Positions 1-64,000 of a stretch of DNA of 64,000 nt are shown piece after piece. Under the pieces are notes generated by a model. That model was not told where the DNA came from, did not search any database, and worked only from the letters and a program-made list of their open reading frames with translations. Source of the stretch: Ectocarpus siliculosus (lineage: Eukaryota > Sar > Phaeophyceae > Ectocarpales > Ectocarpaceae); contig FN648366.1 in assembly GCA_000310025.1 (NCBI GenBank), forward strand, positions 58,694 to 122,693, written 5' to 3'. A program made the translations under genes and the position numbers. Numbering within the stretch: the stretch's first letter is position 1; every line of letters starts with the position of its first letter.

Positions 1-11
1 TAATTTGGTAC

Positions 12-83
12 CTGTAAGGTTGTTGGCGTTGAGGTAGAGAACCTTCAGCTCCCTGAGAGCTCCCAGCTCCGGCGGGATGTGGC
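12..83 (-). CDS. LRR exon, exactly 24 codons (partial gene)
   Basis: Minus-strand exon of 72 bases lying between an AG acceptor (complement of 84-86, ctg) and a GT donor (complement of 8-11, gtac). Read in the open frame it gives one plant-type leucine-rich repeat with the core IPPELGALRELKVLYLNANN followed by LTG. This is a solenoid unit that normally binds protein or peptide ligands. One repeat per 72-base exon, entered in the same phase as it is left, is the arrangement known for LRR-containing genes of Ectocarpus, where such exons are duplicated and shuffled. The rest of the gene lies beyond the left edge, so domains such as a ROCO GTPase or kinase cannot be seen. The LRR identity is strong; the gene type is unknown. 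Confidence 0.7.
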
Positions 84-375
84 CTGCGATGGGCAGAGGG
101 AACACGGAGTTTGGGTCACGGGACGAAACAAATATATTCCCCCGGCTTCTAGAAAACACCTCCTCACCTACTGCCCAGCTCCGGCGGGATGTGGCCTGCG
201 ACCGCCAGAGAGAATACGGAGTTCGGGTTGCGAGACAAAATAAACATATTCCCCCGGCTTCTAGAACACACTACTCACCTACTACAACGGCAGGATTCAC
301 CCTGCAGGTAGCTCGTTTTGACCAAGTTTGGGATCCTTTCATGCTCGAGCTCCGACGGGATGGGACCTGCGCACG
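61..375 (-). repeat. Tandemly duplicated, decaying LRR exon/intron units
   Basis: A segment of about 112 bases holding the start of the LRR exon plus upstream intron (61-172) recurs at 173-283 with scattered differences. The second copy keeps the acceptor and the GHIPPELG-like start (complement of 195 downward), then leaves the LRR consensus after a few codons and meets a possible donor near 167. A third, more diverged start (GPIPSELE-like) lies at about 346-372. These look like duplicated exons that have lost their 3' halves. Confidence 0.55.
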
Positions 376-950
376 GAAGAACTCAGACAATATGGGAAAT
401 AGGCAGAAGTGGGTGTGTCCCTACCCAATTCATTTATCGCAACATGAAACATAAACTCGTGGCATGTGCCTCCCCCTCTCACATTGTTGTTGACGAGACA
501 GCAAGTCCAAAACGACGTCATGTGACTGTGATGCGTGAGATGATTCCACCATGCGTGACTCCATATGATGCGAATCATCTGTACGCGCAGGGGCCGTGCC
601 AGCATGCCTCGTCAAGCTCGGCGAACTTTTCTCTTTGGGCCTCGGCGACAACCAGCTCAGTGGTGAGGGTTTCGGAGATTTGTCTCTTGCAAGTGGTCGT
701 ACCATCTACCATCTAGATTACGGGGCATTAAATGGGCTAAATTAGCTGCAACGGCAAAAAAAAATCAATGCATTCTTTTCAAAAACATTATTTTGACGTA
801 CAGTCCAAAAAGATTTAATTCTTAGTGAAAATCTTTCAACAGTTTCTCAGTTATGTGCCCCCAACAATTTGGTGTTGAACGTAGCCACATCCGCAACTCT
901 TTTTGCTTGCCCCATGTGCGTGAGCCACAGGTCCGGTGCCCTCACTTCAG
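376..950. other. No supported gene
   Basis: I see only overlapping short ORFs without recognisable motifs and an A/T-rich stretch near 715-845. It probably separates the minus-strand LRR gene from the plus-strand ZU5 gene. Confidence 0.4.
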
Positions 951-1311
951 CAGCTCAAAGATCTTCGCGACGCTCTGGTCTCCCCAGGCTACAGACACAG
1001 AGGTGTGTGGTGTCAATTTCTCGAGTACTCGGAAAATTATGCTAGTCTTGCCTGGCGCCGTGAGAACGTCGCGGACGTGGAAAATGGTAGACAGTCGAGA
1101 AAACCATCCCTGAAATCTGCGCGACCTTGCTCCGTCACAGCAGAGGACGCGCGAATCGGCATGGCGAAGCTGACTCTCGATGGGGAGATGAGGGGGACAC
1201 CGATGAAGGCGTTCCAAAGGGGGAAGATCGACACGGACAAAATCTTCTCGGATGAGGATGTCGAAGGCGGAACGAGCACCACCATAAGCGGCACGTCTTT
1301 TCCTGGCAAAG
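951..1311 (+). CDS. Probable upstream exon of the ZU5-like gene
   Basis: Open frame of 120 codons plus one base, after a pyrimidine-rich acceptor (ctcacttcag, ends 950) and before a possible donor (GGCAAAG then gtattt). It starts QLKDLRDALV and ends GTSFPGK. Its phase (one base left over) fits the ZU5 exon at 1785, giving FPGK-G-FDGYVMAW across the junction. A competing exon with donor gtatgt at 1676 would also be in phase, so the join is not unique. No domain recognised; the opposite strand is also open here. Low confidence. Confidence 0.35.
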
Positions 1312-1784
1312 GTATTTGAAACGTTCTGCGAGTTTGTGGTCGCTTGGTTCTTGGGGTGGCGATGTGTACGTTCAACACTTCCGTCTTGCCCTCGAACCGA
1401 GGAAGGTTCACGCACCCTACAGCAGTGATTGTGACACCCTGCCTTCGGGAACTAAATGGGTGGCAGCGGGCGTAGCAGCTGGCGTGTACAATTGATGTAT
1501 TGCTCCAAGACTTGGGGGAGCTTTCCAACGCAATGTGCACCCCGGCCGATCACCGCAATAGCAGGAGAGGCTGAAAAATTCAGCATGGTCAAGCCACGCA
1601 ACGCAAGACCCGTAGCAACGAAGACGAGAGACGTTCGGGATACTACCGTCGACGGAGGCATGGCAGAAATCTCAGGTATGTCGTGCGCGATACGCGACAG
1701 GCGCCATCGCCGAGTTTCATAGGAAGTGTATGTGGACGTGGCCTATTTCTGCTCCGAGCTGACATTCCCTTGTGCTATGGACAG

Positions 1785-2773
1785 GCTTCGACGGGTACGT
1801 CATGGCATGGTCTTTTGGACAACATCCGGCGGTGCTCCGTAGCAATGGTTTTGAGTTTGAACTCGAGGTACCCCGCCTGGGAAGAAACGTACCGGCCCTG
1901 ATCGGCCTGCGATCCAGCTCAGCTGAAGTAGTAGACGGAGAAAAATGTCTGCTGCATCCCGTAGTGACGTGTCTCGCACGCAGTGGCGAGGTGTTCGACC
2001 CCCCTCTCTGTCTGCGGTTTCCCGTGGGAGATGTAAACTCTATGGAATCGGGTTCTGATTGCGGCAGTGATGACGCCGAGGTGACGTACCGTGCTTACCT
2101 TGAGTCCACTTTTTCGACGTTGACTCGAAAGCACGCTAGTTCAGAGTGGGTTCCTGTGGATGGGACTATCGAGCAAACGGACGAGGGCATTTTCGTTTTG
2201 GAGGTGCAAGTGTCTCACTTCTGCGATTTCGCCCTCAAGCAAGCCATCAAGGTGGATTCCGGTGGTGTGGAGCTCGTCAAACTACCACAGCTAAAGCACA
2301 AAAGTAGGCGGTCGCACTACCACTTTGTGAATCTAGGCACGGAGAACCTCGTGGTCCACTGCTGGGGTGTTACTCGGAAGCGGGGTTTCCTTGAGAGTTT
2401 CAGGCTGAAGCTAGGATTTGGACTCAATGGTGGGGACGCTGAGGTGGAAGCAACGCGAACGCTCGTAGATGCGCCTGGCACGGGGGTATATAAGGTGGAC
2501 GTACCTGGTGGGCCCGTCGACGACCCTAGGAATGAGGCTTGCCTGGTGGTCAATGGCTTCGAATCGCTGACAGTGGCGTATACAACGCAGAAAACTGTTC
2601 GTGCTGGTACTCTGTTCGGTAGCACTCACGAGCTGGTTCAAGTATGGGGTACGAGGCACATGCAGCACAAACACGCAATGATATTCGGCATCTTGCCGGA
2701 ATCGGCTTTGGTGCCTAATTTGAAAGTAGAAGATGGTGTCAACGTGGGTGAACTCGTGAGATCAAAAGTTTGA
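1785..2773 (+). CDS. 3'-terminal exon with ZU5-like domain
   Basis: Long open frame after acceptor tgctatggacag, ending in TGA, about 329 residues. The first half follows the ZU5 pattern: LEVPRL, then VVTCLARSGEVFDPPL followed by LRFP, and after about 80 residues FVLEVQVSHFCDFAL, which corresponds to the closing strands of the domain. ZU5 domains occur in UNC5, ankyrin and PIDD, where they mediate protein-protein contacts. The second half (about residues 175-330) looks like another all-beta module (for example HYHFVNLGTENLVVHCWGV) that I do not recognise. There is no signal peptide or membrane segment in this exon. The N-terminal exons, and so the full architecture, are not certain. About 300 bases of AT-richer sequence follow as probable 3' UTR. 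Confidence 0.6.
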
Positions 2774-3288
2774 TGAACGAGGGCTTGTTTTGTCGGCAAT
2801 GATTCGTTTGTGTCATGGTGCGAGGGGCATTGTGTGTTGTGACTCTTAGGATAAGAAGTTCTTTGCCGTACGCCTTCCGGAGACGAATTTATTTTGTAAA
2901 TAGTTGGAATGTTCTGATAATTATGTGCTTTGCAGTAGCCACGCTCCCGAAGAACTTGATTCTTTGATTCGACGAAAAATGGGGAGGCGGAGAGATTGTG
3001 TCCGTTGCGGGTGTCTGCTGTGTTACCAAGACTACGGCAACTGAACAGGGTGTTGTCATCGTAGCTCATGGATCCTCGCACTTCAGGTTCTTTGGGTTGC
3101 GCACGTCCTCCCTCCCAGTCGAAACCAGATCCTCTCGCAAAACGTTTTGTCCGAGGCTTTTTGACCCGGAGTGACTTCATAGGCGTCAGTACGTTCTTTT
3201 TTTTTTTTTTTTTCGTCCCATCTATTTTGGCGACAGTGCCTCCGATCAAGACACGAGCAACACAACGCGTATAAATATTTACTGCGAG

Positions 3289-3418
3289 TGAAGGCAGTCA
3301 TGAACTGTTGAAGGCAGTCGTTACCTACGAGTATAGGCAGCCATTTCCTGGGGGTGAAGGCAGTCGTAAACTGCGGGTGAAGGCATTCATTACCTGCGAG
3401 CGAAGGCAGAATAGGGGA
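3289..3418. repeat. Minisatellite, ~33-bp units
   Basis: Four to five imperfect copies of a unit resembling gtgaaggcagtcgtaaactg. No coding signal. Confidence 0.6.
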
Positions 3419-3419
3419 G

Positions 3420-4540
3420 GGATACACCCTCAACGCACCGGCTTGGTGCAGACAAGCGGCCCCGAACGTTTGGTGGCTGTTTGGCCACAGCGATGGCTTT
3501 GGTGGGCCTTGCCGACTTCATGCTGAGCCTAATCCTGTATGAAACGCAAATCTCCATTCATTTCGCGCTACAAATACGCATATCTTGATGGAACCAGGCG
3601 CTGCCTTCCAGTACGCCATTTTCGTGGAGGAACGGTCCCGTGCAATACATTCCTCTAGGAGACCGTTACGGTCTCGAGAGGTGTAAAATATATGTGGATG
3701 AATGAATGACCACGTTCACCCCGAAGCTCCGAACCACGCAGTTTTCTGACCTGAAAACCCGAGGCGCGAGGAATCAGACCATCGGCCGTCCTACGCTACT
3801 TTGGAAGCCCTCAGCAAGTTTCAGCTTGATTGGCGCCTCCTGTGTAAATGTTTGGCTGTGTCGGTGATCGGCCTTCTCGAGCACGAAACACGAGCATGCA
3901 GCAGGTGCTTCCAGCACCAACACCGGTGGCCACTCGGCTAACCTTGGGGACCCCTTGGCAAGGTGGTCAACCCTGTAGGCACCCTGTGGAGGGGTTGCAC
4001 AGGGTGCATAGCGACTACAAGGTACCGGAAAGGACCTTGGTAAGGTCTTCGAGGTTGTGGGGGGTCGAGGTCCATCATCCCATTCTACCTTGCACCTTAC
4101 GACACCCTGGGGTAGGTTCTCGTCCATACCCTGTTAGGGTCGGGGTGTTAGCAAGGTGGGGGGCTCGGGTCTCGGCAAGGTGCTGCGCCGTGCTAGGGTT
4201 GCCAGTCATGAACCTGCTACACATCACCACCCCCTGTACGGGTTGGGTCATGGGGCCTTGTCAGGGTTGCGCCTCCTACAAGGTAGTATGGGTTACACAG
4301 GGTTGACAATCAAGACCTTGGCCTACCCCCCCCCCCCTCTCCCCCCGGGGCTCCCCCCCCTGTACGGTGATTTTGAGGGTTAGGGGTTCGATAACGACCG
4401 ATCGATGAAGTTGGGGCCCTCTCTACCTAGTATGTATGCGTAGATGCGGGGAGAGGCGAGGAGGCAGCACGTCACACAGAGGCGAAATTGCTGCCCCACT
4501 CGTAGTAACTGGTGCATGATGTAAGTGTGCTCTCGAACGA
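3420..4540. other. Intergenic, G/C-skewed low-complexity sequence
   Basis: Between about 3950 and 4330 the words accctgt, ccttgg, aaggt and ggggt recur without a fixed period, followed by a C-rich run near 4327-4360. No supported gene. Confidence 0.35.
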
Positions 4541-4618
4541 GAGTATATATATATATATTATAGCGCGCGGCCCCGGTGCTATCATCAGCATCATCGTTGC
4601 TTCATATATATATATAAT
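4541..4618. repeat. (TA)n microsatellites
   Basis: Two short TA runs (about 4543-4560 and 4604-4617) separated by about 45 bases. Confidence 0.7.
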
Positions 4619-4619
4619 A

Positions 4620-6810
4620 CATCCATCCATAGGATAGATCTTTCCAACATTGTAGTTCCACGAACTGTGTTAAGTTCGACAAAGAAGGTAACGCAAACAA
4701 TACAAATCCAGCTATGCACTGAGCGTTCTCCAAGCCCTACAATAGGCTTTTTTTATGATCCCTTAGATTTTTGGGTCACTCAGACACCTACGATAACACG
4801 ACAAGGAGCTTTCTCGCATAGGGACGAAAAATAACGAAATAGGTGTGCACGCAACGCCAACAACGATGATGATGATGGTGCTTAGCTACTCGTGCAAATA
4901 CGGCCTCTCTCACAATATTCCTCTGGTAACATTATTGGACCAATCTGCAACTGCTGAGCTGTAGCTGCCCAACAAACATCGTCACCGGGATCATCTCATG
5001 TTGGTCACTCCCAAACTGGCCAAACCTGTCCCCTCTTTCCCACAGCAAATCAATGATCTCTATGACGGGCGGATCCTCAGTAGACACGCGCATGGATCTG
5101 CCAACCATTGCAACAATCCTAAACCACTTCTTCGTCAGTTGTGCAAGCTATGCCCGTACCACCTGCGTCACACTACAGCAACGTCACACTAAGACACCTT
5201 CGACATTCCACATCCACACCGCTGGACACGCACAATATCGTCCTCACGAAGATCAAACAGCACCAAAAGCCTGGTTATCTGCATGCCCCTCACCCGACCA
5301 TGGAGCGCGGTGTTCCTATAGAACCAAGCATCTATTTCCTACACACCGAATCCTATCACGCCGCAATCTTGTCCATCGTACTACGGTAGGTGACGAGTAT
5401 GCATATTTCCACGCAACACATCACCCTCTTCTCTCTGTGGGGTGTCCAACATTGTCTGACATCATGCGCGCCGGCAGGAAACCAACCCTAACTGCATGCT
5501 GCTGGTTGGTCATCACAAATGCCCCGCTCCACATTAAACTCTCGAATCCTCGTGAAACATTTCTGAACAAACGAAGGGAGGAAATAATTGAATTTCGAGT
5601 GGCAACCCAACACTGGCAGGAGTGAAAAAACGGATGGTGCTTTCAACATTCTGACTACCCGAGCTCCCCGACCGCTTCCAACGAAAGTAATCGATTTGTG
5701 GACAACCCATACCGGTGCGAACCACCGAACAGTTGATATGTGGTAGCATGTTGAAGGTTTTTGATCAAGCACACCTTCAACGACCAGGACAGCGGCAGTA
5801 GGGGGCAAGATGCGATGCACACGGTCAAAGCACGAACCACAGACACTGACCGCCATGTACCTCCAAATACCCTCTTGAGGAACCCAACTCCAATATCCCT
5901 ACCCCAAAAAAACCTTTCGCCGCGGCCACCGTGGGTACGATGTCTCCTGAAAAGATCGGCACTGTGCAAGCAATGTTCTTTGTTGCTTTGGTCTTGTTTG
6001 TTGTCTATCTCGTGCCCTATTGAGTTCGCGAACCACGTCAACAAGCTATGTGTCCTAGACGCCCTCCGCACAACCCTGCCTGGAACCTGGAAGCTGGAAT
6101 TCTCGTCCCTTTAGCAATTCTCGGCGATGCATACAGACGTGTAGTCCACCCTCTCTTGATCCGGCTCCAGATCAGTTGGCAGACCTGCCTTTTTGGGGAA
6201 AGGACTCTTGTCGTTTTGTTTGCGAAGATGACGTATATGCGGACACTAGTCTACTGAACAACGAACGGGCCGACATTCACGATGGAAACGACACATATCA
6301 TGGCCGACTTGCACCGGAACCCCTTCCCACTAACAACTGTGATTTCCACGTCGATTGGGCTTTCTATAGCAGCACCCGCGTCAATGCAAAAATCACTGAT
6401 CGTGTTGGTCAACACGTCGCCAACGGACGATATCCTGAATCAGAGGCAGCAGGGGAGCCCAAACCTGAACCTCAGCAGGGCGACAAACGCCGGCTGCTCG
6501 GTGATGGTGCTGTACGACACCATCGCTGGATAGGCTGCCGCCGGATCGCACGTGTCATGGAACGTCATCAATGCGCTTCACATGGGGACCACAAGGTGTC
6601 CGTCAAAGAGCCGGATGGACAGAGCAGTGACGGCGGTAGGGCGGGGAGAACAGGCGGCGTAAAGGGTCCAGCAAGGACGGCATACAAGGCGGGAGGTCGC
6701 AGTGATCGTCACGGCTCTACGCGGTATAGTAGTGCAATGAGCAGAGCCGAACGAATCAAATACTGCTGCTGCGGTAGCACCGTTTTACCACGGAAAAAAC
6801 ATGGGATGGG
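4620..6810. other. No confidently supported gene
   Basis: Several short overlapping ORFs. The only notable one is a reading of about 23 codons at 5938-6023 with a hydrophobic stretch (MFFVALVLFVVYL) ending in a stop; nothing supports it as a gene. At 6176-6949 the plus strand is open for 257 codons but shows no domain, and its right end is complementary to the minus-strand exon at 6814-6943. Confidence 0.35.
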
Positions 6811-6813
6811 CGG

Positions 6814-9800
6814 TTACGTGACAATCTTGGTTGGGTTACCCTCGACCTCGCTACGGCATTCAGTGACGATTTTCTCAAACTTTCCCCCTACAACGAGGCG
6901 GTTCAACATGTTCGGGTGGTCTCCCTTCTCGTCTCTTGGAAACCTCTGAGGTATGTAGCTGTTCACCCTGTGTCGTGCATGACAAAAAATGTCGGATATC
7001 GGGGGTGCCCGCGCCGCGACGTCGGTGTTGGCGGGCTGCGACTACGCTGACCTGCCTGCGAAGGCGCCACAGCCTGAAACTTGTCATATCGCCGCACGTA
7101 TGTGCTTGATGCCTGTGGCCCTCTACACCTCATGACGAATCACCAGCGGAGCCCCCTCCGCTGTGGGAGAATCGCCATTCGAATCTCCCCAAACAGATCA
7201 GCACATCATGCATGTAGCCAGCGCCCACGCTTACCTGGCGATGACAAAGATTGTCAAGGCGTGGCGCATCGCCACCTCCGCGTTGATGGACGTCTTGAAA
7301 CTCTGCTCGAACATGTGCAGGCAGATGATCGCCGAACTGACCGTGGCCGGCACAAGCCTGGGGGTGTCGACACAGCGAGCAGGCGGCCAACGGGTCGATG
7401 AGCGACGTACAATTACTGGTATCGGTCGTGGCAGGGTGTCTGTATGAAGGACGGAAGCTTCTGGCTGTTGTGTATGGACTCGATGCGCGACGAGTATATG
7501 CCTGCCCGGCGACAATGTCAATGAACGACCTTTTCATAGTTTTGGGTGAGATGGAGAAAAATTCATGCAATAATCTAAATTCGAATATCATCGTTGCACA
7601 AATGCGTTTGGGGACAAGCTTCGTTCCGGAAAGGTTTGTCGTTCAGCAAGCCAAGTCTATCAGCTTGGTATCATCGTCGTGAGGAGTCTTTCGTAGGTGG
7701 TCGCATCAGGTTCGAGGCAGACCTCTTGGCAACACTCCTGTCGAACAGGTCTTGCGCCCTGGTGACGGTGATGATGCGAGGAAGAATCGCGAGGGTGAGG
7801 AGAGAGCGATTGTGGTCGAGACGAGCTGCAGGACTTAGGTTACAACGTTCCTCCTGTGTCGGATGTCCATGTGGCGGAACCTTCTGCTCCGAGCCTCGAG
7901 AACTCGCGCCAAGACAACATTAGCTAAGGAGAAACGCCAGGGATGACACGCGGGCCACCACTGCGAAATCGTATTGTGTCGCCTCTTGGAAGAGAGGCAA
8001 CATCTTCCGATAGACGACGCTGTGTACCTGTCTGGATGGGTGTAGCAGCACACCAGTGTCACAGGCAGAGGGAACCAACGATATTGTAGGTATACCACGG
8101 CTCTCACCACTCCCGGCAAAGGCGTAGAGAAACTGCAGCGATCACAAGTGCCGATATTCGTGTCGAGAGTACGTTGAGGCTCTCTGCTAGGCTGGGGTTG
8201 CCCAAGAACAACGGGTCGAATGCTTTGGTATGTACGGCCTCCATCGCAGTCGTTGCGGCCGAAATAATTATAGCGCTGGAAGAGATGGATTGGCTGTGTC
8301 GCTGAAACAATAAACTATGAACGCAGAAAGTTGAAGACTATGTCGCGTAAAGTACCAGGTAGTATATCAAATATTACACACTTCTTCAAAAACTGAAGAA
8401 TCTGAAGACTTTGGGCAAAAACTGTATTTGTTTACACCGAGACTAAAATTCCACAGGAGGATAGGTGGCAGAAAGCCACAAAGTCCTGACCCTATAGTCT
8501 AGTTCGCCAGTATCTCCCCGGCGCCAGACATGCCACGACGAGGCAAGGAACTGATCCTGACGATGATGAGTTCACCTCCTTTCCGCAATGAGATAAAAGA
8601 ACCGCAGAGGGGGAGGGGACGGACGGTTGAAACTATTGTATTATGGTGCGTCACACGTACGGAGAGGTCTAGACTGGTGCCCAGCATTGATGTCGCCGGA
8701 TCAACAGAGCTCTGTGTGTATACGGTGGAAATTGATCACGCTAGTGTATCCGATTGACATTAGTATCGCAACCGCAGCAGCGCGGCACGTCCGCTACGCA
8801 CCAACTAAAGAACGAGATACGGTTTGGTATCAGCGATGGGTTGTTGTTGGTGGTAGTGGTGGTGATGGTGGTGGTGTTGTTTTTGTAATGGGGGTGTCTG
8901 TTGTTGCTGCTGTGGTTTTTGTAGTCGGTGCTGCCGGTGGCGGAAGTGCAAATAATTAATACAGGCACTACTGGTTATGGTGGCGTTGGTTGTGAAGGTG
9001 ACGTAAACTCTCTGGTGACCGTCAAATCGTCAGATGACAATATGGTTTCACCACCTGACGCGGGAGTGAGAATGCGACAGGAGCATTCTAGTGCGGGTAC
9101 TCGCCGAGTATTGCTCTCACTATACACTGCTCAACAGCTGTACCAAAGTCAGAAGAAAGAAGGCCGGAAACGAACGATTGCAAGATTGGCATCAGAGGCA
9201 AGGGACTACCGCGGCAGCTGCGGAGAAAAACACCGGTCAACGTAGGGTGGCGAGGTTTGGACCCGGCTGTTCTGGCGAATCCAAGGAAAACCAGCATTCT
9301 GCATGAGAGAGCTCTACTGTACCTCTAGTCAACATGCATACCAGCCATGAATCGGAATCAATTGTATCCGAACGGACGGCCGAGAGGTGTTGGGGGTGAC
9401 GGAGTAGGTCGACGACCCCGGCAAACAACAGTGGTCCAACACGGTGATGTAAGGTTTCAACACGGTCGTTTTAAGCAATGACTACAATAAACCCAGTTTG
9501 AGCCGCCCCGCAACCCAGCTTGTCCTGGCTTACCACCGGCGGTGGATACTCCTCTGCTGTTAGTCCTTCCGTATCCCTCTCCTCCTCCTCCCCTCCTTAT
9601 CCTCCTCCTCACGGTGCAGATGGCGACCAAGTCATAGTCGGTGTAGTTGCGGCCGTAACAAAGGGCAAGGGACAACAACCAAGTACACACCACTAACGAC
9701 GAGGGCAAGGAAAAGAGACACGGGTGTCCGTGAATAGCAACGAGGGTCATCCGATATGATGAAGTATACATACGTGGTTAGAGGAAGACGTGTTTCGAGT

Positions 9801-11323
9801 TGCGGGTGCTCGATGATGGGTAACAGCAAGTAACAGATAAATTATCCAACAGCTCCGGGGACAGTGAAGCCAGGCTTTGACATTGTAGTCAACAGCGACA
9901 GAACATGAAGAATCACAACACCAAAGTCTGGTGAAAAATCCGTTGCTTTTTGATTCGCACACAAAAGATGCGTGAACCTCGGGTGAAAAGGCAGCGGGCG
10001 TCTGGTGTTGTTCAGGCAATTGCCATATATATCTTGCGCAACAAGAAATAACATGTGCAAGCTCCGCGGCAGGAGGTCGGAGAAAAAGCCTCGGGTGACC
10101 CCAGTTGTTGCGTCAAGGTGTTGTACCGAAAGCTGTATCGAACGACGTCCAGAAAAAACCTTGGCGGAGAAAAAAACACCAACAGATACTGCTGTAGAGT
10201 CGTGGCACAGTGTAGGCAATTAGTTGCTACCCATCTCTATGAAAGCAAATAGACATGATCTCCCGTGAATCAACCTTCTACCTGAACGATGTTGACGTCC
10301 TGCACTGCGTGAAAGACTGTTCCAAGATAGGAAACAGACATTTCCTCCAAAAAAGCACCTACCTGTATGTGGAAACAACTTGGGTATCCTCACCTGGCTT
10401 CATCGACCCTCGGCATTGATATTCCGTAGGTGACGTAAGATATCATACCCCCTGGACCGATCTTCAAAGCTCGATTATTCCACGACGTAGAGCATGTACA
10501 GATCATACGGCATGTCTTCGGCAAGCTCTCGGCGAGACGGTTCAGACCACCGCCTTTTAGCACCGCCACTAATATTTTTGTCGTAGAGTACATAATCGAG
10601 CTTGGAGATCGGTCCAGGGGGTATTGTATCTTACGTCACCCGCGGTATTCGTGTACCGTCATCTCCGATGGACCCCCCCCTCACGATATAGAGAGGCAGG
10701 CCACCAGGACGACACACCCCAGCGCTTCTCGCCATTCCTCCTTGCACCCTTGTAGCGAGACTGCCCAGCAGCACCAGCAGTTGGAGTGCGCACACAAGAG
10801 AGAGAGAGGTGTGGATACACCGCCTCCTTTTCGCCAGTAACACTCGACCTCCACATGTGTTGAGAGCCGAAACGCTTCCACCCGCCCGGTCTGTCTACCC
10901 TCACCCTCGCCATACCTGCAGATATCGCAGAGACCTGGAATGCAACTCCCATTCCTTGTTGTGCCTCGTAGACCTCTGGACCTCTGTCACTGAGGGTGGC
11001 CGGTACCACTGGCCACCGAAAAGCTGCACGCCTGCTGCAGGGGACCGGGGTCACGAACCCAGCGTCCCCGAAAAAAACGGTCGTGACCGAGGTTGGGTTG
11101 AGAGGAACCGATAGAACAGCACGGTCAGTGACACGAAGATATTGAAATAAGAAACCTAGAGGGAGGGAGAGGGGGAGAGAGGGGGGTGGCGATCGACATG
11201 TGGTGACCTTGTCTGGGGAAGAAGTTACCTGCCTTCGTGCCTCGCCCCAAACCGCGCAACCGAATATTGCATCCTCGTCTGTGGTCGAACCACCGTCCAC
11301 CTCTCTAACAGAGTCTCCAGTCA
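6814..11323 (-). CDS. Multi-exon gene of unknown function
   Basis: Exons on the minus strand, in transcript order: 11323-11229, 11031-10916, 8301-8108, 7357-7235, 6943-6814 (stop). The last four join in consistent phase: 0/0 at SLRYLQ, then TG|G making Trp, then AG|G making Arg. Donors include gtatgg, gtgaga and a strong gtaagc; the acceptor ttgtttcag precedes 8301. The first exon listed (TGDSVREVDGG start) ends in phase 0 but the next needs phase 1, so an exon is missing or that exon is wrong. Readable parts: VQLFGGQWYRPPSV; KAFDPLFLGNPSLAESLNVL; SSAIICLHMFEQSFKTSINA; LNRLVVGGKFEKIVTECRSE. The middle looks alpha-helical, perhaps a HEAT/ARM-like array. I do not recognise the family and assign no function. 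The 2.6-kb intron between 10916 and 8301 holds a MITE and a dispersed repeat. Confidence 0.45.
8745..9665. repeat. Dispersed repeat family R1, copy 1
   Basis: Parts of this stretch recur at 24420-25200 in the same order: a block with ctcaacagctgtaccaaagt, then cagcattctgcatgagaga, then a block beginning ggtgacggagtag and ending in CT-rich sequence before cagatggcgac. The left edge (8745-8815) also recurs at 22195-22260. I see no coding capacity and no clear terminal repeats; it may be a non-autonomous element. Confidence 0.6.
8838..8948. repeat. GGT/GTT-rich simple repeat
   Basis: Imperfect trinucleotide tract (ggtggtagtggtggtgatgg and similar) inside repeat R1. Confidence 0.6.
10424..10645. 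mobile_element. MITE with ~55-bp terminal inverted repeats, copy 1
   Basis: The left end (ccgtaggtgacgtaag, then ccccctggaccgatcttc) is repeated in reverse complement at the right end (gatcggtccagggggt, then cttacgtcacccgcgg). The whole is 222 bp with no ORF of interest. Bases tatt flank both sides (10420-10423 and 10646-10649) and may be a 4-bp target duplication. Diverged relatives lie at 25824-26072 and 26637-26835. The superfamily is not assignable by eye. Confidence 0.7.
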
Positions 11324-13111
11324 CTGAAGCAGTCTAGAAATTCAGTCCAATCATGAATCCCGCTCATCGTCACACTGCACCATCTGGGCACTGCCGGCCT
11401 GCGATAGCGCAGGCGGGCGGGGTGGGCGGGAGGGCGGCGATGTACCCATAAATTTCTGTAGACCCGACCACGATTATCCAGACCCAGCCACGATTGATTG
11501 CGACCCCGTAGTCCACATGTACCTCCGATATGCTGCAGATGGTCCAATTTCTATTGATACGTTGTTCCAACATGGTCTACTTGGTGAACCATAGGTTGTG
11601 ACAGTCATGTCCTTATTGAAATGCATTGACCGGGGAGCATCAATATTCATTCGCCAAACGTCGGGGTGTTTGAACTGTGCGAGTCCCACTCTTCGCGTTG
11701 CTGTGTCTGAGAGCTCCCGGGTTGGTTGCTGCGATACACGCCGTAAAGAAAGACAGTTGATTTCGAGGTTGCGAAACTAAATACACAGGCCAAGCGTGTG
11801 GATAGGTCGTGTTTTGTCACCCTGATGTGGGTGTGTGGAGAGCACCCTGCCTAGTTGTTGCAAGTGCCCAGCTGAAAGGTCGAGTGGCAGTTTGGTTTTT
11901 GGTGCCCCCAAAGAGGCGGAATTCCCAAAATTTCTCGAAAAAAGATGAGAAGTCAAGTATAAGGGCCAAGACCAAGGACCGCTCGCTGATTGGCGGACGC
12001 CAAGTTCAAAATGTTCCGCCGTCTTGCTCGATTGCGTCCACACCGTTGAAGGTGAGGGTACCGACAGCCATCCATATCGATGATATTTTAGCTGTTTCTT
12101 TGGGTCGGGACAGTCACCTACGTTTTCGAAGATTTGGTTCTTTCGTTCTTATCTCCTCTCCATATCTACCCCCCCCCTCCACCACCATCTATCCCCCCTC
12201 CACCACCATCTACCCCCCCTCCCCCGGTGTTTGCCATCGGGGTTGGGTTTTCGTCGCTTGGCAACGACGTTGTAAAACAAGCCCCCCCCTCGGTGTGCCA
12301 TCGGGATTGGGTTTTCGTCGCTTGGCAACGACGTTGTAAAACAAGCCAATTCACTTCGTGAACTCGGCAACCAGGTTACCGTTTTTTTTTTTACCTCGTT
12401 TTTTTTTTGGGCGGTAACCATAATGGTGGTCGAGTAGATCATGTTGTGCGGGGTGGAGAACCCTCACTCCGCGCAACGGGGGATGATCGCACCACGTTGT
12501 GTTAAAATGGTCAAGCTTCCTCGAGGCAGTTACACAGTGCTTACAACTGTCTCTGGAGGTGAAAGCACCAGAAAATAAATTTAGTCATACGTAATTTAGC
12601 TGTCATCCGTACGCAAGGAAGTAAGCACAAGATGCCGAACACCCTTAGCAGGATGCAGCTCACCCTTCATGCGACTCGTCAAATACCTCACGGGCCTTCG
12701 CGCTTGGTGATGTGAGAGCCTGATCCGGTGAGAACCCGGCGTGCTCCGTCCCGGCTTTGTAGGGATGCGAGGTCAATGCATATGCATGTATTCGTGAAGC
12801 ATTGCACGTTTCGTCCTGCACCTTGTGCTTGGAATCGCACCTCTGTCTCCCAGATGTCGTGGTTGCTGCTGACGTTGTGGGTGAGTTTGCGTACTGTAGG
12901 TCGACCTCCAGTCAGTTCGTTTAGAATCTCTGGCGTGTCTGGGCGAGCAACAGGGTGATGATGACGGCTTTTCCATCTCGCAATGAATGCCCCGAGTCAA
13001 AATACATATCATCCGGATCTGTTTCCCATATGGTAATACAAAGCGAACAGTTAATGGCAAGCTAGTCTTTAGCATTTCCCGAATGACGCATCTACCATGG
13101 TAGGGCACAAG
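11324..13111. other. No confidently supported gene
   Basis: A minus-strand stretch at 11370-11573 reads as 67 codons with a hydrophobic segment (GWVWIIVVGSTEIYGYIAAL) and could be a further exon of the 6814-11323 gene, but no phase-consistent join was found. The remainder holds C-rich and duplicated tracts. Confidence 0.3.
12166..12348. repeat. CT-rich tract followed by a 64-bp tandem duplication
   Basis: At 12166-12230 a (ccaccaccatctaccccccct)-like unit is repeated about three times. A segment containing gggttttcgtcgcttggcaa then occurs twice, at about 12233-12285 and 12297-12348. Confidence 0.65.
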
Positions 13112-13880
13112 GAAGAAATCAGATCTCGAAATCACATTCACATTTGGTTATAAGACCGGAAGATCCACAGAACTCTTTCGTTGATTGGCTGAAATGTTAT
13201 GGAACCCGTCGAATCTTCAGGACTTATAACAGGACGACCCAAAACCAAATCGGGATTAGAAAAAAGGTGAAATCATTTAATCGGATCCCGATTTGGGTGA
13301 ACAGCGTCCATAGTTGCGGGACCACGGTCTACTCGCATACACGGCGCGTGCCCACCTACCCCCATCCACACGAACTCCATCCACCGCCGAGCCCAGAGGG
13401 AAGAAAGAGCGCAAAAAGCCAACCCCAAGGGAGGGTGACTGCGCATCGTTGTTGCACGTGACTGGTCCCGAAAAAAACCGTGTGTGGGATGTGTTGGTCT
13501 GTGGGGCAATCTCCCGTGGGTTGTCGAACTTCAAATGCACAGACGCATTGGCGGCTTTCCGTCGGACGAGGGTCGATTCAAAGTGTCACATGCATAGACA
13601 TCGTGTCAGAACCGCACAGAGGCCATGTACACGTTTGGTGTGTGCTTCTCGAGAGCGATAGCTCCCCATGTGGTGTGGCCACGTCATAGCAGTACGTCAC
13701 AACAGCAATCTGGCAGTTGGCAAGCGGCGGACCTCTCGGGTTGTTCGTGGTGGACTGGAGATATTCGTTTCCATATGGCAGATCTGCCGTTAAGACACAC
13801 TGGCCATTTCTGTCCGGATTTGGGTAGATCCGACTCTTGTATTCTTATATCGAAATGTGATTTCGAGATCTGATTTCTTC
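13112..13880. mobile_element. 769-bp element with perfect 27-bp terminal inverted repeats
   Basis: The 27 bases from 13112 (gaagaaatcagatctcgaaa and 7 more) appear exactly in reverse complement at 13854-13880. The interior shows no transposase-like ORF, so it would be non-autonomous. I see no convincing target-site duplication, so the superfamily is open. Confidence 0.5.
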
Positions 13881-14080
13881 GTTAAGACCGACCCTAAATC
13901 CCAGAAACGAGACAGCTATTGGCATGTACAGCCCGTTCTTTCACCAATCGAAACTTTTCATTGTTGTCAATGCATATATTCAACTTTCTTGTCGATGGAA
14001 TCCAACTTCTTGATCAAAGTCACACATATTTTGTCAAGTCTGGCCGCCTCTTTGGCTCTGACTTGATGGAGCACGGTACT

Positions 14081-14880
14081 TAGGCTTTTCCCCCGTAGGC
14101 GACCGCCGAAAACACCGAATTCCGAAATATGTCGCCGTAAAAAAAAAATGCCCGCCGAAAAAAAAAACTGTCGCCGAAAACCAAAAAGTAGCGCCGTTTT
14201 TGGAGGGGGCTACGCCGAATCATGGATTGAGGTCGCCGATTCTCGCCGATTAATTTCACGGTGCCGATTAATTTCGAAGATGCCAACAGCGGTGGCGGCG
14301 GTAGCGACCAGAGCGATGGCAGCGATGAAGAAAGCGACTGATGACCTGTGTTTCGGTTAGTTTCGTGTAGATGTCTTACTTCTTCGTAGTTGGTGGGTCA
14401 GTACCTGTCATGATATGCATGTTTTTGCCCGGACGTAGGCGTACATGCCATGCGTAACGTCGAAGTATCGAAGCATCTCATAGTATTCTATTTCGTTGTT
14501 GATTTGTTTGATAACTGAGGGCTTGGAATATTGCATGTACGCACCAACCAGCGTAACATGCAAGATAGATGTAGTTTGTAGAAAAATAAGAGAAGGACGA
14601 AGGACACATCATTTGGGTTTTCGCGGACAGGTGACAGGTGACCTCCGCAGCATTCCAACCGCGTCGCGACCCGCTCGTTTTTGTTACTGGAAGTACATGC
14701 TATGTACGTCGCCGAAAATCGCCAACAATCACCGAAACTGAACTATGACTCGCCGAAAAACATGTGGAAGGCGCCGAAAGTCGCCGAAAAAGGCGTTTTT
14801 TGCACTAAAAAAAAATAGCCGAAAAATTCCGTGAAACGCCGCAAAAAAAAAAAAAACATCGCCTGCGGGGGAAAAGCCTA
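14081..14880. mobile_element. hAT-like non-autonomous DNA transposon, 800 bp
   Basis: Terminal inverted repeats start taggcttttcccccg, then t or c, then aggcga on both ends. They are flanked by a perfect 8-bp direct duplication acggtact (14073-14080 and 14881-14888). An 8-bp duplication with TAGG-type ends is the hallmark of hAT elements. Both subterminal regions carry many copies of a (g)tcgccgaaaa motif, resembling the short transposase-binding repeats of hAT ends. No transposase ORF is present. Confidence 0.75.
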
Positions 14881-14997
14881 ACGGTACTCATGTCTTTCCC
14901 TGAATATCTTTGCGTGTGTAGCTTCGAGGTGATACGAACGTGTGACGCTGTCTGCGTGCCGACTATATTGTAGTCTACGTGCTTGAATGTACCGACG

Positions 14998-16694
14998 ACC
15001 ATATTTGGTTGCTGCCTTGTACCGGCCGGGGTCACGCGGAAGGCCTTGTGCGCCCAACGAGCTCCAGTGTCTGCACTGGAGTGAAAGAGACGTCCAGCAA
15101 AAAACAGTCCTGTTGGTCGTTGATACTTTCGCCCATCAGGTCTAGAAACCAGGGCGTTCTTTATGGCGTAAGAGTATAGGCTTGGATCTATATAAGTTTC
15201 GGGAGAGGGTTAGTATGGAAGGAATGGCTAAACTGATGAACGAGACCACACCATTCGATCGTTCGTCGATCTTGACTGTAAAACCACCCACGGGGCGACC
15301 GAAAATATATTTTGGGTCGTTTCGAAAAATGTGACTTGTTGCAATTTTCGAAGTTGCGCCGCACCCGGAAAATTCGCTTCTTCCGCTGGCTGAGCTGGTT
15401 TACCTATGTAGTCCAGCATCATCGTTTTGAACAATGGAAACCAGACAAGTTCGTACGTGTTTTGCAACAAATGACAGACCCTCCCGGGTAGCAGCCATGT
15501 TTAGTTTCCATCTTTTTCCGTAGAAGGCAACTCAGCGAAGCTCCAGTCTTACGTAGAAGCCTCTCAAAGAATCAATACAACGATTGTATGGGGCCTCGTT
15601 CTCCTGTACTTGCAATCGTCGATGCAATCCCACGGCAGCTGGGTTGGCGCGGTACGTCAAGAATGCAAACACGAACATACTCGCACCCCACCGAAGCCGT
15701 TGTGTGCCGCGAAGGCGCTGAAATGGGTCGATGCATGGTGTCCTGTGTGCTCAAACATCCTCCCAGATCATGAAGAAGAGCGTCACCACACCCAGACATT
15801 GACACACACGAGTTTCCCTCTCTCGGTATCTGCGCTCCTGGCGAGACGATCATATTTGGTTGCTGGCTTGTGCCGGCCGGGGTCACGTGGAAGGCCTTGT
15901 CCGCACAACGAGCTCCAGTGTCGGTACTGTATAGTAGTGGAAGAGACGTCCAGCAAAAAGCAGTCCCTGTTGGTCGTTGATTCTTTCGCCCATCTGGGTG
16001 TTTTCACTCTAGAAACCAGGGCGTTCTATGGCGTAAGAGTATAGCCTTGGATCTATGTAAGTTTCGGGAGAGGGTTAGTGTGGATGGAATGGCCTAACTG
16101 ATGAACGAGATCACATATTTCGATCGTTCTTCGATCTTGGCTGAAAATCCACCCACGGGGCGAACGACCGAAACATATTTTCGGTCGTTTCAAAACCTCC
16201 GACTCGTTGCAATTTTCGAATTGCACCGCACCCGGAAAATTCGCTTCTTCCGCTGGTGGAGCTGGTTTACCTATGTATCCAGCATAATCGTTTTGAACAA
16301 TGGAAACCAGAAAAGTTCGTATGTGTTTTGTAACAAATGACAGACCCTCCCGGGTATCAGCCATCTGTGGTTTCCATCTTTTTCCGTAGAAGTCAACTCA
16401 ACGAAGCTCAAGTCTTACATAGAAGCCTCTCAAAAAATCATTACAATTGTGTAAGGCCTCGTTCTCCTATACCACCTGCAGTCATCGATGCAATCCCATG
16501 GCAGCTGTGTTGGCGCAGTGCCGCAAGATTCAAACACACGAACATACTCGCACCCCGCCGAAGCCGTTGTGTGCCGCGAAGGCACTGAAATGGGTTTCTT
16601 GTGTGCTCAAACATCCTCCCCCATCATGAAGAAGAGCGTCACCACACCTAGACATTGACACACGCGAGGTTCCCTCTCTCTGTATCTGCGTATT
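14998..16694. repeat. Tandem duplication of an ~850-bp unit
   Basis: Copy 1 (about 14998-15845) and copy 2 (about 15846-16694) are collinear, with substitutions and small indels. Shared landmarks in order: atatttggttgctg, gagacgtccagcaaaaa, gaaaccagggcgttct, aaaattcgcttcttccgctg, cgaagccgttgtgtgccgcg, aagaagagcgtcaccacacc. A plus-strand ORF of 144 codons spans the junction (15610-16044) but is broken differently in copy 2, so I do not call it a gene. The second copy ends just upstream of the gene at 16746. Confidence 0.75.
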
Positions 16695-16745
16695 TTTTAT
16701 CGTCCATCAACAACTGCTGTTTCACGCGTCTCTCCAGGAGCCCAG

Positions 16746-18285
16746 GTCAAAATACCCCGTACGACAAACATCGTCATTTGTCCGGACGGTTGGACGTCAA
16801 CACCGGTAAGGACGATCTCGCATTCCGCCGACGTCAAGCGAAGTCGAAAGGCTGAGATGAGAAAGAAAGAGAGGGAGCGCAAGAAGCTCCGGAAACATAA
16901 GGCCAAGGCCACCATGTACGAGCCGACTATAACACCAAAGCGAAAGAACGACGATCGCAACGATCACAAGCCTCTCCTCTCGGCTGGGGCGGCGTTGGTG
17001 CCATCCACCATGGCGGTGCCTCGTTCCGAGCCGGATGACGCCCAGGCCCCACCGCCGGCCAGGCCTACGACAACGGGGGAACAATGCACCGATGATGGGG
17101 CAGCAAGGAGCTCTTCCGCGGGCGAAGGCACCGAAGATCGAGCAAGAGGAGCTACGCAATCGTTTGTTAAATAAAGTCGAGGAGGAGCTAGCGAGGTGGC
17201 AGGCGAAGGCCGCGGGAGCCGAAGCGGCTGCAACGGTTGCTACAGCTGCGGTGGCTGCGGTGCCAGCGAAGGAATCGCCCTTGCAAGCACCCGAGCCCGT
17301 TGTGTCCTCCACGCCGCTCGCGCCGCTGCAGCCCTACTACTACTGCGATCCGCTCCTGGACCGCACAGCCCACTTTGCCATGGACTGCGGGTTCTACCCA
17401 GGGGTGGCCCCCGTTCTGCTCCAGCACATTGTGTCGACCGTGTACGGAGCGGAGTTCGCAAGCAGCGTGGCGACGCTGTCGACGGCCGACGTCGACTACA
17501 TGTTCCACACCTTCTGGACCAACGTGGTCAGCTCGTACAGCCGCGACGAGATATTCTTCAGGATGACGACCCACCCAGGCAACGGCGGCATCACGAGGGT
17601 GAGCAGTCAGTTCAGAGGCGCGCAATACACGGGAAGAGCGCGGGGAACACTGAGTATGTACTGAGCTTATGATGATTTAACGGGTTGTTTTGTTCGTGTC
17701 TCGCGTTGCTCGCCTAAACAAACGCTGCTCTTGTCACTGATGGAGACGACGAACTCCCGAGACGTTCGTGAAGAGAGACGGATAAATGCCTCTATGGTTA
17801 ATTGGTTTTCGTGGTCGAGGATATTTTTCGTACACAAACTGAAATATATATTGCATATGTGTCCGCACGCTGTCCCCCTCGCATGGGTTTGGGTGTAGAC
17901 TACATATAGTGTACGTGGTCGTGTACCAGATCTGCACCCCCTCCCGGTTAGGGTCACTCCAGCACGGGCTTGCGCACAAATATGACACCATGCAACCACA
18001 GCCGCCCCAGAAGCAACATGCTGATTTGTGTCGCTGCACCTCACCATACGTTGTACCTCCCGGGTCACCCCCCGCTGCCTGCCGCACCCACCGCTACCTC
18101 TGCCTCGTCAGGACTTGGGAGATTTCGGGTGGCACATCTACGGCCTCACGACAGGAGGAGCAGACACCCCGTGCGTGTGCGTGGGCTACACGGAATGCCA
18201 CGGGCCGAATCCGGATATCGGCAGATATCTATTTCATGGCCAATGGGTCAGCTACCCTCCCGCTGGTAACATCTGTGCCTCGTGA
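16746..18285 (+). CDS. Gene of unknown function, 3' part, with one apparent frameshift
   Basis: Two exons: 16746-17598 (acceptor ggagcccag, donor gtgagc) and 18112-18285 (acceptor tgcctcgtcag, stop TGA), joined in phase 0. The first exon reads CPDGWTS, then a very basic segment (MRKKERERKKLRKHKAK), in one frame up to a run of five G at 17075-17079. Coding quality then continues in the next frame (KAPKIEQEELRNRLLNKVEE). Either a base is inserted in the G run, by mutation or sequencing error, or a very short intron lies here. After an Ala-rich helix comes a compact domain (LDRTAHFAMDCGFYPGV, DVDYMFHTFWTNVVSSYS), and the last exon reads FGWHIYGLTTGGADTPCVCV and ends GNICAS. I do not recognise this domain. 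Upstream exons are not identified. Confidence 0.55.
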
Positions 18286-18299
18286 AAAACTCCACTCTA

Positions 18300-20060
18300 G
18301 ATTACCATAGCACATCGTGAACAAACAATCTATTGAAGGGGGCTGCGTTAGGGAAGAAAGTTCATTTTCTCGGTTGGAACAACAGCGTTTTGGAACTTCT
18401 TCACTCGACGTCCATTCATAATGTGGTCGTACGTAGTGGAGAGGATGCTGTCGGCGGGTATTCGTCGACTGTTAGTTAACTTCGACAAGCAAGCACATGC
18501 CATAGGCTCATGGACACCCCGTCTCATGTCGTTGTGTGTTTCTTCGTGTTGGTATAGCTTTCGTTACGCTATATGTACAGCATAAGTCGCCGGTTGTAAA
18601 AATGTCGGCGGATTTCATTGATGGTTCGTGGGGTTCACTCGCAATGGGGTGTATGTCGAAGAACGACCATCGCGGGTGCGACAAGGTGTGTTCGCTGGTA
18701 CTTCGCTTTACGGTCCCTTCGCCTGGGACCAGGGAGATAGAGAGGTACAAGTGGGTTGCTTAACAGGGATCTCGGCCTGTGTTCACTTTGACTCCCATTT
18801 GGCCAAAACGGTCCTCACGTTTTGCCGTCAAACGTGTGGCTCGTACGGAGGACCGGGTATTGAAACTAGACGAGACTTTCACTCTGCCATTGAACGCTAG
18901 ACGTTGACAACACCGTCAGCTTCCCTTTGTACTCGAACGCGGAGAGGGAGGCCACATTGGGATACATTGGATGTGCGTTGTATGTATGCAGTGTACGTTG
19001 ATGTGGGATACACAAACATAGGCAGTTAGTGGGAGAGCGAACTCGCCGTCCTATTGTAGGGTCGTTTTGCGTCTGTGGTGTGTGGCGAGAGTCGGGGCGA
19101 TGGTACGAGTGTTTTCATAACGCCACGTGAGCACTTTGGTTTATTTGGCCATCGTAACTTATTCATGTACTTGAAGAGGGGTCTGGGTTTTTCAGCCCGC
19201 GTCCCCTTGCAAGTCCCACATCACGTTCTGCTCCGTTTTGATAACAAGGCAACGTCGATTTGTCGTTGAACGATATTTGGTTCGACCCGGAAATAATTCC
19301 AAACGAAACGTCGGAAGAGGATACTTAGACGACGCAGTACCACGCTAAGTGAATATGCCGGTGGACTCAATTTTACACATCTACATGACAAACAGAATGG
19401 AAAACGACATCGTTGGCGGTCACGACCCACGTCATGTCCGCATGTGGCACTCGAGTTGTCGTATCGAACCACGTCGAACTCTGCTCGATGATTTGAGAGA
19501 AGACGGTGAACAAGGCCTTCATTTCCATCTTGTCGTTAGAGCTTATTGTCGGCATGGCAACTTCAATAAGGCCGTCAAGGCTTGAACTACGCTTTCTTCC
19601 CTGCAAAAACAAACTTTCATTCCGAATGTTCTAATAGCGCAGGAAACGTTCACGGTCCTGTGAGACTGCTGCTGTTGTGCGTCCGCCGAAAGACCAAACG
19701 AAAAAAGTCGCACGGTCCATTCACTGCAGCCAACAGGGCCACTACTGGTGTATGGTCTACCACATAGACGCCGTCACGACGGGATGCCAGCCCAATCTAG
19801 CCTACGATACTATGACGGGGTACATGCACACATAATGGACCGGCAATTTGCGACCATAAAGTTTCAAACTAGTGAATGGAATTGCGATGCCATAGAATTC
19901 AGCAGTCAACAAGCGGAACACCTTCTAGAGGAAGTCGGAATGCTCCAGGCCGGCATGAATGTCCACGACACCACTTGTCTAGCCTACCTGCTACAGCCGT
20001 GAGCAAGCCCCCACACTCCCAACAACCTACCCACACCGACGACCCAGAACTTGGCACATT
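18300..20060. other. Region of small ORFs without recognised homologues
   Basis: The plus strand has several short open frames with coding-like composition but no introns I can place: 18421-18585 (54 codons, starts MWSYVVERMLSAGIRR), 18628-18900 (contains GISACVHFDSHLAKTVLTFC), 19349-19585 (contains MTNRMENDIVGGHDPRHVR) and 19748-20002 (contains EHLLEEVGMLQAGMNVHDT). The minus strand is also open in part (19373-19612). It could be a decayed gene or element. No function assigned. Confidence 0.3.
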
Positions 20061-20065
20061 AAACT

Positions 20066-23000
20066 TCAGCTGGCCTGCTCGTCTGAAGGGGAGATGATCA
20101 GGTCATCCCTGTGGTAGTACTCCGCCAACAGCCGGTAGATGTACGACGGTTGCAAGCCCCCCATGTTGGTGATGTAGAGATCGACGAGGTTGGGTGGGAT
20201 GTAGTCGTACGCGGGGTTCAAAACCTGCCAGGCCGCGCGACACAGGACATAACAGTGTTGCGATCGTTGTTCTTTACGTCCAAATCTGTGCACAGCACCT
20301 TCCAGCATCTGCATGCTGCGCCAAATGGCCAACACCCAGTCTAGAGCGCGAGCGTTCTCAGGCAATCTTGAACAGGTACCGCAGAATACCATCAATATCC
20401 ACGCAAAACAGAAGGTGAACGCAGCACTGTTGCTACGGGCCGCGCGTCCCTTCCAACCGTTTCGCGTCACATCATGGCCTCCAATAGCATCATTCAGTTA
20501 CTCCCGTTTGCGCTGGCGCTACATATGTACACACATATGCTGGCATAGCTGAGCGCCTTGGGAGGCGTGGTGTGTTGGCTGCTCACCTCGACGTTCCTCA
20601 TGCTGTCCTTGTCCTTGAAGGACATGACAGCCGCGGGCGACAGAAGACAGTTGAACGTGTCCTGGTCGTGAGGAAACAGCGGGCACAGCTGCAGAGCGAG
20701 CGGACCACCGGCGGAGACAAAGAGCCGGTTGTGAAGGGCGGCGTGGCCGAAGTCTAAGCGCGTTGTGGCCTTCTAGGACAAAGTTTGCGGTAAACACCAA
20801 ACTCATTGTCGAAGTCGGTGCAGCTTGCCGAAATTTGACAGCAGCTGCATGGCAAGGGAGATACTCCACATGTTGGGGTCTCAACCAAGGACATGCTTCT
20901 CGACCCTTCGCCTTGTCCGCAAACCAAGGTTTTGGGCCAGGAGAGAATGAAATCTAACGGAACAGCCTGGGCAAACGCATCTTTGAGCACGCAGCCGAAG
21001 CTACCTCAGGGTTGTAAAAAAAAGGACAACGACGAACAATCTGGCCATGTTCATGCCCAAGAAACAGGTTTTGGTCCACGAGACGACTGAAGATCTAGAC
21101 CCTGTAGGTCGAGAAAGTAACAGTATCGGCAATCTCAATCTCCTAGCAGTATGATAGCAGTAGCAGTACTGTACCTTGAACAGCCCGGTGACGCACACGA
21201 CGGGCACGGAAAGGTCGTTCGCCGCCAGAGCCACGGCGTGGCTGCCATTGAGAGCGATGAGGCCCCCGTTTGCCACAACAGCATGTGTAGACAAGATCAC
21301 CTTCAGAGGGCACAATGGTCCAATGGACATCAAGGGGACAAAACCAACTGTCAAAAGCCGGAAACGCAAAAGGTTTTGCTGCGTCAGTCGGCGGGTTTTC
21401 CAACGAGGGCGGTGGCAGTAAACGCCTCCCTACTTGTTCTACCGTGTGCTGTGTCACTCGGCCGCCATGTCGAGCACTGCTGTCGTCCTAACTGACACAT
21501 GCCACCCGTGACGCAAACCCACGGCAAGGGATCACTGCTGGTGATGGGCGGCCACAACCGGATTGGCAGACGAAGGACTGGGGTCGACGAGGGGGTGAAC
21601 GACTTCGAAAATTCCATGATGCACACAAACAAAAACGCCAAAATCTCGTCGAAACCCATCGATCGACCACCGCACCTTGTTAACCCTGGCCATCATGGCG
21701 AACACCGCGCTGTCGCTGATCACGGTCGTGTCAATGCCATGCTTGGCCAGGCTCTTGGCGAGAACCTGACCACCGTGAAACATAGTACAGAACGGACAAA
21801 TGTGCATGCACGTACGTTAAGCGATTGCCAAGCGTACTCACAGAAGGGGAAAATCTGGTGGATCCAGGAGGGTGAGACACACACGTGCACCTCACATGCG
21901 TCCAACGCCCCCCCACCACCCCCTCGCAGTTGGCGTATCTTTGCGCTAGCGCGAACAAGCTGTCGGCAAATAACCCATCAGATCAGCAAACAGTAAAAAT
22001 CAAGACCTCGGGGCGAAACCGTAGACCCGTCATTTCCGTTCCGTGAATTTGCGGATCACTCCGGCTCGAACGCCATAGACATGCCATATCCGATTGGGAC
22101 AAGTACTTCGGAGTATGCTTTTGTTGGGCACTCTAGACGGCTTCCACGGTTACATCGAACAACTCTCTGAAAACAGTCGCCCCTGCGCCCTGTGGTGTTT
22201 ACGATTGACGTAAGTATCGTAACCGCAGCAGTCCGCTACGCACCAACTAAAGAACAAAGCACACTTGCAAATGATGGGCAAAGAAGGACAGCCCCCGAGG
22301 CTCGGTACCAACCTATCACTCACGTGGCCGCTGCACAACGGCGCCGCCTCCGCCACGATGACTCTGAAGTTCAGGCCGTCCTTCGCTCCACCAGCAGCGG
22401 CCTTAAGGAAAGCGTCCACCGTCGCCGAGTTTCCAAAGGTCAGTATGACCTCGCTGTGGCAAACCGAGGACACGGCAAAGAATGCGGGTACGAGAAAATT
22501 AACACGTGCACAAAATACAGCACAAGAACGAAAGCAGAAAAAGAACGAAGGCAGAAAGCAAGAACGAAGACAGAACAAGAACGAAGACAAAACAAGAACG
22601 AAGACAGAAAACAAGAGTGAAGACAAAACAAGAACGAATACAGAACAAGAACGAAGACAGAATAAGAACGAAGAACACAAAATGTGTCGAAACTAGGTCA
22701 AGCATACTGGCGAGGATCCTCATGGAGACAGCATCCTATTTCACAAGAGTACCATTGAGGAATCAGGATACAAGTCACGTTAAGGCCTTGTCGTATGTTG
22801 GTCAACACGCCAAATGTCACAATCTCCACGGCAAGAAAAACACATTTGTGGGCCCACACCTCGCACACTCGAAACACCACCACACACCCGCAACACCAAC
22901 ACCAACAACCAAAACATTCCCAAACACAAGAGCGTCGACACACTTGGCGTGTATGGTGTCCTTTGCGTGTTCCTTGATGACGCCTCGCATGTCCCGCAAC

Positions 23001-24888
23001 TCCGTCATGAGCTCGCTGATGCTGGCCACCACGTTTTGTCGAAGGTCTGGGCACGACCTGTGGACAACAACAATTCGCAGCACGTCGTTGTGGCAGATGG
23101 CGTAAAATAAAACACTGTTGCTATTGCTGTAGTAGTTGTTGCTGTCCCTTGGTCCTTCGTCAGTCGCAACAAACCTTCCATGGCTTGAAGGATAAATCCT
23201 TGTGTCTAACCGGAGAGTGCTCGGTGAGTACAATCATCAGTAGAGGACACCGCTTTCAAGGACACTCCCCCGGTTAAGAACATATTTTATACCACAGGTA
23301 TGGTGGCTCACAGAATGTACGGCAAAACGAGGGGTATCAACCTTAAGGGCACCTCCCCGGCTTAAGGACACCTGTTGAAACGAAAACCCACGTGTGTCCT
23401 TCACCAAGGTACGACTGACTGTACCCTGCAATATCGACACGAAAAAACTGCTGTAGCGAACCCCATACAACGAGAACGAAATCGGGTAGGGGAGATGCTT
23501 AGATTTGTAGGTCAAGGAGAACAGGGGATTTCGAACAACGAGAGAAATCTAATATTAGCCGAAAACAAAACAAGAGTTGAGCCAATGTGGCTGACCTTCC
23601 GAAGTCGGTGGCGCCGAACTGTCCTCCCAGCATCCCCGTCAGCGAAGGCCCAAGCCCTCCCCCCTCCGCCGTCCCGGCCGCCCCTCCCGCCCCTCCTGTC
23701 GCAGCCCCTGCATCGGAAATACAGTTGGTGTTGCTGTTGTTGTCGGTGGTGGCGATGATGTGTAATAGGTACTAGTCATGGGTCGGCTGTTGTAGCTGTT
23801 GCTGTTGCTGTTGGTGATGGTGGTGGCGGTGGTGATGATGATCGTGCCGTAATAGGTATTAGTCATGGGTCGGCTATTGCTGCTGGTGTTGTTGCTGTTG
23901 TTGATGTTGGTGGTGGTGGTGATGATAATCGTGCTGTAGTAGGTATCAGTCATGGGTCGGCTGCTGTTGCTGTTGCTGTTGGGTGGTGGTGGTGGCGGTG
24001 GTGGTGGCGGTGTATGTTGGAATACTCAATGACACTCATTAGAGTTTGCACTGCTGTAAACAACAGTAAGTAGGTATTCACCTAAGGAGTATTACCGGAA
24101 TAGCCTTCGGTATTATGTTGATTCAGTAATCGGATCATTGTACACACCTACGGGTTATACATTGAACCATAAAAGTATGGTACATCGGACCGTTGTCCTA
24201 TAGGATATTCTAGCAACGTTGTCATAGGTCGGTGTATTGGGTAGCAGCGATGGGTTGGGTATTGCTACATTTACTCCTGCTGTTGATGATACGGTTGTCG
24301 TCGGTGATGGCGGTGGCGCAAGAGAAAACACAGTAGCTCGACTTAGAGTCCGGCATTGCTGCTCTTGCTGGCGTCAGGTGTGACGGTGGAGCTTACGGGC
24401 TTGTGACCGCCACGGCCATCAGATGACACAAACAACCCAATAAGGAGGTTTCATCAAACCCATACGGGAGTGAAAATGTCACAAAAGCATTCTTAAGTTG
24501 TGTGGGTACTCTCCACAGCTGTTCCTCCCACAAATGCTGCTCAACAGCTGTACCAAAGTCAGAAAGAAGAGAGCAGCCACAGGCTGGATCCGAAAGATTG
24601 GGCGATTGGTATCGGAGGCTAGGGAGTGGTGCGGCAGCCGCGGTGAAGAACACCGTTCAACGTAGGGTTGCGAGGTTTGGACACGGCCCTTCTGGCGAGT
24701 TCAGGGAAGCCCAGCATTCTGCATGAGAGAATATGCTGCTGAAGTACATCTCTGCTCACGAAACACAGCAGTCAAGAGTCGGAGAGATATGGAGAGAGAG
24801 AGGCAGAGGCAGAGGCAGAGAGAGATTGAGGCAGAGAGAGATTGAGACAGAGAGAAAATGAGACAGAGACAGAGAGGGAGAGAGAGAC

Positions 24889-24941
<53 letters not shown>

Positions 24942-27567
24942 GACAGACAGAGAGAGAGAGAGAGAGGACTGTGTCGGAACGAAGGCTAGAGAGGTCGCAG
25001 GGGTGACGGAGTAGCGCGACAGCCCCGGCAAAAATATGAAGGTTTGAACAGAGCCGTTCTAAGCAGTGCCCCCCCCCCCCCGTACCCTGCTTGTCCTGGC
25101 TCACCACGGGGGGTGGATTCCCCTCTGCTGTTAGCCCTGCCGTGTCCACCTCCTCCCCCTCCCCCTCCTCGCGATGCAGATGGCGACGTAAGCGAAGCCG
25201 ATGTTGCTGCTGCAATAAAGAAGCCAGAATATCGAAAACACCCAATTTTCGTGAAAGAGGTCAAGTCGAAACTTGGTGAGGGGTGTCGGCGATGAGCAAG
25301 AAATTTCAACCGAAGGCGAAAGCGAAGCCGGCGTTGCTGGCTGCTGCAACGAAGCTGCCAGAAAATAAACTACAACCCCATCATCGTATGACAGGGAAAG
25401 TAGCATGTACAGAAGAAACTGTCATTGAGGATTAAGGTTTTCTTGGCGTTAGCAAACTCAACCACGTGCGGAAGATGAGATCCGAATATCACGGCCAGTC
25501 ACTCCAAAGTGAAAGCGAAGTCGATATACACCACTTGCACTAGGCAGGAAAGCGGTGGAATTGGGGCTGTGAGCGAAATTCGAGATGCGCCCCAGCAGCG
25601 GTGGGGGCACCGCGGCATCTATTGCAAGTAGTGAATTGCTGCTGCAATTCTACAAGCCCATCGTTCCAAGCGGGGGGCGCAGTGAGCAACGGAAGCCATC
25701 CGATGGTGTACTCTGTTCGAGGAAGGAGTGGCGGTCTCGAGTTGCGAGCATACAACTTCGGGCACCATCCCGCAATGCCAACTAAAGGCGGGCACCATGC
25801 TTGCTGAGGGTAGAAGTCATCAGCAGGTGACGTAATATTTCACACCCGCTGGACCGAATGTTCAACGCTCGATTTCGCCGATCTCCCAAAGCATGATTAC
25901 TCCACGACGAAGACGATGCGCAGAAAAAACTGTACGCTTTCTAAAGCTCTCGATTCGTGGTTCCTTCGCCCCCATTGTCGGCGTCGGCACTCGTTCGGCT
26001 GGGGAATAATCGCATAATCGCGCTTTGGAAGATCGATTCAACGGGGTGTGGTATCTTACGTCATGTCACCTACTACTCTCTAGCGGGTGCCGAACAGAGG
26101 GAGAAGTCAAGCCTGCGGCGTCGCACAAGATAGCGAGCACCGAGCAAAAAAACATACTCCACAGTCTGAAGAAAAAAACTCACGCTTCCAAACAACGTCC
26201 CCGCAACACTTCCATAACAATTCGAACGCCTTCCATGGCTAAAAAAACAACGCTACAACAACGGCCAAGCACAATGCTGAATCGTCGCTACTGTGAGTCG
26301 GCCATCGCGACGAGCCCACCCCGACGCACTCACAAAGAAGTCGGCAACACCGACCAAAATAGCGGCGACAACACAGGAGGAGAGTCATTTACCACCGGCT
26401 CACCCTGCCCACCGCCGCTTCCATCACCGGCAGAGAAAGCAGACTCGTACTCGTCTCTGATGATGTACAGCACTCGCCGAACCTGCAGCCAACCGGACGA
26501 GAGAGGAAGCAAGGCAAGGGGGGGAGGGGGGGGGATGGTCTCCAACATCCGAGCGCAACTACCACGGTGTCTCGAAACAAGCTTTGAAACTCGGTCGAGG
26601 GGTGTGTGGTATCTAACGTATGCGACCTTATGACACAAATTCAGATAACTCATCCCCTGGACCGATATTCAAAGCTCGATTTATCAGCCGCAGAGAGAGT
26701 CGCAGCGCTGAAACCGGCGGCGTTGAAACCGTCTCGTCGAGAGCTATCCGAAGATGTGTCGTTTCGTTTATGCAATCATTTTCGTCGTGGAGTAGTCGAG
26801 CTTTGAAAATCGGTCCAGGGGGTGTGGTATCTTGCGCGAACCATGTTTTGTGGACACGGCGGTCGGTATGATGCACGGAGCCTCTGGGGGGGGGGGTGCG
26901 ATGTGATGATTTGGGAGTTACGGAATCCCCTGCGCGTCGGAGTATCGGGTTCATCTCTGCTCGGACTCAACGCATGTCAACACGACGGGTGCCCAAAGAA
27001 CTGAAAGCACGTCAGCTATACCTCCACACGTATCAACTGTTTCGCTGTTCATGTCTGGTCGCCATGATAATTGTACCCCGGCAATTGTCGCTATCAAGTT
27101 TATAGACACCCACATTTCGTCGCAAAGGGCGTGGCCGAACCGTTCGATTCCGAACCCCGCAAAAGACGACAAAAAGAAATTCGATTCTGAACCACGCAAA
27201 GGAAAAAAAACCCTCAAGCGTCGGCCTTACGGCAGTAGGGGGTGAGAGCAACCCTTTCTAGGCGCCCGCCCCAATCCATGGGTACCCCCCCCCCCCCGCG
27301 CCCCCCCGCCCCAGCACAGGTACCTACCCCCAAACCCGCCCGCCTGACCCTCACCATATTGCCGACGGCGAGCTCCGAGGGCTTTGCGGCCACGAGCTCC
27401 TTTCCCACCTCCCTCACCGCGTCCATGAGCTGCCCCGCGGTGCCCCACTTGCAGGATCCGACAAGGTTGCGGTAGAGCTCCACCGTGAACTGCGCGCAGT
27501 TGTAGGGTCCGCTTACTTGCCTGAGACGGCCGGCCGGCCGGGAGGGAGCAGGCAGTACAGCAGTCAT
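20066..27567 (-). CDS. EIF2B2: Translation initiation factor eIF2B subunit beta
   Basis: Regulatory subunit of eIF2B, the guanine-nucleotide exchange factor that recharges eIF2 with GTP in cytosolic translation initiation. Exons in transcript order: 27567-27355, 26482-26404, 23707-23596, 23057-22944, 22453-22324, 21765-21676, 21300-21175, 20688-20587, 20224-20066 (stop TGA). All phases agree, giving about 374 residues; family members are usually about 350. Diagnostic segments: AAKPSELAVGNM, RRVLYIIRDEYES, EVILTFGNSATVDAFL, FRVIVAEAAPLCSGH, GIDTTVISDSAVFAMMARVN, HAVVANGGLIALNGSHAVAL, PAYDYIPPNLVDLYITNMGG and SYIYRLLAEYYHRDDL. These show the Rossmann-like fold shared by eIF2B alpha, beta and delta; the C-terminus is beta-like. 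The start is uncertain: ATG at 27567 is in frame, but an acceptor at 27521-27523 suggests a short first exon further upstream. The 2.7-kb second intron holds MITEs and dispersed repeats. Confidence 0.9.
23238..23425. repeat. Dispersed repeat family R2, copy 1
   Basis: Shares cttaaggacacctg, cacgtgtgtccttc, a cacaggtatggtggct-type core and a preceding cactcccccggtt motif with 28040-28215. It lies in an intron of the eIF2B beta gene. No coding capacity. Confidence 0.5.
23755..24012. repeat. Minisatellite, three ~85-bp units
   Basis: Each unit begins gtaataggtattagtcatgg (with variants), continues gtcggct, and ends in a (gtt/ggt)n tract with gatgatgatcgtgc. Intronic in the eIF2B beta gene. Confidence 0.7.
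24420..25205. repeat. Dispersed repeat family R1, copy 2
   Basis: Collinear with 8990-9665 apart from insertions, including the purine-rich simple repeat at 24781-24966. Shared landmarks: ctcaacagctgtaccaaagt, cagcattctgcatgagaga, cttgtcctggct and cccctctgctgttag-type sequence. Lies inside an eIF2B beta intron. Confidence 0.6.
24781..24966. repeat. (GA)n/(CAGA)n microsatellite
   Basis: Almost pure gagaga and cagacaga tract with interruptions. It creates false serine/leucine-rich ORFs on the opposite strand. Confidence 0.85.
25824..26072. mobile_element. MITE, diverged copy 2
   Basis: The left end ggtgacgtaatatttcacac then cgctggaccga is mirrored at the right by ggggtgtggtatcttacg then tcatgtcacc. 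This is the family seen at 10424-10645. It lies in an intron of the eIF2B beta gene. Confidence 0.5.
26637..26835. mobile_element. MITE, diverged copy 3
   Basis: The ends cccctggaccgatattcaaa and tttgaaaatcggtccagggg are inverted copies of each other and match the inner terminal sequence of the 10424-10645 MITE. A further single end of the same family lies at about 26575-26630, so insertions may be nested or partly deleted. Confidence 0.5.
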
Positions 27568-27679
27568 GCCTCGGTTATGGAAACCAAAATGATGGAAACT
27601 CGCTCGGTCGAGGATGCTTGAGGCCACCGTCCCTTCCCACGGAGGCTACCGTGCCCACCCACGTTAGTATGACGTAGGT

Positions 27680-28040
27680 CTAGGGACTATTAGGTTAACC
27701 CAGGGCCGATGTAGATGACACGAACCTTGACTGTCACACACCCGTGCTCCTTCCAGCACAGTACACAAGAAAGATAAGATGAACACATTGCGCAGGTTCT
27801 TTCTCGACCCCCAATAGCACACCCACCATACACACGTACGGCCGCTGCTTTACATCTCGTCGCTATTTGTAAGGTAGAGGGGGGGGAGGGCTGCATATGC
27901 GGCTCTTTCTTGTTTTGTTTTTTCCAGCCCTCTTAGCGCGATGATGACCAGACGGGGAGTGGTTGGCTTCCGGTTTGTCTCTCGCCAGGTCTTCGCTGGC
28001 TATTTTTTTAGATAGATTTTTGTTCCCCAGATCGGATCTT
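27680..28040. other. No supported gene; 5' flank of the eIF2B beta gene
   Basis: It could hold the promoter and a short first exon of the eIF2B beta gene, but I could not identify either. Confidence 0.3.
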
Positions 28041-28215
28041 GTATCCACGAAAGTACCCCAAACAGAGGACAACTTATTTTCTGTCACAGGCATGGATGGT
28101 GGCTGGCAACATGTACAACACAAGGACAGGTATCATGTCAACCTTGAGGACACTTCCCCCGGCTGACGGACACCTTTAATAGCAAAAATCCAGGTGTGTC
28201 CTTAACTGTACCGCA
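28040..28215. repeat. Dispersed repeat family R2, copy 2
   Basis: Matches 23238-23425: cacaggcatggatggtggct, cttgaggacacttcccccgg, aggtgtgtccttaactgtac. The following word gtaccgcaagagg also occurs at 63115-63127. Confidence 0.5.
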
Positions 28216-28729
28216 AGAGGTGGAGAGATGGCCGGCACCGGATGGCCGGCACCGGCTGCGATCGCTATCGTAAGTATCATCTCTCCGACGCCGGTGAGGA
28301 CGGAAATACAACTAAATCTAGGCCTGTACTCGGTAGGCGACTGCCTTGTTCGTTGTTGTCGATTCTGGTTATTATGTTGAAAATAGAGTAGAAGAAAGGC
28401 TAGCGTATCTATATCGCAAATAGTAACGCCTACGGAGTACAACCCTAAACATGCCGTTGCGTTCTGCGTTTTCAAAGCACCCCGGTCTTGCCTCTCCCAT
28501 GGATGCGATGCCAATGTAATAAAATGCAGACAGCGGGCCTGCTTTTCACTGAGGGGGCCAACGTGTTGGAATGCAGAAAGCGCCCGCAGTAAAGAACGTC
28601 TAGTTTTGGCCGATGCTGGCGTTCGTGGCTCCTAGTTTCATGCCACGGATGACCCGCTAAACAGGCTTACAGTAGGAGTGCTTGACCATGCTTACAAATG
28701 GTGCTCAAGTTCTTAGATGCTTAACTGCC

Positions 28730-29900
28730 GAGTTCTGAAGTGCGGGCTCGTTCTGTTCTGCAGTCGTCGTTGTTCAGGACAGTCACCTGGCGCAGAGGGA
28801 CGCCGCCCTTGGTAGCCTAGAACACAGTCGTCCCTCGTTAAAGGACACACACGACTACTTGGCGTAGTTAAAACAGGTGTCTTCCGTGAGGCGGGGAAGG
28901 GCCTCAATATTGAATACTCCCCGTCGTGTACAAAAAGGAGTGGCGAGTGTACCTGACTGAGCTTGGGAAAAATGTAGAAGGAAGATGTAGGGAGATGTTT
29001 GAGGCAAAGAATACCAGGAGAAGACGGTAGCTGCACTGGGGCATAGGGAAGTGGGTTGAAAAGGCGGGAAGTGATATCGACAGGATAAATAGACTAGAGA
29101 AGACATTTGTGAGTCACCTTTGGCAACGTAGGAAGGAACGATTGGCCATCGGTGATCGGTCCTGTGGGAACAATCCTCCGTCCTCCCGAGTGGTCAACGG
29201 TTTAACCGCTAACGCATGCAAAACACAAGAGTACGCCCCCCCCCCCCCCCCTCCATTATGTTGTACATTCGGCGGATCGCCATGCCTGTAAAGAAAAAAG
29301 CGTCCTTACCCGAGGGACGACTGCAATTGTAGCGTAGGGGTTTCATTCTCACCTGCCCGCACCGAGAGCATTTAGGAACAAATGGAGGGCCCTCAAAAAT
29401 GACACCGGTATTGTGCCCGACCGGCGCTATTCGGAGCGACCGGTGCTATTCAATGTACAGAACGACTTGGTGATTCAGCCCGTGTCCAGCATTAACACCG
29501 GCGCTATTCAAGGCTACCGGCGCCAGTCAACTGGCGTTGTTGACGCCCCCCCACTGTTGGCAGGATAGGGGTTGGTAGGGCAAATGTGGCTCCAATGTAA
29601 GAGGGTCCACAACGGTTGCCACGGACTCGACCCTCCATAGCATAGCTAAGTACTCTTTTTCCGGTATACGAGGGGGCTCCGATATAAGATATGGCCGAGG
29701 GCCTTTGTCACACCACCCTCTCATGTCAAATCGGAGCCACGACTGCTGTAGAGCGATCGATGTTCAGGACAGTGGCATACGGTGTTGAGGGAAGCCGTCC
29801 TTGGTGATTCATCAACAACACCGGCGCTATTCAACGCTACCGGCACTAACCAACCGGCGATGACGGCCGTCTGTTGTAGGCAGGGAAGGGGGTAGTAAGA
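28730..29900. repeat. Dispersed repeat family R3 and related blocks
   Basis: The phrase accggcgctattcaa with a following gctaccggc recurs at about 29410-29540 and 29815-29870, and in diverged form at 63345-63445. A block with gttcaggacagt and gccgtccttggt recurs at 28770-28815 and 29760-29805. No gene is supported here; a homopolymer C run lies at 29236-29252. Confidence 0.5.
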
Positions 29901-29937
29901 CCAACGTGTTGAAATAGTGCGGTCGTTGTTCAGAACA

Positions 29938-29976
29938 CCGAAACGAAACCGAAACCGAAACCGAAACCGAAACCGT
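29938..29976. repeat. (CCGAAA)n hexamer repeat
   Basis: Five to six perfect or near-perfect hexamers. It does not match the TTAGGG-type telomere unit. Confidence 0.8.
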
Positions 29977-30715
29977 CCGCGAGGTTTCGGTCTTCCCCAA
30001 CAATTGGAAAATGCCGAGGCGCGGCGACAATGCATCCTGTAGCATTGAGGAACAGGCGTAGGGTTTAATACGGTCGAGGTGTGTGCAGTTAAAAAAAATA
30101 ACACGACGAGGGGTTGAGACATGTGCGATATTTGCGATTTGTTTGTCGAGAAACACGTGTCGTGTGCTGGATTTTTCAGGGGCACCGTTGAGAGTGGAAG
30201 ACGCTCAAGACCTGGCTGCGACAGCCGACAGCATTCAGGAACACGTGTAGGATAGGGTAGAAGTTTTTCATGGGATATTGAGGTCGGGATCGGGGTGCGT
30301 GCGGTGTGAAGTTGAAATAAAAAGACGGGTGGGCGGGCGGCTAGATTTGACTTGTGGGCGAAAACACATAAAATTGACAGTAGTGCCTACGCTGTGAGGA
30401 AGCGTTGGGATTCGTAACATGCAAGCATCGCAGCAGGGGTGGACGGGACCCTTCTGTGTAGCCACGAAATCGAGCTCTACTTGGCATAGGATTATAGTGA
30501 TGAAAAGAAAAGAAAAAGGGTCCCTACATTTGAGTATACCTTTTTTAGGCAAGTTATCCAGTCACCAGGAATCGCTCGGTTAAGTGTTTGATCGGTAGGG
30601 ACAGATGATTGTACTGGGTGGAGAGATCGCAACGGTTTTCAATATCGAGACAACAACCACCACCACCAACATCAACAACAGTAACAACAACAAGCGCCAT
30701 CATCGCAACGCGCAC

Positions 30716-30884
30716 CTCCGCTTGAGGCCCACGACCAGCGTCTCCAGCTGGCTCAACACCCTCGGCCACTGCTGCAGCCACGCCCTCACGTCCATGCTCG
30801 CCACGTCGAAACCGGTCGGCTTCCCTCCGTGGCTGTAGTCCACGCTCAGGGACCGCATGTTGCTGCGGTAAGACTGCTCCATCC
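30716..30884 (-). CDS. Isolated exon of an unidentified gene
   Basis: A minus-strand exon between acceptor gcggacag and donor gtgcgc: two bases, 55 codons, two bases. It reads MEQSYRSNMRSLSVDYSHGG and ends QLETLVVGLKR, with an amphipathic helical second half. No domain recognised. Neighbouring exons to the right (higher coordinates) fall in a degenerate tandem array that repeats the start of this exon. The gene identity and extent are unknown. Confidence 0.4.
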
Positions 30885-30949
30885 CTGTCCGCGTGTGTGC
30901 ATCGGACAACGGTTGTACGGCATAAAAGCTACGCGTGTCCACAGTGATA

Positions 30950-31475
30950 TGTACTCATCCGATGCAGGAACTCGTCAGGGTAGTGCTGCTGCGGAAAGAC
31001 TGCTGCATTCCTACCCACTTGTGCATTGGACGAGAATACAGACAATGTTTCGTGTGTCCAGTGATATGTACTCATCCGATGTAGGAACTCGTCACGGTGG
31101 TGCTGCTGCGGAAAGACTGCTGTATTCCTTCCCACGTGTGCACTGCTGCGGAAAGACTGCTGTATTCCTTCCCACGTGTGCACTGCTGCGGAAAGACTGC
31201 TGTATTCCTACCTACGTGTGCATTGGACGATAACACAGACAGCACAAATGTTGCCTGTGTCCCGTGATACTTACTCGATGGGGGTTAAGTTCAAGTACAT
31301 CGTCAAGGTGGTGGTGCTGCGGAAAGACTGCCGTATTCCTATCGACACGTGCACTGGATAAGCATATAGACGATCACAAAATGCTACTTGAGTCCCGTGA
31401 TGTTTACTCGTCAGGGGTTAAGGGGAAGTACGTCATCTAGGTGGCGTTGGCTGCGGGAATACTCTCCATCGGACG
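30950..31475. repeat. Tandem array copying the 5' edge of the 30716-30884 exon
   Basis: The word gctgcggaaagactgctgta and surrounding sequence occur at about 30987, 31107, 31142, 31183, 31314 and, diverged, 31449. They alternate with tgtgcattggacg and gatgtactcatccgatg. The same words lie at 30860-30900, across the acceptor and first codons of the exon. Unit length varies (35-130 bp). Confidence 0.65.
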
Positions 31476-31679
31476 AGGAAAATACAACACTCTTTGTTTT
31501 CCGCGTGTCCCACGAATATTCCGTTACGCACCGCCAGAAACGCAGTCGCCGGGTGGAGTGGTGTTCCCGGTTTAGCGCCCCCCTGTTAAAACGACACGCC
31601 CTGTACATAGCGACCACGAAAAATAGCGCTTGGCCCCAGCACACTCCGACTATTCAACAGCCGCCGTAGGCAATAGCGA

Positions 31680-31785
31680 CTGCCACACTTGGACTACATC
31701 ATGGCCGCCACACTTGGACTACATCATGGCTGCCACACTTGGACTACATCATGGCTGCCACACTTGGACTACATCATGGCCGCCA
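31680..31785. repeat. 25-bp minisatellite, four copies
   Basis: Four nearly perfect copies of gccacacttggactacatca + tggct. Confidence 0.9.
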
Positions 31786-31889
31786 TACCCGGCAGAGCGA
31801 CCTACCTGCCCTGGATAGCGATTACCGTATACCCTCTCGACCCTAAATAGGGGTCGCGCCAGGCCCGCTGCTGCAGCTGCAAGTCTACG

Positions 31890-33160
31890 GGTGTGGCCCT
31901 AAGCAGAAGGTTCCAACGACTCCAACCACAAAGCAAGGCTCGCAGGAACTTGTGCAATAGAACCATAGACTATGTAGGACATGAGGGTTGCATACAGCAT
32001 GTGAGGTGGCCGCAGCAGGTGCCGTTCACTGCGTCCTTCGAGCAAATCGACAACCTCTTGTCCGGTATGTTTGTAACTGCTGTGGCGGCAGTTCGCCGAA
32101 GAGAATGTGGTAATTTTCAAACGAACGAAGTCTCGGGCATGATGCAGCTCTAGCACCAGGACTACTGCTGTACGACCTCAGTGCTAAATCCACAAAAACA
32201 CCCGCGTACAGCAGACGCTCCGCCTCGCGTACCCTCTGGTGTGCCATCCCATCCGGTAGACCACAGCACTGAGCAAAGCCGAGAAAGTGTTTCCATCGTG
32301 GCCGCGTTGCACATGCCGCTGCCGACATAACAATCACGTACCGGACCGTGCGGTACAACGTTCACCTACAAACGCGATGGACGGGAAGTACACGTTGTAT
32401 GCTATGCGTGGACTGCTACTGCTGTATGCTTGATGAGGGATACAGGAGAGAGCCGGGACGGGCGTGGGGTGTTTCCAGCCTGCTGTGCGCACAAGTGTGG
32501 ACTGCTGTTTGGGAAGGGTTGGTAGATCACATGTAGGGAAAGGGACCGAGTCAATCCACACAGCTACTAGCACGGGCATGCCGAGAGAGATAGATTCCAG
32601 CATGCGGCCGCTAGCGAAGGCCGCCTGCAGCTACGCTCCGCATTCAAACGACACTCTCGAGGGCGAAAACGTCCCCGTCAAGGCCACTGCCATTGCTCAC
32701 CACAGCAGCTGCACCGAACTTGTCATCTTACCTCCTGCTCCTCAACACCCGACAGCAACTTGCTGCCAGCAATCCCCAGCTGTATAATCCCGACGCGCTG
32801 CTGTTCTCGCAGGGGCGGTTGGGTGCCAATGAGCAGGGATATTGCTTGAGGAGCATGCCGGGTGGCTACGAACGCGGGGCAATTTTGTCTATGGGACCAT
32901 GAAGAGGGTTCGCGAGGCGTTCGTTTTTAGAGGGGATACGCAACATCAATTCTCGCCTCTGCGCGAGCCGCGGCGCCCCAGTCATCGAAGTCTTGCTACA
33001 CGCCCCTCGCCTCTCCGCTCTCCAACAGCAGCATGGACCGCAACCCGAGAACGTCCTCATCTGGCAGAAGGAGGAACGTTGTCAAGCCCGGGGTACGTAT
33101 GGATGTACGCCTTTTGCTTTTCGTCGACGCATCTGTGCTGTACATACAAGTAGTCTACAT
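31890..33160. other. Possible exons on both strands, unassigned
   Basis: Candidates: minus 32622-32540, reading FASGRMLESISLGMPVLVAV after acceptor cgtagctgcag (weakly like a glycosyltransferase active-site turn, but unsupported); minus 32358-32190, containing WKHFLGFAQCCGLPDGM; plus 32693-32902, containing NPDALLFSQGRLGANEQGYC. None could be chained in phase, so no gene is called. Confidence 0.25.
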
Positions 33161-33409
33161 AACACTCCATCATTTCAAAATTTGATGTTGCGGCAAGGGT
33201 TGCGGTCTTGAGCGTGCTTCATTGCGTACCTGATGAACCCTCCAGCGTCTGTGCTTTCATTTGCTGTTCGAACTCTGATGAGATATATCTCATTCCCTTT
33301 GGTATGATTTGCATATCGTTCATACACGCTATGATTTCTCACCTATGACTCCGCACCCTCTGTTCTGGACTGTGCTACACCTGCACGTCGCCTTTCTTTG
33401 GCACTGCTG

Positions 33410-33556
33410 TAACATCTGCACCCCACTTGGGCCGGGCGCTACTGCAACGCCTTCATTCCACTGCCTGGCCGGTCGCTGCTGTGACGCCTACACTCCATTT
33501 GCCGGGCATTGCTTTGACACCTGCACTCCACTACTCTGCCGGGCGCTGCTACTGCT
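33410..33556. repeat. Short tandem repeat, ~45-bp units
   Basis: Three to four diverged units containing ctgccgggcgctgct and cctgcactccac. Confidence 0.5.
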
Positions 33557-33559
33557 GTG

Positions 33560-36230
33560 AAGCGCATCGACACGATTCTGGGGCACGACCGGCAAGCCCT
33601 CCGCCTCAACTTCGGCCTAGCGATGCACCAGCACCACTCTTACACCTCGGCCTCCTCCAGCAGAGCGCCTATGCACGGCGGCAGCGGCGGCGATGGGCAT
33701 CGCGGTGGTAGCGCCCGAGATGCTGCTGGCACCGGTGCAGGTACACAATACTCGCTTGTGAAGAATATGTTCATCTACACTGGTGTATAGCACGGAAGAT
33801 TATTCACACCCCCGACGGCATGATGGTGACCCCTCATCCTCATCCGATGTGGGAAGTTCTGCCTGTTGCGCAGACGATTCCATTCTGCCAGCGACCGGAG
33901 AATGAATAGGACTGCAGCGTCCCGGAATCATGCCAACACACGATGTACTTCATTCTGCAGTGTTGCGATTCCTCCTCCGTGTGTGTGCATTCATGCAGGT
34001 ACCACAATGTACGTACATGACCTACAGCAGTAGTTCTGTGCAGCAGTGGGTGGGGTATGAATTGCGCCCAGGAACGACAGGGTAGGTAAACGACACGTTG
34101 TGCTGTTCTCCGACTGATAATCTGATTGTCGCATTGGGACAGCGGTTTGCATGACGGGATCTTGGCTTGGCTGACCTTCTCGTCCTGGAGTCCAAATGAC
34201 AGATGATGTTGGTTGAAACTTCTTCATAACATATCATCAACCTTGAACAGTATTCCACCCTGGCATCATACCGAATGGAAGCACTGCATTTCCTGCTCGA
34301 TTTCCTTATGTTCTCGTGTTTGAAACTCTCTATTGCCACGGACAGATTCATCCGAACCTCTCACTCTTTCCGGCAGCCTTAGCCAGGAGCCGTACAGTCA
34401 CGGCATGTTCACGAGCCAGGGAATTTCTCTTAGTCAAGGAACTGCCAGCCAAATGGGACATCAGGTACGACGTATGGACTGGTTTTCATCATGTGACATT
34501 CAAGATTCACCACGGGAGAATCGTTGAGTACATCCCAGAGTGATACTGTAGGGCACACCTCATATGTAAATCGCCCACATATATGATGATATGAAATTAA
34601 CGTTTCACTCGTGAGGGCACACCGTGTACTGATCTGATCTGATGTATCGCAAGAGACGGATGCGAACAGCAGTGCGTAGCGGCTAGTTTAACTGAGGAAG
34701 CAAAGATCGTATTGTTTCTTAAAAGAGAGATTGACAGTAGTTCGCGTGACGCAAGTTTCATGCGTCTCAATTGCCAGAGCCTTGTTCGTGGTGTTAACCA
34801 CACACGTTTGAGCGGTGCCAACGGGGGAAAGCCTGGCAGGGTGCATTGCTCTAGTAGCAACTTGCGCCGATCAAGGAAAGCCACGGGTGGTATTTGTGGT
34901 CCCATTCGAGACTCCGATACAGGAACACAGCTCTTCCCTCTACATTCTCGAAACGAATCGACTCGTGTTGTAGGTCTGCATGCTTGGTCCACTGTGAAAT
35001 CGCTTACTACAGTAAACTCCAGCATATGGCACAACAGTTTCTGTGGCATTGAAGTTCGAACGACGGGAACCAAGGCTAGCGAACCACCAAGCACAGCACG
35101 GTTCTCCCGGTAGGCAAATATTATCCTTGCAAATAACGCACGATGAAGTGCCGTACTCTCCTCCATAGATCTTTCTCACTACGTCATTACGCGCACTGGC
35201 GTGCTTTCGGTCGTTGTTTGTGAAAAGCATAATACTCCACTCTTTCCGTCACATGATGGCTAACATTCTTCCGTTATGGCATTGTGCCGCTTTGAAACGT
35301 CCCTACCGCTTGCGGGGTAGAGCCAGCAGAGCGAAACCGGTGGTTATGGCATGTCTCAGCCAAGTCCTGATCTCCTCGCACCTTACGTATCCGCGCGCCA
35401 CGGACACACCGGAAGCGGGGCCGGACGCGCGACGCCGACAAGCAAAGGTGCTGAGGTCGACGCTGCCGGTACGATTCGAAGGGTTGGCGTAGAAGGCGCT
35501 GACTGATGCAGAGTGCGGGAGTCATTAGGCTCAACGCAAAATTGTTCACATGTTCACGTCAATCTAAATGAAGCCTCGCACGTTGTGATGGGATGTACTT
35601 CCAGGATAATGTGCCACAGTCCTGTAGTGTATTGTTAGCCCTCTCCCCCATAAAGTCGAGAGGGTGAATTGTAGGTGCAATCCATCCGATTTCAGGCTCC
35701 AGTACTCCATGGCTTGTTGTACTTCCTTATCCGTGGTTTGGCTTGCTTTCATTAAGGTTTCATTTAGCCTTCTCCGATTGGCCTGGTTGGTTCACTCGCC
35801 GCTCGACGACCGATCGAAGTGCTGGTAATCATATATCTCCACAATAACGTGGTCAAGGTGGCCAAGAACGGCAAGTCATCGGGTCACTGCGAGGGGCCAA
35901 GAGCGGCAACAGCGTCCACCACCGAAACCACCATCACTCTCAAAGCAGACGGGAGGCACACGGTTCAAATTTGTCATCATCCACAACGTCTTCGGCGAAG
36001 GTGACTCGGGAGAATTCTCAGCGACCAGTAGCCGCACAGCGAGCGGTGGTTTCTGCCGGGGCTCCGTCCCTTCCTCTACTTCCACTTTATTCCATTCGAA
36101 TCTAAACACCTTGGCCTCAACGCAGTGTGCTCTCCATTGATGCATGGAAAGAGTTTCCACCTCCATGAACTGAGCATGACAAGCATGAGAGCAATATTGC
36201 ACACAATAGGCAGGACTGTCGCCGGCATAA
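33560..36230. other. Mostly non-coding, uncertain ORFs
   Basis: A minus-strand ORF of 189 codons (34597-35166) and an overlapping plus-strand ORF of 133 codons (34712-35113) have no motif I recognise. A minus-strand stretch near 35300-35500 (SVDLSTFACRRRASGPASG, ending GFALLALPRKR) could be an exon. None is supported by a consistent gene model. Confidence 0.25.
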
Positions 36231-36238
36231 TAATCGAT

Positions 36239-36762
36239 TCACCACATGGCATCATCGTGCTGCTTTATGTAGTTGAATGCCAATATCTGTTCCAAAGTGG
36301 TAGGCGCGGCAGGTCCAGGTGTGAATGAGTGAACGCACAGCAGTTCGGATCGCATGAGGCATGATCCAGCCATTCCACGGGCAGGGGTTGCCTCGAACGA
36401 GTGATAATAATATGAATGAAATGGGACGCACTTGCTGTCGACTCGGCATGCCCGCGCCCGCCGCAACCAACCCGAACCCAAACCGCTGTCCCCTCGGGGG
36501 TTTCAGGCGCGGCGCCCGCAACCATTGCCCCGAGACGGTGTCAGAGAGAAAGGCCATGCACTGCGCGTTTCGCACAGCCGAAACGGCAAGGGAGTTGACG
36601 TCGAGGGAGCTGTTGGAACCACCGCCGCGGTGCAAGCGTTCGATCGGCTTCTCTCCGAACAGTTCCGCAATCAGGTGGAGCTGGGACGGCAATAGTTGCG
36701 CCCGTTCCTTCTTCAGATCTGATAGTTGGAATTGTTGTTGGGTTGACCCTGCAATAGGTAGA
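36239..36762 (-). CDS. Probable exon(s) of an unidentified gene
   Basis: After acceptor cctattgcag the minus strand reads STQQQFQLSDLKKERAQLLP, then HLIAELFGEKPIERLH and SAVRNAQCMAFLSDTVSGQW, which has good coding composition. Near the end another frame (LMRSELLCVHSFTPGPAAPT, then LEQILAFNYIKQHDDAMW, stop) looks better. A 40-base gap between donor gtgcgt and an AG would be too short for a normal intron. So the exon is likely real but its 3' end is unclear. No family recognised. Confidence 0.35.
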
Positions 36763-37186
36763 AAGTAGAAAGGATAGCGGTGGAATCCATGCGCAGAGCA
36801 AGTATGGACCTGGGTCTCACACATCATCAGCACGAAAAGTAAGTGAGTTGTTGAAACATCTGGTTGCGAAAGGTACCAGTGTGATAAATGTTCATGCAAA
36901 CCCGAACCTCGCACGGCCAGGCCCACGTATCCCCCGTTTTGGGTTCGAATTGTCGTAGCCATCTCCACGATTTATTTAGTATGCACGTCAGTTTGAGCTG
37001 CACATGTCATTTGTTTTCTCACCCCGCAACTAGCATAGATCCTTGAAATCCCGAGCTGTGCCGGCGCCTGTTCTTGGACCCAGATATTGACAATCTAGTA
37101 GATTTCGCGCATCACCGCCTTCTTTTCTTGGTAAGTTTCACTCTTGCTATCTCAAAAGGTTTCACTCTTGCTACAATATCTCAAAG

Positions 37187-40100
37187 ATGACTCGGCGTGC
37201 ACTCCCTCCAAAGGTCATGTCCGAGCTATCCGAACTGCGGACGCTCGTCGAGACGACACGCGAGATCGTCTCCGACCAGACCAAAGGTCTCGACCAGGTA
37301 ACGAAATTCCGCCCTGTCCAGCATGGTCCATGCTGATAGCGAAGTGCTTGAGCACCTGAGTGAGGGAAGGATATCGCTCGACCGTGTCAAAAAGTTGGCC
37401 AGCGGGTGTGTATGGTGGGACTCTTTTTCGCCGACCAGACCAGCGGGAAATGGTAGGTGTGCCTTACATCTACCCGCGGTAAAATGGTTGAAGTACGGTA
37501 GATCGAACTCAGTTAGGTATCGTAACTTCTTCGCATTGGCCGGGGTGCTGATATTTCGTTTAACTACGAGCTCCTGTGGCCAATGCTGTATTTGGAAAGC
37601 TTGGATTTCCATGTTGCACGTACCATTGACGGTGCATAGCAAACAATGAGGCACGTGAGGGCACATTCAAAACACAAAGGTCATGCCATGCGTTTGAGTT
37701 CACTACGTCACATCAGCCACTCGCAGAACCGGCGAGTTTCAAAATGACGAGCGATTGTATTCTCTTCGTCTGAATGACCAGGTGTCGACGGCGACGAACG
37801 AGCTTCGAGAAGAGCTGCAGGGAACGCACAGCCTGACCAAAGCAGTCAGTGGAAGTTCTTCAAAGGTGTGTGGCTCGTTGGCTTTGTTTTGTCCCAGCCC
37901 CTAGCAAACCGTTCGCTGGTTCCTGCGCATGGTTTGCTGCGAAACGCCACTTTAACAGAGTCACCACCGCATCTTCACCAAACCCCTCGACTCCCGCGCT
38001 TTCGTACCGTCAATCGGTCTCTTTGGGCCCGATTTCCCCTGTGTCACCGCTCTATTCGTTGAAAATTCTCAGGTTCTGAACGTTCTCGAGACCACCATCC
38101 CGGCCGCGTTCTTGTCTCTGGAAACTCGACTCAGCCGCGCAGAAGAGACCGTAGCTGCAGCTGTTGAGACGGCAGCGGCCACCGTCGCTTCCGCCAAGGA
38201 TGCCGCAGCGGCCGCCGCAGCGGCGGCGTCAGCGGCATCGGCACTCGCTCGCCGCTGCGACAAATCGGTGGTCGGGAACAACTGCCGTGAGCAACGACCA
38301 GTAGCCGGCTCGGTTTCGGATGGTCGTAGTCGAAATGAAGATCGATCACCAAGTAACGACAACGGACGACTCTATGCCGCTCCTCAGCAGCAGTATCATC
38401 AGCAGCACGAGGGGCAGCACCAGCACCAGCAGCGGCGGCAGCAGCAACACCAGCAGCGGTGGCGGCAGGAGGAGGAGAAGCAGCAGCAGGAGGAGCAGCG
38501 GCAGCAGCGACAGGAGCAGCGGCAACAGCGGCAACAGCAGCGGCAGACGTTGCTACCTCCTGAGTTTCTGCAAGGCGGCGTCATGTCAGGGAGTGCCCAA
38601 GAGAGTGGCACGCGCGGCAGCCGCAAGAGAAAATACGACGACCAGCAGCTGGAGCACCAGGAACCACCCTCACGTAGGATTCTTCAACAGGATGGTACTG
38701 ACCGCGCCACGAAGGTGAGCCCTGTATCTGCAGGTGTAGGCAAGGCAAAGTACCTTTCCCGTCACAGTGGAAACAGCTGGGGACTCCGGAGAACTATCGT
38801 ATGAGCTGATGCTGCCACGAACAAAACAATTGCGATGTCTCGCGATAGACACCATGTGCGTGAACGTCCGCCGTGTTGTTGTTGTTGGGCGCGTCAGGGC
38901 CGGTGTTAGCGTTTTAGCCAGCGCGTTCAGGCAGAGATATTCACACAAACCTGGACGAACCGATGCCTCGCCGAATGGAGTGGAGTCCCCTCGGATGCTG
39001 CTACCGCGTTGTGTTTCATTCACTCGTTCTCTCCCCCTCAAGATCTGAAGGCCACTACAAATATTGTAGTCTAACGGAATATATATTTTTGCGTTGCTTT
39101 CCGCAGCCTTTCCCGCCGGCGTCCTGTATTTGGAGCGGTACAGATCGATCTCCTACTAAGCGTCCTGTATTGCACGCCACCGCTTAGCTTCACGTTGCGG
39201 CATCTAATTGCTACCCCAGGAGCTACCCGACATGCCACAAGCCCTGCAAAGCGTCAACCACGATACCCAGGGCGGAGAGTCTTCGGTAAGAACCTCGTGT
39301 TAGATGAAAGATAACCCCGGCAACTTGTGGATGAACATGATTGGAGTATTGGAGTATTGGAGTTTTCGCTTCAAGCTCGTGCCGCCTTCAGTGCCCCCTT
39401 GGATGATTTTCGTAGCTCTTCCCCATGGGGTTGATGTCCCCCGCTCAGAGAATCGCTTGCCCAGGCCGAATCGAGGATTCGATTTGGAGCGCAGGAGTCG
39501 ACATTTATTCGTGGCCTTGTCCTCAACCATGTTGCTGCTGAAGCTACTCAACACCATGCTTTGAGATTTTCAGGCCATTTTAGGGGGACATTGACCACCA
39601 ACGGTGTTGATGAGAGGCGTGACAACAGTTCACAATAAGCCCTACAATAGGAGCCCATTTGCGGTCAAGATATCAATGTTCTGTCTGTAGCACGTTTCAC
39701 AGCCGCATCTGTTGATGCCGGTGATTGACCTAACTTCCTCTGCTTCCGGCAAACTACCGAATCAGTGGCAAGGGGCAGACGAGTCTCTGCGGTGGACCCA
39801 GCCTTGGGGTGGAGAAACCGGCCCAGCTACCGCGGCGGCTGTTGGGGCACCCAGTAGAGTCCGTCAGTCCCCCCGTAACGACCCGGAAATTCCACGTGGT
39901 GTTCTCGAGCAGCGGAATTCTTGTCACGACGGTAGCGGCGGAGAGAGGGTAGAACCTTTTTCTTCTTCTGCAGGGGGCGCCTCTTCTTCGTTTAAGTCTT
40001 CAGCCGTGCCACACAACAACAGGAACAGCCAAAGGGTCGCCGACGATGCTGAGGTAGACATGCCGTCGTCATCGCTACCATTGTGCGAAGCGGACTCCTT

Positions 40101-41397
40101 CAACCCGTTCCAGGATGCGGACCTTGCGCCCATCACTACCGGCTCGATCGGAGCCAAAGCCCCCGGAAACGTGAGCACCTCACGCCGCGAAGGTAGCCGA
40201 TCGCCACCCGCGCCGAACACGTTTCGAGCCGAACAATCCGCAACAATGCGGTCTGGACTTGCGGTGCGACCCCCTGCCCGTGATTCTTCCGGAAAATCTC
40301 CTATTGCGGATGCCACTGCCGCAACGCCGACGGTTTCGTCTTCGTCTTCCACGTCAAGGCGACCAACATCATCAACGGCCGGAACGCGGGGTGGCGCCGT
40401 CGCGGCCGAGCCATCATTATCAAGTTCCCAGACTCGCATGGTCACGAGGAGGGCCAAGGCCTGTCTGGGACAAGGCGATGGTGGAGCTGGTAGGACCCCA
40501 GCTTCAGGTGCAGGAGACACTCCGGTGTGCCACAAGGTACAGAGTCGGCAGCCTCCACCACCTCGGTCTTCGCCGAGCGGATCATCGGCTCTCCCTGCCA
40601 CTGCTAGCATCAATCCGTTCTCCCGAGGCCCGTCGGTGGACCGGGGCGACCCCGCGTCATCGGCAGGCGGTCGACACCGCATCCCAACGCCTTCTGCTGT
40701 TCAGAGCAAGGCCAACCGCGAGCTATCGCACGATGCATCTGTGCGTAGCAACCGGCGGAATGTTTCTGGATTGGATCAAGCGGAAGCGGGGCTCAATAGG
40801 TCTGACGGAAGGTCACCGCACCTAGAGCGTGGGCAAAGGAAGCCAACATCTGCAGACGTTGGTGTCATTGGGGACGAAATTGAGGACTATGAAGACTCGT
40901 TCGGCGGCCCGGGTTTGACGGTAGAAGCGTACATGGCTGAGAAGCACAAAGCGAAGGTACGAGTGTCGGCAGAACCACTTAAGCACACACGTGCCTCGAG
41001 TCATTTGTTGTTGCTCGTCGTCGAAAATCGGTGTTATCTTATAGTAACCACCACGAGCTGTGGCCGGTCATTGTGATGTTTTAAACTCCAACGCCCCCAC
41101 TACTACCCCATCCCCCAACGTGCACAAAACTATGAAAATCCTTAGCTGGGCCAAACCAGAGGTACCCCAAAGGACAAGAAGGTGGCGACGAGTAGGAAGG
41201 GAGATGAAGAACCTCCCGCGCCCGAGACGAAGCACCCCAGTGCAAGGAAGAACCCTCCATCTCACAACCGACCATCGTCTGGCCGTGGCTCTCTGGCGAC
41301 ACCAACGTCGGCGGCTGGAGACTCGGACGCAGGTGGAGGGGGCAACAGCAGGTCAAACAGCGACTCGTGGATGGTGGGCGGGGGTAGCGGCTGGTAG
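37187..41397 (+). CDS. Nuclear-type coiled-coil, Gln-rich protein with SIM-like motif
   Basis: Six exons, all phase 0: 37187-37297 (ATG), 37782-37865, 38073-38714, 39220-39285, 39703-40956, 41146-41397 (stop TAG), giving about 802 residues. Donors are gtaacg, gtgtgt, gtgagc, gtaaga and gtacga. The N-terminus (MTRRALPPKVMSELSELRTL) and exon 3 (SLETRLSRAEETVAAAV) predict coiled coil. Next comes an Ala run, then a long Gln/Arg/His tract encoded by CAG-rich DNA (about 38385-38550), then a basic cluster GSRKRKYDD resembling a nuclear localisation signal. Exon 5 starts PHLLMPVIDLTSS, in which VIDLT fits the SUMO-interaction motif, and is otherwise Ser/Pro/Arg-rich and disordered. An acidic patch (DEIEDYEDSFGGPG) lies before the last intron. 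The role is inferred only as a nuclear scaffold or regulator. No family recognised; the last acceptor is the least certain. Confidence 0.7.
38385..38552. repeat. CAG/CGG trinucleotide-rich tract in exon 3
   Basis: Imperfect CAG repeats encode the Gln/Arg/His tract of the 37187-41397 protein. Such tracts are often length-polymorphic. Confidence 0.75.
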
Positions 41398-41399
41398 CG

Positions 41400-44300
41400 A
41401 CCCACTATCCGTTGGCTACGTCAACCGACCGAAAAGCAGTAGCATGATTGCAGTGAAAGGAAGCCGGGGGGATCGTCAGCTCCGAAACACATCTGATGCC
41501 AAAGTGTGAAGCTGGCCGAACGACGATTGACGGCCCATCAAATACAGAAACAGTTTTTCATCAATGTTGTTCACCCGGCCATATTTGCTGTTTGGATGAC
41601 CCCAGAAACGTTTAGTCAAGACGGAGCACTCACATAATATGTGAGTTAGCTACCATCTACGACAGATACGCCATCGAATTCTTGCGTAGGCTGAGCTGTA
41701 TTGCCTTGTATTTGGAAGTATTTCAGCTTGATCTGACTCGGGGGGCTTGCATGTTTCGTAGTGGTTTATCTCTTGTTCAGTTGGCAGGTGTACTTTCTAT
41801 GGCAATCCTGGCAAGGGAAACGCCAGGCAGTTTGTGCTGGAACGGGCGAGGATATTTGGTGTAGCGTTTTGCGACACCGGCTGATCATCTTGTCTTTCGT
41901 CGGTGGAAGGGAAATCCCACCGCTCTACCTGCGGCCGTAGTTTCGTGTCTGGAACATCTTGATTTGAACTTCTCTGTGTCACCTAAAGCTCAGTCGAAAG
42001 TTTCCTCGTGTGAATATCTCCACCAATGCAGTGCATCAAACACATTTGAAGTGGAATATCCTTCACAGGCGGTATGTCCGACGATAGACTATCGTTTTTG
42101 CGCTAAACTCTCCCAGGAATGCAGGCCACATGAGACATTCGCTTGGCCGCTGGCTATCATGTAGGGATAGACGACAGGATATTTCTGAATTCCTGCATTG
42201 TGAAAGCGAAGTACTAGATACACTTCACAAGCCCGTGCACGGGCACAGAATGGAGCCGCGACGGTGAGTCGCGAATGAAGCCTCGCTCGATTCATTTAGT
42301 CCTGTGAACTGCCGCGTAGAAATCAAGGATAGAACTTCGGCGCTTATGGATACAAACATCCGTTCCCAGTGAAGCCAATTTCACTCTCTGGGGAGGTACA
42401 TGCGAAAAATGTTGAGTGAACGGCTTCCAGTGTTGCGATTTAGAACGAGAACACGGGCATAATGAAGTGTGCCAGCTCTACAAACTAGCGCTCCCATGCA
42501 TGCGCATAGGATGCGCGGCGCAGAATAGGATCTAGGCGAAGGGCTGACACAAAAGCGATGTACATGGATCGGGAGACCTTTTTTTTCGTTGGGCATGCAC
42601 TTACGTGTAGTAGCATGTCATCGCTCTGCCACGCGGCGCAAATCGCTGGCATCCTGGCTTGCACACTTCTCCACTCACATCTCCTCACACTCGAAGAGAC
42701 CATCGGCGACGTCACCCGCTCCGCTCTACAGTGGTTCATACTTGCTGTAAATCTCTTTTGGCACGATCTCTTTTGGGACGACTCCTGCTGTTTGTGGACA
42801 TCCCAATGGAAACTTCCCGAAGGCACACAGTATATGGCTATACCCCATGACCTCAACCGTGACACCTGGTCTCGCCACTCGATACTTGATACCAAGTTGG
42901 AACTGTCAACATGTGATGGCCAAATGAACAATGCGTACTGACCTAGTACTACAACGCGAACCAGGCGAGTGACAACAGTGCTACAATAGCCGCGGTGCAC
43001 CAAAGAACCCGCGACACAGCCGACAATGGTAAGAACTCAATGGGGTAACATCAACTTCCGCGACCCCATAGGTTGTCACCGCTCGAAATGTGTACACCAA
43101 GGGCTGTGGGGATAACCTGCCTGCCTGTCTCCCTGTCTCTTCCTCTTTGTCTCTCTGTCTCTCTAGACTCGGCAGCACTCTACAATACAGCATTTCACTT
43201 TTCTGTCCGTAGTCTACATGACTCTCTCGCGTCTTCTCTTCCCCTCATTCCCAATACAAGAGAACGTGCACAGCACTCAAAGAGCCCAATTGGCCCTAAA
43301 AGAGGGCCATCGTGCCCCTTGCATGTGAACGTTCTGACACATGCCAAGCAACCTCGATTCTATCAGGTCTGGTATGATATATATGCGTACCCAAAGTCTA
43401 CAAGAGGTCCTGCAGGTTTCCAGAAAAACGCCGCGAGAACCCGGCTTTGCGAACCTCGGCCAATCAGAGTTGGTCTCGCCTCCCTCGGCTCACTCACACA
43501 CCACCACACTGCAGCCAAGCACTCCGTTCACTCGCACACAGCCACCGTGTCTGACCAAGCTACAGCAGAGGTTGGTCGTGCCCGTTGACCGAGTCCGCCT
43601 GCAGTCGCCTCAAACGCAGGTCGCCTTTCCGAGAACAGGTCCTACAGTTGGTGTGCTCCCGAACAGCCCACGGCACGGCAGACAATGTTTCCACATGTGA
43701 GTCGGAGGATGGGGGGAGAGCGGGTGCAGTCTGGACCCACCAGGCTCAAGGCCACCCTCTGTCCCTGCACTGAGCACATCGAGGGTGGTTTGCAAACGTC
43801 AGCGGGTGCAGTGAGGCGTACATGGGCGAACTCGTGTGTGATGTTTTCCGCAGCGGTTTGCTGTCTCATCTAGTCTAGACTATGGGTCGAACCGGATAGT
43901 GTTGTGTACGCCTTGGCGAGTTGGCCCCGCCGCAGGTTCGGTATTTCCAGGGCATCATCATTCCACTAACCTGGCTTATTGGGTCGATGGTAGCTTTCCG
44001 CGATTTGGAGAAATCACTCCTCGTGTAGCGCAAGATGCCAGGTTAGACGGTTCAAAACAACTGCTGAATGTACACAGCAGCACCCCTTGTGAACACCGCC
44101 GATGTCTCCAGTCCAAGCACCAAGCCAGATTTCCGTTGGAGCACAGGTACTGCTGGTGCTCAGAATCAATGAACCCTCATTCCACTCTGAGTTGGGAGCA
44201 AGTGCAGACCCAGCCTGGCACCGTCATTCTCTGGCGTGCCGTTTTCACTGCATCCGGCCATCCTCATCACGCCGCACTTTCGAGTGAGTCGCCGTTGCCC

Positions 44301-44470
44301 CCTTCGGGCAATTCGCCCCCCAGGGCCAGCGTTGCACACACGGGAACTCCATCACAACCCCTGGAGCGTCGCGGAGACGGCCTGCTCAACTGTTGTACAC
44401 GCACCTTATGCAGTGTACCGAAACACGAATTGAGGTCCAAGACGAAAAGTAGTACAAACTTGATGTGATT
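41400..44470. other. No confidently supported gene
   Basis: A plus-strand ORF of 127 codons (42558-42941) has hydrophobic stretches but no motif. A CT-rich tract lies at about 43118-43165. A Pro/Ser-rich open stretch near 44282-44380 (ESPLPPSGNSPPRASV) could be an upstream exon of the CCCH zinc-finger gene. Confidence 0.3.
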
Positions 44471-44475
44471 GACAG

Positions 44476-47400
44476 GGCGGCAGCGGTGGCACTCATGCAC
44501 GAGGGAGAGCGGGTCACGCACCGTTCGCGCCCAAGATGGGCAAACCCAGCTTGGACCTCGTGTCGGTCAACCGCAAGGTGAGCGATGACAACGTGGAATC
44601 GCGAAGGTCGCTGCTGGTTGTGCCAGGAACCCTCTCATTCTGGATTCACAAGCATTGCCTCAGTGTTTTAGTGAGAGACCATCAGGCAGAAACCCGGGCT
44701 GCTGGACCAGTGCGATGCGCTCGACAGCAGCAATGACCACCCCCGGTTATCAAAAAGGGAAGCCGTTTGACTGTTGTGGCTGTCAGGGTACACTGAGCGA
44801 GAGGCGCATTCCGTTGCAGTTGTTCATGGTTTGGGGGCTGAACGAGGAAGACTAGATGATGTCCAAACTCCATGCCGTTCTCGCCATCTACACCTGACCT
44901 GAGGACGGCTGTTTTTGCGCACTGCTATTGGTACTGTTTGCACCACAGCAGGTCAAGAAGCCGGCGGCAGTCCCCATCATCTCCTCCCCTCCTTCCTTAC
45001 CTTAGTGCCAGCCATGATGATCGCTCATTCGAAAGTCCACCGTTGCACATACTATCGCTCTTTGTGAACGCGCGACCGTTGGAATGCTCGGCCAACCCCA
45101 AGACGGAGATATGCCGCAACTGGCAACAGGGCCGCTGCGTTGCTGAAGGTAACCTGTGTGCACCCACGGTGGTTGGTTGAAGGTCGTAGACTATGTTCAC
45201 AGGGTGCATTCCCTTGAAAACAGAGTCTGGTTTTCGAGCTTGTTCTACAATCGCGATCGCCATATTGAGGTGTAGGCTGCAACGCCATGAAAAGGCAGAA
45301 CTGCGTCGTGACATCGCTAAATTCACAGTCTACGCTAAACGAATGATGCCGCCAGCTACGACTGTAGAATCAGATTTAACACATTTCGCGCTGCCGACCT
45401 GGGCGAGAGCAACACACAACTGCTGATGCTGATGAACCACAATATTTCAACTCGAGTTCATCCCCCATGATCTTACATTCTGTTGGCTCTCGCGGGTGTA
45501 CGTTTCACGAACCCTGGAATCAGCTTGGAAGTGCGCCTTCGCCCACGGAACGCACGAGCTGAGGCGCCAGAGTCTCGACCAGATGTAAGTCCGAGTCTCG
45601 ATGGGATGTAAGGCAGACCTTCATGAGATGCAAGCCAGAGCCCCGATGAGATCAAGGTCAGAGCCGCAATGATATTGAAGTCAGAGTCTCGATGCGATGT
45701 AAGCGAATCTCGGTGAGATGAAATTCACTTATTGTCACATGCCAGACCACACGTTAGGCTACAGCAGCTCAGGCATCCAAGTTCCTCAGCACAAGTCACC
45801 ACGGTATTGTTTCCGGACCATGCTGAATCGATGTGTGGGAAAAATATCTCACACCCCTTCCCCCCGTCTATCTATGTACTTCATTCTTGCTCCGGAACAA
45901 AAACTAGTCAACGGGAAGGAATTTTGATCATGGCCATTTTCAAGTCACCCAGGAGTGAAAACAGAACCGGGTGAACTGGGAGAAACCCATTTACCGCTTT
46001 CAACTAGTCGGGGTTGGCTCTCCACCGGACGTGCGAGTTGGAATTCACTCGCTACCTCATCATCCCCACCGAGAATATGATCAGCCCCGACGTGCTGGTT
46101 CTGGTACCGTTAGCGCCCACACTTCACAACCTCTATTGTTCGGCGCGGCTGGCGTCCCTGGTCGCTGTAGCCTTAGGCTAAAAATGACCGCTATGTGTAA
46201 TTTTTTGTGTACCGGGCTCACGAATGTGTTCAATGTCATTTTGCAAGACGTTATTTTCACTTCGAAGTTCACAAACTGCGAGATGCAATATGCGCGCGTG
46301 ATTTTCACCTTTCAACCCCTTGCGATTCGTGCTCATGTTCGCTTCGACGGCAGGGAGTACACGGGCCGGATCCCCAACGCCTCCAAGTTCCGATGCTATC
46401 CGTGCCTGGTGAGGAGTGGAGACCCTACACGTGGATATTTGTGGATTTCCCTGACATTCTGACCCCGAGTTCATGCGTCTGCAACTAGCGGGATTTAAAG
46501 CAAATCGAGGAAAATGAATCATTGGCCCGTGTACCATACCCTCACCGAGAGTCTACACACAAGAATCAGTTCCGAAGACCAAATGTTGCCCGTAGGTGCG
46601 ATTTTTTGCCCCAATCAGTGGTTGCACAGAAGTATGAGGTCACCACCAGGTGAAAAGTAAAGTACATTGATCCCCCCGACCCGTCTACCTTCTACCTCGG
46701 TCCATTTTCGTATCTTGAAAAATCTGCTGCCGGCGGGATCATCCACGCTTCTAGACCTGGATCACCACAGGGGCATGCCCGTACTTTTCGAGGTAAGGAA
46801 TTGGCATCGTTGGGTATAAAACAATTCAGCCTGTCATCTGCGAAAACGAGATGCTCTAGTGACAGGAACCAACGTATGGTATTCGAAGTCCAGATGGGTG
46901 GTTTGTATTAGTGCGGATTTCACAGGTTGAAAGTCATAAGGGTGTGGAAGATTTGTCGCCGCTACAGGCGAAAATAGTCAATCGTGTCTAGAGTTGGCGC
47001 CGCAATAAACACTCTGAAGAACTGTTGCTCGCGCCGCGCATCAGGCCCTCAGCAATGCAAAAAATCTCGAACGATCCAGTGGTTACTATGCGCCGAACGT
47101 TGGGAAACTATTGGAAGCTGCCTCAACGTTCCTGACAGATGAAGTTCCGGCAACACGGAAATCGGATCAATTCGACGCATATTCGGCCACAGGTGTCATT
47201 GCACGCTCTACTTTCACATGTTCCCTACTCGTGGGGGCGAGTATTCCTATGAAACGTGGTCAATTCTGCCGAGACCCTCTTGTCCCACCAACACGCCAGG
47301 TGCGTTTTCATCCACGACCCCCGCATCCGCGGGCCCACCGCCGCCTACCTCTACAAGCACAACGGTAACAGATCTCACTCCACCAGGAGCGGGGGCAGCG

Positions 47401-50400
47401 TCGGATCTCCCCTGGGGAGAGACATCTTCTACTGGCCCGACATGCCTAGGACGGATGCCGATGGCAACGAGGTATGGTGGTGCTGTCGGAATCCCTACGT
47501 CGGTCCTTTACGTTAGATCATGGACCCGTCTGCATGGATGGATGTGGCACAGCTCATGATCGTCGGCGTCTCTTCAGTGAGTGAACGTGTCAGGGTTCGT
47601 GACGAAGGGCAAGCCCTGTGGTAGATGCAGCTTTATTTTGTTTTCTTTCGAATTGCTTCATTATTTCTTCGGTTTCTAGGCTACGTGTTGGGGAGAGAGA
47701 CGCACGAAACGCTCATCGTCTCTCCGGCCGCGTTAGCTGCAAAGGCCGGCGTCAACTCTTACAAATCCATCTCTCTCCCCACAAATACTAGCCGGGGGAC
47801 TACGACTGCAAACGCAGGAGTCCCAAAACTGACCAAGTCCTCAAATGGTACACACCATTCTACAACACCTGACTAGATACCGAATATTCCCGAACTTATG
47901 CCCCCACCTTCGAAAGAAAAGGGATGGGAGGGCGGGATTTTCTAAACTGCCGCCGCTACTGCGTTAGGCGGCTGCTGCTGTCCTTCCGTTGCTTCACGCG
48001 CTCTGTAGCTGTCACACGTTACCCGACTTTGCTACAGCCCCTGCGTGGACTCGATCACGGAATGACACCCCCAACTATAGACTAATAATTCCAAACACCG
48101 TGACCCTGGGTTTCCGGTAGAAAATGAAGCCAAATTCTAATTCGACTGTTACAAAATAAACACCAGTTTATTCTATCTGCTTCGACGAACAAACCTTCCT
48201 TTTATTTTGTTTTCTTTCGAATTGCTTCATTATTTCTTCGGTTTCTAGGCTACGTGTTGGGGAGAGAGACGCACGAAACGCTCATCGTCTCTCCGGCCGC
48301 GTTAGCTGCAAAGGCCGGCGTCAACTCTTACAAATCCATCTCTCTCCCCACAAATACTAGCCGGGGGACTACGACTGCAAACGCAGGAGTCCCAAAACTG
48401 ACCAAGTCCTCAAATGGTACACACCATTCTACAACACCCACATCGAGGTCAGTTTCTGGACGACTACCGAATAAGTCAACTATCCGTTCCCCCAGACGGT
48501 CCCCTCCCCCGGCTGTCTCGATACGATCCTACTGCCGTCTGTAAGTTTCCGTGACACTCGCCGCGAATCCTCTACATTGTTTCGCGCGTACGGCTTGTAT
48601 GCATCCGACCTCCACTTCCCTTCTCTCTGAATCACTCGTTCTGCGATGTCTCCGCCCGATGCAAGAGCCGTCGCGCCTCCAATTCGCAACGAGTGCAACG
48701 CGTACTCCTGGGGGTTACGCCCCGACCTCGCTACCACTTCTCTGAGTGCACGGAGGGCAGCAGTATACCTCACTACTCTCACTGCTCTTCCACTACGGTA
48801 CGAAGCCAACGGTGCGGAGTCAGGGAACGTCGCATGACACGATAACAGCTCCACCACAAGAGCCACCGCGCCACCGCGTGCTCTCACACCTGACTGCGGT
48901 CCGGTGACTTCGTCTCGCGTACGAACCCGTATGTTTCCTTTCTGCTCTTGATCGGCCTTGTGCCCTCTAAACCTCATTTCGACACGGTCTGCTCTACGAT
49001 AGTGACTAAAGACTAATTGCGTCTCGCCAGCAAACAATGCTACGTCCGCCCTCGTAAGACAGTGTGCCTCATGCACCCTGCCCGCATCATTCGCGAACAC
49101 CTCATCAGACCGTGTGATAAAGAGATAGGACAAGCACAGACACAGCCACATCACTCTGCCCCCTTCCCCCCAGTTCTGGCTTGCGCTTTCCCCGTCCAGC
49201 AGCATACGCCAAGACACAGGCAGGCGCACACGGCGTACCGTCCCCACAGCCACGTGGTTCCTCGCAATCCCCCTTAGCGCACATTTCAACATCGGAGACG
49301 ACAAGTCTAGCTCGACAGAAGCTTCCAGCCTATGAAAATGTTGTACAGCCGTGAGTTTTCCGGATATTGTACTCGCTAGATTACCCTCAGACTCGAAACA
49401 CCAGGCTACGAAGTCTATCAACTCCCACACATGAAGGTCCCCGGCACGTTGCCCTACGAACTTGGGCTTCTCCGTCAGCCTGCGAAACGTGCACCAAGAG
49501 TTGAAGCCTGACGTGTAAGTCCTTCTAGACGAAGACGCAACTGAGTGCTCGACGAGCTGCATGCCAAGACGTCGGTAACAAAGTCCCGTCCTGCCTGTCC
49601 CAGGTCCTGAACCTGCTGATAGCCCTGGAGCCAACCTCGTGTAGACCGGCGTGCTGCCGTTCGATTTAGCCGCAGGTGCGCTGCCATCCGAGGTAGGCCC
49701 CCCCGCTACGCGGGAGAGCCCGCACCCCTATTTGTCTTTCCCGTGGGTGAAGAAGCCAGCGGCCTTGGGTCTCGCGCCGCCCTCGCCAGCGGCGCGCGCC
49801 TCTCCTCCGCGCCCTCCCCCGTTGCCGTGGCCAACGCCGCGCGCGCCGGTTGCCGGAGTTTCGGACGCTCCGCGCCTAGCGTGGGAAGGGTTCTGGGCGT
49901 GGATGTGTGGGCAGTTACGATCATGGCAACCGGACGACGAGTTGAAGGCGAAGCAGTAACCACGAGCGTGTCGAGCGATGCCGCCACTTTCTCTGTCACC
50001 AGGACGCCTTTGCGAAGCAAGGATTGCCACTCCATCTGCGACAGTTTTGAAACTGCCGGGGGCCGCCCCAGGATGAGCCACGCTTTTACCCGGCGGAGGT
50101 CCCCCCACATCCGCGCTCTATCCTTTGCCGTAGCCTTAGCCGCCTCGGCGCTGGGTGTAGCGGGGGCCCGAGAGGCCGATGGTGGGGCGGTTGTGCCCAC
50201 AAGTTGCACCCCCCCCCGGAAGGCCAGGTCCTGCTGCTTGGGTGGCGATCAGGTCGTCGATCGTTGCTTGAAGCTGCTGGCGATCACCGGCAGCCTCATC
50301 GCGCTTCCGCTGCAGCTCCTCCCTCAGGCCGTCCACCAGCCCGCGGAGAGAAGCGAGCTCAGTCTCATCAGCGGGGGGGTCGCCGCGGGTGCCTGTCCCT

Positions 50401-53400
50401 GGCGCTCGCGAGGAGGATACCGCTCGACGCCTCGCGGGAGTACGTGATCCGCTGCGCGTCGAGGGGCGAGCCGTCGAGCTCGCCACCGATCGCGCGGTAG
50501 ACCTCTCGTGCGTGGTGTCGAAGGTGTCGCCGCCCGACCTCGCCCTGCTTGCCCAGCCGCTGCCCTGCCGCTCCGCGTGGAGGCCCGTGTCGGCATCTGG
50601 TCGCGGTTGGAGTCGTATAAGCAGCGGACCGGCGGCAGGCGGCGGGCGAGCGTCAGGGCGGCGTTGCGGGAACACTTCTTTTCCTCTTCATCGTGGGCGT
50701 AGTCGATCGCGCGCCTGGATCTGCAGTTAGAATGGTCTACAAATCCTATCTTCGGGCGAAACTATCTGACGTGGGTTTTCGTCGGGCCCAGAACGACGCG
50801 TTGTTATATCGCGAGCTCGCGTTAGTTCATTCTCGACGCCTGTGGATTGAATGGAGTGATTATTGCTGCTGACGCTACGGTCACCGGACGTCGACCAATC
50901 CCGAATATTTCTCTCTTTGGAACACTAGCGATGGTTTCTCTTTTTTTTTTTTTTATATATATATTTTCTTGGATTCGGTGAACCCCGGTTCGCCATCGGC
51001 ACGGGTGCTTCCACTCATTGGCGCGTCCCGTGCTGATACGTGTTTTTTTTTTTTCGATGCGTTGGATACGGTGAACTCCACTTGCCAACAGCGCGGGTGC
51101 TTCCACTCATTGGCGCGTCCCTCGCTGAAACTGACAACACATATGCAGCACGGGTGCTTCCACTCATTGGCGCGACCCGCACTGATGATACTTGTACGCA
51201 GCGCGGGTGCTTCCACTCATTGGCGCGTCCCTTGCTGAAACTGACAACACATATGAGCACGGGTGCTTCCACTCATTGGCGCGTCCCGTACTGATACGTG
51301 TATGACTTCGTTTTCGATGCGTGGAGATCGGTTAATTCTACTCGCCCAACAGCACGGGTGCGCCCACTCATTGGCGCGTCCCGTACTGATACGTGTACGG
51401 CGTTTTTGTTCTTTCTTTTTGAGATCGGTTAACTCTACTCGCCAACAGCACTCATTGGCGCGTCCCTTGCTGAAACTGACAACACATATGCAGCACGGGT
51501 GCTTCCACTCATTGGCGCGTCCCGTACTGATACGTGTACGACTTCGTTTTCGATGCGTTGAATTCGGTTAACTCTACTCGCCAACAGCACGGGTGCGTCC
51601 ACTCATTGGCGCGTCCCGTGCTAATACGTGTACGGCGTTTTGTTCTTTCTTTTTTGAGATCGGTTAACTCTACTCGCCAACAGCACGAGTGCTTCCACTC
51701 GTTGGCGCGTCCCGTGCTGAGGCTGACAACACATATACAGCACGGGTGCTTCCACTCATTGGCGCGTCCCGTACTGATGCATGATTTGTGGTATTTTCCT
51801 ACCGCTGCGTTGAATTCGGTTAACTCTACTCGCCAACAGCGCGGGTGCTTCCACTCATTGGCGCATCCCGTGCTGATACATGTATGACTTCGTGTTTCGT
51901 TGCGTTGAGATCGGTTAACTTCCACTCGCCAACAGCACGGACGAGTGCTTCCACTATTGGCGCGTCCCGTGCTGGTGCGTGTCCTTGTTTTTTTTATTTT
52001 CATTGAGATCACTTCCGCATAGACAATCCTACGGCAGGTTGACGAGTTTTTGGCATGCATCAATTGCTGTCCGGGCGTTTTTGGTCGCTTAATCGTCGAT
52101 GGACGTGACGTATTCTTATAGAAGGTTTGTGTCACGGCGGCAATAAATTTGACGTGATGCCCCTCGAGACCGTGATGCACTCACATGGACCGCTACCTGA
52201 CGTTCCTCGCGAGTTCGAACCTCGCGTGTCATATCCACCTCCCCCCCCTATTTTTTTCTCATCTTCTTTTTCCTTATGCATACAGCACGTAGTTCGCTGT
52301 CTCGTTTTTTTTTTTCTCGTCTTCATTGTTTTTCAGTCTTTTTCTTTGAGTCTTTCTCTCGCATGCATGTGTTTTTGCTTTTATCCGTTCCCGTGAATGC
52401 TGTTGAATGCACTTTCCGATTACGTATGCGGCCGCTTTGTATGCCATGGGACTTGTCGATACCATCAGTGGGGACTTGTCAATACCATCCGTGGAGACGA
52501 TTGCTTACGTGAGTGGGCATATTATCGTCGATTCCTTCAGCTATATGCCCCTCTGTGCGCGGCACAGACAAGATTGTACCGGCAAGTAGTCCCTAGTAAG
52601 CCGGGGGAAACAGAAAACAAGGCACCTGCCTCATGTGCATAATCGTGACAGCATCATGCCCTACTGCCGCGGGTCGATTGGTTATGTCCGATGCCGCAGG
52701 GTTCCTCCACCCCGTGCAGTACAATGGCTGCTATCAACCGCGACAAGTCAGCGTGCGACCATACAACAGGCCCCGCTCTTTCTTTTTGCCGTTGAATTTT
52801 TTCTTCAGAGAGAGTACGTCTGGTTGGGACGAACCGCATTTTTTTTCTTCAGCGAGAGTACGTCTCGGTTGGGATGAACCGCATCCCATGTTTGGGAAGG
52901 GACCTATCTGAGCGGCGCGGCGAGCGAGACTGCGTTGGCTTGCCGCCGCTTATCTTACTGCACCCTCCCCCCTCGTGCTAAATGCACGCAGCGGTGAGGT
53001 CACAAGAGTAGCGGGACGCGAATAGGAACACGGCCGACACGATGGATGTTGGACACGAGTACACACCTTTATATGGAGAGTCGCGTGCTGGTCACTTCCC
53101 CAATGCTTGCGCCGTGTCCCGTCCCGCCCTTTTCTAAACTGCCGCCGCTACTGCGTTAGGCGGCTGCTGCTGTCCTTCCGTTGCTTCACGCGCTCTGTAG
53201 CTGTCACACGTTACCCGACTTTGCTACAGCCCCTGCGTGGACTCGATCACGGAATGACACCCCCAACTATAGACTAATAATTCCAAACACCGTGACCCTG
53301 GGTTTCCGGTAGAAAATGAAGCCAAATTCTAATTCGACTGTTACAAAATAAACACCAGTTTATTCTATCTGCTTCGACGAACAAACCTTCCTTTTCATTT

Positions 53401-56400
53401 CGGGCCTTGTCGAAAGAATGGAGTCGACAGACCCAAAAGAATATTGTTCTCCTTCGCGCTCTATCGTGAAGAACGTCGTGAAGAACGCCGTCACAGACTA
53501 TGGTTACATTTGCTTAACTCCGCCCCAGAAGCTCCTCTGAAACGACAATACTTTGAGCTTTCGCCCCTCCTCTGCCTCCACTCGCCCCACGCGGGATGGT
53601 TCAGCTTCCGACGGTATCGGCCAACTACGACATGGATCCCAGCATGCTCCATAGCGAGGACGCAACCGAAAGGCGAGAGGGAGTGCCTGCGCACCGACAA
53701 GACGGGAGGGGCACGAAATATATAAAAAAACTCACCGATGAATGATTCTACAGTAGGGTAGTGCACGTTTGGGGTGACATCTTATGCACTTGGGGAGAGA
53801 AGAACGTGTACTGTAGCCCTGTTTCGTTTATCCTACGTCAAAACGCCGCAGCGACACGGTGAGTGTGTCTCCCTACCCGAAATTTTATCATGAGTTGACC
53901 CCCTACCGTAGTATCACTCCAATGGAGGCGGTGCCATCTCACACACACTCACACCCAAAGGTTGGAAACGGCAACCTCATCGACTATACGCACACCCAGT
54001 TCGCAAATTTCATCTCCAAGTGAGAGGCTGGTAGGTGTGAGAACGAAGATCCACGCATATTTTCTTCACAAACGGGAGGGTCATTCGTTGGAGGGCCACT
54101 GCCGCCGTTAGGAAGAAAAACCGATCGTAAGCGGTGTCAACGACAAGGGCCAAACGTTGGGCAATGGAACCTATATGTTGCCGAAACCTCATCAGGGTTT
54201 CGTTCTCGTCCTGTCGTTGTTTGAAGATTTTTTCGGCAACCGGTCGTACGTTGTTTCTGTAGTTCGCGGCGTCGTTACCCAGCAATCGCTCTCGTTCCTG
54301 TGGTCAAGGCCCCCCAGTCATTTTCCAAACTTGTCATCACTCAATTGCCCAGGGCGGTGTACCAGCTGTGGTACACGCTAGTGAGCACCATCACGGAGAT
54401 CAGAGAGCAACAAAACCCGCTCGTAGGGATGGGCAGTGTTCCTGAAGCATCCTACGACCGGAACGGTTCGTTCTGCAACGCACCGCCATCCAGAGGTAGG
54501 TATCCATCGGCGAGTCGCGAATCCATGTCACTTTGTAGGGGTGCCTCTTGACCTCGACCTGAGTCCATGCCTGAACATAGATTCACAGTTTGGGGAACGG
54601 ACGATCGGTTTCTGCCACATGCGGTTATTTGTGGAGGCAACATTTCTCATCATGGTTACCACCACAGAATGCAACCAACATTGCCTATTCGTTTTCCTGA
54701 AACATTCTTGACTCAACACGTACCTCTGTTCTTCCCCATGGCCATGTTCGAATCTGTCTCGATTTTGAGCCTGAACTTCAACTCCTAGGCTTTCAATATT
54801 GTCTTGGGATTCCATTACTTTCACGTGTATCAGTCATGGTACGGCCCTTCAGTATCCTTCCTCAGCTCCATAATACTTGGTGTGCCAATGGAATGGAGTG
54901 CCAAGCTTGCCACCACAATCACTGGTCAGACAGGGTCCCGCGAGCTCACCCGCCCACCAACCAACAACTACTCTTTACGTTTGAAGGTCTTACCCAGTGC
55001 TCTCAAATGACCCCCTTCTATTGTGGTAAACAGGCCGGTAGGGTAGGAACATGCGAAAACTAAAAGCAATTGAGCGGCTATGTCGTTGTTAGGGTAGAAG
55101 AAAAGAGGGTCACGGAAATATGGGGGCCCCATATATTGGTGAAGACAAAACAATAATTCCCGTCGGAAACCGCTAGCCCGTTCACCGCCGACGTCAGCAG
55201 AGGCGAGCCTCGAGACAGGTTCCTACTGCGACAGGATGAGGCCGCCGCCGCCGCCGCCGCTGCCGCCCCAGGCTCCTTTCCCCAACAACAACCGGTCGCG
55301 CTCCTCCTCTTCCGATTGGCGGACGAACAGCCCGGACCGTAGGTTGCCGCTGTTCGTCCGCATGTCGTGCGCGCTCTCGGTCTCGCCGGCCTACGTGCCC
55401 GTTCCCACTACCACCGGTGCGTTGGTGGCGGGGGGTGCCTGCCACTCGAGTTTGGATGAAGTATTTTTCGATTGTGCCATGCGCATGTAGGTATCATCAT
55501 CTCACTGCACTTGTCGCATAGATAAATTTAGGCTGCTGCATCTTCAGGTGTGGGCCTCCCAAGTTAGGACAACATATTTTCATTCGAATCATGGCCAGGA
55601 CGCATCTCACTCTCCACGTTTAAGTGTCGGTAGTGGAGTGTTGTAGGCCGCTGCATCTATGCTCAGTTGGACCTCTCAAGTTAGATGCAACAATTCCCAT
55701 CGAATCATGGGAAGCAACGCATCACTCTACCTGTAAGTAGGCTTAGGCAGCAGCACGGTGTCCCCATACTATTTAGCCCATCTTGAAGCAATTCGATTGG
55801 TTGAGCCGATAGCAGCCAAACGTGTACCTCCAGACATCTGCGCATCTCAGCAGATCACGTTCTTGCTCTAAAATGTTACTGCAAGTCTCATCTACGTGTT
55901 GGTCTCCCGTACTGTTTCGTTGAGACATGTTCGATCGCTGCGAGAAAAAAAAATAGTTACGCCACACTTTTGGCTGCAAAGCATGCACCGACCGTGGCCA
56001 CAACAGAATTTCGTTTTCCATGCATGCCTTCTTCAGCCAGCCGATCGCCAAGACCCCGTACACTGCATACTCCACGTGTCTTTTCTCCGTCTAAAAGGTG
56101 TCCGCCATATCTGGAGTGATCTTTGCCAAGTCTGCGAGTCCGCGGACCGGCCCGAGATATCTCCGGAGATCGTCCAGGTGACAGTCCCGGCCACAGTCCC
56201 GCGCGCACTCGGAGCGAGGACCGGCGGCGGCGGCAGCAGCAGCGTTCAGCACGCACCGCCATCCTTCCCTCTGGCGGACATCGACCCTCGCTCTGCCTTG
56301 TCCTTAGAGGCACGGACCCCAGCTAGGGCCATGAGGTACACGGTGATGAGAGGTGTTCAGACTGCTGTAGCACATCCAAGCATTATCTATTGTCGAAAAC

Positions 56401-58957
56401 TCCACGCTACAGTATATTAGCTCTACTTCATTCTGCTGTAGTTTCGTATTTTCCGTACATAGTGTTGACACCGCAGCCAGCAGATGAATTGCTAGCCTGC
56501 AGACTAAGTGTAAATAGACCGCGGCACCAGCTACGATCTACGAGCGTAGGAATGGAAGAAACATTGTGGGGTCTGAAGGAAAAGAAAACAGAAACGTGTA
56601 GGGTGACAAGAGGAACAGGTGAGGAATCCTCGAAGTCAAACGTACAGTAGATACGTAGAGTCGATGTTGGGCTACAACACAGGGTTAAAAAAGAAACAAG
56701 CCTCTGGGCATCAGCAAGAGGGCGCTTTGTGTAGGACATTTCGTTCTCTGAGAAAGGGGGCTTTTCATCAACAATTACCGCGCGCTCCTCAGGAAAGTGC
56801 GGAACAGAAGAGGCAAGCAAGTTTCATCCATTTTCACGATCACATCCATAGCAGGAAAAAACTCCCGCTACAAGAGTGAACAATATCGTCTCAGACTTTC
56901 ATGCCACAGGCGCGGTAGGCAGTGACTACCCCAAAAACATACAGTCAGTTTGGCTCATCGTGATCTTCGAGCGAGTGAATCAATCGCATGTCCATCAATC
57001 AGCACAGACATCGCATTCCTTGCCCGCGCTGCCATGCTCCACCCACCACCACCGCAGAAAGGAGCAACCATCCTGGCGGCTGAACACTGCCACCGGAGCG
57101 GAGAACCAGCGGCCGAAGCAGTCGACGGGCCCAGGGGGCGTTCCAGGGTCTCCTTGCCCTAGGCGGTCGACCGCCCCGCCCGCCCTCGGCCGGTCAAGGG
57201 ACACCACCACAAGGTCGGGCCCGGCTATCGCCGCCTCTAGCTGAGCTCGCCTCCTATTGGCGATCAATTTTTCGTGTTCGGTATTGTCGTCGTTCAAACC
57301 ATATTCTGCTGCCTTCCGTGCGAAGAAAGTTGTCCAAGGTTTCTTCCTCTCTTCGTGCCATCTCTTCTGTGCGTAGGGAACGTTTCGTGTCGGCCTCTCT
57401 CGACCGAGATATTGTCGACTTTCTGGTGGAGAAAGATGGATACACTTTTGTCACCCTATTATCGTGCCGCCGCCGCTCGTCGTCCGGACGTTCTTGAGTA
57501 ATGTTTTCACCTTTTTGTCCACCATGTCAAGTTAGTTGTCGTTCGTGTTGTTGTCGATGTATTGATGCGCGTACTCCTAGTACTGCTGTTGTTGACGATG
57601 CGCTGTTGCTGTTACTGTTGCTCCTGGTGGGGGGGGCGTTGGTGGTGCTGCTCTTTCGTTGATGTCGTTGATGATGATTATGCCGACCTTTGCGCTGTTG
57701 TTGTCGTCGTTGTTGTTCTCGATCTCCGGGCAACCCGTTTCAGCTCGGCGGGATTCAACACGGCAAGAGGCTTGACCGCGGAGTTCGGCACGAGGACGTC
57801 GCTCAACACCCAGGGCAACAACCAGGTACGAGCGCATGACACGAGTGCACGCGAATCAGAGGAGAATACTCCCCGTTCTAAAATATTCCTCCATGGAGTC
57901 GCACGCCCCGGATAGCAGGCAAAGCCGGAGAGCGCCTGGAACCCAGGCGCAGGAGAGAATTCCGTGGGCGATACTTCTGAAACCAATCCCTACTCGTTGT
58001 CTATGTCTGTCTGCGAAGAAAAACACGTTCAGAATAGCTCGTGAACCCGAGGCAGCAGAGAGAGTCACGATAGGTTTGTGCCATTCAGAATTCGTATGGG
58101 GACTCATGCAACTGTAGGGGTGCACGAGTTGCTTCTCAGTCTCCAATGGCAAACACTCGATGTTTCAGCCTGGAATGACACTGACACACAATGAACGTGA
58201 CTTGACGGGCTAGATGAAACAAAAACTGATAGTTCAAATCGTCGTCGATATTCGAAACTTATGGGGTAACGGTTGCTGCTCATCTGAAAAACCGGACTCC
58301 GAAACGGTTCCGGGCTAGAATGTGATATCCATACCCATTGCATGACTTCAGTTCATTCGTTGCCACTCTTTGGATCAGCTCCGCCACGCTTCCGACACCC
58401 GCATGAAGGGAGGCCAGAGAAACGCATCCTGGGAGGATGTGGTGCGCTCCGCGCTGTTCGAAGACGACGACGACACCAAAGAAGCCGCATCGAAGCCGCC
58501 GACGCAACGTTCTTTTTCGTCCACGATCTCCGAATCACGCGCGCCCGGGTTTCTGCCGTGGTACGACGGCACCTCGCCCTATGACGACACAGAAGTGCAA
58601 TCCTCCGAGCCCCCTTCGTACCCTTCCGGGGGGGGCGTGGAATCCACCCGCGGGGACTACCTTTCACCCCCCTCTACGGGGACGTCGCCACGGAACCCTT
58701 CTCTCGACTTCGGCACGGCCGACGATTGCTGGTCGGCATCATCTCAGCAGACCTCGTTTTCGCCGTGCGGGGCGCCTGGCCACCCGGGTGCCAGTACCGG
58801 TGCTTCGAGCTATCTGTATGACCCCAGAAACCTTTCCTGCCAGAGCAACGGCGCCGGTTGTGGCGGAGGGATCAGCAGTGCCGGCGGGGTCAGCCACGCC
58901 AGCCAGACCAGGAGGACGACGACGTACCCCTTCGGGTCTTTCGCCGAGGGCATGTAA
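44476..58957 (+). CDS. Tandem CCCH zinc-finger protein (TIS11/TTP type)
   Basis: Proteins of this type usually bind AU-rich mRNA 3' UTRs and promote decay. Exons: 44476-44577, 44971-45148, 45524-45584, 46354-46408, 46755-46792, 47300-47471, about 55201-55486, about 56117-56335, 57744-57825, 58379-58957 (TAA). Phases agree from the first exon through 47471, and again from 55486 to the end; across the large intron an extra exon may be missing. Finger 1 is KTEICRNWQQGRC, VAEAWK, CAFAHGTHELR (CX7CX6CX3H). Finger 2 is CLTWITTGAC, PYFSR, CVFIHDPR (CX8CX5CX3H, canonical). FAHGTHELR is the typical lead-out of the first TIS11 finger. The linker is 29 residues against 18 in TTP. Each finger is split over two or three exons. 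The C-terminus is Ser/Pro-rich with an acidic patch (ALFEDDDD). The 7.7-kb intron after finger 2 holds a tyrosine-recombinase element and a Gag-like remnant. The 5' end is not established. Confidence 0.75.
47632..47869. repeat. SDR repeat B2
   Basis: 238 bp, apparently identical to 48201-48438; outer 3' end of the element on the minus strand. Its start tttattttgttttctttcga and end tacaacacc match exactly. Confidence 0.9.
47938..48203. repeat. SDR repeat A2
   Basis: 266 bp, apparently identical to 53130-53395. It overlaps B1 by 3 bases (ttt) and is separated from B2 by 68 bp. Confidence 0.9.
48201..48438. repeat. SDR repeat B1
   Basis: 238 bp, second copy of 47632-47869, immediately downstream of the recombinase stop (minus strand). 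Confidence 0.9.
48480..49634 (-). CDS. Tyrosine recombinase of the SDR element
   Basis: Uninterrupted 384-codon frame; an internal Met at about residue 25 (MQLVEHS) is a likelier start than the GTG-type first codon. An N-terminal helical, SAM-like DNA-binding region (about residues 25-120, with SRRTYTSGFNSWCTF) precedes the catalytic domain. Catalytic residues in order: Arg in YLFITRSDEVF (about 175), a likely Lys in GHKADQ (about 226), His and Arg in ALHSLRIGGATAL (314 and 317), Trp in GKWRSDAY (341) and the Tyr nucleophile in YKPYAR (about 349). The set is complete, so the enzyme looks functional. It would join circular DNA to the target by strand exchange. The sequence style is that of DIRS/Ngaro and Crypton recombinases; the flanking split direct repeats favour Ngaro/PAT. 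Confidence 0.85.
   Translation of the reverse strand: MAPGLSAGSGPGTGRTGLCYRRLGMQLVEHSVASSSRRTYTSGFNSWCTFRRLTEKPKFVGQRAGDLHVWELIDFVAWCFESEGNLASTISGKLTAVQHFHRLEASVELDLSSPMLKCALRGIARNHVAVGTVRRVRLPVSWRMLLDGESASQNWGEGGRVMWLCLCLSYLFITRSDEVFANDAGRVHEAHCLTRADVALFAGETQLVFSHYRRADRVEMRFRGHKADQEQKGNIRVRTRDEVTGPQSGVRARGGAVALVVELLSCHATFPDSAPLASYRSGRAVRVVRYTAALRALREVVARSGRNPQEYALHSLRIGGATALASGGDIAERVIQREGKWRSDAYKPYARNNVEDSRRVSRKLTDGSRIVSRQPGEGTVWGNG
49728..50675 (-). pseudogene. Gag-like gene of the SDR element, frame-disrupted
   Basis: Three overlapping minus-strand frames read as one protein. 50675 to about 50220 is Arg/Ser-rich, then a coiled coil (ETELASLRGLVDGLREELQR). The frame changes at a run of C at about 50211-50218 and continues to about 49975 (MWGDLRRVKAWLILGRPPAV, SQMEWQSLLRKGVLVTEK). 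It changes again and continues with the finger CFAFNSSSGCHDRNCPHIHA, a CX8CX4CX3H-type zinc knuckle like those in Gag proteins of DIRS-type elements. The first shift is in a homopolymer and may be a sequencing error; the second could be error, mutation or programmed frameshifting. The protein would package element RNA. It lies directly upstream of the recombinase. Confidence 0.6.
50985..51990. repeat. Minisatellite inside the SDR element, ~13 units
   Basis: The core ggtgcttccactcattggcg followed by cgtccc recurs about thirteen times at spacings of about 50-100 bp, with alternating spacers (ctgatacgtgtacg..., ctgaaactgacaacacatatg..., ggttaactctactcgccaac...). It gives false long ORFs on both strands. 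It occupies the 5' part of the element, where other SDR elements may carry leader sequence. Confidence 0.85.
52020..53129. other. 5' internal region of the SDR element
   Basis: T/C-rich stretches (52230-52340), a duplicated gagagtacgtctggttggg-type segment (52810-52880) and no long ORF. No similarity to reverse transcriptase was found in any frame by eye. Confidence 0.4.
53130..53395. repeat. SDR repeat A1
   Basis: 266 bp, first copy of repeat A; 5' end of the element on the minus strand. It probably includes its promoter, though I see no defined motif. Confidence 0.9.
53930..54830 (-). pseudogene. Decayed retroelement Gag-like fragment
   Basis: The clearest frame, about 54297-54010, reads ERERLLGNDAANYRNN, QRQDENETLMRFRQHIGSIA and LTAAVALQRMTLPFVKKICV. 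The region around QDENETLMRFRQ resembles the capsid-domain pattern of LTR-retrotransposon Gag. A frameshift after QPLTW continues the protein as DEICELGVRIVDEVAVSN to about 53930. Upstream pieces in other frames (HSWYTALGN; RLADGYLPLDGGALQNEPFR) suggest more of the same protein up to about 54830. Multiple shifts and stops show it is dead. No protease, integrase or LTR found. It lies in the same CCCH-gene intron as the SDR element. A decayed host exon cannot be excluded. Confidence 0.4.
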
Positions 58958-58989
58958 TCATTCCCTTTTCCATTCGTTTCGTTTCGCCA

Positions 58990-59665
58990 AGCCGGTGCAG
59001 GACATAGGCACGGGGGGGGGGAGGGGGTGACATCACTCACAACCCTTGGGTGGAACGGGCTCCGTGACGTCACCCACGAGCCCTGTGTGGAACGTCCCGT
59101 AGAAATTGATCAGTTGCGGGTCATTCGCCGAGGGTATGTGATGCGTCCGTTCGGTTCCCTTGGTCTAGCCAGTGAACGCGTGATGGAGGCACAGGCGTGA
59201 GGGTGACGTCACTCGCGAACCCTGTGTGTGGAACGTTCCGTTTGTGCTTTGATCATCTACGGGTTTTTCGCCAAGGGCGTGTGATGCTTCGCTCTTGGGG
59301 CTGTGGTGGAGGTACACAAGCGGCGGGGAGGAGCGTGATGTCACTCGCGAACTCCGTTTGAGGAACATTCCGGTGAGTTCGATTAGTTCCGGTGAGACAA
59401 CCGCTTACCTAGGTGCTTCGCTTCGCTTCGACAAGCATCCGTGGTGGAGACACAGGCACGGGTTGGGGCGTGACGTAACTTGCGAACCCTGTGTGTGGAA
59501 CGTTCCGGTGAGTTTGACTAGTTTCCGGTGAGACACCGCCTAGCTACTGTAGGTACGCCGGTTTGAATCGACATGCATCCGTGGTGGAGACACAGGCACC
59601 GGGGGGGGCGTGGAACGAGAGTCGTGAACCCTGCGTGAGGTGGTTCGTCGTCTTCGACCAGTGAC
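58990..59665. repeat. Degenerate tandem repeat, ~130-150-bp units
   Basis: About five units, each with gtgacgtcactcgcgaaccc, ctgtgtgtggaacgttcc and a ggtggagacacaggca-type segment. It begins directly after the stop codon of the CCCH gene, so part may be transcribed as 3' UTR. Confidence 0.7.
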
Positions 59666-59669
59666 GGAC

Positions 59670-61590
59670 GGCGGTGGTTTGGTCGGGGGAACCTTCTTGG
59701 TCGGATTGGTTGATGGGAAACGTGCCAAGGTTTGGGCGCATTATTTGTAACCCGATGCACCAAACAACTCTTTCGGATGTTTTCCATATTTGATTTTGTT
59801 CGCAACGTACAGTATTGCAGAAATGAAGGCCCAAGGGGCCAGACCACGCCTTGCTACACCACACAATGCCACAAGTTTGATGGAATCGAAGCTGTTTGTG
59901 GTATACTTATAATTGGACTGATTCTGTGGAATATTTGATTGGATCGCTATTCCAGAGAAAGCCAGCAGGTCGCGGGGCATACCGCACACACACACGTTGA
60001 AGATGCAGGCCAGGCAACCGTCGAAGCCTGACTACGCGGAATGGGTTTTGGTATTTGGTATTGTACTCCGCATAGTGTCTCAACGGCTACTGGTATTTGG
60101 TATTGGTTTTATAGCTGTTTTTCCAAGTTGCTGGATGTGTCGGGGGCCCTCCTATCTGTCTCAGTTTGCGGTATTGTACGCGGAATGTATATAGTCTTCG
60201 TTCTCCGCGGCGCGGAATCCCGTGAATCCCGTGATTGTGTGTATTCGCAACGTCGGCTTTTGTGATGTCGATCCAAGAGATTGCCCTTTTTCGTTGTCCT
60301 CCATTGAGTCTGGCATGCAGTCATCTTCGAAGCGGCCAGTGTCGTTCTCGGAGGCTCACTGAGTCGTGGCAACGTAGACGCAGGGCTGGCGGGGAGGGGC
60401 TAGCCGAGAAGGCGGAAGAAAAAAGTAGGATACGTCTGGGCCAATAGCCTTGCTCCGTTGGCCTTATCGGAACACAGACCGGAATAGACTATTTAGAGTC
60501 GGCCATTCGCTGTGGTTTTCGCCAAGAGAATGAATTTTTCACGGAAGGTATCGCATTATTTCGTGGTTGTAGCATTGAGGGGTTTGTTGCTGGGAGGCAC
60601 TACTGTACATACGGCGATTCGTTCTTGTCATGACTTGTTTGTACGTCTGTGTACCAGTCGGCCATTGCCCCGCAAGGTGACTTCGCATCCCCCTATAGCC
60701 TAGACTATTTGTTCCCCCTTCCCCATACAGTATGCCGAAGAACAAACAATCGTGAATCAGCGACATTCCTCCAAAAATTGAGAGTTGTGACAAGTTTCAT
60801 CCAGGGTCAAGTGTATGGGGCGGGAAAAAAAAGTTGTAGAGTAATACCGCGATGGTGACGGGAGCGATATCCGACGAACGCACTCGTGGGTATCGCAGGG
60901 TTGTAGGGGAAACGGTGGATGAAGAGGAGATCGTTCGGCAAGACCGCGGGGGAGTTACAGAGTGTGGGTCATACCGTTGTGAAAATCGCCCACGCTATCG
61001 CGGGAGTGGGAACCCTCATATTTAGTTCGGTTAGGTTCTGGGACTGTAGTATGGTGCGGTTTCGTCCCTGCTCTCCGGGGTTCGATGAAAAAGAACGAGG
61101 GACAAACGATGCTAGTGAATCGTCCGACCAATAGGCTTGAAGTCGACGGTGAAACGAACACTGAAGCGCGTTGTCAGGGGTCCAGGTTGTGGACAAGTCG
61201 ATATACCGGAGGGTACAGGGCTGACATTCATTCGGGTATCTTGGAGCAAAAACAAATGTGTTTGTTGCTGAGCGCTGGTCAAAAGGGTGGTCGGTAATTC
61301 TTCTGACATGTACTGTTTCGTTCTGAAGGCCGAGACCGCAGGAAAGGAGGAATTATGTTGTCGTTTTCATTTCACAACCACAACCACCACACGCCATGCA
61401 GGATTGATACTCTACCGGGGCATTTTCGCCCAGGGATGACAACACTCCCTCTGCCTAAATGAGACACCGATTCAAGCACAAAGAAATCGACAGTGAAGTG
61501 GCAGTGAAGGAACGTTATTCACAACAACATTGGATCGAACAAAAGAACTTGAGCACCGTTTGTGAGGGCCGTCAAGAACCCGAAAACTCT
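59670..61590. other. No confidently supported gene
   Basis: Repeated ggtatttggtattg words at 60045-60110 and a short plus ORF at 60919-61134 (contains HTVVKIAHAIAGVGTLIFSS). Neither is supported further. Confidence 0.3.
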
Positions 61591-61592
61591 AT

Positions 61593-62357
61593 TTATAGCG
61601 GCCATGTGAAATAACACAGGAGAAACCGAGAAACCCAGCCTCGGCTAAAATTAGAGGTTCTGACGTGACGTGCGGGGGCGATCTGTATCGAGGCATTCAT
61701 CTCCCCTCTCTCGCTCTGTTCACCGGTCACTGTTAACTCACAAGGGGGTGGAAGTGTCCGATCCGTTTGTGTGTTTTTATCACTTTTACATCGGCGTTCA
61801 CAGTATGTCCTCTTCAGCCCCCAATCTGTTGCCACACAGAAGGGTCCCTGCCCTACCCACCCCTCCTGTGGGGCTTGCCTCCGATTTTGCGATCCATGCT
61901 TCATAAAAACACCTATCTCTTTTTTTATAATATGCTGTTTTTTTGCTGCGGGTCCGCACCCGCTCTCTAAAACCGATGTCGCTTTCTGAGGGCTCTTGAC
62001 ACAAACAACCCGATTGGTACACGCTAAAACACCTGTAACACCACCACAAGAAATCAGAAAATCGCCAAAAACCCTTGAAAGAAATCGCGTCCGTGACGAA
62101 AAGCCGTCCTTCGCTTCAAATTTGCGACCTGAGATGTAAAAACTATGCCGGAAAACGGTGTTGAGTGCGCAAAGATTCCACGGTACGAAAATGGAAACCC
62201 GAGACAGCTTTACGGAAGTGGTTCCAATCGACCTCCCGACAACGAAAAAAACATGTACAACGACGTCTTCGGAATGCAGAAAAAATACCGGCAGAACAAG
62301 GACGACCGAAAACACACACCGACCGTGTACGCACAAAAACACGAATCGCACAGACAT
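61593..62357 (-). other. Long open frame (254 codons), unidentified
   Basis: Stop-free minus-strand frame with no recognised motif. It is hydrophobic near its start (FLCVHGRCVFSVVLVLPVFF) and Arg/Lys/Cys-rich later (RTYCERRCKSDKNTQTDRTL). It lies just downstream of the terminal exon at 62364-62633, so it may be 3' UTR that happens to be open. Its length is unusual for chance. Confidence 0.3.
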
Positions 62358-62363
62358 TGTTTT

Positions 62364-62633
62364 TCAATCCAAGTACTGCAACAGGGTCATGGCCTTCCGC
62401 CACTGCCCCGCGGCGTCCTTCTCGTCGGACATTTTCTTGGACCTTTCCTGGGAACGTTCTTCCGTCTCCCGTTCCGATCTCCGCCGTCGTGAACCGTTCT
62501 CAGCGTCACTTCTACGCATGAGCCCAGTGCCGGACGGCCCAGCCTCCCGCGAACGTTGTTCGTTGTCTCCCGAAGATGCTTCTCCTCGCTTCTTTTTCTT
62601 GGCGACCGGCTTCTTCCGCTGCCGGAAGCGCTC
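62364..62633 (-). CDS. Terminal exon of a gene for a highly charged protein
   Basis: A 90-codon minus-strand exon starting after acceptor ctcttcgtgtgcag and ending in a stop, phase 0. The translation is Lys/Arg/Glu-rich: ERFRQRKKPVAKKKKRGEAS, then SRRRRSERETEERSQERSKK, ending WRKAMTLLQYLD. The basic clusters suggest nuclear location. Upstream exons would lie to the right, where repeats and poor-quality sequence prevent recognition. No family assigned. Confidence 0.5.
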   Translation of the reverse strand, partial: ERFRQRKKPVAKKKKRGEASSGDNEQRSREAGPSGTGLMRRSDAENGSRRRRSERETEERSQERSKKMSDEKDAAGQWRKAMTLLQYLD

Positions 62634-62739
62634 CTGCACACGAAGAGAATCAGCCAAGCCAGATACCGCTCGGCAGTCAAGAACCGATCATTTTTTCGCC
62701 GATGCTGAGGTTCTCAGTTGGCCGCAAATGGCCAAAAAT

Positions 62740-63300
62740 ATACTTCGTAGATCCTAGTTTGGGGGATCTTGAAACGGGGCTAGCAATGGTGCTCGGTTTC
62801 CGCACTTAGCGGAGAGATGGCAACCCCGTGTTAAGCGCTTTCTATGGCATATTTCTCCATAACCAGGAGGGTGTGAAAACCAACCGATACCTCTGAGGAA
62901 AGCCCTCGACGAGATGTTTCCAAAACTACAATACCCTTTTCGGCAGGGGTACCCCCCTCCCTGGTTGTGGAGAAATACGCCACAAAAAAACGCGAACCCG
63001 GGGGTGCCATCTTTCCGCCAAATACGTTTCTTTGATGTAAGATGTTGTACATGACTGCTTAACCTACAAGGGTTCAAGTGCACGGCGTAAAACAGTGGGG
63101 GGGGGGCTCAGTAGTACCGCAAGAGGCGGAGAGATGGCATCCCCGCTGGGCCGATTTATCAACCCTCGATCGCCATTCTATAGGCCCCAGTTCAGGGCTT
63201 CTTGAAACCGGGCTAGCAATGGTGCTGGGCCTCTTTGCCGCAATGACGTTGAACATGACTTTTTAACCTACAGGGGTTCAAGTGGAGGGCGTAATCTGTA
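62740..63300. repeat. Partly duplicated repeat segment
   Basis: The phrase cttgaaac(g/c)gggctagcaatggtgct occurs at about 62769 and 63199. The phrase cctacaaggggttcaagtg (with variants) occurs at about 63063 and 63267, and gcggagagatggca at about 62810 and 63125. A diverged R3 repeat follows at 63345-63445. Confidence 0.6.
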
Positions 63301-63599
63301 ATAGTAGGAGCGCTCAGTAGAGCCGGTCTGGACCAGATCAGAATAACGGCACCATTCAGAGGGACCGGCACTATTCAAAGTCCTGAACTACCTCATGATT
63401 CAGTGTGTGCCCACCCAAACCATCCGCAACGTTCAACCGGCACTACTGAGGGCCCTTGTCCGCAGTCGCGCGGGAGGGTGAAAGCCCAACCTTGCATTTT
63501 CAAGAGTAACAGGTGTCGCACCGACAACATGATGCTTCCCCGCATACATCGGCCGTCTTTCAACATCTCAATCAAATTCCGAGCCGGCACGCGGTTGGT

Positions 63600-64000
63600 G
63601 ACTACTTTGGGGGGGGGGGGGGGGGGGGGGAAAAACGAAGCCAAAACGGGGGGGGGGGGGGGGGGGAAAAAAAGGGGGGAACCCCAAAAACGGGAACCCC
63701 CAACGGCCCAAAACCCCGGGGGAAAAAATTTTGGGGAATGGACCCGGAAATTTTTAAAGGGAGGGGGGGGGGGTTGGGGGGGGAAAACCCCCCAAAAGGG
63801 GCCCCGAAAAAAAAAACAAAAGCCCAAAGGGTCCCACCGGGGGGTTTGGGCTGTTTTCAAAAACAAAAAAAAAAAAAAAGGGGGGCCGGGCCCCCGCAAA
63901 AAAAAAAAAAAATTCCGGGTTGGGGGCCCCCCCAAATTTTTTCCAAAAAGGGGGCCCATCCTTTAAAAAAGGGGGAAATTTACCCAGGGGGAAAAAAAAA
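63600..64000. other. Low-quality sequence at contig end
   Basis: Runs of G, A, C and T of inflated length (for example about 20 G at 63610-63630) dominate, unlike any other part of the window. This resembles the unreliable tail of a sequencing read. Open frames here (both strands, 63393-63966) should be ignored. Confidence 0.9.

What the first reader, a model, noticed from the sequence alone, without database searches (positions are those of the whole stretch)
47632..53395. Split-direct-repeat element with Gag and tyrosine recombinase but no visible reverse transcriptase
Seen: A1 - Gag-like - recombinase - B1 A2 B2 layout, with A copies (266 bp) and B copies (238 bp) apparently identical, and a recombinase with a complete catalytic set. 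Known: Ngaro/PAT/DIRS-type elements pair such repeats with RT-RNase H and a tyrosine recombinase. Here the 5.76-kb element seems to lack RT although its repeats look recent. It may be a non-autonomous lineage mobilised in trans that kept its own recombinase and Gag, or a different life cycle such as DNA circle mobility.
Basis: partly seen in the sequence, partly recalled or inferred. Interest (0 to 1): 0.88.

Follow-up and report, generated by a model that had tools for sequence, protein, structure and literature searches.

The report
RT-deleted derivative of an Ngaro-like retrotransposon
The element is a stripped-down copy of an ordinary jumping gene of a brown-alga-like genome: it lost its copying enzyme, and it has probably multiplied with help from the few more complete relatives that sit in the same genome.

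Summary
The layout is real: A1 - leader - tandem array - gag remnants - tyrosine recombinase (YR) - B1 A2 B2, minus strand, 47632-53395, with A1=A2 and B1=B2. There is no RT, but both ends of the RT-RNase H frame remain, joined at 49611-49616. The host genome holds 8 near-full RT-bearing copies (94-100% alike over 2 kb of RT-RH); five had their 3' flanks read, and their B repeats are 97.5-99% identical to the window's. Against one (C74) the window copy lacks about 511 and 84 bp of gag and 2,054 bp of RT-RH. The three junctions are identical in 19, 19 and 18 of 21 copies, so one deleted founder was amplified; the RT-RH junction occurs 104 times genome-wide. Best reading: a non-autonomous deletion derivative of an Ngaro-like YR retrotransposon, moved in trans (inferred). 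YR changes among RT-less copies show no purifying selection. Gag is broken, not kept. New member of a known kind; interest modest.

The parts
53130..53395 (-). A1, 5' repeat (266 bp)
   Evidence: identical to A2
52011..53129 (-). 5' leader, shared with RT-bearing copies
   Evidence: a 31-mer at its 5' end occurs 122 times in the genome, also on the 5' side of RT loci on C74, C79, C156, C14, C27, C147; first 555 bases of the element 97.5% identical in C74
50900..52010 (-). array of ~95-bp imperfect tandem repeats, length varies between copies; also in C74
49728..50761 (-). gag remnants (frames 50136-50687, 49706-50248, 49728-50117; CCCH-like motif in the last, seen by eye), lacking about 511 bp (junction near 49964) and about 84 bp (junction near 49841-49837) against C74
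49611..49727 (-). first ~39 codons of the RT-RNase H frame, now in frame with YR
   Evidence: alignment with the C74 copy L051
49611..49616 (-). RT-RNase H deletion junction, 6-base microhomology; 2,054 bp missing against C74
   Evidence: 104 genome matches of the junction 30-mer
49478..49616 (-). last ~46 codons of RT-RNase H, in their own frame, with a stop behind them
   Evidence: tblastn, best E 3e-14 to P0095
48480..49727 (-). tyrosine recombinase frame (415 aa stop to stop; YR proper from about 49565)
48201..48438 (-). B1 repeat
47938..48203 (-). A2 repeat
47632..47869 (-). B2, 3' repeat

Best explanation
A non-autonomous deletion derivative of a Gag / RT-RNase H / YR retrotransposon of Ngaro-like structure. 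Shown: the window element equals an RT-bearing element of the same genome minus about 2 kb of RT-RNase H (6-base microhomology) and two pieces of gag; the same junctions recur in most of 21 near-identical copies at different sites; RT-bearing copies with nearly identical leader, repeats and YR exist in the same genome. Inferred: its RNA, made between A1 and B2, is packaged and copied by Gag and RT-RNase H supplied in trans by the fuller copies; the split repeats let the cDNA close into a circle, which a YR (its own or the partner's) inserts. Bases just before AGGAAGG vary between copies and no target-site duplication is evident by eye, as expected for YR insertion.
For: RT-RH C-terminal tail in the element; nearly the same B or B1A2B2 and end of YR beside 5 of the 20 RT loci whose 3' flanks were read; comparison with C74; 8 near-full RT copies at 94-100%, all 35 candidates scored; shared junctions 19, 19, 18 of 21; 104 junction places; distinct flanks; A1=A2 in 14 of the 20 elements that have both, B1=B2 in 19 of 21; YR and RT-RNase H folds.
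Against: No direct evidence of RNA-mediated movement or of supply in trans; no expression data. A usable Gag in trans rests on one 564-aa open frame that no Pfam model recognises. YR between window and C74 looks constrained (13 synonymous, 8 other changes), which could be read as YR still in use, though the RT-less copies among themselves show no constraint.
Confidence: 0.94

Rival explanations
1. The family now moves on its own as a DNA circle: its YR excises and reinserts it, as in Cryptons, and the split repeats are only relics.
For: 13 of 21 elements keep a 415-aa YR frame with both YR marker words, the catalytic residues are conserved, and YR marker words are found in all 21 elements.
Against: A1/A2 and B1/B2 stay identical in most copies (14 of 20, 19 of 21), as copying through the repeats would give; RT-bearing partners with nearly the same ends are present; distinct YR changes among RT-less copies are 3 synonymous to 19 not, near the neutral expectation (p 0.32).
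Confidence: 0.04
2. The copies are segmental duplications or assembly artefacts and not mobile insertions.
For: High identity; N runs inside L020 and L026.
Against: Flanks differ between the fetched places (by eye); 104 junction places over many contigs; array length varies between copies.
Confidence: 0.01
3. The deletion was favoured because it fuses the start of the RT-RNase H frame to YR and so changes YR expression.
For: In C74 the YR frame overlaps the end of RT-RH in another frame; in the window the first 39 codons of RT-RH run in frame into YR.
Against: No ATG in those 39 codons (by eye); L020 has another frame arrangement; no sign of selection on YR among the RT-less copies.
Confidence: 0.05

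Closest known systems
Ngaro-like elements of brown algae (Ectocarpus: 15 Ngaro families, PMC12477816, passages read)
   Same: YR retrotransposons of a brown-alga genome; the YR and RNase H relative P0013 is named Ectocarpus sp.
   Different: The passages I saw do not describe an RT-less derivative; the paper's supplements could not be read here
SIRE, the truncated non-autonomous form of VIPER in Trypanosoma cruzi (PMC6681497, passages read)
   Same: Non-autonomous derivative that keeps the ends of a split-direct-repeat YR element
   Different: SIRE keeps only the ends and a short internal piece; here YR is kept and RT-RNase H and parts of gag are gone
Dasheng and RIRE2 of rice (seen only as a title in the reference list of PMC9210276)
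   Same: Non-autonomous element with a putative autonomous partner in the same genome
   Different: LTR elements, no YR (recalled)

Membership tests
Ngaro-like YR retrotransposon | Split direct repeats A1 ... B1 A2 B2 with the internal repeats downstream of YR | tested here: met
   definition from PMC4157794 and PMC9210276 (passages)
Ngaro-like YR retrotransposon | Tyrosine recombinase | tested here: met
   catalytic columns; Cre as best fold match, E 6e-8
Ngaro-like YR retrotransposon | RT-RNase H | tested here: not met
   window copy: deleted, ends only. Partner L051: 768-aa frame, RVT_1 only at E 0.02, below cut-off; its relative P0095 folds as RT-RNase H, best E 4e-11
Ngaro-like YR retrotransposon | No methyltransferase domain (which would point to DIRS/PAT) | tested here: met
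   no Pfam methyltransferase in window frames or in L051 gag and RT-RH frames; divergent domains could be missed, as Pfam also missed the YR
Ngaro-like YR retrotransposon | RT/RH or YR phylogeny inside the Ngaro clade | not tested
   no reference Ngaro or PAT sequences at hand; PMC4157794 (passages) warns that structural features are homoplasious
Non-autonomous deletion derivative with an autonomous partner | Nearly the same ends as an RT-bearing element in the same genome | tested here: met
Non-autonomous deletion derivative with an autonomous partner | One set of deletion junctions shared by many copies at different sites | tested here: met
Non-autonomous deletion derivative with an autonomous partner | Movement by proteins supplied in trans | not testable with these tools
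   needs experiment
Crypton | YR element with no retroelement parts and no split direct repeats (definition recalled) | tested here: not met
   split repeats and RT-RNase H remnants present

The most novel reading that the evidence does not exclude
An RT-less YR lineage that has outlived its founder event: two subfamilies share the same RT-RNase H breakpoints but carry different gag deletions (window type, and the L053 type with about 950 bp lost), so the lineage has diversified and multiplied while keeping the YR region, perhaps because YR acts best on the element that encodes it.
Probability: 0.15. Interest if true: 0.45.

Novelty: new member of a known kind. Interest (0 to 1): 0.25.

Why it matters
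It explains an apparent RT-less retrotransposon without a new life cycle, and gives a clear pair of few RT-bearing copies and many deleted copies in one genome, in which trans-mobilisation of split-direct-repeat elements could be tested.

Tried and rejected
A new class of element (rejected: RT-bearing copies with nearly the same ends exist). A Crypton-like element (rejected: split repeats and RT-RNase H remnants). Intact Gag (rejected). One scan of viral contigs with the YR found no relative; the other viral scans were not used. Pfam gave no retroelement domain for the 5 window frames; of 5 YR relatives scanned, P0062 and P0070 match Phage_integrase and three match nothing; of 6 RT-RH relatives four have an RVT_1 match below its cut-off, a fifth, P0114, a weaker one, and P0077 none; so folds were used. 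The window YR and P0078 against PDB sequences: no match. A test of selection on YR gave different answers at two depths: 13 synonymous and 8 other codon changes against C74 in 362 codons (rough dN/dS 0.2, p 0.0003), but 3 and 19 distinct changes among RT-less copies (p 0.32); indels are not counted there, and 7 of 20 alignments had gaps. I read the first as the past of the fuller elements. A-to-A distances from 100 of 281 listed places gave 36 close pairs, none above 6.4 kb, but this list ended at contig C51 and did not show the RT-bearing copies, so it was no evidence of their absence.

Literature searches. In the titles and starts of abstracts listed I saw none that names this element; I read passages of four papers only (PMC12477816, PMC4157794, PMC6681497, PMC9210276), so I make no claim that it is unpublished.

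Full report
What is there. On the minus strand of 47632-53395 lies A1 (53395-53130), a leader (to 52011), an array of about 95-bp imperfect repeats (to 50900), gag-like frames (50761-49706), a 415-aa YR frame (49727-48480) and B1 A2 B2 (48438-47632). [quoted passage not shown] B1 and A2 overlap by 3 bases; 68 bases separate A2 from B2. The window lies in a 189-Mb genome of 492 contigs. The only hit of the YR search that bears an organism name is from Ectocarpus sp. (P0013), so I take the host to be a brown alga; this is inference.

Copies. The B1A2B2 unit was found in 40 of 40 scored places (448 candidates) over 806-808 of its 808 bases, at 100% as printed. I took 20 of these copies with flanks. 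They stand in different flanks (by eye; L011 lacks its 5' end at a contig edge, and L024 abuts a piece of another copy); the bases just before AGGAAGG vary, and no target-site duplication is evident by eye. L012 and L013 are shorter; L020 and L026 hold N runs. YR marker words were found in all 21 elements, and 13 of 21 have a 415-aa YR frame with both words. None of the 8 near-full RT places lies in the 20 fetched copies.

The lost RT. The YR relative P0013 carries a piece of RNase H before its YR (recognised from motifs that I recalled). A search with that piece gave 57 proteins, P0013 itself included, several of about 730 aa with RT and RNase H. Pfam sees RVT_1 only weakly, but the model of P0095 (pLDDT 85) matches RT-RNase H structures, best E 4e-11. 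The last 46 residues of these proteins are found by tblastn in the window element at 49615-49478, best E 3e-14, with a stop behind them. So the element once had RT-RNase H.

The partner. A search of the host genome with P0095 found 65 matches. I read the 3' flank of 20 of these loci (L040 was cut short by a contig end). In 5 of 20 (C74, C187, C79, C14, C156) the B repeat is 97.5-99% identical to the window's, and the last 190-odd bases of YR are 95-100% identical. The whole B1A2B2 unit is present in three of them, at 98% (C74), 99% (C156) and 93% (C79, which has an extra piece in A2); C187 and C14 matched over one B only. Of the other 15, some are sister families and five (L040, L041, L044, L045, L050) gave no match. 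The C74 copy (L051) has a 564-aa gag frame, a 768-aa RT-RNase H frame and YR. Against it the window element lacks about 511 and 84 bp in gag and 2,054 bp in RT-RNase H; the six bases GCAGGT stand at both sides of the last deletion. The three 40-base junctions are present in 19, 19 and 18 of 21 elements; L013 and L026 lack all three (L026 has an N run there), L017 lacks the last.

Numbers. DNA of the missing RT-RH region (2,031 bases): 8 near-full copies at 94-100%, C74 included, and one 289-base piece at 100%, then about 70% and less except short pieces; all 35 candidates were scored. Three of the 8 (C27, C147, C85) had no 3' flank read; C27 and C147 have the leader on their 5' side and the YR motif near. 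With up to 3 mismatches: RT-deletion junction 104, leader 122, YR motif 144, B1/A2 junction 121, A core 281 places (each lists only its first 100). Deleted copies thus outnumber near-full RT-bearing ones by roughly ten to one. The junction count includes a second type, 22 of the 100 listed, of which I read one (L053): same RT-RH breakpoints, 96% identity over the YR part, a different gag deletion of about 950 bp, and no A2 or B2 found behind its B.

Selection. Between the window YR and C74: 13 synonymous and 8 other codon changes in 362 codons, rough dN/dS 0.2. Among the RT-less copies: 22 distinct changes, 3 synonymous, 19 not, near the neutral expectation; one copy (L022) has lost the catalytic histidine, one (L024) has a stop. 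So the data do not show that YR is kept for use in RT-less copies; changes on young copies would look neutral in any case.

How it works. Shown: a single deleted founder was amplified at many sites while fuller relatives with nearly the same ends exist. Inferred: Gag and RT-RNase H come from those fuller copies; closing into a circle through the split repeats and insertion by YR follow the model for this class (recalled). YR may come from either. Of the near-full RT copies, C74 and C79 show an unbroken RT-RH match over residues 10-728 of the query; the others match in part or in pieces, or carry stops.

Filing. [quoted passage not shown] The phylogenetic test was not done. The window copy itself fails the RT test, so it is a derivative of such an element and not a full member. 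SIRE of T. cruzi (PMC6681497, passages) is a precedent for a non-autonomous form of a split-repeat element.

Noticed in passing
L053 (C10:4203300-4206300): Second RT-less subfamily with the same RT-RNase H breakpoints but a different, about 950-bp gag deletion; 22 of the 100 listed junction places carry its CAATCAG-type variant.
   Followed up: partly
L054-L058: Of 8 B1/A2 places chosen because no YR motif was listed near them, 5 lack most or all of YR and begin in B1 or shortly before it; they may be solo repeat units or truncated copies.
   Followed up: partly
L034, L035, L036, L037, L039, L042, L043, L045: 3' flanks of other RT-RNase H loci: seven of these eight have a direct-repeat pair of their own about 560-660 bases apart, L036 a tandem array; probably sister split-repeat families.
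   Followed up: no
C22:939486, C10:2008993, C12:1582268 (host genome): A-core repeats only 377, 452 and 569 bases apart, perhaps ladders of A and B units made by recombination between copies.
   Followed up: no
L024 (C57:82825-92824), 38-506: A piece of leader and A of another copy directly abuts B2 of this copy: nested or neighbouring insertion.
   Followed up: no
49611-49727 (-): The RT-RNase H deletion joins the first 39 codons of the RT-RNase H frame in frame to the YR frame.
   Followed up: partly
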